Source of the DNA: Zetaproteobacteria bacterium CG1_02_55_237
Lineage (GTDB): Bacteria > Pseudomonadota > Zetaproteobacteria > Mariprofundales > Mariprofundaceae
Assembly: GCA_001871195.1 (NCBI GenBank)
Contig: MNXA01000003.1
Location: 1-46,983, forward strand
Length of the DNA stretch: 46,983 nucleotides
Direction: 5' to 3'
Under the pieces are notes generated by a model, which had not been told where the DNA came from, made no database searches, and was given only the letters and a program-made list of their open reading frames with translations. Below, piece by piece: positions 1 to 46,983 of the stretch (within the stretch, counting starts at the first letter, position 1; each line of letters opens with the position of its first letter). Position numbers and translations under genes: made by a program.

Positions 1-304
1 AGAAGCACGAACGCACAGTCAACAAAGACAACACCGTCAGCTTTGAGGGCAGAACCCTGCAAATCCCCAGCAATGAATACCGACACCATTATGTCAAAGC
101 CAGAGTGCGTGTTCACTGCTATACCGATGGCAGCATGGCCATCTTCCACGGGCCAAGAAAACTCGCCGAGTTTCAGCCTCTTCTGAAGCCCAAGGCCAGC
201 AAGCCGGAACTACCACTACCAAGGCTGAAGGCAGCAATATGAACCAAAACCAAACCGGACAACCCTTGTGCTCTAAAACCGGACAACTCTATTTGTTGCC
301 AACA
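1..304 (+). mobile_element. Partial insertion sequence, 3' end (ISNCY-like)
   Basis: These 304 bases are repeated as an exact reverse complement at 46680-46983. They contain the end of a transposase gene (3-242) and about 60 bp of non-coding IS end. The non-coding part carries a direct repeat of AACCGGACAAC, with copies near 253 and 277. The identity stops between 304 and 305, where flanking DNA differs, so the IS terminus lies at or within a base or two of 304. The rest of the element is off the contig. Family assignment rests only on the transposase tail and is tentative. Confidence 0.8.
3..242 (+). pseudogene. Transposase, C-terminal 79 codons (cut by contig edge)
   Basis: The frame is open from the first bases and ends at TGA 240-242. 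The product tail reads KHERTVNKDNTVSFEGRTL and continues through YVKARVRVHCYTDGSMAIFHGPRKLAEF. This resembles the small beta-rich C-terminal domain that follows the DDE catalytic core in ISNCY/IS481-type transposases, from memory of the family. No catalytic residues are inside the window. It is probably an intact gene truncated only by the end of the assembly, so 'broken' here refers to the contig and not to a mutation. Confidence 0.65.
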
Positions 305-306
305 CC

Positions 307-1452
307 ATGTCGAAAGCATTAACGGAACAAATCAGCCGTAAAATCGGCGCTGGCAATGGCTGGCTGCCGTTCGATGAATTCATGCGCGAGGCCCTGTATG
401 CACCGGAGCTGGGCTATTACGAGTCGGGCCAGGTGTTTGGCGCCGAGGGTGATTTTGTGACCGGTGCTGAGGTCGGCCCCTGGCTGGCGCTCGGCTTTGC
501 CGATCTGCTCGAATGGGGTTGGAAGCAACTCGGCGCGCCCGACGACTGGACCCTGATTGAGCAGGGTGGCGGCGAAGGCCGCCTGCTGTGCGATGTGCTG
601 GGTATGTTGAAGGCGCGGCAGATGACCATGCCGGCAAATGTCTATGCCGTTGAGCGCAGCGCGCAGTTAAGTCAGCGTCAGGAGAAGGCATACGCTGCTC
701 TGGGTGTGGAAGTGAGCTTGCTGGAAAGTCTTGATGAGGCTCCCGTTTTGGAAAACGTGCTTTATTTCAGCAATGAATTGCCCGATGCCTTTCCGGTGAA
801 GTGTTTTGCGCGGCAGGGCGGGGTGATGCTTGAACGCGGTGTGGCGCTCGGTGAGCAGGGCGAGTTCGTCTGGCAGGAGAGGCAGAGCGATGCCTTGCCG
901 AGCATTGATGAGAAGTTCGTGGCGGCCTGGCCGGAGGGTTATATCAGTGAGTGGAACCCGCATCTGGCGGACTGGCAGGCGGATATCTCCCGCATCATGC
1001 AGCGCGGCTTCGTCTTCACTGTCGATTACGGTTTTGCGCAGTCGGAGTATTACCGGGCGCAGCGCATCGAGGGCACGCTGCTGGCGCATTTAAAGCATGA
1101 CGTGGAGCATGATGTGCTGAGCGATCCCGGCAGTCGCGATATCACTGCGCATGTCGATTTCACCGCGCTGGGGCGCGCCGGGCGCAAGGCAGGTTTCGAT
1201 ATGTCCTGCTGGATCACCCAGGGTGCATGGCTGGCCCAGAGCTCGGCGGTGCAGGCCTTCATCCAGCAGGCGGTGATGCAGCCGTCCGATAAGAGCACAG
1301 CCGTGATGGCACAGGCCAAGCGCATGCTGCTGCCGCAGGGTATGGGCGACCTGTTCAAGCTGAGCGTGCAATCCAAGGGCGTGGCCGCAACTGCCCCGGG
1401 CTATCTTGTTTCCTTCAACCGCGTAGCCGCACTGGGAATTGGTGATGCCTGA
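307..1452 (+). CDS. MidA/NDUFAF7-family SAM-dependent methyltransferase (COG1565)
   Basis: The 381-residue product matches the Methyltransf_28 (DUF185) family throughout. The N-terminal LPFDEFMREALYAPELGYY is the family's opening motif. LIEQGGGEGRLL near residue 85 is the SAM-binding glycine motif, and YFSNELPDAFPVK near 153 is the conserved 'NEL-DA-PV' block. Mitochondrial NDUFAF7 methylates an arginine of complex I; the bacterial target is not established. The ATG follows the IS end by about two bases, so any native promoter and Shine-Dalgarno are gone and none is visible upstream. The N-terminus still looks full length. The gene overlaps the next one by eight bases. Confidence 0.85.
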   Translation: MSKALTEQISRKIGAGNGWLPFDEFMREALYAPELGYYESGQVFGAEGDFVTGAEVGPWLALGFADLLEWGWKQLGAPDDWTLIEQGGGEGRLLCDVLGMLKARQMTMPANVYAVERSAQLSQRQEKAYAALGVEVSLLESLDEAPVLENVLYFSNELPDAFPVKCFARQGGVMLERGVALGEQGEFVWQERQSDALPSIDEKFVAAWPEGYISEWNPHLADWQADISRIMQRGFVFTVDYGFAQSEYYRAQRIEGTLLAHLKHDVEHDVLSDPGSRDITAHVDFTALGRAGRKAGFDMSCWITQGAWLAQSSAVQAFIQQAVMQPSDKSTAVMAQAKRMLLPQGMGDLFKLSVQSKGVAATAPGYLVSFNRVAALGIGDA

Positions 1453-2722
1453 AGCGCAGTCCCTGCGCGGGCAGGTCGAGCAGATGCTGCCCGGCGGGGA
1501 GGCACTGGTGCGCACCGATGCAGGCGTCATGCTTGTTCCTGATGCCGTGCCCGGCGATGTCCTTGAGCTTGCATCCACGGGTCGCAGACGCGGTGCCGAG
1601 CGCGGCAGGATAGTCCGCCTGCTGGAGCCATCCGCCTTGCGCGTGGAGGCCCCTTGCGCTGCCGCGGCCGAATGTGGTGGCTGTGCCATGCAGTGTGTGG
1701 ATGTGCAAGCGCAGCCCGGCATCAAATCCGCATGGGTGCACAAGGCCTTCGTGGGTTTCCTCAACGAGGACAGCCAGTGGCTGCCGGTGACTGACGCGCC
1801 GTGTTTCGGCATGCGGCGGCGGGCGCGCTGGCATCGTGGTCAGGATGCACAGGGATCGTTTCTGGGCTTTCATTCGCGCAGCAGTCATCAGGTGGTGCGT
1901 GCAACCAAATGCCCTGCGGTGCATCCCGATATGGATGCCCTGCGCTTGAAAATCGAGACCCTGATGCCGCCATGCATCGAATCCGTGCGCATGATACGCC
2001 TGCATGACGGCATGCATGTGGTGTTCGAGGCAGAAGAGGGAGCAAAAGTCCCGGAGATCGAGGTGTTTTCAGATTGTCTTGCGGGCATGCATGGTGGACT
2101 GACCATTCAGCCATGGTTGCGTGCCGGTGTGGTACTGCGCCCGTTAATCAAGCCGGTGCAGGTGCTGCACGACCGCCTGCCCGCAGGTGAGGGCTGGGTT
2201 GAGCTTGCCGTCGGCCCGGAGGATTTCGTGCAGGGGCATGCTGCCGGGAATGAAGCCATCCTGCGGCAGATTCAGGCATGGGCAGGGAAGCCGAGGCGCA
2301 TTGCCGATCTGTTTTGCGGTATCGGTAATCTGTCGCTGCCGCTGGCAGCAACATGCGGGGCTACGGTGCAGGGTGCCGATGTCGCCGAATCCAGCATCCG
2401 CGCGGCGCAACACAATGCCGCAGCACTTGGTGTGCAGGCGGAGTTCGAGACATTGAACCTGTTCGACGGGGTGCGGGCAGAGCATTATGCCGGTGCCGAT
2501 GTATTGCTGCTCGATCCGCCGCGCAAGGGGGCGAGAGCCATATGCAGGGCGATGGGCAAGCTGTTGCCCGAAAGGATTATCATGGTCAATTGCGATATCG
2601 CCGCAGGGGCACGCGATGCGGACATACTCGCCGGGCAGGGCTACCGCCTGCATGCCCTGCGCGCGCTGGATATCTTCCCGTTCAGCGGCCATGTGGAGGC
2701 GATGACTTGCTGGCTGCGATGA
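1445..2722 (+). CDS. rlmD: 23S rRNA (uracil-5-)-methyltransferase, RlmD/RumA type
   Basis: The 425-residue protein has an N-terminal TRAM-like RNA-binding domain (about 5-65). Cysteines for a 4Fe-4S cluster follow (CAAAAECGGCAMQC, plus a later ATKC). The C-terminal Rossmann methyltransferase has SAM motif LFCGIGNLSLPLA, DPPRKGA, and the catalytic cysteine in MVNCD. This order is that of RlmD/RlmC/TrmA enzymes, which make 5-methyluridine; the TRAM domain and Fe-S cysteines favour RlmD, though the exact target base cannot be read from sequence. ATG 1445 was chosen over in-frame TTG 1439 and GTG 1442. The stop overlaps the next start as ATGA. Confidence 0.85.
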   Translation: MPEAQSLRGQVEQMLPGGEALVRTDAGVMLVPDAVPGDVLELASTGRRRGAERGRIVRLLEPSALRVEAPCAAAAECGGCAMQCVDVQAQPGIKSAWVHKAFVGFLNEDSQWLPVTDAPCFGMRRRARWHRGQDAQGSFLGFHSRSSHQVVRATKCPAVHPDMDALRLKIETLMPPCIESVRMIRLHDGMHVVFEAEEGAKVPEIEVFSDCLAGMHGGLTIQPWLRAGVVLRPLIKPVQVLHDRLPAGEGWVELAVGPEDFVQGHAAGNEAILRQIQAWAGKPRRIADLFCGIGNLSLPLAATCGATVQGADVAESSIRAAQHNAAALGVQAEFETLNLFDGVRAEHYAGADVLLLDPPRKGARAICRAMGKLLPERIIMVNCDIAAGARDADILAGQGYRLHALRALDIFPFSGHVEAMTCWLR

Positions 2723-4233
2723 AGCTTTGCATGGGCCGTCTGTTACTGCTGGCCCTGCTTGTTCTGCCTGCGCTGACAGCCTGCACGCAGCAGGCGCCGG
2801 ATAAGGGTGAGGTGCGCATCGCGATGGCCCAGCAGGTGATGACCCTGGACCCTCGTTTTTCCACCGATGCGGCCTCGCACCGGGTGCAGGAACTGGTGCA
2901 TCGCGGCCTGGTTCATCTCAATGAAGCCTTCGAGGCCGAGCCCGATGCCGCCGAATCGTGGACGCAACCGGATGCCCTGACCTGGCGTTTTCACCTGCGC
3001 GACGGTCTGCGCTTTCACAATGGTGAGCCGGTGCGTGCCGCCGATGTGGTGGCCACCTTTGAGTCTATTCTTGATGAGCACACGGCCAGCCCCTTGCGTG
3101 CCGGTTTCTCGGCCATCGATCATCTCACGGCGGAAGGGGAGCGCGATGTCGTGGTGCATCTGTCGAGACCCGATGCCTCGCTGCTCACCCGCCTGTCTAT
3201 GGGCATCCTGCCAGCCTCCGTTGCCGCGATGGGCAATCAGTCGCAGGACATCATCGGTTGTGGTGCATTCCGCGTGGCTGGTCGGAGTGGGCGTGGCCTG
3301 CTGCTGGAGCGGATGGATAGCGATGTCGCAGGCGCTGTCCGTGAGATTCGCTTTGTCGTCGTCAAAGACCCGGTCACGCGCTGCCTGAAATTGGCGCGGG
3401 GTGAGGTTGATTTCACCGAGAACGATCTGCCGCCGCATCTGCTGGGTTATCTGAACAAGCAGAAGCAGCTCAGCATCGCCACGCGTCCATCCACCACCTT
3501 TTCCTACATCGGCCTGAATCTGCAGGACGCAGTACTCAAGGATGTGCGTGTGCGCCATGCACTGGCGCTGGCTGTGGACAGGAACCGTCTGAAAAAGGCG
3601 TTGTTTGCCGATCTTCCCGTGCCCGGCGAAACGGTGCTGACCCCGACGCACTGGGCGGCAGCCGATATTCCGGTCACGCCGTTTGACCCGGTTCAGGCCG
3701 CAGCATTGCTCGATGCAGCCGGCTTCAAGCCGGATGCCAAAGGCATCCGCTTCACCCTGAATTACCGCACCAGCACCGATCCGGCGCGTCTGAGGCTGGC
3801 CAGCGCGATTGCCGATATGTGGCGGCAGATCGGCATTGATGTGCATGTCGAATCGCTGGAGTGGGGCGGTTTCTACGCGCGCATCAAGCAGGGCGATTTT
3901 CAGGTTTTTTCACTGGCCTGGGTGGGCATCGTCGATCCGGATATCTACCGCTGGATTCTGCACTCCGACATGTGGCCGCCGAAAGGCGCGAATCGTGGCC
4001 GCTATAGCAATCCGGATGTGGACGGCTGGCTGGAAATTGCAGCGATAAGCCCATCGCGCGAAGAGCAGAAGCGTCTATATGGAATGGTTCAGGAACAGAT
4101 GACCGAAGATCAGGTCTATATCCCACTGTGGTACGAACCTGTGATTGCCGTTTCCGGCCCGCGCCTGAAGGGCTTCACCCCTGCCCCCGACGGCAGCCTG
4201 CTTGGCCTACTTCAATCCCAAGTTAGCGATTAG
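2719..4233 (+). CDS. Peptide ABC transporter substrate-binding lipoprotein (family 5)
   Basis: The 504-residue product starts with a short lipoprotein signal, LLLLALLVLPALTAC, with lipobox LTAC; the cysteine is the predicted lipidated residue. The mature part has the SBP_bac_5 signature: VMTLDPRFSTD, the LTWRFHLRDGLRFHNGEP block near 95, and the C-terminal lobe with SLAWVGIVDPD. It should bind oligopeptides or similar ligands in the periplasm, as DppA and OppA do. It overlaps the upstream methyltransferase by four bases. The reading frame stays open upstream inside rlmD, but the signal peptide fixes the start here. Its permease genes are absent: cassettes begin 17 bp downstream, and the ATPases lie at 8305-10241. 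Confidence 0.88.
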   Translation: MKLCMGRLLLLALLVLPALTACTQQAPDKGEVRIAMAQQVMTLDPRFSTDAASHRVQELVHRGLVHLNEAFEAEPDAAESWTQPDALTWRFHLRDGLRFHNGEPVRAADVVATFESILDEHTASPLRAGFSAIDHLTAEGERDVVVHLSRPDASLLTRLSMGILPASVAAMGNQSQDIIGCGAFRVAGRSGRGLLLERMDSDVAGAVREIRFVVVKDPVTRCLKLARGEVDFTENDLPPHLLGYLNKQKQLSIATRPSTTFSYIGLNLQDAVLKDVRVRHALALAVDRNRLKKALFADLPVPGETVLTPTHWAAADIPVTPFDPVQAAALLDAAGFKPDAKGIRFTLNYRTSTDPARLRLASAIADMWRQIGIDVHVESLEWGGFYARIKQGDFQVFSLAWVGIVDPDIYRWILHSDMWPPKGANRGRYSNPDVDGWLEIAAISPSREEQKRLYGMVQEQMTEDQVYIPLWYEPVIAVSGPRLKGFTPAPDGSLLGLLQSQVSD

Positions 4234-4249
4234 TATGATTGGATTTCCC

Positions 4250-4313
4250 CTCTAACGCCTCGATTCAGCGGCGGGAAGCGGAGCGGACCGACCGCCGCAA
4301 CCGGTTGTTGGGC
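4250..4313 (-). repeat. attC recombination site 1
   Basis: Read on the minus strand this begins with GCCCAAC (fits RYYYAAC), ends with GTTAGAG (near GTTRRRY), and is about 64 bases long. The inner arms CGGCGG and CCGCCG can pair, giving the folded bottom-strand structure that integron integrase uses. It lies 26 bp after the stop of the SIR2-like gene, where a cassette's own attC should be. Confidence 0.8.
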
Positions 4314-4339
4314 GGCCTCTTTGTCTCTCCGATCGGTGG

Positions 4340-5599
4340 TCAGCGCGGGAGCACTCGGCGAACTCTGCGGGTGATCTCATTGCGATACATCTCGTTGTCC
4401 TTCAGAGCTTTGGATTGCTCGACATCCCACTTCTCACCCTGAACATACGACATCCACTCTGGACCTCGGCATTGCGCTCCCCTAACGCGAAGGTTGTAAT
4501 CGAACTGCCCCAAGAACTCAGGCTTGGGGCGGTGCACGGGATCGACGATGCGAATCTTCATCTCGGCGTTCAAGACCATGGCATTCAAGACGCGGTAGTT
4601 CACGTGTGGATCGCCGAAGCTGTAGCCGATCACAGTAAGCTCGTCTGTATCGCGAAGCACCTGCTCAAAGAGGGCGAGCTTCTCTTCGCCTTTCTTCGGA
4701 TTCGTGGTCTTGCTGTACTTGTGGCCTCCGGTCAACATCGCCCGACAGATAATGTCGAGCGTGCCGTCTGGGCCGGTGATCACACGATCCTTCCCGCCTC
4801 CAACATGCTGTCCGCTGTGAAAGTAGCCCATTGACTCGATGGTCTTGAAGTCTTCGATCAGCTGGGCTGAGCAAGAATGCTTGAGGGGTGGATTGCAGAG
4901 AATGGACTTGTCACTGTAAAGGTGTTCGGCAAGGCCGCCGTGCAGGCGGACGAGGTTGATGCCTCTCGCGTCGAACCAACCGGAAGCTGCCCTGACGAAG
5001 CTCTTCCGGGAGCTGGTCGTAAAGCGAAACGTCTTCGCGAGGTCAAGATTGTTGATCGGGAAAACAATTTCGCTCGTGTCTCCGTAACAGACAGGGATTC
5101 CAAGATCAATTGCGAGGCACTCAAGGTACAGATCGTGGTTCAGCGAAAACACCCAGGTTTCCTTATCGTTGAGTAGGCTCTCGAGCTCAGCGAACAGAGG
5201 CAGGCTCTTCTGATAAAGAACTTCATAGGACGCGACCTGATACGCGACGAGGGTTTCGGTGAGAATCTGATAGAACACGCTGAAGAGGTAGTGGTATGAG
5301 TCACGATCCGACTGAGACTTCTGGGGTAGGTCACCGAGTGACTCGAGGTTGGTAAGAAGTTCTTCGTAATTCCGGCCGCCCGCACGCTTGTATTCAAGCA
5401 AGAGCTCCATCCCTTGGTGGATTGCCGCGCGGTTAATGGGACGACCTGCAGAGTAGGGATCGTTCTGCGAGAGGACGTCGGCAACCTGCCTTACAGTCTT
5501 CTCACTGAAGAGGTCGAGGAAGGTATCCGTTAGTTCGGTCGTCAGCGGCATCCCAAGGTCGTACGAGAATCCCGCACCTAACAAAAGTGTCTTTTTCAT
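4340..5599 (-). CDS. SIR2-like domain protein in an integron cassette
   Basis: The 419-residue protein opens with MKKTLLLGAGFSYDLGMPLT, the GAG nucleotide-binding start of SIR2-like (SIR2_2) domains. VFSLNHDLYLE (Asn154) and NLVRLHGGL (His220) sit where the catalytic Asn and His of SIR2 NADases are found. IGYSFGDPHVNY near 340 is the family's closing motif. Proteins of this type often act in antiphage defence by depleting NAD, but here that is inference. No second effector or sensor domain is obvious. ATG 5599 was preferred to GTG 5629 because the Rossmann strand starts immediately; AGGA lies 12 bases upstream. An attC lies on each side, so the gene is a mobile cassette. Confidence 0.8.
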   Translation of the reverse strand: MKKTLLLGAGFSYDLGMPLTTELTDTFLDLFSEKTVRQVADVLSQNDPYSAGRPINRAAIHQGMELLLEYKRAGGRNYEELLTNLESLGDLPQKSQSDRDSYHYLFSVFYQILTETLVAYQVASYEVLYQKSLPLFAELESLLNDKETWVFSLNHDLYLECLAIDLGIPVCYGDTSEIVFPINNLDLAKTFRFTTSSRKSFVRAASGWFDARGINLVRLHGGLAEHLYSDKSILCNPPLKHSCSAQLIEDFKTIESMGYFHSGQHVGGGKDRVITGPDGTLDIICRAMLTGGHKYSKTTNPKKGEEKLALFEQVLRDTDELTVIGYSFGDPHVNYRVLNAMVLNAEMKIRIVDPVHRPKPEFLGQFDYNLRVRGAQCRGPEWMSYVQGEKWDVEQSKALKDNEMYRNEITRRVRRVLPR

Positions 5600-5627
5600 G
5601 CGTGCCAGTTCGCGTCCTTCTTGGGCC

Positions 5628-5693
5628 ACCTAACGTTGCGCATGAGGGGGCGAGCGCCGCAGGCGCGAGATCCCCTCGATGCGCGGGTTAGCC
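5628..5693 (-). repeat. attC recombination site 2
   Basis: On the minus strand it runs from GGCTAAC to GTTAGGT, an exact GTTRRRY. Long inner arms are present (CGCGCAT with ATGCGC, GAGGGG with CCCCCTC). The stop codon of the DUF2971 gene lies inside the first core site, and the SIR2 gene starts 29 bp beyond the last. This is the clearest attC of the three. Confidence 0.88.
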
Positions 5694-6584
5694 GTCAACT
5701 GATGAGAAATGAAACTCACGGGTCATTCCTATTGATACCTGCCGGATAGCGACCGCTGGATATCGAGCCGCTAGCGCCAGGATTCTTTCACGATCCGGGG
5801 TTGAAATGTTGGGTCCGAGATAGATGCCAGCAAGTTCTTGTGGATTTAGGCGATAGTCGGTGAATAGGCCAGACTCAGGTGGGCGGCTGAAGGATGTGAT
5901 TCTCCACTCCTTCTCATATGACCAGTCGGGCGCTTTTGTATATGTTGCGACCACTAGCAGCTCTTCGATGGCGAGATTCTTGATGGTCGTGAGAATTTCT
6001 GCCCACCCCTCTGCTGTATAGACAGCGGGCTTTGAAGTCGGATACGTCACCGGCTTGGCTATGCGCCAAGCACTATCAAGTTCGTCATCGCATCGAAGCT
6101 CTAGTACAACGCCACGATATTGATCCGCGTAGTGATACCACATGGCTGTGTGCGAAGGGCTTTCGGTAAGGCAAAGAATTCTGAACTGGGGCAGCAAATC
6201 TCGCCACATCTGACGAAACTCTTCCATTGACTGACCAGTGGGGCGAAGGGTCTCGACCGAGTCTGAAAGGCCCGCAAGTAGTTGCGCTTTCAAATCCGCC
6301 GTAATGCCCTTCTTTACGGTTTCAACAATCAACCGAACCTTTGGCTCTAGCCTTGACGTGTCCTCCGGAGGCTGTTCAATCAAATTTGATATCCGCCTCG
6401 CTAGGGCTCGAACGATATCCTCTGGACGGAGACCGAAGGACAGCTCGCGGGGGACATCAAACGGATCGTTGAACAAGAGTGGTGAACTCCACCTGAGCGT
6501 GCAGCGCTCCAAGACAACAGCAGCCGTAGGTGCAGACATGTACTTGAAGAAGCTCTCGCGATTATTTGTTCGGACCGAGCGCAT
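5688..6584 (-). CDS. DUF2971 protein in an integron cassette
   Basis: The 298-residue product has the DUF2971 pattern. Near the N-terminus FFKYMSAPTAAVVLE leads to LRWSSPLLFNDPFDVP. FRILCLTESPSHTAMWYHYAD is near 136-156, and APDWSYEKEWRI near 224-235. The family's biochemical role is unknown. It has no signal peptide or membrane segment, so it should be cytoplasmic. The ATG at 6584 has AGAGGACGAG just upstream. Only 15 bp separate it from attC 3, and its TAA stop falls inside attC 2, so almost the whole cassette is gene. Some DUF2971 genes are found in mobile and defence regions, which is context and not proof of function. Confidence 0.8.
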   Translation of the reverse strand: MRSVRTNNRESFFKYMSAPTAAVVLERCTLRWSSPLLFNDPFDVPRELSFGLRPEDIVRALARRISNLIEQPPEDTSRLEPKVRLIVETVKKGITADLKAQLLAGLSDSVETLRPTGQSMEEFRQMWRDLLPQFRILCLTESPSHTAMWYHYADQYRGVVLELRCDDELDSAWRIAKPVTYPTSKPAVYTAEGWAEILTTIKNLAIEELLVVATYTKAPDWSYEKEWRITSFSRPPESGLFTDYRLNPQELAGIYLGPNISTPDRERILALAARYPAVAIRQVSIGMTREFHFSSVDG

Positions 6585-6599
6585 CTCGTCCTCTTGAGC

Positions 6600-6669
6600 G
6601 GCTAACGTTTAAGCTGTGGGGCGTAAGCCGCAACGCGGCGAAGCGTCCCGCACGAGCGCATTGTTATGC
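6600..6669 (-). repeat. attC recombination site 3
   Basis: On the minus strand it runs from GCATAAC to GTTAGCC, about 70 bases. The inner arms (GTGCGGGACGC and GCGGCTTACGCCCCAC) can pair imperfectly with a bulge, as attC sites do. The TAA stop of the DUF4145 gene is inside the first core site. The next cassette gene starts 15 bp beyond the last core site. Confidence 0.82.
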
Positions 6670-7359
6670 GTTGCTTCCATTTTTGATTTCAGCCTTCTCT
6701 TGTGCTACAGAGACGATATCTTCCATTCGCTTTTTTCTTTCCTCACGGACGACATACCAGTCATTAATAAGGTTTTCGATTAGACCAATTAGCAATCCAG
6801 CTTCTCTAGGGTCGACATTAACAATTAGATTTATATCTTTTTCCATGTGTGCGCCAATATTTCCAATTTTTCTCACTGCATCAATGGCTGCCCATGTAAC
6901 AGGGTCTACTTTTTCTTGTAGCGCCTCAATTTCGTCGACTAATCTACCCTTTTTGACTACCCAAAAATCTCTTATGATTCCTTGTATACATCGCCTCGAA
7001 AGAGTAGCAGATGCTTTCGGAGACAAATCACGAATTAAGCATGCTTCTTCATAATCGCTGATTATTGCTTCAGGAACATAATCAGGAAATACCTTTACAG
7101 ATGCTTGAGGAATAAGGCTCCATGTTTTTTTAGCCTTCAAATCCTTCCATTGATCGCTGCTAGCCTCGACATTGTCGTGAAGGGTCACAGTTAATGTGTA
7201 CTCCCTGCATTCAGGATTTGGACAAGCGACCACATGAGTTATTGCCGCTTGATACCCATATTTATTGTTGAAATTAAACTCATATCGACTGCTGCCTGCG
7301 TTTTTTACATCAATCGTTGCATGATGATTACAGAATGGGCAGTTCCATGAAAAGCTCAT
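6664..7359 (-). CDS. DUF4145 protein with N-terminal zinc ribbon, in an integron cassette
   Basis: The 231-residue product begins with WNCPFCNHHA and later VACPNPECREY, two cysteine pairs forming a likely zinc ribbon. The C-terminal half holds the DUF4145 block: VPEAIISDYEEACLIRDLSPKASATLSRRCIQ at about 120-150, then a helical stretch with IGNIGAHMEKD. DUF4145 occurs alone or attached to restriction and other nucleic-acid enzymes; its activity is unknown. AAAAGGAAAACTT gives a good ribosome-binding site before ATG 7359. The gene is visibly more AT-rich than the core genes around it, consistent with acquisition. It is the first cassette, nearest to where an attI site would lie. Confidence 0.8.
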   Translation of the reverse strand: MSFSWNCPFCNHHATIDVKNAGSSRYEFNFNNKYGYQAAITHVVACPNPECREYTLTVTLHDNVEASSDQWKDLKAKKTWSLIPQASVKVFPDYVPEAIISDYEEACLIRDLSPKASATLSRRCIQGIIRDFWVVKKGRLVDEIEALQEKVDPVTWAAIDAVRKIGNIGAHMEKDINLIVNVDPREAGLLIGLIENLINDWYVVREERKKRMEDIVSVAQEKAEIKNGSNA

Positions 7360-7371
7360 AAGTTTTCCTTT

Positions 7372-7434
7372 TTATACATAACAGTGTTGATACAAGGAAA
7401 TAATTCCGCGTATTTGTTGTTTGTAGACGGGCAT
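7372..7434 (-). CDS. Small leader ORF (20 codons) before the DUF4145 cassette
   Basis: ATG 7434 is preceded by a strong GGAGG four bases upstream. The frame encodes MPVYKQQIRGIISLYQHCYV and stops at TAA 7372-7374, 12 bases before the DUF4145 ATG. It has no recognised homologue. The end of the ORF crosses GTTATGT (7376-7382), the only GTTRRRY-like core that could mark the start of the first cassette. A short ORF crossing the insertion point recalls ORF-11 at attI1, which raises translation of the first cassette. That parallel is inference. It may instead be a chance ORF. Confidence 0.4.
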   Translation of the reverse strand: MPVYKQQIRGIISLYQHCYV

Positions 7435-7473
7435 ATTTCCTCCATATCACATATTGAAGGGAAAACGCGGAAT
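7403..7473. repeat. Inverted repeat, 9-bp arms, upstream of the cassette array
   Basis: ATTCCGCGT (7403-7411) and ACGCGGAAT (7465-7473) are perfect inverted copies separated by 53 bp. A second perfect pair follows at once: GGTTGTTA (7474-7481) and TAACAACC (7507-7514). Such paired arms fit an operator, the remains of an attC or attI, or a small mobile repeat. The geometry is not that of a normal attC. Confidence 0.5.
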
Positions 7474-7591
7474 GGTTGTTAAATCCCGCCCCTTGGGTTG
7501 CCAGTGTAACAACCGAATGGAACGGGGCGCAACCGCTGGGTGGAGCGCTTCGGGGTTTGCTCGCTGAATGAGGGGGGATTGCCGGGGGTGG

Positions 7592-7620
7592 TTCAAAAGG
7601 GTCGCGGTGTGCAATATACT
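7592..7620 (+). promoter_or_regulatory. Sigma70-type promoter for the toxin-antitoxin pair
   Basis: TTCAAA (7592-7597) and TATACT (7615-7620) are separated by 17 bp and lie just ahead of the antitoxin start, with GAGG seven bases before the ATG. The -10 matches five of six consensus bases and the -35 four of six. Confidence 0.5.
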
Positions 7621-7637
7621 CCGCTTGAGGTGTTGCC

Positions 7638-7865
7638 ATGAGAACAGAAGAGATAAAAAATGAAATCGCAGCCCTGAATCTGGCGGAAAAGCTCCTTCTG
7701 GTAGAAGATATATGGGATTCCATTGCCGAGAGCAACGCCGAGCTTCCCATGCATGAATGGCAGAAGCAGGAACTCGATAAAAGGTATGAAGAGTACAAAA
7801 GCGGGAAACTGGAGCTGCGCGACTGGCAAACAGTTCACGAGGAACTAAGAGCCAAGTATAAATGA
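7638..7865 (+). CDS. Antitoxin, addiction-module component family (TIGR02574-like)
   Basis: The 75-residue protein starts MRTEEIKNEIAALNLAEKLLLVEDIWDSIA, the pattern of the short 'addiction module component' antitoxins. The C-terminus is charged (YEEYKSGKLELRDWQTVHEEL), as expected for the part that wraps the toxin. It overlaps the toxin gene by four bases (ATGA), the usual translationally coupled order of antitoxin first. It should bind the adjacent ParE/RelE toxin and repress the operon. It lies beside the integron cassettes but points the other way and has no attC after it, so it is not a cassette of that array. Confidence 0.82.
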   Translation: MRTEEIKNEIAALNLAEKLLLVEDIWDSIAESNAELPMHEWQKQELDKRYEEYKSGKLELRDWQTVHEELRAKYK

Positions 7866-8143
7866 AGCTTCGCTACACCAGCAGGGCGATACAGGACCTG
7901 GAACTGGCGCTTGTCTGGTATGAAAGGCAACGTCGAGGCTTGGGCCTCGAATTTCTCGATTGTGTTGAAAGCACCATCCAATCCATCCTCAGCAATCCCA
8001 GGAAATTTCGCATCTACTATGCGCGGATTCGGGGGCGCGTAGTCAGGCGTTTTCCATTCTCGATTTTCTACAGCATCGAAGAGCATGAGATTGTCATTCA
8101 TTCGGTGTTCGACAATCGGCAAGACCCTGCCAAACGACCTTAG
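7862..8143 (+). CDS. ParE/RelE-family toxin
   Basis: The 93-residue product has the ParE/RelE fold pattern: YTSRAIQDLELALVWYERQ helix at the start, FLDCVESTIQSILSNPRKFR in the middle, and the strands RGRVVRRFPFSIFYSIEEHEIVIHSVFDNRQDP at the end. RVVRRFPFSIFY is typical of the plasmid-stabilisation ParE group. ParE members poison DNA gyrase, while RelE members cut mRNA on the ribosome. The sequence alone favours ParE-like without deciding the target. It is translated from the ATGA overlap with the antitoxin. Confidence 0.82.
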   Translation: MKLRYTSRAIQDLELALVWYERQRRGLGLEFLDCVESTIQSILSNPRKFRIYYARIRGRVVRRFPFSIFYSIEEHEIVIHSVFDNRQDPAKRP

Positions 8144-8169
8144 AAATATCTTGGGTAGCTTGTTTCTGG

Positions 8170-8218
8170 CTGGATTCCCGTTCCCGCCCGCAGGGGCAGG
8201 CTCTGCAAGGGAATGACG
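8170..8218. repeat. Degenerate REP-like element
   Basis: CTGGATTCCC and GGGAATGACG bracket a GC-rich centre containing CCCGC and AGGGGCAGGCTC. This is the common dispersed 'ggattccc...gggaatgacg' intergenic repeat pattern of many proteobacteria, in worn form. Whether it recurs in this genome cannot be seen from the window. Confidence 0.35.
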
Positions 8219-8304
8219 AATTACTAAGAGACTCCGATGACTTTTTTGCATCCGCTGTGTTTGTGGGACTGGAAAGCGGGGCACGCATCCGCCACACTCC
8301 GCAA

Positions 8305-9291
8305 ATGCTGAAAATCGAGCATCTTTCTCTGGCTGTTCCATCTGCCGACGGTGATAAACCGGCGGTCAGCGATGTGTCGCTGAGCCTGGCACCCGGCCAT
8401 GTGCTGGGTCTGGTCGGAGAGTCCGGCTGCGGCAAAACCCTGACCGCGCAGGCCGTTCTGCGGCTGGGCGAATCGCAGGGCATTGTGCGCACCTCCGGCA
8501 AGGTGCTGCTCGACGATGCCGATGTGTTTGCCATGGCCGAGCCTGAACTGCGCAAGGTGCGCGGCGGGCGTATCTCGATGATCTTTCAGGAGCCGATGAC
8601 GGCACTCAATCCGGTGTTTTCCATCGGTGCCCAGCTCACCGAGGTGATTCGCCTGCATCTGGACCTGGACAAGAACGCAGCCGCAGCCCGTGCCGTGAAG
8701 CTTTTGGCCGATGTCGGCCTGCGCGATGGTGCCGAACTGTTGCGCCAGTATCCCGATTCATTATCCGGCGGCATGCGCCAGCGCGTGCTGATAGCCATGG
8801 CCATGGCGGCCGATCCCGATTACATCATTGCCGATGAGCCGACGACCGCGCTCGATGTCTCGGTGCAGAAACGTATCATCGATCTGCTGCGCCGCTTACA
8901 GGAGAAGCGCGGCATGGGGATGCTGCTGGTGACCCACGATTTCGGCTTGGTAGCAGAGCTGTGCGACGAGGTGGCGGTGATGTATGCCGGGCATGTCGTC
9001 GAGCGCGGACCGGTGGCCGATATCTTCGATTATCCGGCCCATCCCTACACCCGCGCCCTGATGCACTGCAGACCTGATGCCAGCGGCAAGGATAAGAAGC
9101 TTCCCGCCATTCCCGGGCAGGTGCCGCAGCCTGGTAAGTGGCCTGCGGGCTGCCGTTTTGCCGCGCGCTGCCCCTTGGCCGATGCGGCATGCAAGGCAGC
9201 CGTAGCGGAAGACGCCTGGAGCAAGGGCAGGCATCTGGCTCGTTGTGTGCATGTGGAGAAGGTTTCCGAAGCCTTGGAGGCATTCGTATGA
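8305..9291 (+). CDS. Peptide ABC transporter ATP-binding protein, DppD/OppD type
   Basis: The 328-residue ATPase has Walker A GESGCGKT near 42, signature LSGGMRQR near 155, and Walker B YIIADEP near 175 followed by TTALD. The C-terminal oligopeptide-transport extension (PAGCRFAARCPLADAACKA) contains cysteines that bind an Fe-S cluster in some DppD proteins. It energises peptide import together with the next gene. The frame extends upstream to GTG 8257, but ATG 8305 opens the family's MLKIEHLSL start. It overlaps the next gene by ATGA. Permease partners are not adjacent, in contrast to dppABCDF. Confidence 0.88.
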   Translation: MLKIEHLSLAVPSADGDKPAVSDVSLSLAPGHVLGLVGESGCGKTLTAQAVLRLGESQGIVRTSGKVLLDDADVFAMAEPELRKVRGGRISMIFQEPMTALNPVFSIGAQLTEVIRLHLDLDKNAAAARAVKLLADVGLRDGAELLRQYPDSLSGGMRQRVLIAMAMAADPDYIIADEPTTALDVSVQKRIIDLLRRLQEKRGMGMLLVTHDFGLVAELCDEVAVMYAGHVVERGPVADIFDYPAHPYTRALMHCRPDASGKDKKLPAIPGQVPQPGKWPAGCRFAARCPLADAACKAAVAEDAWSKGRHLARCVHVEKVSEALEAFV

Positions 9292-10241
9292 GCCTGCTCA
9301 AGGTTGAATCCTTAAGTAAATCATTCGCCTCCGGCGGTATGTGGAGCGGGGTGCGCCGGGTGACGCATGCGGTGAACAACGTGAGCTTCGAGGTGGCAAA
9401 GGGAGAAACCCTGGCCATTGTGGGCGAATCGGGCAGCGGCAAATCGACCACGGCGCGGCTGGTGATGCGCCTGATTGAAGCCGATCAAGGGCGCATTTCA
9501 CTGCTGGGTGAGGATGTGTCTGGGCTTAAGGGCAAGGCTCTGCGCAAAAAGCGCAGGCATATGCAGATGGTGTTTCAGGACCCGTTCGCCAGCCTCAATC
9601 CGCGCATGAAGATTGTCGATTCGGTCGGCGAAGGCCTGCGCGTGCATGCGCCGGAACTCAACGGCAGTCAGCGGCGCCAGAAGGTGACCGATATCCTTGC
9701 CCAGTGCGGTATGGATGAGAGTGTGCTGGAGCGTTATCCGCACCAGTTTTCCGGCGGCCAGCGGCAGCGCATCGGCATTGCCCGCGCGCTTGCTGTTTCC
9801 CCCGAATTGCTGGTGCTTGATGAGCCGGTGTCGGCACTGGATGTGTCGGTACAGGCTCAGATTCTTAATCTATTGGGCGAATTGCAGAAAGAGCATCAGC
9901 TGGCCTATCTGTTCATCTCGCACGACCTGTCGGTGGTGCGGCATGTGGCCGACCGCGTGGCGGTGATGTTCGCCGGCTTTATTGTCGAGCAGGGAACGGT
10001 GCAGGAGGTATATAAGCATCCCCAGCATCCCTACACCCGTGAACTGCTGGAGGCTCGCCCGGTGTCGCATCCCTCAAAGCGCCATGCCGAGGGCGTGGAA
10101 ATCGTACGTAGCGATGAGGGGGTGGCCGAATCGGGTTGTGCCTTCCGTCTGCGTTGTCCGTTTGCGCAGGCCGACTGTGCAGGGTTTGATGCCCGTCTAT
10201 CCGACGGTGAGCATAAGGTCGCCTGCCTGCATCCCTTGTAG
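9288..10241 (+). CDS. Peptide ABC transporter ATP-binding protein, DppF/OppF type
   Basis: The 317-residue ATPase has Walker A GESGSGKST near 47, signature FSGGQRQRIGIARAL near 155, and Walker B LLVLDEPVSALDVS near 175. Its oligopeptide C-terminal extension has SGCAFRLRCPFAQADC. The insertion SGGMWSGVRRVTHAV near the N-terminus is typical of the OppF/DppF partner. The frame is open upstream within oppD, but ATG 9288 gives the natural MSLLKVESLSKSF start and a four-base overlap with the previous stop. It should pair with the upstream ATPase as a heterodimer. Confidence 0.88.
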   Translation: MSLLKVESLSKSFASGGMWSGVRRVTHAVNNVSFEVAKGETLAIVGESGSGKSTTARLVMRLIEADQGRISLLGEDVSGLKGKALRKKRRHMQMVFQDPFASLNPRMKIVDSVGEGLRVHAPELNGSQRRQKVTDILAQCGMDESVLERYPHQFSGGQRQRIGIARALAVSPELLVLDEPVSALDVSVQAQILNLLGELQKEHQLAYLFISHDLSVVRHVADRVAVMFAGFIVEQGTVQEVYKHPQHPYTRELLEARPVSHPSKRHAEGVEIVRSDEGVAESGCAFRLRCPFAQADCAGFDARLSDGEHKVACLHPL

Positions 10242-10299
10242 GTTTTTCGCGCATTCTAAGCAAAGCACTGCTGCTCTAAATCTGTTATGATGACTGGAG

Positions 10300-13023
10300 A
10301 TGAACGGGCCTGATATTTCCCGGACCGACTGGCATGCGCAGGAGGTCGAAGCGGTTTTCCAGCATCTGGAGAGCCGTGCCAATGGCCTGAGCCAGAGTGA
10401 GGTGGCCGAACGCCTGATCAGCTTCGGAGCCAACAGCCTTCCCGAGACCAAAGCGCCGGGCATCCACCTCCTGTTCCTTTCCCAGTTTCTCAGCCCGCTG
10501 ATCTATGTGCTCATGGCAGCCGCTGTCGTTTCAGCCTTGCTCGCCGAGTTTGCCGATGCCGGATTTATCACGGCGGTACTGCTGATCAATGCCATCATCG
10601 GCACGATTCAGGAATTCCATGCCCAGCGCAGTGCCGAGGCACTGCGCAGTCTGGTTTCCGCCCGCGCTATTGTGATGCGTGATGGTGAATCCTTCGAGGT
10701 GGATGCAGCCCTGCTGGTGCCCGGCGATATCGTGCTGCTGGAGGGTGGGGCCAAGGTGCCGGCCGATATCCGCCTGAGCCATGAATACGATCTTGAGGTG
10801 GATGAATCCCTGCTTACCGGCGAATCCCTGCCGGTTTCCAAGAATGCGCGCCTCCTGTTTGAGGCCGAAACGCCACTGGCGGATCGCAAGAACATGCTCT
10901 ACTCCGGCACGCTGGTGAATTGCGGGCGGGGCCGGGGCATTGTGATTGCCACTGGCGGCAGCACGCAGGTGGGGCAACTGGCCGAGGCCATGCAGCGCGG
11001 CGATACCGCCAAGCCGCCGCTGATTGTGCGCATGGAAAAATTCACCATGGGCATTGCTGCAGCACTCGGGGTCGTGGTACTCGCGCTGGCTGCTGTCGAG
11101 TTGTACAACGGAATCGGCTGGCACGAGGTCTTTCTGGTTTCCGTGGCGCTGGCAGTTTCCGCCATTCCCGAGGGCCTGCCGGTGGCCCTGACCGTGGCAC
11201 TGGCCATCGGCATGAACCGCATGGCCAAACGCGGTGTGATTGTGCGCCGGCTGGTGGCTGTGGAGGCGCTTGGTTCATGCACGGTGATTGCATCGGATAA
11301 AACAGGCACGCTGACCATGAATCAGCTGACGGTGGGCGAGGTGGCGCTGGCAGGACTCAGGTCATGGCAGGTGAGTGGTGGCGGCAACGAGCCCGAGGGC
11401 ATGGTGCTCTCCGATGGCAAGCCGCTGGATGAGGATCATCTGGCCCGTCTCAGGGATATCGCCCGTGCAGCCATACTGTGCAATGAAGGCTTTTTCGGTC
11501 GTCGTGATGAGGTCTGGGTCAGCCATGGCGATGCGGTGGATGTGGCGCTGCTGGTGTTGGGTCACAAGCTCGGCATGACGCAGGCTGCAGCGCTGGAATT
11601 GTGCCCGCTGAAGACCTCCATCCCCTACGAATCCGAGTTCGGTTATGCCGCTACCCTGCATCAGCTGGATGCAGATCACGACATTATTCTGGTGAAGGGA
11701 GCTCTGGAACGGCTGTTGCCGATGAGCAGGAGCATGGTGGTTGAAGATGGCACAAGCCCGCTTGATGCGCGCCTTCTTGAACGGCAGATGGAGGGTATGG
11801 CCGCAGAAGGGTTCCGCACGCTGGCCTTTGCCCATGCCGTGATTCCAGCGCGTTCCGACCTGAACGATTTCGGGCGAAGTGATTTGCAGAATCTGACCCT
11901 GCTCGGCCTGGTTGGCATGATCGACCCGCTGCGCGAGGAGGCGAAAGCGGCAGTTGCAGCCTGCCATCGGGCCGGGATTCGTGCCTGCATGATCACCGGC
12001 GATCATCCTGCCACTGCTTTTGCCATTTCCTGTCAGCTGGATCTCGCCACCAGTCCAGATCAGGTGGTGACCGGCACTCAGATTCGCGAGGCGGAGGGCC
12101 TGGGCGAAGAGGCGCTGCATGAACTGGTGAAAGGGGCCAATGTGTTTGCCCGTGTCGAGCCAAGCCAGAAGGTGGCGATTGTGCAGGCCCTGCAACGGGC
12201 CGGGCACTTTGTCGCCGTGACCGGCGATGGGGCCAATGATGCGCCGGCTTTGAATGCATCGCATGTGGGTGTGGCCATGGGCAAGCGCGGTACGGATGTG
12301 GCCAGGGAAAGCGCCGATCTGGTGATTGCCGACGACAATTTCGCATCCATTGTTGCCGGTGTGGAGGAGGGCCGGGTTGCCTACCGAAATATCCGCAAGG
12401 TGATCTTCCTGCTGATCTCAACAGGTGCCGCCGAACTGGTGCTGTTCTTCCTCTCGCTGGCTTTCGGGCTGCCGCTGCCGCTGACAGCCGTGCAGCTGCT
12501 ATGGCTGAATCTGGTGACCAACGGTATTCAGGATGTGGCGCTGGCCTTCGAGCCGCGCGAGGGCAACGAAATGCGCCAGCCGCCGCGAAGGCCCAGCGAG
12601 CCGATCTTCAATCGCATCATGGTGGAGCGCACCCTGATCTCGGCAATGGTGATCGGTGTGCTTGCCTTTCTCACCTTCCAGACCCTGCTGGCCGGCGGTA
12701 TGGATATCGATGCGGCGCGCAACAGCACGCTGTTGCTGATGGTGCTGTTCGAGAATGTGCATGCCTTCAACAGCCGTTCCGAAAGCCGCTCGGTGTTTTA
12801 TCACAACCCGCTGGCCAATCCATTGCTGCTCTACGGCACGGTGACCGCCCAGCTCATTCATATCGCGGCAATGTATGTGCCGGGGTTGAATACGATACTC
12901 GATATGCAGCCTGTTTCGCTGCTGCAGTGGCTTGAACTGGTGCCGGTGGCACTGGTCATCCTGCTGGTCATGGAGCTGCATAAATGGGTGCGCCACACTT
13001 GGCCGATTCAGATGAAGGCTTAA
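10300..13023 (+). CDS. Cation-transporting P-type ATPase, P2A (Ca2+-ATPase-like)
   Basis: The 907-residue membrane pump has every P-type landmark: TGES in the actuator (LLTGESLPVSK), phosphorylated Asp333 in SDKTGTLT, MITGDHPATA, and GDGANDAPALNASHVGVAMGKRG. The membrane motif AIPEGLPVAL and closing LWLNLVTNGIQD are those of P2A pumps, which move Ca2+ in SERCA/PMR1-like enzymes and Mn2+ or other cations in some bacteria. The substrate cannot be fixed here. ATG 10300 has CTGGAG just upstream. It converges on a second P-type ATPase with only 11 bp between the stops. Confidence 0.87.
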   Translation: MNGPDISRTDWHAQEVEAVFQHLESRANGLSQSEVAERLISFGANSLPETKAPGIHLLFLSQFLSPLIYVLMAAAVVSALLAEFADAGFITAVLLINAIIGTIQEFHAQRSAEALRSLVSARAIVMRDGESFEVDAALLVPGDIVLLEGGAKVPADIRLSHEYDLEVDESLLTGESLPVSKNARLLFEAETPLADRKNMLYSGTLVNCGRGRGIVIATGGSTQVGQLAEAMQRGDTAKPPLIVRMEKFTMGIAAALGVVVLALAAVELYNGIGWHEVFLVSVALAVSAIPEGLPVALTVALAIGMNRMAKRGVIVRRLVAVEALGSCTVIASDKTGTLTMNQLTVGEVALAGLRSWQVSGGGNEPEGMVLSDGKPLDEDHLARLRDIARAAILCNEGFFGRRDEVWVSHGDAVDVALLVLGHKLGMTQAAALELCPLKTSIPYESEFGYAATLHQLDADHDIILVKGALERLLPMSRSMVVEDGTSPLDARLLERQMEGMAAEGFRTLAFAHAVIPARSDLNDFGRSDLQNLTLLGLVGMIDPLREEAKAAVAACHRAGIRACMITGDHPATAFAISCQLDLATSPDQVVTGTQIREAEGLGEEALHELVKGANVFARVEPSQKVAIVQALQRAGHFVAVTGDGANDAPALNASHVGVAMGKRGTDVARESADLVIADDNFASIVAGVEEGRVAYRNIRKVIFLLISTGAAELVLFFLSLAFGLPLPLTAVQLLWLNLVTNGIQDVALAFEPREGNEMRQPPRRPSEPIFNRIMVERTLISAMVIGVLAFLTFQTLLAGGMDIDAARNSTLLLMVLFENVHAFNSRSESRSVFYHNPLANPLLLYGTVTAQLIHIAAMYVPGLNTILDMQPVSLLQWLELVPVALVILLVMELHKWVRHTWPIQMKA

Positions 13024-13034
13024 GCGGAGACCGG

Positions 13035-15629
13035 CTACATTTTCTGCAGCATTCTGAAGGTGGCGGCCTTTACGATGTCGTTGACCACAAACCATGCCAG
13101 CGCATAAGCCCATATCCACATGGCGTATTCCCAGCCGATGGGGGCGACCATGAATCCGTACACCGCAATGATCGTTCCCAGAATCTCGGTGCTGAAGGTG
13201 GCTGTGAAGAGCAGTGGTGAGGGCCATGGACGCTCCCAGAACCAGCCTTCGGAACGGGTGACATAGAGGGTACTGTGTCCGGCGATTACCAGCTTGAGAA
13301 AGATCAGGGTGCGGATGACATCGTCGGGAAAGCCCTGTTCGCGCAGGATGAAGTAAAGCAGAAACGATGAAATGACACCGGATATGCCCAGTACGGTAGA
13401 GACGGGCAGAAGCTCGCGCATATTCCAGCGCACAGGTGCCGGATGTACCCCGGTGTTGTCGTAAGCGATAGCCAGAATCGGGATATCGTTGAGCAGGGCC
13501 AGCATGATAATCATCAGGGCTGTGATCGGGTAAAAATTGAACACGATAATGGACAGGGCGATGAACAGGATGATGCGGATGCTTTCGGCGATGCGGAAGG
13601 TGGCATAGCTCTTCATGCGTGCGAAGGTGATGCGCGCCTGGCGCACCGCTTCGTTGATGACCGCCAGACCGGGGGCTGTGAGGATGACATCTGCCGCCGC
13701 GCGCGCCGCATCGGTGGCATTGGAAACGGCAAAGCCGCAATCGGCCTTTTTCAGCGCCGGGGCATCGTTAACCCCGTCGCCGGTCATGGCAACGATATGG
13801 CCACCCTTTTGCAGGGTATCGACGATGCGGTATTTATCCTCCGGCAACACCTCGGCAAAGATATCCACTTCCTCGATCATCTCGACGATGGCCGATTCGT
13901 GGCTATGCAGGAACTCGTGCTCCAGCATGCGGGTGTCGTAGAGCCTGCTTACATCCTGCATTACCTCACTGGCAAAAATCCGGGCCTCCTTCAGCGAAAC
14001 CTTGCCCTTGAGGCGTTGATAGGTGGCAGTGGTCACTGCCTCGACCAGTGACAGCAGCTCATTGCCTGCCGTGCCAGCCAGTTGCGCTGAACGGATGGTT
14101 CGCTGTTCAAGATTCAGCAGGCGCCCCACCTCTTTGGCGATGGCCAGATTATCGCCGGTCACCATCTTGACCTGAATGCCGCAGTCATGCATTGCGGCAA
14201 TGACTTCACGCGAATCATCGCGCGGCGGGTCGTAAAGCGGGATCAGGCCGAGCAAGACCAGCGGTTTTTTACCCTCCTGCCGGCCTACCGCGAGGGTGCG
14301 ATAGCCCTTGCCGGCCAGCAGCTCCACCATGTTCTGGATATTGTGCGCCTCGGCATCATCAAGTTCAGCCAGCTCCATCAGGACCTGTGCTGCGCCCTTC
14401 ATCACCACAAAACGCTCGTCTCCGCGCTCGATGCTTGCTTCGGTGCGCTTGCGGATGGGATCGAAGGGTGTGAATTGCGTCTGCCGCCAGGACGGCCAGT
14501 CCATCTCCGGAAAATGTTCATCGATATAGTGGAAAATGGGCAATTCGATGGGGTCATTGTTTTCCAGTCTGGATGCCAGCGCGGCGTATAGAAAAAGTTC
14601 ATGCAGACCATAGCCATTGAGCAGCAGCGGTTCGGCCACCTGCATCTCGTTTTTGGTCAGGGTGCCGGTCTTGTCGGAACAGAAGATATCAACCCCGGCA
14701 AGTTCCTCGATGGCAGTCAGCTTTGAGACGATGGCCTGCCGCCGCGCCAGATTTACAGCCCCCACGGCCATGGTAACCGACAACACCGCCGGCAGGGCCA
14801 CCGGAATGGCAGCAACGGTCAGCACCAGTGCGAAGCGGATGATTTCAAGCAGGGGGTCATGGCGGAACAGTGAAACCATGACAATCAGCAGCACCAGGGC
14901 GAGCGTGATCAGAATCAGATAATTGCCGATTTGCAGGACCATTTTCTGGAAATGGCTGCGCTCCTTCAGGGTGGCTCTGGCAATCAGTGATACCACGCTG
15001 GAAAAGTTGGTGTGCATGCCGGTGTTAAGCACCACAGCCAGCATTTCGCCCTGCCTGACTATGGTGTTGGCGTAGGCGACTTCGTTGATTTTTTTACTGG
15101 TGGGGAGGGATTCGCCGGTGAGGGCTGACTGATCGATCAGCAGATAGTCGCCCTTTAGAAGTTGCACATCGGCGGGAATGATATCGCCGATCTTGAGTTT
15201 GAGTACATCGCCCGGCACCAGGTTGCGGGCTGGAATGCTGGCGAAGGCGCTATCACGCAACGCGATGGCTTTACCCGCCAGGCCATGTTTGAGCGTTTTG
15301 AGCGCGTTGAGCGCGCGGTGTTCCTGAAAGAAGTCCAGAAAGGCATTGAGCAGCAGCATGACCATGATAATGCCGAAGTCTTCCCATTTCCCGACGATGG
15401 CCGACAGTACGGCCGCCACCTCGATCATCCATGGAATGGGTCCCCAGAAGCGGCGCATGATGCGATGCAACAGCGATTCTTCCTGTTCCTCGATCTGGTT
15501 ATAACCATAACGGGTAAGACGCACCTCAGCCTCGGCCTTTCTGAGCCCGCGAGTTGCATTGCTATCAAGCTCCGTCAGGGTTACCTCGGCGGCTTGACTG
15601 GCATATTCATCCGTTTTTTTTATTTCCAT
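13035..15629 (-). CDS. P3A-type plasma-membrane H+-ATPase
   Basis: The 864-residue pump resembles fungal, plant and archaeal proton ATPases. Features are TGESLPTSK, AAIPVALPAVLSVTM in the fourth membrane helix (PVALP, not PEGLP), phosphorylated Asp319 in CSDKTGTLTKNE, KMVTGDNLAIAKEVG, and MTGDGVNDAPALKKADCGFAV. The C-terminal membrane block (NFYPITALMIIMLALLNDIPILAIAYDN) contains the NDIPILAIAYDN motif of this class. It would pump protons out of the cytoplasm at the cost of ATP. ATG 15629 was preferred to GTG 15635. It converges with the P2A pump downstream. Confidence 0.88.
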   Translation of the reverse strand: MEIKKTDEYASQAAEVTLTELDSNATRGLRKAEAEVRLTRYGYNQIEEQEESLLHRIMRRFWGPIPWMIEVAAVLSAIVGKWEDFGIIMVMLLLNAFLDFFQEHRALNALKTLKHGLAGKAIALRDSAFASIPARNLVPGDVLKLKIGDIIPADVQLLKGDYLLIDQSALTGESLPTSKKINEVAYANTIVRQGEMLAVVLNTGMHTNFSSVVSLIARATLKERSHFQKMVLQIGNYLILITLALVLLIVMVSLFRHDPLLEIIRFALVLTVAAIPVALPAVLSVTMAVGAVNLARRQAIVSKLTAIEELAGVDIFCSDKTGTLTKNEMQVAEPLLLNGYGLHELFLYAALASRLENNDPIELPIFHYIDEHFPEMDWPSWRQTQFTPFDPIRKRTEASIERGDERFVVMKGAAQVLMELAELDDAEAHNIQNMVELLAGKGYRTLAVGRQEGKKPLVLLGLIPLYDPPRDDSREVIAAMHDCGIQVKMVTGDNLAIAKEVGRLLNLEQRTIRSAQLAGTAGNELLSLVEAVTTATYQRLKGKVSLKEARIFASEVMQDVSRLYDTRMLEHEFLHSHESAIVEMIEEVDIFAEVLPEDKYRIVDTLQKGGHIVAMTGDGVNDAPALKKADCGFAVSNATDAARAAADVILTAPGLAVINEAVRQARITFARMKSYATFRIAESIRIILFIALSIIVFNFYPITALMIIMLALLNDIPILAIAYDNTGVHPAPVRWNMRELLPVSTVLGISGVISSFLLYFILREQGFPDDVIRTLIFLKLVIAGHSTLYVTRSEGWFWERPWPSPLLFTATFSTEILGTIIAVYGFMVAPIGWEYAMWIWAYALAWFVVNDIVKAATFRMLQKM

Positions 15630-15767
15630 GGTCACCGCCTGAAGCCTGAAGCTTTGTCTTCATTTTATCCTATTGTAGACTGAAACATGGCAAACTTTTG
15701 ATCTGACAGGTTGCAGAGAATTTATTGTTGCTATGATGATATGCTGGAGCGGTTCCTCGATTGCAGG

Positions 15768-15784
15768 TGCGACAAGTTGTCGCA
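15768..15784. promoter_or_regulatory. RegA-type binding palindrome upstream of regB
   Basis: TGCGACAAGTTGTCGCA is a perfect palindrome with 8-bp arms around one central base. It fits the RegA/RegR box pattern GNGRCR-N4-GNCGC. A consensus -10 element TATAAT lies at 15808-15813 with no good -35, so the box sits where a class II activator would bind (centre near -44 from a start at about 15820). This suggests the pair regulates itself. Confidence 0.6.
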
Positions 15785-15807
15785 GCCCATTCAAGGACTG
15801 AAACCAC

Positions 15808-15813
15808 TATAAT
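15808..15813 (+). promoter_or_regulatory. Putative -10 element of the regB promoter
   Basis: TATAAT matches the sigma70 -10 consensus exactly. The expected -35 position (around 15785-15790) has no TTGACA-like sequence and directly abuts the RegA palindrome, as in activator-dependent promoters. An alternative upstream -10, TATGAT at 15732-15737, has TTGCAG 15 bp before it and is less convincing. Confidence 0.4.
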
Positions 15814-15876
15814 TTTTTTTCAGATTCGGCTATTGCCCTCGAGGGTCTGTCGAATTTCAAGCTGGAGGAAAAGCCC

Positions 15877-17169
15877 ATGCCGCATTTGCCGTCAGCACCT
15901 GTCATGCTGACCGATGCACCGACATTGTCGCGTAATCTTCAACGCCTGTTGCAGATGCGCAGCATCCTGATTCTCTGCCAGTTTGCCCTGGTGGCGCTTT
16001 CCCAGTTCGTGACGGAGATTCGTGTGGGCATGTGGCCCCTGCTGACGGTGATTGTGGCCTACTCGGCTGTGAATATGGTTTCCATCCGCCTATACGGGCC
16101 GCAGTCCGAAATTTCCGAAAAGGCGTATTTTGCCCAGCTCATGCTGGATGTCGTGTTCCTGACCGTGTTGATGTACTTCTCGGGAGGCTATACCAACCCC
16201 TTTATTTCACTTTATCTCTTCCCGATGATTATTGCCGGATCAACACTGCCCCGTTTCTATGCATGGCTGATGGGTGGATCGATTCTGCTTGGTTATTCCT
16301 TCCTGGTTTTCTTCTACCAGCCTATTTTTATGATGCAGATGGGCAATATGGGCAACGGCTTCCATCTGCATCTGGTTGGCATGTGGCTGACCTTCGTGCT
16401 CAGTGTCGGATTGATTGTTTTTTTCGTGATGCGCATGTCGGATGCGCTGCGCGAACGCGAGCGAAGACTGGCCGATATGCGAGAAAAGGCCGCACGCGAT
16501 GAGCGCATCATTGCCCTTGGCACACAGGCTGCCGGTGCTGCACATGAGGTCGGTACACCGCTGGCGACCATGGCGGTGATGGTCAGGGAGTTGCAGCATG
16601 AATGGGCAGACCAGAAGCCGCTTGTGCTCAAGCTTGGCATCATTCGCTCGCAGATCGACCGTTGTAAGGAAACGATGTCGCGCATGAGTGCCAGTGCCGG
16701 GCAATTCAGGGCCGAAGCCGGGCGTAGTATCAATATCAAATCCTACTTCGAGGGCCTTTTTTCCGACTGGAAGACGCTGCATCCCATGGCACATCTGCAT
16801 GCCGAGGCTGGCGGTTGCGATCCGGCTCCGGTGATCGTCATTGATGAGACACTGACTCAGGCTATCCACAATGTGCTGAACAATGCCTTTGAGGCCTCAC
16901 CGCAAGGTGTCGATGCCAAGGCTGTATGGACGCCCGAACTGTTGCAGTTAGAAATTCGCGATCACGGCAGAGGGTTGAGTGAGCAGGTCCTGCTATCGGC
17001 CACAGAGCCGTTCTTTACCACCAAGGAAAGCGGGCAGGGGCTGGGTCTTTTTCTCGTGCAGGAGGTGATGCGCAGGCTTGGCGGGGAAGTGACATTTTCA
17101 AACCATGCAGAGGGCGGTGCCTGTGTGACATTCATGCTGCCGCTCACCAAGCTTGTGGTGAAGGCATGA
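15877..17169 (+). CDS. regB: RegB/PrrB-type redox sensor histidine kinase
   Basis: The 430-residue kinase has about six membrane helices in residues 30-190. They contain GGYTNPF (103-109), the RegB quinone-sensing signature. The H-box AAHEVGTPLATM has the phosphorylated His223. Cys263 in DRCKETM corresponds to the redox-active cysteine of RegB. N-box HNVLNNAFEA and G-box GQGLGLFL complete the kinase. In other proteobacteria RegB represses or activates CO2 fixation, hydrogenase and respiratory genes through RegA in response to redox state. GGAGG lies nine bases before the ATG. The stop overlaps regA by four bases. Confidence 0.9.
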   Translation: MPHLPSAPVMLTDAPTLSRNLQRLLQMRSILILCQFALVALSQFVTEIRVGMWPLLTVIVAYSAVNMVSIRLYGPQSEISEKAYFAQLMLDVVFLTVLMYFSGGYTNPFISLYLFPMIIAGSTLPRFYAWLMGGSILLGYSFLVFFYQPIFMMQMGNMGNGFHLHLVGMWLTFVLSVGLIVFFVMRMSDALRERERRLADMREKAARDERIIALGTQAAGAAHEVGTPLATMAVMVRELQHEWADQKPLVLKLGIIRSQIDRCKETMSRMSASAGQFRAEAGRSINIKSYFEGLFSDWKTLHPMAHLHAEAGGCDPAPVIVIDETLTQAIHNVLNNAFEASPQGVDAKAVWTPELLQLEIRDHGRGLSEQVLLSATEPFFTTKESGQGLGLFLVQEVMRRLGGEVTFSNHAEGGACVTFMLPLTKLVVKA

Positions 17170-17714
17170 ACGAGATAGAGAGGGATGCTCCCAGCCTGCT
17201 GCTGGTCGATGACGATGAGCTGTTCTGTTCGGTGCTGGCCGCTGCGATGAGCAACCGGGGATATTCGGTGATGGTGGCGCACGATGTTGATGGCGCACTT
17301 GAAGTCGTTGGCGATAGCTCACCCGAATACGCCGTGGTCGATCTGAATATGCCCGGAGCATCGGGGCTGGTGCTGGTGGAAAGACTGCACGCTCTGGATG
17401 CATACACCCGTATCGTCGTACTCACCGGCTACGCCAGCATTGCGACAGCCGTGGAGGCCATCAAGCTTGGTGCCACCCATTACCTGACCAAACCGACCGA
17501 TGCGGATGAAATTGTTCTGGCCCTCGAACGCACTCAGGGGGATGTGGCGGTGGAGATTGCGCAACAGCCCATGTCGGTCAACCGTCTGGAATGGGAGCAT
17601 ATCCAGAAGGTATTATCCGAATGCGAGGGCAATATCTCGGAAACAGCCAGAAGGCTTGGCATGCACCGGCGCACCTTGCAGCGAAAGCTCTCCAAACGAC
17701 CGATGAAAACCTGA
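17166..17714 (+). CDS. regA: RegA/PrrA/ActR-type response regulator
   Basis: The 182-residue regulator has a receiver domain with LLLVDDDELF, the phosphoacceptor Asp59 in AVVDLNMPG, and LTKPTDADEI. A short linker leads to a Fis-type helix-turn-helix, NISETARRLGMHRRTLQRKL, which is almost unchanged among RegA, PrrA, ActR and RegR. It binds GNGRCR-N4-GNCGC boxes; two such palindromes occur nearby (15768 and 17748). It is coupled to regB by an ATGA overlap. The next gene downstream is a copper receptor with its own box. Confidence 0.92.
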   Translation: MNEIERDAPSLLLVDDDELFCSVLAAAMSNRGYSVMVAHDVDGALEVVGDSSPEYAVVDLNMPGASGLVLVERLHALDAYTRIVVLTGYASIATAVEAIKLGATHYLTKPTDADEIVLALERTQGDVAVEIAQQPMSVNRLEWEHIQKVLSECEGNISETARRLGMHRRTLQRKLSKRPMKT

Positions 17715-17747
17715 TAGTTCTGTCTCCTGCGTGATTTCAGGGGGGGG

Positions 17748-17764
17748 TGCGACAACGTGTCGCA
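17748..17764. promoter_or_regulatory. RegA-type binding palindrome upstream of the copper receptor
   Basis: TGCGACAACGTGTCGCA is a palindrome with 7-bp arms and a three-base centre. It differs from the site upstream of regB in only two central bases and fits GNGRCR-N4-GNCGC. It lies 63 bp before the receptor ATG; CATAAC at 17785-17790 could be a weak -10. Confidence 0.58.
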
Positions 17765-17826
17765 TTTACGCGAAAGTCCCTGCCCATAACAGTTCGACCC
17801 TCAAAACCACAGACAAAGAGGGTGTT

Positions 17827-19911
17827 ATGCAACGACGAAACGGGAAGCTCGCCGGGCTGCTGGCCTTTGGCTTATTTATGACAGCGGGACAGGCAGCTTA
17901 TGCCGCTGATGTGTTGTCGGCGGATAGCGCGCAGAACAGCACGCTGGACGAGGTGGTGGTGACGGCACCGCGCAGTGAGGAGCCGCTGACTGTGGTCACC
18001 GATCCCAAGGCCCCGCGCCAGCCGATTCCGGCGCACGACGGTGCCGACTACCTGAAGAACATCCCCGGTTTTTCAACGATCAGAAAAGGCGGCACCGATG
18101 GCGATCCGGTATTGCGCGGCATGGCCGGCTCGCGCCTGAATATCCTGCTCGATGGCGAGATGCTGCTCGGCGGCTGCGGTCAGCGCATGGACCCGCCCAC
18201 GGCCTATGTATTCCCCGCCGCCTATGATCGCATCACCGTGCTCAAGGGTCCGCAAAGCGTCGCCTACGGGCCGGGAAACTCTGCCGGTGTGGTTCTCTTC
18301 GAGCGCGATGTAAAGCGCTTTACGGAGCCTTCCGCGAAGCTTGATAGCGCAGCGACGCTTGGCAGTTTCGGGCGCAACGATGAGCGTGTGGATGTCCGCG
18401 CCGGCACACCCGATGCCTACGCACAGGCCAGTGCCACGCGTTCGCACATGGGCGATTACAAGGATGGTAACGGGGCCACAGTGCATTCGCCCTACACCCG
18501 CTGGAGCACCAATGCGGCTTTCGGCTGGACACCCAACGACGACACCCTTGTTGAGCTGACCGGGGCGAAGAGTGACGGCAAGGCTGCCTATGCCGATCGT
18601 GCGATGGATGGCGCCAAGTTCTCGCGCGACAATGTCGGTCTCAAACTCAGCCAGAAACATCTTTCAGAACTTGTGCAGAGCCTTGATGCGCAGCTGTATT
18701 ACAACTACGTCGATCATGTGATGGACAACTACAGTCTGCGCCCCTTTACGGCGACGGCGATGATGCCCAATCCGGCGGTGAGCAATCCGGACCGGCAGAC
18801 GACCGGTGGCAAGCTGATGGCCGGCTTCGCGCTGGGCGCTGCGACCGATGCCAGACTGGGCTTCGATTACCAGAACAACATCCACACCATCCGCTCGACC
18901 ATGAATCAGTTGACGACGCCGTATCAGGGCAAGGCGCGTGTACAGGATGCCCTGTTCCGCAACTACGGGGTGTTTCTCGACGCGACCCGCGACATCATGG
19001 ATTATGGCCGCGTGCTCGGCGGTGTGCGGGTGGATCGCTGGCGCGCCGAGGACAATCGCGCGACGGTGGCTACCGGCATGACGACGGCGGTGAACCCGAC
19101 CTATGGTCAGGTGCGCAACGAGACCCCGGTCAGCGGTTTCCTGCGTTATGAGTATGATCTGTCGACAGCGCCGGCCACCTTGTACGCAGGCCTTGGCAGG
19201 ACCACCCGCTTTCCCGATTACTGGGAGCTGATTCAGAAGGAAACCCTGACCACGGTCAGCGCCTTCAACACCAAAGCCGAAAAGACCACGCAGCTGGATG
19301 TCGGCATGCACTTCAATGGCGACAGCGTTTCGGCATCCGTCTCCGGCTTCTACAGCTGGATCAAGGATTTCAACCTGATTCAATCCAATGTGTCGAAAGC
19401 GGCCGGCATGATGACGCGTCTGGCCAACGTCAACCGCAACATCAATGCCACCACCTGGGGCGGCGAGATCAGCGCCGCGTGGATGCCGTTCGAATACTGG
19501 AAGCTGGATGGCACGCTGGCCTATGTGTACGGCGAGAACACCACGGATAACCAGCCCCTCGGCCAGATGTCGCCGCTGGATACGCGTCTGGGCCTGAGTT
19601 ACGACAACAAGGTGTTTTCGGGCGGGGCCTTGTTGCGCATGGTTGCCGCGCAGAAACGCTTTGCGCTCAATCAGGGCAATATCGCCGGTCAGGATATCGG
19701 GGCAACCGGCGGCTTCAGCGTGTTTTCCCTGAATACGGGCTGGAAGCCGATGCAGGACGTCCAGCTGACCGCCGGTGTCGATAATGTGTTCGACAAGCTT
19801 TACGCCGAGCATCTCAGCCGCGGCGGAAGTGCAGTGGCGGGCTATGTCACCACCACGCGCATCAATGAAATGGGTCGCAGCCTGTGGTTGAGCGTCAACG
19901 TAAACCTCTAG
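17827..19911 (+). CDS. TonB-dependent copper receptor, OprC/NosA type
   Basis: The 694-residue outer-membrane receptor has a signal peptide (LAGLLAFGLFMTAGQAAYA) and a TonB box region (TLDEVVVTAPR). The plug contains GGCGQRMDPPTAYVFPAAYD near 115, which is the hallmark of OprC and NosA copper receptors. The C-terminal strand ends in LWLSVNVNL, a normal barrel terminus. NosA supplies copper for nitrous oxide reductase in Pseudomonas; here the beneficiary is unknown, but copper for terminal oxidases would fit RegA control. The frame is open upstream, but the signal peptide sets ATG 17827. A tonB gene follows. Confidence 0.87.
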   Translation: MQRRNGKLAGLLAFGLFMTAGQAAYAADVLSADSAQNSTLDEVVVTAPRSEEPLTVVTDPKAPRQPIPAHDGADYLKNIPGFSTIRKGGTDGDPVLRGMAGSRLNILLDGEMLLGGCGQRMDPPTAYVFPAAYDRITVLKGPQSVAYGPGNSAGVVLFERDVKRFTEPSAKLDSAATLGSFGRNDERVDVRAGTPDAYAQASATRSHMGDYKDGNGATVHSPYTRWSTNAAFGWTPNDDTLVELTGAKSDGKAAYADRAMDGAKFSRDNVGLKLSQKHLSELVQSLDAQLYYNYVDHVMDNYSLRPFTATAMMPNPAVSNPDRQTTGGKLMAGFALGAATDARLGFDYQNNIHTIRSTMNQLTTPYQGKARVQDALFRNYGVFLDATRDIMDYGRVLGGVRVDRWRAEDNRATVATGMTTAVNPTYGQVRNETPVSGFLRYEYDLSTAPATLYAGLGRTTRFPDYWELIQKETLTTVSAFNTKAEKTTQLDVGMHFNGDSVSASVSGFYSWIKDFNLIQSNVSKAAGMMTRLANVNRNINATTWGGEISAAWMPFEYWKLDGTLAYVYGENTTDNQPLGQMSPLDTRLGLSYDNKVFSGGALLRMVAAQKRFALNQGNIAGQDIGATGGFSVFSLNTGWKPMQDVQLTAGVDNVFDKLYAEHLSRGGSAVAGYVTTTRINEMGRSLWLSVNVNL

Positions 19912-19972
19912 CGCGGGTGCGGGTCAGGGGATGGCCTGCGCCATCCCTCGTAGTGTCATTCCCTGACCGGCC

Positions 19973-20671
19973 ATGCACTGCCTGACGGACCCTTGGTCCG
20001 AACCGGCGCCGTTTGACTGGCGCGGCTGGCTGCTGCCCGTCATTCTGGCTTTTGCCACGCATGCATTCCTGTTGTGGCTGGTGATCGGCCAGTCCGATGG
20101 GCCGTCCTTTCCCGTGGCGCGAAGTATCCATGTGACGCTGGTGAATCTTGCTTCGCCCAGGAAAGAGGTGCCTGCGAAGGTCGAGCAGGCGGTAGAGCCA
20201 GTAGAAAAACCGAAGGCTGTCGTGCAGCCGGTGAAACAAGAGCCAAAACCCGTCAGGAAAGCCGTTAAACAGACCGTAGCAGCTCCGCCCGAGCCTTTAC
20301 CTGCGCCAGCCTCTGTGGAACCTGTCGAGGCGCCAGAAGCGCCAGAAGTATCAGAACCAGACATACAGCAGGCGATGCCCGACAGCAGCCCGGATTACCA
20401 CGCCGCCTATCTGCACAACCCGCCGCCGCTTTATCCCAATGCCGCACGGCGCCGTGGCTTGCAGGGCAGGGTTCTATTGCATGTCGAGGTGATGGCTGCG
20501 GGGCATTGCGGGCATATCGAGGTGCAGCAGAGCAGCGGTCATGAGATTCTTGATGCAGCCGCCGTCGAGGCGGTGAAAGAGTGGCAATTCATCCCGGCCA
20601 CGCATTTCGGCTTCCCCGTCACCCGCTGGATGCACATCCCCATCCGCTTTAAACTGACTAAGGCTGATTAA
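19973..20671 (+). CDS. tonB: TonB energy-transducing protein
   Basis: The 232-residue protein has one N-terminal membrane anchor (WLLPVILAFATHAFLLWLVI), a long proline/lysine/glutamate-rich periplasmic spacer (about 60-130), and a C-terminal TonB domain with PPPLYPNAARRRGLQGRVLL and GHEILDAAAVEAVKEWQFIPA. It would carry inner-membrane energy to the adjacent copper receptor. ExbB and ExbD are not in the window, so they must come from another locus. No strong ribosome-binding site precedes ATG 19973. Its last four bases overlap the end of the convergent hoxW gene. Confidence 0.87.
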   Translation: MHCLTDPWSEPAPFDWRGWLLPVILAFATHAFLLWLVIGQSDGPSFPVARSIHVTLVNLASPRKEVPAKVEQAVEPVEKPKAVVQPVKQEPKPVRKAVKQTVAAPPEPLPAPASVEPVEAPEAPEVSEPDIQQAMPDSSPDYHAAYLHNPPPLYPNAARRRGLQGRVLLHVEVMAAGHCGHIEVQQSSGHEILDAAAVEAVKEWQFIPATHFGFPVTRWMHIPIRFKLTKAD

Positions 20672-21249
20672 TCCTGAGAGGTTTTTTCGATACTGGTAGG
20701 CAGGGTATAGCCGCCGCAAGCGCGTGACTGGCAATGCGATTGCGCCTTGTCAGTTGAGCTGAGCAGCCGATTCCAGTCCTTTCCGGAGACGTCTGCGCAG
20801 AGTTTGCGAACCAGTTCGATAGCCGCTGCGAGATTGAGGCATGCCTGATCGCCCATCGGGTCGCCGAGTTCGAAATTATAGCCGCGAATACGCAAGACAT
20901 AGGAGGGCGGTGCCTCGCTGCCGTAAACCCGCCGATAGGCATGCAGCAGTGCGCCCGGGGTCATGGCGTGACTGGTATAGCTGCCATCTTTTTCAGGCTC
21001 CAGAATCTCGAATGTATAGGGCTCCGCACAGGACATGTCGGCATCGACAAACAGGACGCGCTCACGCCCCGCAAGATCCATGACATGTTCGGCTTGCAAC
21101 TGCATGTCGGTTTGAGTCTCTACGAGCGGGCATTCGACACCTGCAAACGCTTCCGCTTCAATAGCAGCGGCAAGCTCCGGGCCGAGGGCATCATCGCCCC
21201 GGCCCGGATTGCCGTAGCCGAATATCAGAACGGGTTTTGTCGAACTCAA
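20668..21249 (-). CDS. hoxW: Hydrogenase maturation protease HoxW
   Basis: The 193-residue protein begins VLIFGYGNPGRGDDALGP, the conserved start of NiFe-hydrogenase endopeptidases, with the nickel-sensing Asp/Glu positions of the HycI/HoxW family further on. It should cut the C-terminal tail from HoxH once NiFe(CN)2CO insertion is complete. The likely start is TTG 21249, overlapping the hoxH stop, because the GYGNPG strand lies only ten residues downstream and no ATG precedes it. The C-terminal tail after about residue 160 (with CQSRACGG) is not part of the usual family core. Confidence 0.87.
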   Translation of the reverse strand: MSSTKPVLIFGYGNPGRGDDALGPELAAAIEAEAFAGVECPLVETQTDMQLQAEHVMDLAGRERVLFVDADMSCAEPYTFEILEPEKDGSYTSHAMTPGALLHAYRRVYGSEAPPSYVLRIRGYNFELGDPMGDQACLNLAAAIELVRKLCADVSGKDWNRLLSSTDKAQSHCQSRACGGYTLPTSIEKTSQD

Positions 21250-22706
21250 AGTGAGCGTTCGATGTTTCCGTTGCTACCCTTGGTCAGTCGATCAACAAGG
21301 CCACCATTGGCATCGATCAGTTCGACCTGCAAAGGCATCTTGCCCAGTGCATGTGTCGCGCAGGACAGGCAGGGATCGTAGGCGCGTACGGCTACTTCCA
21401 GATGGTTGAGCAGGCCTTCGGTGATTTCATTGCCGTCGATGTACTGATCGGCAACCGAGCGCACCGATTCGTTCATCGCCTGATTGTTGCTGGTTGTCGA
21501 AACAATCAGGTTGGCCTTTTTGATCATGCCTTCTTCATCAATCTTGTAGTGGTGGAACAGCGTGCCGCGTGGTGCCTCGATGACGCCGATACCCTCGCTG
21601 CGTTTCTCGCCGGTAACCACCAGATCGGAGCCTGAAATATCCTCATCATTGAGCAACAGCTCGATGGCCTCAGCACAGTACAGCATCTCGATCATGCGTG
21701 CCCAGTGATAGGCCAGTGTGTCCTGCACGAAGCTGCCATGGGCAAAGGCCTTAAAGCGCTTGCGGGCGGCTTCGGCCAGCGGTGTGCTGATCGAATCGCA
21801 GTTGTTCACGCGGGCCAGCGGGCCTACGCGATACCAGCCTTTCTCCTTGCCGAGCGAGGTCAGGTAAGGGAACTTCATATAGCTCCACGAACGCACTTCC
21901 TCGCGGATGATGTCCTGATAGCCGCGATAATCGAACTGGTCGAACAGCGTTGAGCCATCAGGAGCACGGGCGCGCAGGCCGCCGTGATACAGTTCCAGTT
22001 CGCCCTTGGGACCAATCATACCCAGGAAGTTGGTGTTCAGTTTGCCGAAGGCATGATTCTCGGGATGCGCCATGTGAATCTGCTCGTTCAGGGACACTGC
22101 TTCCTCAGACCAGGCGATAATATCCTTGATGTCGGCCAGCAGAACATTGCGCTCTTCTTTGGTCAGGGATTTGTTCATGCCACCCGGTACGGCAGCTGAG
22201 CCATGCACGCGCTTGCCTGAAATGGCGGCAATCACCTGCTGACCGTATTTGCGCAGCTTCACGCCCTTAACGGCGGTTTCCGGATGCGCTTCGATTACGC
22301 CGATGATGTTGCGCTTGGCCACGTCCGAGCCGAAGCCGAACAGCAGATCGGGCGAGGAGAGATGGAAGAAGTGCAGGGCATGCGACTGCAGGGTCTGCCC
22401 GAAGTGCAGCAACTGACGCAGCTTGAGGCTGCTCGGTGTAAGTTCTTCCACACCGACCAGTTGATCCACGGCCTTGGCAGCCGCCAGATGGTGGCTGACC
22501 GGGCAGATGCCGCACAGGCGCTGCACGAAGGTCGGGACTTCCCAATAGGGGCGCCCCTGGATGAATTTCTCGAAACCGCGGAATTCGACAATATGCAGAC
22601 GGGCTTCATGCACACGATTGTCTGCATCCTGTAGCAGGGTTATTTTACCGTGCCCCTCGACACGCGTTACCGGATCAATGGCCACTCGGCGCATTTGTTC
22701 ACTCAT
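21246..22706 (-). CDS. hoxH: NAD-reducing [NiFe] hydrogenase large subunit HoxH (group 3d)
   Basis: The 486-residue subunit carries both nickel-binding motifs: RLCGICPVSHH (Cys65, Cys68) and DPCLSCATH (Cys446, Cys449). It splits H2 at the NiFe site. A 34-residue tail after His452 (ALGKMPL to the end) is the peptide removed by HoxW, whose gene overlaps downstream. The motifs and gene order hoxFUYHW match the soluble NAD-linked hydrogenase of Cupriavidus necator. AAGGAG lies eight bases before the ATG. The 34-bp gap to hoxY holds only this ribosome-binding region. Confidence 0.95.
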   Translation of the reverse strand: MSEQMRRVAIDPVTRVEGHGKITLLQDADNRVHEARLHIVEFRGFEKFIQGRPYWEVPTFVQRLCGICPVSHHLAAAKAVDQLVGVEELTPSSLKLRQLLHFGQTLQSHALHFFHLSSPDLLFGFGSDVAKRNIIGVIEAHPETAVKGVKLRKYGQQVIAAISGKRVHGSAAVPGGMNKSLTKEERNVLLADIKDIIAWSEEAVSLNEQIHMAHPENHAFGKLNTNFLGMIGPKGELELYHGGLRARAPDGSTLFDQFDYRGYQDIIREEVRSWSYMKFPYLTSLGKEKGWYRVGPLARVNNCDSISTPLAEAARKRFKAFAHGSFVQDTLAYHWARMIEMLYCAEAIELLLNDEDISGSDLVVTGEKRSEGIGVIEAPRGTLFHHYKIDEEGMIKKANLIVSTTSNNQAMNESVRSVADQYIDGNEITEGLLNHLEVAVRAYDPCLSCATHALGKMPLQVELIDANGGLVDRLTKGSNGNIERSL

Positions 22707-22740
22707 ATTAATCTCCTTAATTCAAAGACGTGTCAGGTTC

Positions 22741-23295
22741 TCAATCGTAATGCAAAATTTCTTTCGGCAGGCTTGGCTCCTTGCCTTCCAGCAGATCGGT
22801 TAACACCTTCAAAAAGGCCTCGGCCGGCGGCGGGCAGCCCGGCAGATAATAATCCACATGCACAACCTCATGGATCGGATGCACCTTGGAAAGCAGTAGT
22901 GGCAGTTCGACATCATTCGGGATCATTGGGTTTTCCACGCCGATGCCGTCCAGATAGGCCTCTTCAAGACACTCTTTGAGGGTGTAGTGATTACGCATGG
23001 CCGGCACACCGCCGTTGATGGCGCATGCCCCGACCGCGATGATAATCTTGCAGCTCTCGCGGAATTCCTTGAGTACATGCACGTTCTCTGCATTGCACAG
23101 GCCGCCTTCGATCAGGCCGATATCACAATCAGGATCGCAATGCTTGATATCGTTGATGGGTGAACGGCTGAATTCGACATGCTCGATCAGACCGACAATT
23201 GCCTCGTCGATATCAAGGAAGGACATATGGCAGCCGAAGCAGCCTGCCAGGGAGGTTGTGGCTACACGGACTTTCTTCTTAGTGCTCATCGGCAT
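22741..23295 (-). CDS. hoxY: NAD-reducing hydrogenase small subunit HoxY
   Basis: The 184-residue small subunit has the cysteine set of the proximal 4Fe-4S cluster: GCFGCHMSFLD near 20, IIAVGACAINGG near 92, and YLPGCPPPAEAF near 155. It lacks the C-terminal cluster region and the Tat signal of uptake hydrogenases, which fits a cytoplasmic group 3 enzyme. It carries electrons from HoxH to HoxU/HoxF. Two starts are possible, ATG 23295 and ATG 23289; the first lies five bases after AAGGAA. Either way it overlaps the end of hoxU. Confidence 0.93.
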   Translation of the reverse strand: MPMSTKKKVRVATTSLAGCFGCHMSFLDIDEAIVGLIEHVEFSRSPINDIKHCDPDCDIGLIEGGLCNAENVHVLKEFRESCKIIIAVGACAINGGVPAMRNHYTLKECLEEAYLDGIGVENPMIPNDVELPLLLSKVHPIHEVVHVDYYLPGCPPPAEAFLKVLTDLLEGKEPSLPKEILHYD

Positions 23296-24025
23296 GCTTT
23301 CCTTTACGCAGAATAACCGGTTCCAGACCGGGCTCGGCAATGGTGTGCAGATCGAAGGTGCGGCGGCCGATCGGTGTTTCATAGCCGTGTTCCTTGATCA
23401 GGATGGCGCCGACCGGGCAGATATGCGCGGCCAGATCGTCGGTGGTGATGTCTGTGTCAGCCAGTTTACCGGAGGCCGAATTGACGATCAGTTTGGCGTC
23501 AACGCCGCGTCCGGTGATGGCAAAGACATCCTTGCCATCCACTTCACGGCTGGCTCGCACGCATAGCTCGCACATGATGCAACGATCACGGTCGAGCACG
23601 ATGCTTTCATGCGAGGCATCCACCTCACGCTTAGGGTAAAACTGCGGGAAATGGCCGTCGAGCATATCCAGATGGTAGGCCACAGCCTGCAGGGTGCAGT
23701 CGCCTGTTTTCTCGCAGGACGGGCAAAAATGATTGCCTTCGACAAACAGCATCTGGGTAATGGTCTTGCGCACCTCAGTGAGTGCCTCGGTGTTGTTGCT
23801 GACTTCCTGTCCGCTTGCTGCCGGCAGGGTGCAGGCCGAAGCACTGCGTCCGTTGACTTCCACCGTACACAGCTTGCAGCTGCCGTGCGGTTTCAGGCCG
23901 GGGCGATGGCACAGGTGCGGGATGTAGATGTCCGCAGCCAGTGCTGCGTCCATGATCGTCTGACCTTCGGTAAAGGGAATTTCCTTACCGTCTATGATGA
24001 TGGTGTTGTTGTTTGCTTCACTCAT
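23279..24025 (-). CDS. hoxU: NAD-reducing hydrogenase diaphorase subunit HoxU
   Basis: The 248-residue subunit resembles the N-terminal part of NuoG. It has a 2Fe-2S ferredoxin domain (HLCHRPGLKPHGSCKLC near 40), a histidine/cysteine cluster region (GNHFCPSCEKTGDC near 100), and a 4Fe-4S motif (DRCIMCELCVR near 150), with a further conserved cysteine in HICPVGAI. It relays electrons between HoxY and the FMN-containing HoxF. It starts inside the end of hoxF (ATGA overlap) and its end overlaps hoxY. Confidence 0.93.
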   Translation of the reverse strand: MSEANNNTIIIDGKEIPFTEGQTIMDAALAADIYIPHLCHRPGLKPHGSCKLCTVEVNGRSASACTLPAASGQEVSNNTEALTEVRKTITQMLFVEGNHFCPSCEKTGDCTLQAVAYHLDMLDGHFPQFYPKREVDASHESIVLDRDRCIMCELCVRASREVDGKDVFAITGRGVDAKLIVNSASGKLADTDITTDDLAAHICPVGAILIKEHGYETPIGRRTFDLHTIAEPGLEPVILRKGKHADEH

Positions 24026-25794
24026 ACTAAATGGGCCTCCGCGTCATCCCGATGGCTGATCTGGCGTGCCTCTTCAAGTGCCGCATCCAGATCAAAGTGC
24101 GGTTCGAATTCGCTGTTCACCAGCCGGCTCTCGAATATGCCCGGAAAGCGTTTGAGCGCATCGAGAATGGGGTTGGGTGCAGTTTGTCCCAGACCGCAGT
24201 GCGAGCGGCGTTTGACCAGCGTGGCCATGCGGAACATTTCATCGACGTCATATTGCGTGCCATGACCCCTGACAATCTTATCCAGGCCGTTTCTCAGCAG
24301 CGTTGTGCCGACCCGGCAAGGGGTGCAGAAGCCGCAGCTTTCGTGGGCGAAGAAATGCGCGAAGTTCTGTACCACAGCGAGCAGATCGCTGTCTTTGCCA
24401 TAAATCATGAACGAACCGCCGGTGGCAAGATCCTCGAAACCAAGCTTGCGCTCGAATTCATCAGGCGCAATCAAGGTTCCCGATGGTCCGCCGACCTGTA
24501 CGGCCTGCACATCCTCGGCACCGCAATCATCGAGAATTCTCTGGATGCTGACGCCGAAGGCATATTCATAAGCGCCTGGTGTGGTGCAGTCACCGCTGAT
24601 ACTGAGGATTTTGCTGCCGGCCGATTTATCCGAGCCGTGACCCTTGAACCAGTCGCTGCCATGCACAGCGATCTGAGCTGCCGCAGCCAGCGTTTCGACA
24701 TTGTTGACCACAGTAGGCTGATCAAGAAAGCCCTTGGTGACCGGGAAGGGCGGGAGCACACGCGGGATGCCGCGTTTCTGCTCCATCGATTCAATCAGAG
24801 CCGATTCCTCACCGCAGATGTAGGCGCCGGCACCCATAATGATTTCGATGTCGAAATTAAAGCCCTGTTGGCCGAGAATGTTCTCGCCCAGCAGTTTGGC
24901 CTTGTGGCGGCGTTTTAATACGGCCTGCAATTCGGGCAGAAGGTAGCGATATTCCCCGCGCAGGTAGAGATAGCCTTTTTGCGCGCCGATGATATAGCCG
25001 CAAAGGGTCATGCCCTCGAAGACTTCGTGTGCGTGGCTGTTTAGCAGAATGCGGTCCTTGAAGGTGCCGGGCTCGCCTTCGTCGGCATTGCAGATGACAT
25101 AATGCGCATCACCCGTGGCTGCACGACAGAATTTCCATTTCATTCCGGTGCTGAAACCAGCGCCGCCGCGACCACGCAGGCCCGACTTGACGATTTCTTC
25201 CAGTAATTCCTCCGGTCCCTGATGGATGGCTGAAAGCAGGCCTGAGCCGGCTTCAAAACCCGTGCTCAGCAACAGTCCGTTCTTGCGCACATTATCATGC
25301 ACACGGAACCACTCGACAGGCCAGTCTGCGACGGGCGTGCCGGCATCCACCTGCTCGGCGATCTGCTCAAGACGGCGGTTGGTGAGGTGGGTGAGGGTGC
25401 GTCCGTTAACCAGAAGTGCCGGCCCCTGATCGCACATGCCGATGCACGAGGTTTCCGCGATACTGACTACGCCATCGGCACGCGTTTCACCGGGGGTGAC
25501 GCTCAGGCGTTCGCACAGTTTGTGCATCATTGCCATATCGCCGCAACTGGTGCAGTTGCTGAACAGGATGTCATAGCGGCCGCGCGCGGTGCGGTGGAAG
25601 AATGAATAGAAATCCACCACCGACTCAACCTGACTGATGGGCAGGTTCAGTTCAGTTGCCAGGTCGCTGATGGCCTGTTTCGGTATGTGTTGGAACTGTT
25701 GTTGTAGCTCGTAAAGTCGGTGCAGCAGGTGGTTATCTCCACCCTGTTGCGCAGGGGAGCCAGCGTTGTTGTCCGGCCCGTTATTGGAATGCAT
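24022..25794 (-). CDS. hoxF: NAD-reducing hydrogenase diaphorase subunit HoxF (NuoE-NuoF fusion)
   Basis: The 590-residue protein joins a NuoE-like domain (about 20-160) to a NuoF-like domain. The NuoF part has FMN motif GRGGAGFSTGMKW, NADH motif GAYICGEESALIESMEQKRG, and 4Fe-4S cysteines SCGFCTPCR plus SHCGLG. This subunit exchanges electrons with NAD(H) in the cytoplasm. The length is close to that of Cupriavidus HoxF. In the NuoE part the first cysteines are spaced CTSC (81, 84) instead of the usual C-x4-C, while SCIGMC (117, 121) is normal, so the 2Fe-2S cluster there is uncertain. AAAGGAGA precedes ATG 25794. Confidence 0.93.
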   Translation of the reverse strand: MHSNNGPDNNAGSPAQQGGDNHLLHRLYELQQQFQHIPKQAISDLATELNLPISQVESVVDFYSFFHRTARGRYDILFSNCTSCGDMAMMHKLCERLSVTPGETRADGVVSIAETSCIGMCDQGPALLVNGRTLTHLTNRRLEQIAEQVDAGTPVADWPVEWFRVHDNVRKNGLLLSTGFEAGSGLLSAIHQGPEELLEEIVKSGLRGRGGAGFSTGMKWKFCRAATGDAHYVICNADEGEPGTFKDRILLNSHAHEVFEGMTLCGYIIGAQKGYLYLRGEYRYLLPELQAVLKRRHKAKLLGENILGQQGFNFDIEIIMGAGAYICGEESALIESMEQKRGIPRVLPPFPVTKGFLDQPTVVNNVETLAAAAQIAVHGSDWFKGHGSDKSAGSKILSISGDCTTPGAYEYAFGVSIQRILDDCGAEDVQAVQVGGPSGTLIAPDEFERKLGFEDLATGGSFMIYGKDSDLLAVVQNFAHFFAHESCGFCTPCRVGTTLLRNGLDKIVRGHGTQYDVDEMFRMATLVKRRSHCGLGQTAPNPILDALKRFPGIFESRLVNSEFEPHFDLDAALEEARQISHRDDAEAHLV

Positions 25795-25855
25795 GAGGGT
25801 CTCCTTTAAAGCGTGTGCATGGTATAGATATACAACCGTAAAAAAAAGGGGGGAA

Positions 25856-25871
25856 AGGCACTTTTTTGCCT
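25856..25871 (-). terminator. Weak hairpin in the nickel permease-hoxF gap
   Basis: AGGCA and TGCCT form a 5-bp stem with a six-base loop in the 96-bp gap. On the transcript it is followed by TT, six C and eight T. It may partly end transcription between the maturation and structural genes or protect the hox mRNA. The stem is short, so support is limited. Confidence 0.25.
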
Positions 25872-25890
25872 GTTTTAAAAAATATATTTA

Positions 25891-26601
25891 TCACAGGATT
25901 TTCCCGTTTATGCCAATCTCAAGCATCAGGCTGATGCCCAGAACAATGGTCGCTGTGCCAATCCCGAATTGCAGATACTGGTGCGCGCGGGCATAGCGGC
26001 TGGCCGAGTGGCGCAGCGGTAGCATGATAGCCATGGAAAGTGCGGCCATGCCGCCAATTGAGCCAAGCCCGAACAGCGTTATATATATTAAGCCCATGCC
26101 GAAGGATTGAACGGTTTGCAGGGTCAGCACGATCATGGCGGCGGAGCCGGCCATGCCGTGCATGATGCCGACCAGCAGGGCGCGTAGCGGAAATTTTTCG
26201 CGATGCATGTGCATATGACTGTCGCTGGCGTGGTTGATCTCGTCGGCATGCGCATGCGCATGGAAATGCAGGGTTCCGTCAGCATGACGATGGGAGTGGA
26301 AATGCACCCTTTCCCGCATGAAGCGTCGCACAACATCGATACCCAGCATGACCAGCATGATGCCAACGGCGAATTCCAGCATCATCGCCATGCGTTCCGG
26401 AATCATGTGGTCCAGCAACATGACCGCTGAGCCGAAGATAAACAGCGTCACCGTATGGCCCAGCCCCCACATCGAACCCAGGCGAATCGATTCGCGCAGC
26501 GACGGCGATTTGGTGACCAGCGAAGCGACGGCAGCCACATGATCTGACTCCATGGCATGGCGCATGCCCAGCAGAAAACCCATCAGCAGTATTTCAATCA
26601 T
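25891..26601 (-). CDS. Nickel/cobalt permease, NiCoT/UreH-like
   Basis: The 236-residue membrane protein has about six hydrophobic segments. GMRHAMESDHVAAV near 12-25 is a variant of the RHA-DADHI nickel signature of HoxN/NixA transporters. A cytoplasmic loop at about 96-135 is very rich in histidine (HFHSHRHADGTLHFHAHAHAD), a likely metal-binding segment. In this locus it should import nickel for the hydrogenase. It could also be annotated as a UreH/HupE-type protein, since the signature is not the textbook one. The start overlaps hypF as ATGA; it ends 96 bp before hoxF. Confidence 0.8.
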   Translation of the reverse strand: MIEILLMGFLLGMRHAMESDHVAAVASLVTKSPSLRESIRLGSMWGLGHTVTLFIFGSAVMLLDHMIPERMAMMLEFAVGIMLVMLGIDVVRRFMRERVHFHSHRHADGTLHFHAHAHADEINHASDSHMHMHREKFPLRALLVGIMHGMAGSAAMIVLTLQTVQSFGMGLIYITLFGLGSIGGMAALSMAIMLPLRHSASRYARAHQYLQFGIGTATIVLGISLMLEIGINGKIL

Positions 26602-28949
26602 GTTGTTTTGTCCTTCAATCGCTTTGCGGCGGCGACGACCGCCTGACCAAGGCAGATGCCACCGTCGTTGAGAGGGAGATGCCGAGGAATCAGTACCTGT
26701 TGACCGCTATGGCGCAACTCGGATGCGACCGTTTCCAGAAGCAGTCTGTTCTGGAACACGCCGCCACAGAGTGCGACTGTATTAATAATGTGCTTATGGC
26801 ATAGCTGAGTAGCCATTTCGCTGATAGCAGCGCCAGCGGTACGATGGAAGCGAGCGGCAATGATCGGGTGCTCAATACCCTGTATCAGATCGTTAAGTAG
26901 CGCCTGCCACATGGGTTGCCAACTGATGTGCATGATGCCGTCAGCTGCTGTGTCGAAGCGGTAGGGATATGGCTGCAAGTTTGTGTTGTATGCCTGCTGA
27001 GCCAGGGTTTCCAGCTCGATAGCAGCCTGTCCTTCATAAGCCGCATGTTCACGGCAGATACCAAGTGCTGCTGCGACGGCATCGAACAGGCGGCCGCAGG
27101 ATGAGGTGAGGGGGGAGTTCACCTTTCTTTCAATCATGCCGTTCAGAAGCGGGACTGGTTTGTCGGAGAGAAAGCGCACGATGTCGCTGTCGCCGAAAGC
27201 AGCTTCAATCTCACCCCACCCCAAAGCATGCAGATGTGCAAAGGTATTGCGCCACGGTTCAATCATGGCCTGTGCACCGCCCGGCATCGGCAACTGCTGG
27301 CAACAGCCGAGGCGCTTGCTGCTTGAATAATCGACGTACAGGAACTCGCCACCCCAGATTGTACCATCCTCGCCGAAACCAAGACCATCTAGCGCAATGC
27401 CCAGCACAGGAGGAGTGTCGAGCGGAAGCTGGTGCTCGGCCAGTACGGCAGCAACATGGGCATGATGGTGCTGTACCGCGATTAGTGGCAGGTCGGAATC
27501 ATCGGCCATGCCATGGCCAAGGCGTGTGGAGAAATAGTCCGGATGCATATCCACGGCGATGGCTTCAGGGTCGAAGCCATACATCTGTGCATACAGGCTG
27601 AGGGCCTGCCGGTAATCGCTATGGGTTGCTGCGTTTTCCAGATCGCCGAGGTGTTGCGAGATCGTCGCCTTGCCGTTGTCGAGCTGGCAGAAGGTGTTCT
27701 TCAGCTCGCCGCCCATGGCCAGCACGCGCGGAGCGTTTGCAAAGCTTTCATGCAACAGGATGGGAGCCGGGGCGTAGCCACGTGCGCGGCGCAGAAGGCG
27801 AGGTTTACCATCCATGACGGCGGCTACCGAATCGTCCAGTCGATTGACGATATCGCGGTCGTGCAACAGGAAATAATCGGCGATACCGGACAGACGTTTG
27901 CGGGCATCGTCATTGTCGATGCATTGCGGCTCATCGGAGCGATTGCCCGAGGTCAGCACAATGGGGCGATTCAATTGGCGCATGAGCAGACTGTGCAGCG
28001 GTGAATAGGGGAGCATGAAGCCCAGTCGCGACTGACCGGGAGCAATCCCCTCGGGTAATTGTTCGCTGTCCGGATTGCGCGCGAGAAGTACGATTGGCGC
28101 AGCCGTGGAGGTCAATAATTGAGCCTCGGCATCTTTGACTGAAGCATAGCGGGCAATGGATTCTATATCGGCAGCCATCAGCGCGAAGGCCTTGGCGTAA
28201 CGCTGCTTGCGGGTGCGCAGGCGGCTGACAGCAGCGTCATTGCCGGCATCAACGGCCAGATGCACGCCGCCGATGCCCTTGATGGCAACAACATGCCCCT
28301 CCTGTAGCAGGGAGGCTGTCCGCGAAATGATTTGCTCGGATGAGGCAAGCTCTAATTTGTTACCTGATCCATCTTCCAGCCAAAGTTGCGGGCCGCATTC
28401 CGGGCAGGCATTGGTTTGAGCATGGAAACGCCGATCAGCCGGATTGTCGAATTCCGTCTGACAGGCTTCACACATGCGAAATGGCGCCATGCTGGTGTTG
28501 GCCCGGTCATAGGGAATGGAGCGAACGATGGACAGACGCGGGCCGCAGTAGGTGCAACTGGTGAAGGGATAGCCATGATGAGGATCCGAGGGGTTATGGA
28601 TATCCATCAGACAGTGCGGGCAGGTTGCGGCATCGGGAGTCACAGATGCTGTTGCTATGCCATCTGCAACGGGGCTTGCCTTAATGGTGAAAGTCTCGGG
28701 GATAGGTTCAGCGTCAAGCAGTGAGTATTCAATGCTATCGATGCGCGCCAGTGGCGGTGCCTGTTGCTGTATTTGTTTCTGGAAGTTTTCCAGTACGGCT
28801 TTATCACCCCATGCCTGAATAAGCACACCTTCAGCATCATTCCATACATTGCCGGTGATGCCGGATTCCGTGGCCAGATGCCAGACAAAGGGGCGAAAGC
28901 CGACGCCCTGAACCTGTCCCCGGACACGAATGGATGTTGCCATGCTCAT
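26598..28949 (-). CDS. hypF: Carbamoyltransferase HypF (hydrogenase cofactor assembly)
   Basis: The 783-residue protein has all HypF modules in order. An acylphosphatase domain (RVRGQVQGVGFRPFVW) is followed by two zinc fingers (CPHCLMD, CTYCGPR, CEACQTEF, CPECGP). A YrdC-like domain (HVVAIKGIGGVHLAVDA) follows, then the Kae1-like carbamoyltransferase (VQHHHAHVAAVLAEH and a C-terminal VALCGGVFQNRLL). It uses carbamoyl phosphate and ATP to carbamoylate the HypE C-terminal cysteine, the first step of cyanide ligand synthesis. AAGGGTGAG precedes the two near starts, ATG 28949 and 28943. Confidence 0.94.
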   Translation of the reverse strand: MSMATSIRVRGQVQGVGFRPFVWHLATESGITGNVWNDAEGVLIQAWGDKAVLENFQKQIQQQAPPLARIDSIEYSLLDAEPIPETFTIKASPVADGIATASVTPDAATCPHCLMDIHNPSDPHHGYPFTSCTYCGPRLSIVRSIPYDRANTSMAPFRMCEACQTEFDNPADRRFHAQTNACPECGPQLWLEDGSGNKLELASSEQIISRTASLLQEGHVVAIKGIGGVHLAVDAGNDAAVSRLRTRKQRYAKAFALMAADIESIARYASVKDAEAQLLTSTAAPIVLLARNPDSEQLPEGIAPGQSRLGFMLPYSPLHSLLMRQLNRPIVLTSGNRSDEPQCIDNDDARKRLSGIADYFLLHDRDIVNRLDDSVAAVMDGKPRLLRRARGYAPAPILLHESFANAPRVLAMGGELKNTFCQLDNGKATISQHLGDLENAATHSDYRQALSLYAQMYGFDPEAIAVDMHPDYFSTRLGHGMADDSDLPLIAVQHHHAHVAAVLAEHQLPLDTPPVLGIALDGLGFGEDGTIWGGEFLYVDYSSSKRLGCCQQLPMPGGAQAMIEPWRNTFAHLHALGWGEIEAAFGDSDIVRFLSDKPVPLLNGMIERKVNSPLTSSCGRLFDAVAAALGICREHAAYEGQAAIELETLAQQAYNTNLQPYPYRFDTAADGIMHISWQPMWQALLNDLIQGIEHPIIAARFHRTAGAAISEMATQLCHKHIINTVALCGGVFQNRLLLETVASELRHSGQQVLIPRHLPLNDGGICLGQAVVAAAKRLKDKTT

Positions 28950-28956
28950 CTCACCC

Positions 28957-29982
28957 TTAGCAGATGCGCGGCAGCTGTTCGCCAGCCAGCCAGTCGACCA
29001 CGCGATTGCCGCCGAAAGCGGTTTCCATCACCACCATTTTTTGTGCATCTTCGCAAGTCGTGCCGATGATGGCGGCGCCTTGTCCCAGCGGGTGCTTGTG
29101 CATGGCTGCGAGCAAATGTTCGGCATCTTTGGCGGGAACGATGCAGACCAGTTTGCCTTCGTTGGCAATATAAAGCGGATCGAGGCCCAGTAGTTCGCAG
29201 GCCCCTTTGACCTCGGCCTTGATCGGAATCGCCGTTTCCTGAATGCGCATGCCGACTTTTGATTGTCGCGCCAATTCATTCAGGGTGGTGGCAAGGCCGC
29301 CGCGGGTCGGGTCGCGCAGGCAGCGGATATCCGCTGCCACGGCAACCATGTCTGCCACAAGACCGTGCAGGGCAGCCGAGTCCGATTCGATGGTTGTGCC
29401 GAATTGCAGTCCTTCGCGACTGGAGAGAATGGCGATGCCGTGATCGCCGATGGAACCGCTGACAATGATGACATCGCCAGGCTTGGCCAGATCACCCGAA
29501 ATATTGATGCCATCGGGAACGATGCCGATGCCGGTGGTGGTGATGAATACGCCGTCACCCTTGCCGCGTTCGACCACCTTGGTATCGCCGGTGACCACCG
29601 GGACGCCTGCACTCTTGCTGGCCTTCGCCATGCTGATAACGATGCGTTCCAGATCTGCGAGCGGAAACCCCTCTTCGAGGATAAATGAGGCGGAGAGGTA
29701 GAGGGGCTTTGCACCGGACATGGCGACATCGTTGATGGTACCGTGCACCGAGAGCGAACCGATATCGCCGCCGGGGAAGAACAGGGGCGTAATCACATGG
29801 CCGTCGGTACTGATCACCATGCGACCGGCCGGAACAGGGAAGGAAGCCTGATCGTTGCCCTGATCGAGCAGTGCATTATCGAAGTGGCGGACAAACAGTT
29901 CTTCGATCAGCGTGGCTGAAGTCCTGCCGCCGCTGCCATGGCCCATTTCGATGACGCCGTTTTTGATGTCCAGCTTGCTCAT
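28957..29982 (-). CDS. hypE: HypE, cyanide-ligand dehydratase for the NiFe site
   Basis: The 341-residue protein is a PurM-like ATPase with MGHGSGGRTSATLIEELF at the start and VTGDTKVVERGKGDGVFI near 145. It ends in PRIC, the invariant C-terminal cysteine that HypF carbamoylates and that becomes a thiocyanate. It then passes cyanide to the HypC-HypD complex. The frame stays open upstream, but ATG 29982 overlaps the hypD stop (ATGA) and gives the normal MSKLDIKNGVIEMGHG start. A 7-base gap separates it from hypF. Confidence 0.95.
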   Translation of the reverse strand: MSKLDIKNGVIEMGHGSGGRTSATLIEELFVRHFDNALLDQGNDQASFPVPAGRMVISTDGHVITPLFFPGGDIGSLSVHGTINDVAMSGAKPLYLSASFILEEGFPLADLERIVISMAKASKSAGVPVVTGDTKVVERGKGDGVFITTTGIGIVPDGINISGDLAKPGDVIIVSGSIGDHGIAILSSREGLQFGTTIESDSAALHGLVADMVAVAADIRCLRDPTRGGLATTLNELARQSKVGMRIQETAIPIKAEVKGACELLGLDPLYIANEGKLVCIVPAKDAEHLLAAMHKHPLGQGAAIIGTTCEDAQKMVVMETAFGGNRVVDWLAGEQLPRIC

Positions 29983-31100
29983 GTCCTTGCCTCGGCACCT
30001 GCTCTGTATCTGCCATAGCTGTAATAAGCTGCACATGCCCCTTCGGAAGAAACCATGCACGCACCTTTCGGATCTTCGGGTGTGCAGGCGGTGCCGAAGA
30101 GTTTGCACTCGTCCGGATTGTTCATGCCGCGCAGCACCGCCGGGCAGATGCAGCCTTTGATGTCGGCAGTTGCAATCTCCTGCATGGCGAAGCGTTTCTC
30201 GGTATCGAAGCCGGCAAATTCGCTTCTGATCTGCACAGCGCTATCGGGCAGCACGCCCAGCCCGCGCCACTCGAATTGTGGCCGCTGTTCGAACACCTCG
30301 GCCATCAAGGTCTTGGCTTTTTCATTGCCTGTTTCGCTGACTGCACGGGTGTACTGGTTTTCCACCACGGCTTGCCCGGCATTGATCTGGCGAACCAGCA
30401 TCAGCACCGACTGGATCACATCCAGTGGTTCAAAGCCTGCAATTACCAGCGGCACATTATATTTATCACAGCAATCGGCATAAGCGCGGCTGCCGATGAT
30501 CGTGCTGACATGCGAGGGGCCCAGGATGCCATCAATCTTCGCATCGCCCGCAGTCAGGATATGCATCATCGCCGGCGGTGTTTCGACATGGTTGCAGAAC
30601 ACGCTGAAATTGCTGAGACCTTCGGCCTGCGCGATTTTGATTGCAGCAGCAGTAGGCGGGGTGGTTGTCTCAAAGCCGATGGCGAAGAAAACCACATGCT
30701 TCTGCGGATTTTCATGGGCAAGGGCCAGCGCATCGCTGCTGGAGTAGATCATGCGGATATCGGCACCGCGTGCTTTGGCCTTTTGCAGGCTGTCACGTTT
30801 GCCGGCGGGCACGCGCATCAGGTCGGCATAGGTGCAGAGGATGACATCCTCTTCTTCAACCAGCCTGATGGCTGTTTCGATGCGTCCTGCAGGCAGCACG
30901 CAGACCGGGCAGCCGGGGCCATGAATGAAGCGGATATTCTCAGGCATCAGATCAACAATGCCGAAGCGGAAGATGGCGTGGGTATGGCCGCCGCAGAACT
31001 CCATCAAGCGATAGTTCCGCTCGGGGTTTACTTCGGCATGGATAACCCTGGCAAGTGCGCGGGCAGTGTCACCATCGCGGAATTCATCAACGTATTTCAT
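29979..31100 (-). CDS. hypD: HypD, Fe-S scaffold for Fe(CN)2CO assembly
   Basis: The 373-residue protein has the invariant motifs MEFCGGHTHAIFRFG near 33 and IHGPGCPVCVLPAGRI near 64. The C-terminal cysteines include GCICPAVLRG, which bind the 4Fe-4S cluster. With HypC it holds the iron while cyanide and CO ligands are added. The start overlaps hypC and the stop overlaps hypE, each by ATGA, so the three proteins should be made in step. The length is typical for the family. Confidence 0.95.
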   Translation of the reverse strand: MKYVDEFRDGDTARALARVIHAEVNPERNYRLMEFCGGHTHAIFRFGIVDLMPENIRFIHGPGCPVCVLPAGRIETAIRLVEEEDVILCTYADLMRVPAGKRDSLQKAKARGADIRMIYSSSDALALAHENPQKHVVFFAIGFETTTPPTAAAIKIAQAEGLSNFSVFCNHVETPPAMMHILTAGDAKIDGILGPSHVSTIIGSRAYADCCDKYNVPLVIAGFEPLDVIQSVLMLVRQINAGQAVVENQYTRAVSETGNEKAKTLMAEVFEQRPQFEWRGLGVLPDSAVQIRSEFAGFDTEKRFAMQEIATADIKGCICPAVLRGMNNPDECKLFGTACTPEDPKGACMVSSEGACAAYYSYGRYRAGAEART

Positions 31101-31324
31101 GCCTCAGCATCCTGGGCGCGCAACTCGGCAAACAGTGCCAGTGTTTTCGCGGCTTCAAGCGGATCGATGCGCTCCAGTGCATAGCCGACATGGATGAGTA
31201 CATAATCACCCACGGTCACTTCATCGAGCAATATGGTGGATGTCTCTTTACGGATGCCATCGAGATCGACAATGGCAGTATCGCCATTGAGTTCAACCAC
31301 CCGGGCGGGTACGGCAAGGCACAT
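31097..31324 (-). CDS. hypC: HypC/HupF chaperone
   Basis: The 75-residue chaperone begins MCLAVPARVVEL; the essential Cys2 becomes N-terminal after methionine removal and binds iron. VGDYVLIHVGYALERID is the conserved C-terminal strand-helix. It shuttles the Fe(CN)2CO unit from HypD to the HoxH precursor. The frame is open for 11 codons upstream, but the MC-AVP motif fixes ATG 31324. Only four bases separate it from hypB. Confidence 0.94.
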   Translation of the reverse strand: MCLAVPARVVELNGDTAIVDLDGIRKETSTILLDEVTVGDYVLIHVGYALERIDPLEAAKTLALFAELRAQDAEA

Positions 31325-31328
31325 CGCT

Positions 31329-32177
31329 TTACCCCTTTCCAGTTGGCTGGGAGCCAATCAACGACAGCCCATGAGCGGCCCTGATCCAGGCAAACCAGTT
31401 GTCCATGCCCTCGCCGCTGGTGGCGGAGAGTTGCAGTATTTTGATGCCGGGGTTAACCCGCCGCGCATAGTCGAGGCAGGCATCCACGTCGAACTGCAGA
31501 TGCGGGAGCAGGTCGATCTTGTTCAGGATCATCAGATCGGCGGCGTGGAACATATCCGGGTATTTCAGTGGTTTATCCTCGCCCTCGGTGACCGAGAGGA
31601 TGACGACCTTGTGCGCTTCACCCAGATCGAAGGCGGCAGGACAGACCAGATTGCCGACATTCTCGATGAACAGCACGCTCTGCTCTTCAGGCGACAGGCT
31701 TTCCAGCGCATGCCCGACCATATGGGCATCCAGATGGCAGCCCTTGCCGGTGTTGATCTGAATGGCTTTCACGCCCGTGGCGCGGATGCGCTCGGCATCG
31801 AGAACGGTTTGTTGATCGCCCTCAATCACGGCCATCGGAAGTTCGTTTTTCAGCTGGCTCAGCGTATTGGTGAGCAGGGTGGTTTTGCCGGAACCGGGGC
31901 TGGATACCAGATTCAGCACCAGCATGCCGCGCGCGGCAAACTGGCGACGGTTGCCCGCAGCGTACTCATTGTTCTTGCTCAGGATATCCTGCTCGATACT
32001 CAGGATGCGCGATTTGCTCATGCCCGGGGCATGCGCAGCAGCAATCACGCCATGGCCATGACTATGCCCGTGAGCTTCATGATGATGGTGATCGTGGTGG
32101 TGGTCGTGATCATGATGGTCATGCTCGTGGCCTTCGATTCTTGTTTCACCGTGGCCGCAACCGCAAGTAGTGCACAT
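31329..32177 (-). CDS. hypB: HypB, nickel-inserting GTPase with His-rich segment
   Basis: The 282-residue protein has CTTCGCG at residues 2-8 (high-affinity nickel site), then a histidine/aspartate-rich run from about 17 to 43 for nickel storage. The GTPase follows, with P-loop [11 protein letters not shown] near 92, the GTPase-domain metal site [11 protein letters not shown], and NKIDLLPHL for guanine recognition. It delivers nickel, with HypA, to the HoxH precursor. The start overlaps the hypA stop by one base (TAATG). Confidence 0.95.
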
Positions 32178-32518
32178 TACTGCACCTCCAGTTCTTTGAT
32201 TCGCATTTCTTCGCCGGCAATGATGTCCAGTGGATAGTGTCCGCAGTCCGGGCAGTCATCGTAGCGCGCTGATACCTGTACATCGCGGGCGCAGGCCGGG
32301 CATCTGGCAAGGCCGGGCACATCGATGATTTCAAGCTTCGAGCCTTCGGCGACTGTATCTCTGGCAACGGCTGCAAAACTGAAGCGCATGGCTTCCTTTT
32401 CCACACCGGCAAGTGCGCCGATTTCAAGCCACACAGTTTTGACCTTGCTGAAGTTTTGCGTGCGCGACTGATCTTCAATCAACTGCACCACGCCCTCGCA
32501 CAAAGACATTTCATGCAT
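32177..32518 (-). CDS. hypA: HypA nickel metallochaperone
   Basis: The 113-residue protein begins MHEMSLCEG, where Met1-His2-Glu3 form the nickel site, and has zinc cysteines in CPAC and CPDC near 73-93. It works with HypB in nickel insertion. It is the first gene of the hyp-hox locus; the operon promoter should lie in 32519-32680, but no consensus sigma70 or sigma54 site was clear. Only a weak GAG precedes the ATG. Confidence 0.94.
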
Positions 32519-32682
32519 GGCGATAGCTCAGGGCATCGGCAATAAAGGATCGGTCATGTTTGTTTTGCATGCGCTGTTAAAACCTTCGTGACTCCGGTCG
32601 CAGCAATGTTTACCGGCTTGGCTGGCAAACAAGATGCGACACAGACAGTCTGCATATACAGGTTAATAAAAGATGAAGTATG

Positions 32683-32698
32683 GGGGAGCAAGCTCCCC
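32683..32698 (-). terminator. Hairpin downstream of the CBS-domain gene
   Basis: GGGGAGC and GCTCCCC form a 7-bp GC-rich stem with a two-base apparent loop, 26 bp after the CBS gene stop on the minus strand. A T-rich stretch (CTTCATCTTTTATT) follows a few bases later, not immediately. It probably separates CBS-gene transcripts from the hyp operon. Confidence 0.45.
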
Positions 32699-32723
32699 GC
32701 AGGCATCATCGGGTGGGAATTGC

Positions 32724-33143
32724 CTAAGTGGCGGAGATGTAGCCCTCAAGCTGGGTGATGAGGTCGTCCTTCTCGTGCAAGGTCAGGACCACAAGGTCTC
32801 GCAAGGAGATCAGGCCGATGAATTCATCACCATCGAAGACCAGCAGATGGCGACATCGTTTATCTTCCATGATTTTCAGGGCTTCTTCGCAGGTGGCTTC
32901 GGGGCTGATTTTAAGATGATCCGTATGCATCACATCTTTAATCTTGACTGTGCCGGGCTCGCGACCTTTGCCGACCACGCGCAACATCAGTTCGCGTTCG
33001 GTAAAAATGCCGACGATTTTGGAGTGGCTGGTGACGACAACCGAACCGATATAATCTTCCGTCATCAATGTGGCGGCTTCCAGTACGGTGTGATTCTCGT
33101 CAATAGTCGCAACGGTTTTTTTAATGCCCGAAGTGATTTTCAT
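32724..33143 (-). CDS. Two-CBS-domain protein
   Basis: The 139-residue protein consists of two CBS domains and nothing else: roughly 5-60 (VLEAATLMTEDYIGSVVV, IVGIFTERELMLRVV) and 70-125 (CEEALKIMEDKRCRHLLVF, FIGLISLRDLVVLTL). Such pairs bind adenine nucleotides and act as energy or redox sensors for partner proteins. The partner is not known here. AGGAAATCACC precedes ATG 33143, which was chosen over an upstream in-frame start because the domain begins there. It lies upstream of, and in the same direction as, the hyp operon. Confidence 0.82.
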   Translation of the reverse strand: MKITSGIKKTVATIDENHTVLEAATLMTEDYIGSVVVTSHSKIVGIFTERELMLRVVGKGREPGTVKIKDVMHTDHLKISPEATCEEALKIMEDKRCRHLLVFDGDEFIGLISLRDLVVLTLHEKDDLITQLEGYISAT

Positions 33144-33287
33144 GGTGATTTCCTCAATGTGGGTAAAGTTGAAAACTGCAAGCATTTTACCACTTCATTT
33201 CAGGCCTGTCATGCCATTAATTTTAATGCGGGAAAGTGCCGGGGTTGTAATTCTACTTCATCATTCGTGTTGAAATCCCCAATGTTT

Positions 33288-34319
33288 CTAGGATAAATTC
33301 GCTGGCAATAACCAGTACGTCAATATATCGCCGCCGACCATCAGCATGAGAAACAGTACGCCGGCAAACATCAGCGGTTTTACTCCCAGGGCCCGCATGC
33401 GGTCGAATCGGGTTTCCAGCCCCAGTGCCGCCATGGCAGCTGCCAGCATCAGGGTATCGAGCAATTCGAGTTCCCGGTGCAGCGGCTGCGGCATGCTCCA
33501 GATGGAGTTAACAATCACCACGCCGACGAAGCCGAAGGCGAACCACGGAATGATCAGCCTTGATTTACCGTGCCCCTCAACATGTTCCACCCTGCGCCAC
33601 CACAGGCTGAGCAGCAGGAGCACCGGAGCCAGCATCATGACCCGCATCAGCTTGACGATCACAGCTGTCTGCTCCGCACCCCCGCCAATGCTGTGACCGA
33701 CAGCCACCACCTGGGCGACCTCATGCACGGTCGCACCGATATAGATACCGAAGGCTTCGGGTGTAGCACCGGTAAAATGATAAATAAGCGGATAGATCAG
33801 GATGGCAAGGCTGCCGAACACAACCACGCTGGCCACTGCCATGCTGGTATGGGCGCTGCTGCCGCGTACCACAGGTTCTGTAGCCAGAATAGCAGCTGCG
33901 CCACAGATGGCACTGCCTGCAGCGGTCATCACGGCGAGATCGCGATCAAGCCCGAACACCCGGATACCTATCCATGTGCCGACGATCAGGATGGTGGCCA
34001 TGACGATCAGATCGATACCGAACGCTTCCCCGCCCACGTGCAGCAACTGGCCGACACTGACATGCAGGCCGAAGAGCATGACTCCGGCACGCAACAGTCT
34101 TTGCTGAGCGAAATGAATACCCGGCTGCATCATGGCTGGAAGACGCATGCTGTTGCCCAGCAATATGCCGATCAGCAGAGCAAGTGACAGCGGGCCGACG
34201 CCATATTGTCCGAGTGACAAAACCTGGCCTGACCACCAGGCAAGGCCGACGATAGCTGCAACCAGCATGTTACCGGCCGGCACGGAAAGCCATGTTTGTT
34301 GCCACCCGTATTTGATCAT
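33288..34319 (-). CDS. YeiH-family putative sulfate/anion exporter (UPF0324)
   Basis: The 343-residue integral membrane protein has about ten hydrophobic segments. It shows the YeiH/PSE-family signatures GIHFAQQRLLRAGVMLFG, AAGSAICGAAAI, and IYIGATVHEVAQVVAVG. The family is annotated as putative sulfate exporters, but direct proof is thin. ATG 34319 has AGGTGG upstream; the frame is open 16 codons further, which looks like leader sequence. It is divergent from a LysR regulator, the same arrangement as yeiE-yeiH in enterobacteria, so that regulator probably controls it. Confidence 0.83.
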   Translation of the reverse strand: MIKYGWQQTWLSVPAGNMLVAAIVGLAWWSGQVLSLGQYGVGPLSLALLIGILLGNSMRLPAMMQPGIHFAQQRLLRAGVMLFGLHVSVGQLLHVGGEAFGIDLIVMATILIVGTWIGIRVFGLDRDLAVMTAAGSAICGAAAILATEPVVRGSSAHTSMAVASVVVFGSLAILIYPLIYHFTGATPEAFGIYIGATVHEVAQVVAVGHSIGGGAEQTAVIVKLMRVMMLAPVLLLLSLWWRRVEHVEGHGKSRLIIPWFAFGFVGVVIVNSIWSMPQPLHRELELLDTLMLAAAMAALGLETRFDRMRALGVKPLMFAGVLFLMLMVGGDILTYWLLPANLS

Positions 34320-34394
34320 TGCGCACCACCTATTGGCAAAAGTGATGCAAAGACTAGGGTGCCCCAATGTTCAATAAAAATGAATGTTATGTAT

Positions 34395-34407
34395 ATCTAT
34401 AATAGAT
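34395..34407. promoter_or_regulatory. Palindrome in the yeiH-lysR intergenic region
   Basis: ATCTATAATAGAT is a perfect palindrome with 5-bp arms. Read as T-N11-A (34394 and 34406) it fits the general LysR-type binding motif. It lies 10 bp before the lysR ATG and 76 bp before the yeiH ATG, a sensible place for autoregulation and divergent control. Confidence 0.45.
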
Positions 34408-34416
34408 TTTATTGAT

Positions 34417-35310
34417 ATGCACATCACCCTGAAACAATTGCGAATCTTCGTGTCGGTTGCCCGCAGCGAGAATGTTTCGCGTGCTGCCGTTGAGCTCTGC
34501 CTGACCCAGTCAGCCGTCAGTATGGCGCTGAAGGAGCTGGAAAAACAACTGGGCCTGCAGCTGTTCGACCGGGCTGGCAAACGCATGCTCATGAACCAGC
34601 AGGGGCACTGGTTGCTGCCCCGGGCGCAGCGCATCCTCGACCAAATTCAGGCTATTGCCCGCGAACTTGGCCAGGCCAGTCGTCAGACGCTTGCCATCGG
34701 CGCCAGCACCACTATTGCCGACTGTCTCTTTCCCAATCTTGTCACTCATCTGTACGCACAGGCCCCGGATCTGGAGTTGCATCTGGAAACAGGTAACAGC
34801 AGTGCCATCCTCGCTCATCTGCTGACGCGCAAAATCGAACTGGGGCTGGTCGAAGGCGTCTGCCAGCACCCCCAGATTACTGCCACTCCCTGGTGGACGG
34901 ACCATCTGGTCATTGTCGCCAGTCCTTCCCATCCGCTGGTCGGGCAGGCCAGAGGCGGGCCGCTGCCGGTGAAGGTTCTGGCGGGCACGACCTGGATCAT
35001 GCGCGAAGCAGGCTCCGGCACGCGGTCCATCTTCGAGCATGCCTTTCGCGCCCATCTGTCAGACTTCAACATTCTGGCTGAGTTGAAACACGTGCCGACT
35101 ATCAAGGCGCTGGTGGCAGATAGCGAAAGATTGGCCTGTCTCTCCGCGATCGCCGTAAAAAAGGAAATCGCCAGCGGCGAACTGGTCATCTTGAATGTTC
35201 GCGGCATGAAGCTGGAGCGTCAGTTTTACATGTTACAGCACAAACAGGTCTATCAGAGTGATATCCATACGCATTTGATCCAATGGATCATGCAGCAGGG
35301 AACTATCTGA
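34417..35310 (+). CDS. LysR-family transcriptional regulator
   Basis: The 297-residue regulator has an N-terminal winged helix-turn-helix (MHITLKQLRIFVSVARSENV, then AAVELCLTQSAVSMALKELE) and a substrate-binding domain from about 90. The C-terminal part resembles CysB/YeiE-type regulators (GAGSGTR-like REAGSGTRSIFEHAF). The inducer is unknown. ATG 34417 gives the normal LysR start; the 11 extra upstream codons in frame cover the intergenic palindrome and are unlikely to be translated. It is divergent from the YeiH exporter. Confidence 0.87.
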   Translation: MHITLKQLRIFVSVARSENVSRAAVELCLTQSAVSMALKELEKQLGLQLFDRAGKRMLMNQQGHWLLPRAQRILDQIQAIARELGQASRQTLAIGASTTIADCLFPNLVTHLYAQAPDLELHLETGNSSAILAHLLTRKIELGLVEGVCQHPQITATPWWTDHLVIVASPSHPLVGQARGGPLPVKVLAGTTWIMREAGSGTRSIFEHAFRAHLSDFNILAELKHVPTIKALVADSERLACLSAIAVKKEIASGELVILNVRGMKLERQFYMLQHKQVYQSDIHTHLIQWIMQQGTI

Positions 35311-35420
35311 GCAGGGGTGGCGGCTGTTTCTTATAGATAGCTTCACCTTCACGAAGCTTACCAGACAACGTTCCCGTGGATGTCGACAAACTAGTTTATT
35401 CGGATGGCGTTCTTGAATGC

Positions 35421-36101
35421 CTAGGCATGGTTGGCATCAAGCAACAGCTGTTGCGCTTCGCGGACCAGGGTGCGACGGCGCAGCAACAGCTGGAAGTGGC
35501 TACCGCCATGGGTGCGCCAGAGATGTGCGGCACGGATGCCGGAGAACAGCAGGGCGCGCACCCGGTTGGTGTTGCTGCTTTGACCGAGAAGTTCCGGTTT
35601 GCCGTGTACGATAATGCGCGGGTTCATGGTGCTGATGGTTTCGCCGTACAAGCCTGCAATGGCGGCAATGACGTTGTCATGCATGGTGCCACCGAAATAA
35701 TCGCGCTGTTTTTTGATGCGGTTGATGCCATTGCCCAGTTTTCCGAGCATCTCACTGTCGCGCGCCAGTTTTTTCTCCAGCGACATCATCGCGGCGCAAT
35801 AAGCCATCAGCTCTTTGGCCTGCTTGATATCCGACCCCAGTTCTTCGCCGTTCAACAGGCGCTGCAAGAGGATTAGACCGGTGCGCAAGCGGTGCGGTCC
35901 CGGGTAGAGATGCTCGGCATGAATGGTTTCGTTGCCCGGAGAGGCAAGAATACTGTCGATAGCGCATTCCAGTTCGCCGCTGTCGGCCAGGCCTTTGCGC
36001 GCAATGCCCTGCACCAGATGTGATGCCTGAACCATGGCGGCCAGGGCCAGCACACGGTTGCGCAGGGGATGCCAGTGCTGTGACGACTGCTGTGACGACA
36101 T
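35421..36101 (-). CDS. hflD: HflD, high-frequency lysogenization protein homologue
   Basis: The 226-residue helical protein fits HflD (YcfC). It has NRVLALAAMVQASHLVQGIARKG near the start, LRTGLILLQRLL, and IRAAHLWRTHGGSHFQLLLRRR near the end. In E. coli HflD lowers phage lambda CII levels and sits beside mnmA (trmU) and purB; neither neighbour is here. Its core bacterial role is not settled. The start at ATG 36101 has no strong ribosome-binding site. It lies 31 bp downstream of pycB in the same direction and may share its transcript. Confidence 0.82.
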   Translation of the reverse strand: MSSQQSSQHWHPLRNRVLALAAMVQASHLVQGIARKGLADSGELECAIDSILASPGNETIHAEHLYPGPHRLRTGLILLQRLLNGEELGSDIKQAKELMAYCAAMMSLEKKLARDSEMLGKLGNGINRIKKQRDYFGGTMHDNVIAAIAGLYGETISTMNPRIIVHGKPELLGQSSNTNRVRALLFSGIRAAHLWRTHGGSHFQLLLRRRTLVREAQQLLLDANHA

Positions 36102-36132
36102 CAGGTTCGGAAGCTGTTGGAAATACTTATCC

Positions 36133-37989
36133 TCAGCCGATCTCGATCAGGCACTCGTCCGGGTTGACGTTATCACCGATGGCGACATGGATGGCTGTGA
36201 CCGTACCAGATTCAGGAGCGGACACCGGATTTTCCATCTTCATAGCCTCGACTACGAGCACGGTTTCGCCGGCTACAACCTTGCTGCCCATCTCGACATG
36301 CAGGGCGACAATACGTCCCGGCATCGGTGTCGTGACATCCGAATCCTTCCTCGCCTTCGGTCGCTTGGAGCCCTTGGATGCCTTCTTGGTATCAATATTA
36401 CCGTCTGCAGTGGGCACCACTTCGGTCAGGGTTTCCACCATGACCTCTTCCAGCACGTTGTCGATCTTAACGTAGAACGGACGAACGTCCTCGCTCTTAT
36501 GGCCTGAGCCTTCGATCTTGATGTGGTATTGCTCACCGTGAATAGTGACGTTGAATTCGGTGGGAGCCAGCCCGGGGGCGCTTGCCGGTTGAGCGACGCT
36601 GCTTGCCTCGGCAGGCATATCCAGTGGTTCCGGCTTGAAGGTGCCGGCCTCGCGCTCCTCAAAGAACTCCAGCGCGATGGTTGGGAACAGTGCATAGGAC
36701 AGCACATCCTCAATGGACTTGGCCTTGTCTCCGACTTCACGGGTCAGGGCATCCAGTTCCGGTGCGATCAGATCGGCTGGGCGGACATGAATGGCCTCTT
36801 CATCACCCAGAGCCAAGCGGCGCACATCTTCGTTAACGGTGCCCAGCGGGCGACCATACATACCCTTGAGATAGCCCTTGGTTTCGTTGGTGATGACCTT
36901 GTATTTCTTGCCGGAGACGACATTCAGCACGGCCTGCGTGCCGACAATCTGACTGGTCGGTGTGACCAGCGGCGGGTAACCGAAATCCTTGCGCACGCGC
37001 GGAATCTCATCGAGCACCTGATCCATCTTGTCCAGAGCGCCCTGATCGCGCAGCTGATTGGCCAGATTGGAGATCATGCCGCCGGGAATCTGGTTGACGA
37101 AAACGCGCGTATCCACACCGGTCACATGCGATTCAAAGCGCGCATACTTTTTGCGCACTTCGCGGAAATAGGCGGCGATGTCCTGCAGGGCAAGGATATC
37201 AAGACCCGTATCGAATTCGGTGCCGGCAAAGGCGGCGACCATTGATTCGGTGGCCGGATGGCTGGTGCCGCCGGCCAGCGGGCTGATGGCGGTATCAATA
37301 ATATCGCAACCGGCATGCACTGCTTCCCACTGCACCATTTCGGCCACGCCCGAGGTGGAATGACAATGCAGATGCAGCGGAATTGAGGTGGCTTTTTTGA
37401 TGGCCAGGACCAGTTCACGCGTGGAGGTCGGGGTCAGCAGGCCGGCCATATCCTTGATGGCCAGGGTGTCGCAACCCATGTCCTCAAAGCCGCGGGCCAG
37501 TTCCACATAATGCTCCAGTGTATGCACCGGGCTGGCCGTGTAGCTGATGGCACATTCGGCATGCTTGCCATTGCTCTTCACCTGAGTCACGGCGGTGCGT
37601 ACATTGCGCAGATCGTTCATGGCATCGAAGATACGGAACACATCCACGCCATTGGCTGCAGCCATATCAACGAACTTTCTGACCACATCATCGGCGTAGT
37701 GACGATAGCCCAACAGGTTCTGGCCGCGCAGCAACATCTGAAGCGGGGTATTGGGCATGGCCTTTTTCAGTTCGCGCAGCCGGACCCAGGGGCCTTCCTT
37801 GAGATAACGCAGGCAGGTATCGAAGGTGGCGCCGCCCCAGGCTTCGATGGACCAGTAGCCGACAGCGTCCAGTTTTTCGCAGATGGGCAGCATGTCATCA
37901 AGCCGCATACGCGTGGCCAACAAAGATTGATGCCCGTCGCGCAGCGCCAGTTCGGTGATTCCCAGTTTCTTCTTGCTTACGTTTGTCAT
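36133..37989 (-). CDS. pycB: Pyruvate carboxylase subunit B (carboxyltransferase plus biotin carrier)
   Basis: The 618-residue subunit starts with the carboxyltransferase domain: LRDGHQSLLATRM, the IEAWGGATFDTCLRYL block, and metal-binding HLHCHSTSG. It ends in a biotinyl domain with VVEAMKMENPV, where the lysine is biotinylated. Alone it could be read as oxaloacetate decarboxylase alpha, but the biotin carboxylase gene lies directly upstream and no oadB or oadG is present. Two-subunit pyruvate carboxylase, replenishing oxaloacetate, is the better call. ATG 37989 follows AGGAATCAGGC; ATG 38007 and 38052 are in frame upstream but less well placed. Confidence 0.87.
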   Translation of the reverse strand: MTNVSKKKLGITELALRDGHQSLLATRMRLDDMLPICEKLDAVGYWSIEAWGGATFDTCLRYLKEGPWVRLRELKKAMPNTPLQMLLRGQNLLGYRHYADDVVRKFVDMAAANGVDVFRIFDAMNDLRNVRTAVTQVKSNGKHAECAISYTASPVHTLEHYVELARGFEDMGCDTLAIKDMAGLLTPTSTRELVLAIKKATSIPLHLHCHSTSGVAEMVQWEAVHAGCDIIDTAISPLAGGTSHPATESMVAAFAGTEFDTGLDILALQDIAAYFREVRKKYARFESHVTGVDTRVFVNQIPGGMISNLANQLRDQGALDKMDQVLDEIPRVRKDFGYPPLVTPTSQIVGTQAVLNVVSGKKYKVITNETKGYLKGMYGRPLGTVNEDVRRLALGDEEAIHVRPADLIAPELDALTREVGDKAKSIEDVLSYALFPTIALEFFEEREAGTFKPEPLDMPAEASSVAQPASAPGLAPTEFNVTIHGEQYHIKIEGSGHKSEDVRPFYVKIDNVLEEVMVETLTEVVPTADGNIDTKKASKGSKRPKARKDSDVTTPMPGRIVALHVEMGSKVVAGETVLVVEAMKMENPVSAPESGTVTAIHVAIGDNVNPDECLIEIG

Positions 37990-38029
37990 GCCTGATTCCT
38001 TTTTCATAGTCTGTCTGCCGGGCTTTGTG

Positions 38030-39448
38030 TTACAGGCCGGCGTGTGCTGCAATGGCTACGGCTACGGCTGCGGCAATATCCTCACGCGCCTCGTAGGGTT
38101 TGTAATCAAGCAGCTCGGGATGTTCGTCGATAAAACCGGTGTGAAACTCGCCGCGCGCGAAATCCTCGCTTGCAGCGATCTGGCGGTAGTAAGGTAAAGT
38201 CGTGCGCACGCCGCGGATGTCATATTCATTCAGGGCGCGTAGAGCGCGGCTGACCGCTGCCGGCCATGTGGCACCCCAGATGGTTAGTTTGGCGCACATC
38301 GAGTCGTAGTGCGGCGGAATGGTGTAGCCGGGATAAACGCAGCCATCGACGCGCACACCGGGACCGCCGGGTGAGAAGTAGCGAGTCAGGGTGCCGGGCG
38401 TGGGCAGGAAATTATTCTTCGGGTCCTCGGCATTGATGCGGAATTCGATGGCGAAGCCGTTAAAGCTGAGATCCTTCTGGGCAAAGGGTAAAGGCAGCCC
38501 TGCAGCCACGCGGATCTGCTCGGCGACCAGATCGACACCGGTGATGGTTTCGGTGATCGGGTGCTCCACCTGCAGGCGGGTATTCATCTCCATGAACCAG
38601 AAGTTGTGATCCTTATCGACCAGAAATTCAACGGTGCCGGCATTGGCATAGCCGACTGCCTTGGCCGCCTTGACGGCGATAGCACCCATTTCTTCACGCA
38701 GCTCGGGGGTTAAAAACTGGCTGGGGGCAATCTCGATCAGCTTCTGGTTGCGCCGTTGAATTGAGCAGTCGCGCTCAAAAAGGTGAACGCAGTTGCCGTG
38801 CGTGTCGGCCAGTATCTGGAATTCGATATGATGCGGTTCGACGATGCATTTTTCCATAAACAGCTCGTCCGAACCAAAAGCAGCCATGGCCTCGCGCTGG
38901 GTAATCTCATAGTTCTCACGCAGTTGCTCGTCGTCGTCGCAGCGTCGGATACCGCGTCCGCCACCACCGGCAGCAGCCTTGAGCATGACCGGGTAGCCCA
39001 TATCGTTGGCCATGGTCTTTGCTTCTTGCACATTGGCCAGCGCAAATTCGGAGCCGGGAATAACCGGCACGCCGGCAGCAATCATCGCCGCACGTGCCTT
39101 GATTTTGCTGCCCATGTCCTCGATAGCGTCCGGCGACGGGCCGATATAGGTCAGGCCTGCCTTGCCGACTTCACGGGCAAAATCAGCATTTTCGGAAAGA
39201 AAGCCGTAGCCCGGATGCACGGCGTCGCAGCCGGCCTCCAGTGCGATATTCACGATACGGTGGATGTTCAGGTAGCTCTTCACCGGATCAGGACCGATCA
39301 TCACCGCGCGGTCCGCCTTCTTCACATGCAGGGCATGCGCGTCGGCTTCCGAGTAGATGGCAACCGTGCCAATACCCAGTTCGCGGCAGGAACGGATAAT
39401 GCGGATGGCGCACTCGCCACGATTGGCAACCAGGATTCGTTTAAACAA
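38030..39448 (-). CDS. pycA: Pyruvate carboxylase subunit A (biotin carboxylase)
   Basis: The 472-residue enzyme has the biotin carboxylase fold. It starts with FKRILVANRGECAIRIIRS, has the glycine-rich ATP loop KAAAGGGGRGIR near 160, and EMNTRLQVEHPITETITG near 285, the metal and catalytic region. It carboxylates the biotin on PycB. The standard family start is MFKRILVANRGE; TTG 39448 gives exactly this and has GAGGAG six bases before it. The alternative ATG 39463 adds five residues and lacks a ribosome-binding site. The 40-bp gap to pycB suggests co-transcription. Confidence 0.87.
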   Translation of the reverse strand: MFKRILVANRGECAIRIIRSCRELGIGTVAIYSEADAHALHVKKADRAVMIGPDPVKSYLNIHRIVNIALEAGCDAVHPGYGFLSENADFAREVGKAGLTYIGPSPDAIEDMGSKIKARAAMIAAGVPVIPGSEFALANVQEAKTMANDMGYPVMLKAAAGGGGRGIRRCDDDEQLRENYEITQREAMAAFGSDELFMEKCIVEPHHIEFQILADTHGNCVHLFERDCSIQRRNQKLIEIAPSQFLTPELREEMGAIAVKAAKAVGYANAGTVEFLVDKDHNFWFMEMNTRLQVEHPITETITGVDLVAEQIRVAAGLPLPFAQKDLSFNGFAIEFRINAEDPKNNFLPTPGTLTRYFSPGGPGVRVDGCVYPGYTIPPHYDSMCAKLTIWGATWPAAVSRALRALNEYDIRGVRTTLPYYRQIAASEDFARGEFHTGFIDEHPELLDYKPYEAREDIAAAVAVAIAAHAGL

Positions 39449-39543
39449 AGGCGTACTCCTCATCTGGTGATTTGAAGACCCGGTATACTAGCCTGCCTCA
39501 GCACACTCCACAAACGGCATGCCCTTATCCGCGTTAAAAGACC

Positions 39544-40008
39544 TTATAGTCTGATGTATACAATTTCGCCCTCAGAGGCATGGTCAAACAGGTCGATGAC
39601 ATCTTCATTGCGCATGCGGATGCAGCCATGCGACGCCGGTTGGCCGAGAAGGTCTGCGCGATGCGTACCGTGGATATAGATATAGCGGGACAGGGTATCC
39701 ACCCGGCCACGGCGGTTGATGCCGGTCTGGCTTCCCTCCAGCCACAGGATGCGGGAAAGGATCCAGTCCTTTTGCGCATCGTCGTGCGTGGCATCAAATA
39801 CCCCGACCGGCTGGCGTGCAACAAAAATCGTGTTTACGGGAAAGTCTTCGCCGATCTTGGCAGCGATGCGATGCCTGCCAAGCGGTGTTTGCAGGCTGTT
39901 TCTTACATTGCCACAGCCTTTTTCGGCTGTTGAAACCGGGTATTGCACGCAAACGCCACTGGGTCTGCGGTGAATCAGGATTTGCCGTGTGATGCTGACC
40001 GTGATCAT
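39544..40008 (-). CDS. L,D-transpeptidase-fold (YkuD) protein
   Basis: The 154-residue protein is essentially one YkuD domain. The active-site region reads YIYIHGTHRADLLGQPASHGCIRM, with the His and Cys of the HGT...SHGCIRM motif. Family members crosslink peptidoglycan or attach proteins to it in the periplasm. No signal peptide or membrane anchor is visible at the N-terminus (MITVSITRQILIHRRPSG), so export is unexplained. The same short, leaderless form is common in proteobacteria. Confidence 0.82.
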   Translation of the reverse strand: MITVSITRQILIHRRPSGVCVQYPVSTAEKGCGNVRNSLQTPLGRHRIAAKIGEDFPVNTIFVARQPVGVFDATHDDAQKDWILSRILWLEGSQTGINRRGRVDTLSRYIYIHGTHRADLLGQPASHGCIRMRNEDVIDLFDHASEGEIVYIRL

Positions 40009-40134
40009 CGGCCAAGCATAGCCGGGCGGTGCAGCTTTGGCTTGTGCCGGATGGGTCTTTGTCTACAATGGCAGCTGGTTTAGTTGATTATATTCCCTGA
40101 AGCATCAGGGACATCTCATACTTCAGGAGTCATC

Positions 40135-40674
40135 ATGGACATCGACAAAATCCCTCCCGGCAACAATCCGCCCGAGGACATCAACGTGATTATCGAGGTG
40201 CCGCAGCACGCCGATCCGGTTAAATATGAACTCGATAAGACATCGCGAGCATTTTTTGTCGATCGCTTTATGCACACGGCCATGCATTACCCGAGCAATT
40301 ACGGTTTTGTGCCCAACACCCTTTCCGAGGATGGCGATCCGGTGGATGCGCTGGTGGTTTCCACCTTCTCGCTGATTACCGGTTGCGTGATCAACTGCCG
40401 CCCGGTCGGTGTGTTGTTCATGGAAGACGAGGCGGGTCTGGATGCCAAGGTGCTGGCGGTTCCGTGTTCGAAACTCAAGCCGGTGTACGACCATGTGAAA
40501 GGGCCGGAGGATATGCCGCGTTTCCTGCTCGATCAGATTCAGCATTTCTTCCAGCACTACAAGGACCTCGAATCCGGTAAATGGGTCAAGGTGGTCGGTT
40601 GGCACGATGCGGCAGCAGCAAAAAAAGAAATTCTTGAATCCATCGCCCGTTACAAAGCCGAAGGGAAGGGATGA
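40135..40674 (+). CDS. ppa: Inorganic pyrophosphatase, soluble family I
   Basis: The 179-residue enzyme has [15 protein letters not shown] near 29, [12 protein letters not shown] near 52, and the catalytic DGDPVDALV near 65, the acidic metal-binding core of family I pyrophosphatases. It hydrolyses pyrophosphate in the cytoplasm. AGGAG precedes ATG 40135 by six bases; the 17 in-frame codons upstream are excluded for that reason. It is followed by an intrinsic terminator and then a membrane pyrophosphatase gene. Confidence 0.93.
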
Positions 40675-40704
40675 GCGGCCTTTTGAAGGGTTAATTATAT
40701 AAAT

Positions 40705-40740
40705 GAGCGGCGACCATATCGGGTCGCCGCTTTCATTTTG
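40705..40740 (+). terminator. Intrinsic terminator after ppa
   Basis: GCGGCGACC (40707-40715) and GGTCGCCGC (40722-40730) form a perfect 9-bp GC-rich stem with a six-base loop, followed by TTTCATTTTG. It lies 33 bp after the ppa stop and separates it from the membrane pyrophosphatase. Confidence 0.8.
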
Positions 40741-40830
40741 TGCAAGAGACAATAGTTGAAAAGATGCGACGGATTGGCAAAGATGAACTGATGGATTGCC
40801 GTTAAGTCTTGGTTTGATAAGGGAGAGTAT

Positions 40831-42834
40831 ATGCTACAGACAGGCATGCCGGCGCTGTTTGGTTTGGTCGGGTTGATTGCCGCATTTACGCTCTACCGGG
40901 TGGTGTTGCGCTATCCGGCCGGATCGGGGAAGGTTGCCGAAATCGGCGCTGCCATTCATCTCGGCGCCATGGTGTTTTTAAAGCGCGAATACACCATTCT
41001 GGCCGGTTTTGTCCTCATTGTTGCACTGCTTCTCGCCCTAAGTCTGGGCCTGAGTACGATGATCTCCTTTCTGGTTGGGGCTGTGTGTTCGGCGCTGGCC
41101 GGCTATTGCGGCATGTTTGCGGCCACCAAGGCCAATGTCAGGACAGCAATCGCGGCACAGGATCACGGCGGATCGAGAGCCCTGACCATCTCTTTTTTCG
41201 GTGGCTCCATCATGGGGCTGACCATTGCCTCGCTCGGTTTGCTGGGACTTGGCACCCTCTATCTCTTTTACGGCGGTGATCCTGAAACTGCCCACGCTAT
41301 TCACGGCTTCGGCATGGGCGCCTCTTCGGTTGCGCTGTTTTCGCGTGTCGGTGGCGGAATCTTCACCAAGAGCGCCGATGTCGGCGCGGATCTGGTCGGT
41401 AAGGTCGAGGCTGGAATTCCCGAAGACGATCCGCGTAATCCGGGTGTGATTGCCGATAATGTAGGGGATAACGTTGGCGATGTTGCCGGCATGGGCTCCG
41501 ATATTTTCGAGTCCTACTGTGGTGCGATCATTGCCACTATCGCCATGGCATCGACACTGGCCTCCGACATTCTCGATCCACTCGGCACACAGCAGACATT
41601 GATGTTTCTGCCGCTGGCGCTGGCCTCGGCCGGGCTTATCTGCTCGATGATTGGTGTTGGCATTGTGAAGATGTTCTCGGGGCGTCAGGCCGAGGCGGCA
41701 CTGCGCGCCGGCACGATCGGTGCATCGGTGTTGTTTATTGCTGCTGCCTATTTCGTCATCTCCATGAGCGGTATTGCTGTTTCTGTTTGGGGAGCCGTTC
41801 TCTCCGGCACCATTGGTGGCATCATTATCGGCTTGATCACCGAATACTATACTGCCGACAAACCTGTGCGTGCGATTGCCAAGGCCGGTGAAACAGGTCC
41901 TGCTACAGTGATTATTGCGGGGCTGGCGATAGGCATGCAGTCGGTGATTATCCCGGTGCTGACCATTGCCGGCATTATCTTTATTTCCACCAATCTTTGC
42001 GGCCTTTATGGCGTTGGCATCGCTGCCGTTGGCATGCTCGCCACCGTTGGCATGACCATGGCCATCGATGCCTACGGTCCGATTGCGGACAATGCCGGCG
42101 GCATAGCCGCGATGTCGGGTATGGGTGAGAAAACGAGGCGCATTACCGATTCGCTCGATGAATTGGGCAATACTACGGCGGCCATCGGCAAGGGGTTTGC
42201 CATTGGTGCTGCAGCCCTTGCAGCCCTTGCCATCATCACCGCCTATGTGCAGACCGTTTCGGCCAATGTAGCAGGCTTTAACCTCGATCTTTCCAGTCCG
42301 ATTGTGCTGGTCGGCATGTTTATCGGTGCTCTATTTCCCTTCTGGGTTGCTTCATTGACCATGACGGCGGTTGGCGATGCCGCCTTTGCGATGATCAAGG
42401 AGATTCGCCGCCAGTTTCGTGAAATTCCCGGTCTTATGGAAGGGACGGGCCAGCCCGATCACGCCCGTTGCATCAGTATTGCCACCGATGCCGCCCTGAA
42501 AAAGATGGTGTTGCCCGGCATGCTGGCTGTTGTCGCCCCTGTACTGGTCGGTTTCGGTCTCGGCCCTGAGGCTCTGGGCGGCATGCTTGGGGGGGCGCTG
42601 GTCTGCTGTGTGTTGCTGGCCCTGACTATGGCCAATGCCGGTGGTGCGTGGGATAATGCCAAGAAATATGTTGAGAGCGGTCATCTCGGCGGCAAGGGCT
42701 CGGATGTGCACAAGGCAACGGTGGTCGGCGATACCGTCGGCGATCCGTTCAAGGACACATCAGGCCCGTCGATGAACATTCTGATCAATGTGATGGCGAT
42801 TGTGTCGCTGGTGATAGCCCCCTTGCTGGGATAA
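40831..42834 (+). CDS. hppA: Membrane-bound ion-pumping pyrophosphatase (K+-dependent type)
   Basis: The 667-residue protein has about 16 membrane helices and the family motifs [40 protein letters not shown], and [18 protein letters not shown] near the end. It couples pyrophosphate hydrolysis to ion pumping. The motif [17 protein letters not shown] has alanine where K+-independent enzymes have lysine, so it should need potassium. That subfamily includes both H+ and Na+ pumps, and the sequence was not resolved further. AAGGGAGAGT precedes the ATG by three bases. A DUF4389 gene follows 10 bp later. Confidence 0.92.
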
Positions 42835-42844
42835 GGAGTGAATC

Positions 42845-43258
42845 ATGAATAGTGGTATTGATAAGGAAGGTCTGAAAGAGAATTTAAAGGATGGCAATGT
42901 CTGGGTTCGCCTGCTCTTTATGGTGTTGTTTGCTGTGATTTACAGTGTTGCGGAAGTGGTGCTGGCCATGGTGATTGTTTTCCAGTTTCTTTGTGTGCTG
43001 GTAAGCGGTGAGAGGAATGACAGGGCTCTTTCTTTGGGTTCTCAAATTGCGGCATATATTTATCAGGTACTGCGTTACCTGACCTACAATTTGGACGAGC
43101 GCCCGTACCCCTTCGCTGACTGGCCTTGCGATGCTGTTCTGGCTGAGCAACAGGCAGTGACCGAGCCAGCAGTCAAGAAAGCGGCGCCGAAAAGGAAAGC
43201 CACATCAACGCGCCGTAAAAACGCTGTTGAGGAGCAAAAGCCGGCCAGCTCAGATTAA
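42845..43258 (+). CDS. DUF4389 membrane protein with basic tail
   Basis: The 137-residue protein matches DUF4389. VWVRLLFMVLFAVIYSVAEVVL is a hydrophobic hairpin region, then VIVFQFLCVLVSGERND, and YIYQVLRYLTYNLDERPYPFADWP is the conserved end. After residue 105 comes a lysine/arginine-rich tail (KKAAPKRKATSTRRK), probably disordered. Function is unknown. AAGGAG precedes the ATG by eight bases, and it lies 10 bp after hppA, so it is likely in that operon. Its stop overlaps the next ATG by one base. Confidence 0.78.
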   Translation: MNSGIDKEGLKENLKDGNVWVRLLFMVLFAVIYSVAEVVLAMVIVFQFLCVLVSGERNDRALSLGSQIAAYIYQVLRYLTYNLDERPYPFADWPCDAVLAEQQAVTEPAVKKAAPKRKATSTRRKNAVEEQKPASSD

Positions 43259-44403
43259 TGCGCGGGATCGCGCATGAGTTTCCGCTTAACGATGGCCTGA
43301 TCTATCTGAACCATGCCGCAGTCGGCGTGTGGCCACGCCGCACAGCCGAGTCTGTCAAACAGTTCGCCGATGAGAATATGCAGCAGGGGGCGCAGGAATA
43401 TCCTCGCTGGATGCAGTGCGAGCAATCGCTGCGCAGGCGTTTTGCCAGGCTTGTCGGCAGTCCATCTGCGGACGACATCGCGCTTGTAAAAAACACCTCC
43501 GAAGGTCTGTCGCTGATTGCTTACGGCCTCGATTGGCAAGCAGGCGACAATATCGTTTCCACTCTGCAGGAATTCCCTTCCAACCGCATTGTCTGGGAAT
43601 CGCTGGCCGGGCAGGGGGTCGAACTCCGGCAGGCCGATGTTTCCGGTGATGACCCTGAGGAGGCAATCATCGCCTGTATGGATATGCATACTCGTCTGTT
43701 GAGCGTTTCCTCTGTGCAGTTCGGCAATGGCTTGCGGCTTGATCTGAAGCGCTTGGATTTGGCCTGCAAGGAGCGAGGTATCCTTTTCTGCGTTGACGCC
43801 ATCCAGAGCCTGGGTGCGCTGCAATTCGATGTCGTGGGCTGTCATGCCGATTTTGTTGTTGCCGATGGGCATAAATGGATGCTGGGGCCGGAGGGTGTGG
43901 CGGTATTTTATTCCCATCCTGCCGCCCGGGAACATTTAAATCTGTGCCAATACGGTTGGCATATGGTTGAACATGCCGGTGATTTCGACCGGCGCGACTG
44001 GCAGGCGGCGAAGAGTGCCCGTCGCTTCGAGCCGGGCAGTCCGAACATGCTCGGTATTCATGCGTTGGATGCCTCGCTGAGTCTGTTTGAGGAAGTGGGT
44101 ATCTCGCTGATCGAGGCGGAGGTGTTGAAGCGTAGTGAATGGCTCACCCATGCTATGCTGAGTGATGACAGGTTGGTTCTGTTGTCCCCAAGTGAAGCAG
44201 GGCGCATGTCCGGTATCGTCAGCTTCAGGCGTCGTGATCTGGATGCTGCCGGCCATGCGGCGTTGTATCGCCATTTGATGAAGGCAGGGTTGATTTGTGC
44301 CCTGCGCTGTGGAGGCATCCGCTTTTCGCCGCATTTCTATACCCCGATGCCGCAGCTTGCACAGGCCATGGCGATGGCTGCTACCTATCAACCATCGGCA
44401 TGA
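43258..44403 (+). CDS. Class V aminotransferase / cysteine-desulfurase-like PLP enzyme
   Basis: The 381-residue protein has the aminotransferase class V fold: YLNHAAVGVWP near 16, VKNTSEGLSLIAYGL near 77, FCVDAIQSLGALQFD near 178, and the PLP-binding lysine in VADGHKWMLGPEG near 205. Members include cysteine desulfurases, isopenicillin-N-epimerase-like enzymes and others. The absence of the long mobile catalytic-cysteine loop of IscS/SufS makes a general annotation safer. It begins at the TAATG overlap with the DUF4389 gene and overlaps the following lipoprotein gene by ATGA. Confidence 0.82.
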   Translation: MRGIAHEFPLNDGLIYLNHAAVGVWPRRTAESVKQFADENMQQGAQEYPRWMQCEQSLRRRFARLVGSPSADDIALVKNTSEGLSLIAYGLDWQAGDNIVSTLQEFPSNRIVWESLAGQGVELRQADVSGDDPEEAIIACMDMHTRLLSVSSVQFGNGLRLDLKRLDLACKERGILFCVDAIQSLGALQFDVVGCHADFVVADGHKWMLGPEGVAVFYSHPAAREHLNLCQYGWHMVEHAGDFDRRDWQAAKSARRFEPGSPNMLGIHALDASLSLFEEVGISLIEAEVLKRSEWLTHAMLSDDRLVLLSPSEAGRMSGIVSFRRRDLDAAGHAALYRHLMKAGLICALRCGGIRFSPHFYTPMPQLAQAMAMAATYQPSA

Positions 44404-44756
44404 CGCTGAGTCGATTACCTGTCCTGCTATTGCTTGTGCTGGCCGCGTGCAGGCCGATGGTCGGTGGGCCGTGCAGCTATGATGCGTACCCTGGAACAGT
44501 CGAGGTTGTCGCGGTTTTTCTGGACGAATACCAGCTTGTTTTCGGTTTGCTTCCAGGGGCGGCGGCAGGACATCATGCCCATACCTTTGTTCCGCTGGAT
44601 AGATTGAATGTCTGGCAGTTTCCGGCAGATATTCATGATGCGAAGCTTGCCGGGACAAGGGTTGGGGATTGTTTCCAGGCTGTGGCCAGAGTGATGACAA
44701 AGGGAAGCTGTACGCCGGTTATTATCGACATAGGGGAACCCTGCACGAAGCATTAA
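44400..44756 (+). CDS. Small lipoprotein of unknown function
   Basis: The 118-residue product has a lipoprotein signal, [14 protein letters not shown], with lipobox LAAC. The mature part contains four further cysteines (PCSYD, GDCFQ, GSCTP, EPCTKH), which may form two disulfides in the periplasm, and a predicted strand pattern [18 protein letters not shown]. No family was recognised. It is translationally coupled to the aminotransferase gene (ATGA). The frame is open upstream within that gene, but the signal sequence fixes ATG 44400. The gene ends 101 bp before aspS. Confidence 0.7.
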
Positions 44757-44857
44757 GGGACTGCTTTTGCCACCGGTTCCCGGTGCAATCATCGCTTTGC
44801 ATGCGGCAGGGGGGAAAGGTAGGCTCCGCCGCCTCGAAATCCGGAGGTTTCAGAACC

Positions 44858-46630
44858 ATGATAGAACGCACGCGTTGCAGTGATTTTTCGGCCGCGAACA
44901 TCGGCCAGCAGGTCCGCCTCAATGGCTGGGTGCAGACCAACCGCGATCACGGCGGCGTCACGTTTATCGATGTCCGCGACCGCTTCGGTCTGGTGCAGAT
45001 TGTGGCCCATCCGGATACGCCCGAGGTTCATTTGTTGGCTCAATCTTTGCGTCAGCAGGACGTGGTCGAGGTGACAGGCAAGGTCATTGCCCGCTCCCCG
45101 GAAACCGTTAATGCAAAGCTGGCTACCGGAGAGATTGAGGTTTCGGTTACGCATATCCATGTGCAGAACCGTGCCAAGACGCCACCCTTCACGCTGGATG
45201 ATGATTGTGATGCCGGTGAGCAGCACCGCCTGGAGTATCGCTACCTCGATCTGCGTCGCCCGGTTATGCAGCGCCGTATGGTATTGCGTCATAAGGTGAC
45301 GCATGCAGCGCGCAACTTTCTTGATTCCCAGTCCTTTCTGGAAATCGAGACGCCGATTCTGAACAAGTCCACCCCCGAGGGTGCACGCGATTATCTGGTC
45401 CCAAGCCGCACCTATCCCGGCTCCTGTTTTGCCCTGCCGCAGAGTCCGCAAATCTTCAAACAGCTGTTGATGGTGGCCGGCATGGACCGCTACTTCCAGA
45501 TTGCCCGCTGCTTCCGCGATGAAGACTTGCGCGCCGATCGTCAGCCTGAGTTTACCCAGGTTGATCTGGAGATGTCTTTCGTCGATCAGGAAGATGTGAT
45601 GCGTGTGGCCGAGGGGCTGATTTCGGCCATGCTCAAAGCTGGTCTTGGTGTCAAACTGGATACACCGTTTGCCCGCATCAACTACCACGAGGCGATGGAT
45701 AAATACGGCCTCGATAAGCCGGACATGCGCTTCGGGCTGCCGCACACAGATATTTCCGATTTGATGCGCAAGGTGGAGTTCAAGGTGTTCCGCGAGCCGG
45801 CCGAGAAGGGTGGTCTGGTCAAGGTCCTGCATGTGCCGGGCGGCGCTTCATTGAGCCGCAAGCAGATCGATGACTACACCAAGTTTGTCGGTATCTACGG
45901 TGCCAAGGGACTGGCCTGGATCAAGGTTAACGATATCACGAACATTCCCGACGGCCTGCAATCGCCGATCGTCAAGTTCCTGCCCGAGGATGTGTTGCGC
46001 GAGATTCTCGATCGGGTCAATGCGGCCAATGGCGACCTGCTGTTCTTCGGTGCCGGCGATGCCAAGGTGGTCAACGATGCGCTGGGCAATCTGCGCAATG
46101 AACTCGGGCGCGATTTGAAGCTGTATGAAGAAAAGGCGCATAGCTTTGTCTGGGTAGTGGATTTCCCGATGTTCGGTTGGAATGCCGACGAGAAACGTCT
46201 GGAGGCTCTGCACCATCCGTTTACCGCACCGGTCGCCGAGGATATGAGCCTGTTGCGCTCCGAGCCTCTGGCCATGCGCTCTCAGGCTTATGATCTGGTC
46301 TGGAACGGAACTGAAATCGGTGGCGGTTCGATTCGTATTCACGATCAGGAAATGCAGGCCGCCGTGTTTGATGCAATGGGCATCAGCGAAACCGAGGCGC
46401 AGTCGAAGTTCGGCTTCCTGCTCGATGCCCTGCAATACGGTGCGCCGCCGCATGGCGGTCTGGCCTTTGGCCTGGATCGCGTGCTGGCTTTGATGCTGGG
46501 CACGGATTCCATTCGTGATGTGATTCCTTTCCCCAAGACGCAGCGCGCTGCGGATCTTATGTGTCAGGCTCCATCCGAAGTCAGCGATGCGCAGTTGCAA
46601 GAGCTGGGCCTGCGCAGAAGCCGCTTGTAG
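44858..46630 (+). CDS. aspS: Aspartyl-tRNA synthetase, likely non-discriminating
   Basis: The 590-residue enzyme has the bacterial AspRS layout: N-terminal OB-fold anticodon domain ([24 protein letters not shown]), class II motif 2 ([20 protein letters not shown]), the GAD insert, and motif 3 ([16 protein letters not shown]). Residue 31 is histidine in RDHGG, and the lysine found near 82 in the E. coli enzyme is not present. These are features of non-discriminating AspRS, which also charges tRNA-Asn when GatCAB makes Asn-tRNA. GGAGG lies 11 bases before ATG 44858. The IS copy begins 49 bp after the stop. Confidence 0.93.
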
Positions 46631-46679
46631 GCAAGTTCCTGAGGCTTGGCAGAACCTAAATAGCTGTTTCCAAATGGCT

Positions 46680-46983
46680 TGTTGGCAACAAATAGAGTTG
46701 TCCGGTTTTAGAGCACAAGGGTTGTCCGGTTTGGTTTTGGTTCATATTGCTGCCTTCAGCCTTGGTAGTGGTAGTTCCGGCTTGCTGGCCTTGGGCTTCA
46801 GAAGAGGCTGAAACTCGGCGAGTTTTCTTGGCCCGTGGAAGATGGCCATGCTGCCATCGGTATAGCAGTGAACACGCACTCTGGCTTTGACATAATGGTG
46901 TCGGTATTCATTGCTGGGGATTTGCAGGGTTCTGCCCTCAAAGCTGACGGTGTTGTCTTTGTTGACTGTGCGTTCGTGCTTCT
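46680..46983 (-). mobile_element. Partial insertion sequence, 3' end, inverted copy
   Basis: This is the exact reverse complement of 1-304, so the contig ends with two copies of one IS facing inward. The IS terminus is at or near 46680, 49 bp after the aspS stop. Because both contig edges stop at the same base of the IS, the edges are most simply an assembly limit at a repeat. Confidence 0.8.
46742..46981 (-). pseudogene. Transposase, C-terminal 79 codons, second copy (cut by contig edge)
   Basis: It has the same 79-codon tail and TGA stop as the left copy, read on the minus strand. No base difference from the left copy was seen, so the two elements are recent copies, or the same assembled end used twice. 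The catalytic core is outside the window. Confidence 0.65.

Follow-up and report, generated by a model that had tools for sequence, protein, structure and literature searches.

RegB/RegA systems (PrrBA, RegSR, ActSR, RoxSR) are recognised by a conserved gene pair and by kinase motifs that define the RegB group, namely a quinone-binding GGXXNPF motif, an H-box, and a redox-box cysteine (PMC8191878, PMC5506826). Their DNA sites are less uniform. The motifs published for RegA, PrrA, and RegR are degenerate, and RegA and PrrA sites also vary in spacing (PMC4263372); no RegA motif could be found in Acidithiobacillus ferrooxidans (PMC5506826), a strong RegA/PrrA motif did not emerge from ChIP-seq in R. 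sphaeroides, and for RoxR motifs we found nothing on point in the literature. Several of these regulators have been linked to metals. B. japonicum RegR influences copCAB. RegA of R. capsulatus is a copper-binding protein that uses Cys156 to dimerise; that work concerns copper-driven dimerisation and not control of a copper receptor (PMC9147068). In Methylomonas sp. DH-1, RegA raises expression of tonB and of a TonB-dependent receptor, apparently indirectly, and ChIP placed RegA directly at feo only, with no motif described (PMC13274454). In the literature searched, we found no paper that describes control of a copper receptor by RegA, and nothing on point for copper receptors together with redox two-component systems.

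We analyzed a 46,983-nucleotide stretch (the window) of the genome of Zetaproteobacteria bacterium CG1_02_55_237, in which two palindromes flank a regB-regA pair that is followed by a copper receptor gene. The preliminary description of this DNA had proposed that RegA controls both itself and the receptor, and an exact-match search located TGCGACAAGTTGTCGCA at 15768 and TGCGACAACGTGTCGCA at 17748, exactly where it had placed them. The features of the locus are as follows.

15768..15784, no strand assigned: palindrome 1, TGCGACAAGTTGTCGCA (exact match), predicted site for RegA in the regBA promoter, centred at about -44
15808..15813, plus strand: TATAAT hexamer lying 23 nt beyond palindrome 1, the -10 element of a regBA promoter that lacks a -35 box
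15877..17169, plus strand: regB, redox histidine kinase, 430 aa (NF033792 ActS/PrrB/RegB, 1.5e-67, and motifs)
17166..17714, plus strand: regA, response regulator, 182 aa (NF033791, 8.7e-61), receiver and Fis-type HTH
17748..17764, no strand assigned: palindrome 2, TGCGACAACGTGTCGCA (exact match), predicted site for RegA in the copper receptor-tonB promoter, centred at about -41
17785..17790, plus strand: CATAAC hexamer lying 20 nt beyond palindrome 2, probably the -10 element of the receptor promoter
17827..19911, plus strand: TonB-dependent copper receptor (TIGR01778, 3.9e-221), 694 aa when read from ATG 17827
19973..20671, plus strand: tonB-like gene (TonB_C, 2.4e-22), in the same gene order in a second zetaproteobacterial genus

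The two regulatory genes share the order of described RegB/RegA pairs, together with the GGXXNPF motif, H-box, and redox cysteine of the kinase, the receiver and Fis-type HTH of the regulator, and a GCG-type dyad as the putative operator. In the predicted RegB, the quinone motif reads GGYTNPF at residue 103, the H-box HEVGTPL at 223, and the redox-box RCK includes Cys263. NF033792 is its best family, with a score of 228 bits that does not reach the curated cut-off of 350; likewise, NF033791 is the best family for RegA, at 205 bits against an unreached cut-off of 250. RegA comprises Response_reg (4.7e-24) and HTH_8 (8.3e-15) domains, and Mariprofundus is among its named relatives. The phosphoacceptor Asp59 is invariant in the alignment, as is the recognition helix HRRTLQR at residue 167 across 18 aligned RegA proteins. 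Cys153 adjoins the HTH and aligns with R. capsulatus Cys156 (PMC9147068), and in both cases the regulator is linked to copper; the residue is absent in several relatives. Upstream of regB, at 10300-15635, lie two convergent P-type ATPase genes, one of Ca-type and one of plasma-membrane H+-type.

Palindrome 1 is a perfect dyad with 8-bp arms around one base, and palindrome 2 has a single arm mismatch that falls outside the 7-bp core arms. Both fit the pattern GNGRCR-N4-GNCGC with which they had originally been described, a pattern that is in itself weak evidence: it matches the window 7 times where 4.4 matches are expected, and 17 of 100 shuffles reach the same count. The shared core TGCGACA-N3-TGTCGCA, with 14 fixed bases, is far more discriminating. 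In pattern searches of the 2.33-Mb genome with the reversed pattern as control, it has exactly two exact copies, both flanking regBA, against an expectation of 0.017 per 2.33 Mb under an order-2 Markov model (Poisson P ~1e-4). Allowing one mismatch gives three sites (reversed control, 0). Random distribution of the palindrome in the genome had been named as an outcome that would speak against RegA control; the scan instead finds the exact site confined to the regBA locus, with one weaker site elsewhere. With up to two mismatches there is no genome-wide excess (13 sites vs 14 for the reversed control), which indicates that the strict regulon is small. A larger regulon built from two-mismatch sites in this genome was considered and dropped because their count is on a par with that control. 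A pattern tolerant of transitions adds only one further match in the genome, at C42:48057. An 8-G homopolymer at 17740-17747 abuts palindrome 2; it could be prone to slippage and lies upstream of the predicted activator site.

Comparison with published consensuses gives a mixed picture. Palindrome 1 agrees at every position with the RegA consensus of R. capsulatus, SSGNVRDNHYSNCSS, as quoted in PMC5506826, and palindrome 2 misses one central base of it. Both miss one base of the PrrA consensus YSCGGC(5)GWCRMA (PMC5506826). The RegR-type pattern used in the preliminary description is a loose one: both palindromes depart from the published RegR box GNGRCRTTNNGNCGC at two positions. The locus differs from known RegB/RegA systems in that its 17-bp palindrome is stricter, keeps a fixed position at -41 to -44, and occurs in strict form only a very few times genome-wide.

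The arrangement around palindrome 1 had been read as an activator-dependent promoter, with a perfect TATAAT about 24 bp downstream and no -35 box. We find the hexamer 23 nt after the dyad, and scanning 15600-17900 for sigma-70 promoters turned up none with a -35 box. The layout recurs in relatives with conserved -10 spacing: when 22 zetaproteobacterial sites and 36 other sites were scored separately, a -10-like hexamer is conserved 20-23 nt after the dyad, and 0 of 5000 shuffles reach the TATAAT score in either set. Placing the predicted transcription start 7 nt after the -10 element, near 15820 for regBA and 17797 for the receptor, puts the dyad centre at about -41 to -44. CRP/FNR-type class-II promoters likewise have a dyad near -41, a -10 element, and no -35 box. 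With respect to the predicted starts, a dyad near -41.5 with a -10 element and no -35 box is class-II activator geometry, although CRP/FNR-type promoters involve an unrelated DNA-binding protein and another dyad sequence.

This geometry also bears on the possibility that RegA binds both dyads as a repressor, the overlap of the site with the -35 region blocking RNA polymerase and causing negative autoregulation and receptor repression. The dyad does extend to about -33, overlapping the -35 position, and known RegA proteins repress some targets (PMC5359404). Against this, promoters lacking a -35 box would be weak without an activator, and the -10 spacing is constrained in a way needed for activation but not for repression. 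We therefore regard repression as unlikely and activation by RegA as the better account of the promoter layout.

The dyad is conserved at regBA loci across the family. Among 30 RegB-positive family loci, it occurs (≤2 mismatches) at 22 in the 300 bp preceding regB and at 13 in the 300 bp that follow regA; at 29 of the 30 it is upstream of regB and/or downstream of regA, where 0.1 would be expected. Genus g8 has the dyad after regA only. Between the window and its congener G002 the flanks have diverged, and the dyad is retained 92-93 bp from regB in both. Site abundance also follows the kinase. In the first 37 family genomes, the 17 with RegB hold 22 sites with at most one mismatch (reversed control, 7) and the 20 without RegB hold 5 (reversed control, 8), which is background (P = 1.7e-4 for the difference between the groups); in G014 and G036, the counted sites include one directly upstream of regB. 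Across 80 named RegA loci (1.0 Mb, for the most part from Beta- and Gammaproteobacteria), there are 54 dyads with at most two mismatches versus 8 for the reversed control, clustering just upstream of regB at 37 of 74 testable loci. The other 37 of the 74, mostly Beta- and Gammaproteobacterial, have no dyad with ≤2 mismatches upstream of regB, and the more distant loci G044, G053, G056, and G047 have none near it. Co-occurrence with RegB, a conserved place in three classes, and the invariant HRRTLQR helix together point to RegA as the protein that binds the dyad.

The dyads might instead serve a different dimeric regulator, such as a repressor that responds to copper or redox state and is encoded elsewhere, with RegA a mere neighbour. 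RegA binding is itself a prediction from sequence, and a copper regulator would suit the copper-linked targets described below. Such a regulator would have to account for a site abundance that tracks RegB presence in the family and for a dyad that accompanies regBA in three classes while being missing from 27 of 29 copper receptor loci unlinked to regBA, and we consider it improbable next to RegA.

We also weighed whether the dyads act as RNA hairpins that terminate or attenuate transcription, in which case the regBA transcript would end at palindrome 2. Either dyad could fold into a 7-bp stem around a 3-nt loop; the folding is nonetheless unexceptional (z -1.8 and -0.35), no terminator is called at either palindrome, and in sense-strand relatives such as TGCGACAATTTGTCACA the stem contains a C-A mismatch. 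Palindrome 1 lies upstream of the predicted transcription start, and some relatives have overlapping tandem dyads. The folding, the absence of a terminator call, and the stem mismatches led us to reject this very improbable reading. The tandem dyads, 15 bp apart, stand after regA at L192:10206-10237, L078:7517-7548, and L077:5846-5877, an arrangement that suggests side-by-side dimers.

The receptor gene downstream of palindrome 2 scores 736 bits, above the TIGR01778 cut-off of 472, with copper assigned as its substrate by family name only. Its start is ATG 17827 and not an upstream GTG, because the ribosome-binding site and start are conserved in the second zetaproteobacterial genus (G062). 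The tonB-like gene is probably co-transcribed with it. G062 has the same order as the window, regB-regA-palindrome-TIGR01778 copper receptor-tonB; the two can be aligned over the proximal dyad, over ATAACAGTTC, and over the ribosome-binding site, and ATAACAGTTC is kept at an equal distance from the proximal palindrome of G062. These two are the only ones of 41 sampled family genomes with a TIGR01778 receptor. In a Nitrosomonadales locus (L148) and a gammaproteobacterial one (L134), a receptor of 763-776 bits is divergent from regB with the dyad between them. Over 32 receptor loci, the dyad is present at 3 of 3 regBA-linked and 2 of 29 unlinked ones (P = 0.002), the 27 without it belonging to Pseudomonas-like and other receptors. 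Only a few of the receptors adjoining regBA exceed the copper cut-off; others resemble heme or siderophore receptors.

Copper storage genes show a similar association with regBA. A Csp1 gene lies immediately upstream of regB in G004, G011, G019, G020, L113, and L167, and is preceded by the dyad in G004, G011, and G020. Csp1-family genes beside regB, in Zetaproteobacteria and a Methylotenera genome, are located at the following coordinates.

L079:4664-5146: Csp1-family gene beside regB
L076:8068-8571: Csp1-family gene beside regB
L082:4450-4950: Csp1-family gene beside regB
L113:5048-5500: Csp1-family gene beside regB

Csp1 genes distant from regBA have no clear dyad, except for one two-mismatch match (L182 at 1854). 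In other family members, exbB-exbD-tonB or TonB-receptor genes of uncertain substrate stand behind the dyad. Met-rich outer-membrane-like proteins are encoded next to regBA, again behind the dyad, in G010 and G062 (L080:7029-8138, L192:12357-13454); with their ASECGLSCCIAAG motif and no Pfam match, they are a possible new copper-related family. RegB/A control of iron uptake in Methylomonas sp. DH-1 (PMC13274454) offers a parallel, since RegA affects metal uptake there, along with both a tonB-exb operon and a TonB-dependent receptor. Here, by contrast, dyads stand directly ahead of the receptor and tonB genes.

Farther downstream, at 20668-24025 on the minus strand, are NAD-linked [NiFe] hydrogenase-like genes (HoxH, HoxY, HoxU, and a maturation protease), identified from translations only; no dyad was seen in this region. 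RegA controls hydrogenases elsewhere.

The one-mismatch site outside the locus, G000:C15:9792 (L095:9792-9808), lies 22 nt before a perfect TATAAT and precedes the gene for a small exported Gly/Gln-rich protein of 122 aa (9876-10244). Orthologs in G002, G027, G081, and G083 keep the left half-site at about equal position, with the right half degraded. This arrangement supports the small exported protein as a candidate third RegA target.

The proposal that RegA controls itself and the copper receptor thus gains support, at the level of genome comparison, from the co-occurrence with RegB, the conserved position, and the linkage in G062 and in Beta- and Gammaproteobacteria. We consider it quite probable that both palindromes are RegA operators and that phosphorylated RegA activates regBA and the copper receptor-tonB genes in class-II fashion. 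Palindromes on either side of the pair would serve as operators for the RegA encoded between them. RegB would phosphorylate RegA, a RegA dimer would occupy the 17-bp dyad, whose centre lies some 41-44 bp ahead of the start, and the bound protein would contact RNA polymerase, standing in for the missing -35 box. The outcome would be positive autoregulation of regBA and coupling of the copper receptor and tonB to respiratory redox state.

Known RegB/RegA systems act on photosynthesis, nitrogen fixation, or oxidases, whereas the putative local targets here are metal-uptake genes. A more far-reaching idea, which we offer tentatively and hold to be doubtful, is that RegBA is a local copper-acquisition switch and not a global redox regulator, both in Zetaproteobacteria and, with a patchy distribution, in Beta- and Gammaproteobacteria. 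Strict class-II dyads would let it drive tonB-exbBD, Csp1 copper storage, and copper receptors; copper might then feed back through Cys153 and close a copper-redox loop. A strict, conserved dyad with fixed promoter spacing provides a RegA box that can be put to use in Zeta-, Beta-, and Gammaproteobacteria. The arrangement predicts that respiratory redox state would be coupled directly to copper storage or to copper uptake across the outer membrane; the terminal oxidases of these bacteria are expected to depend on copper.
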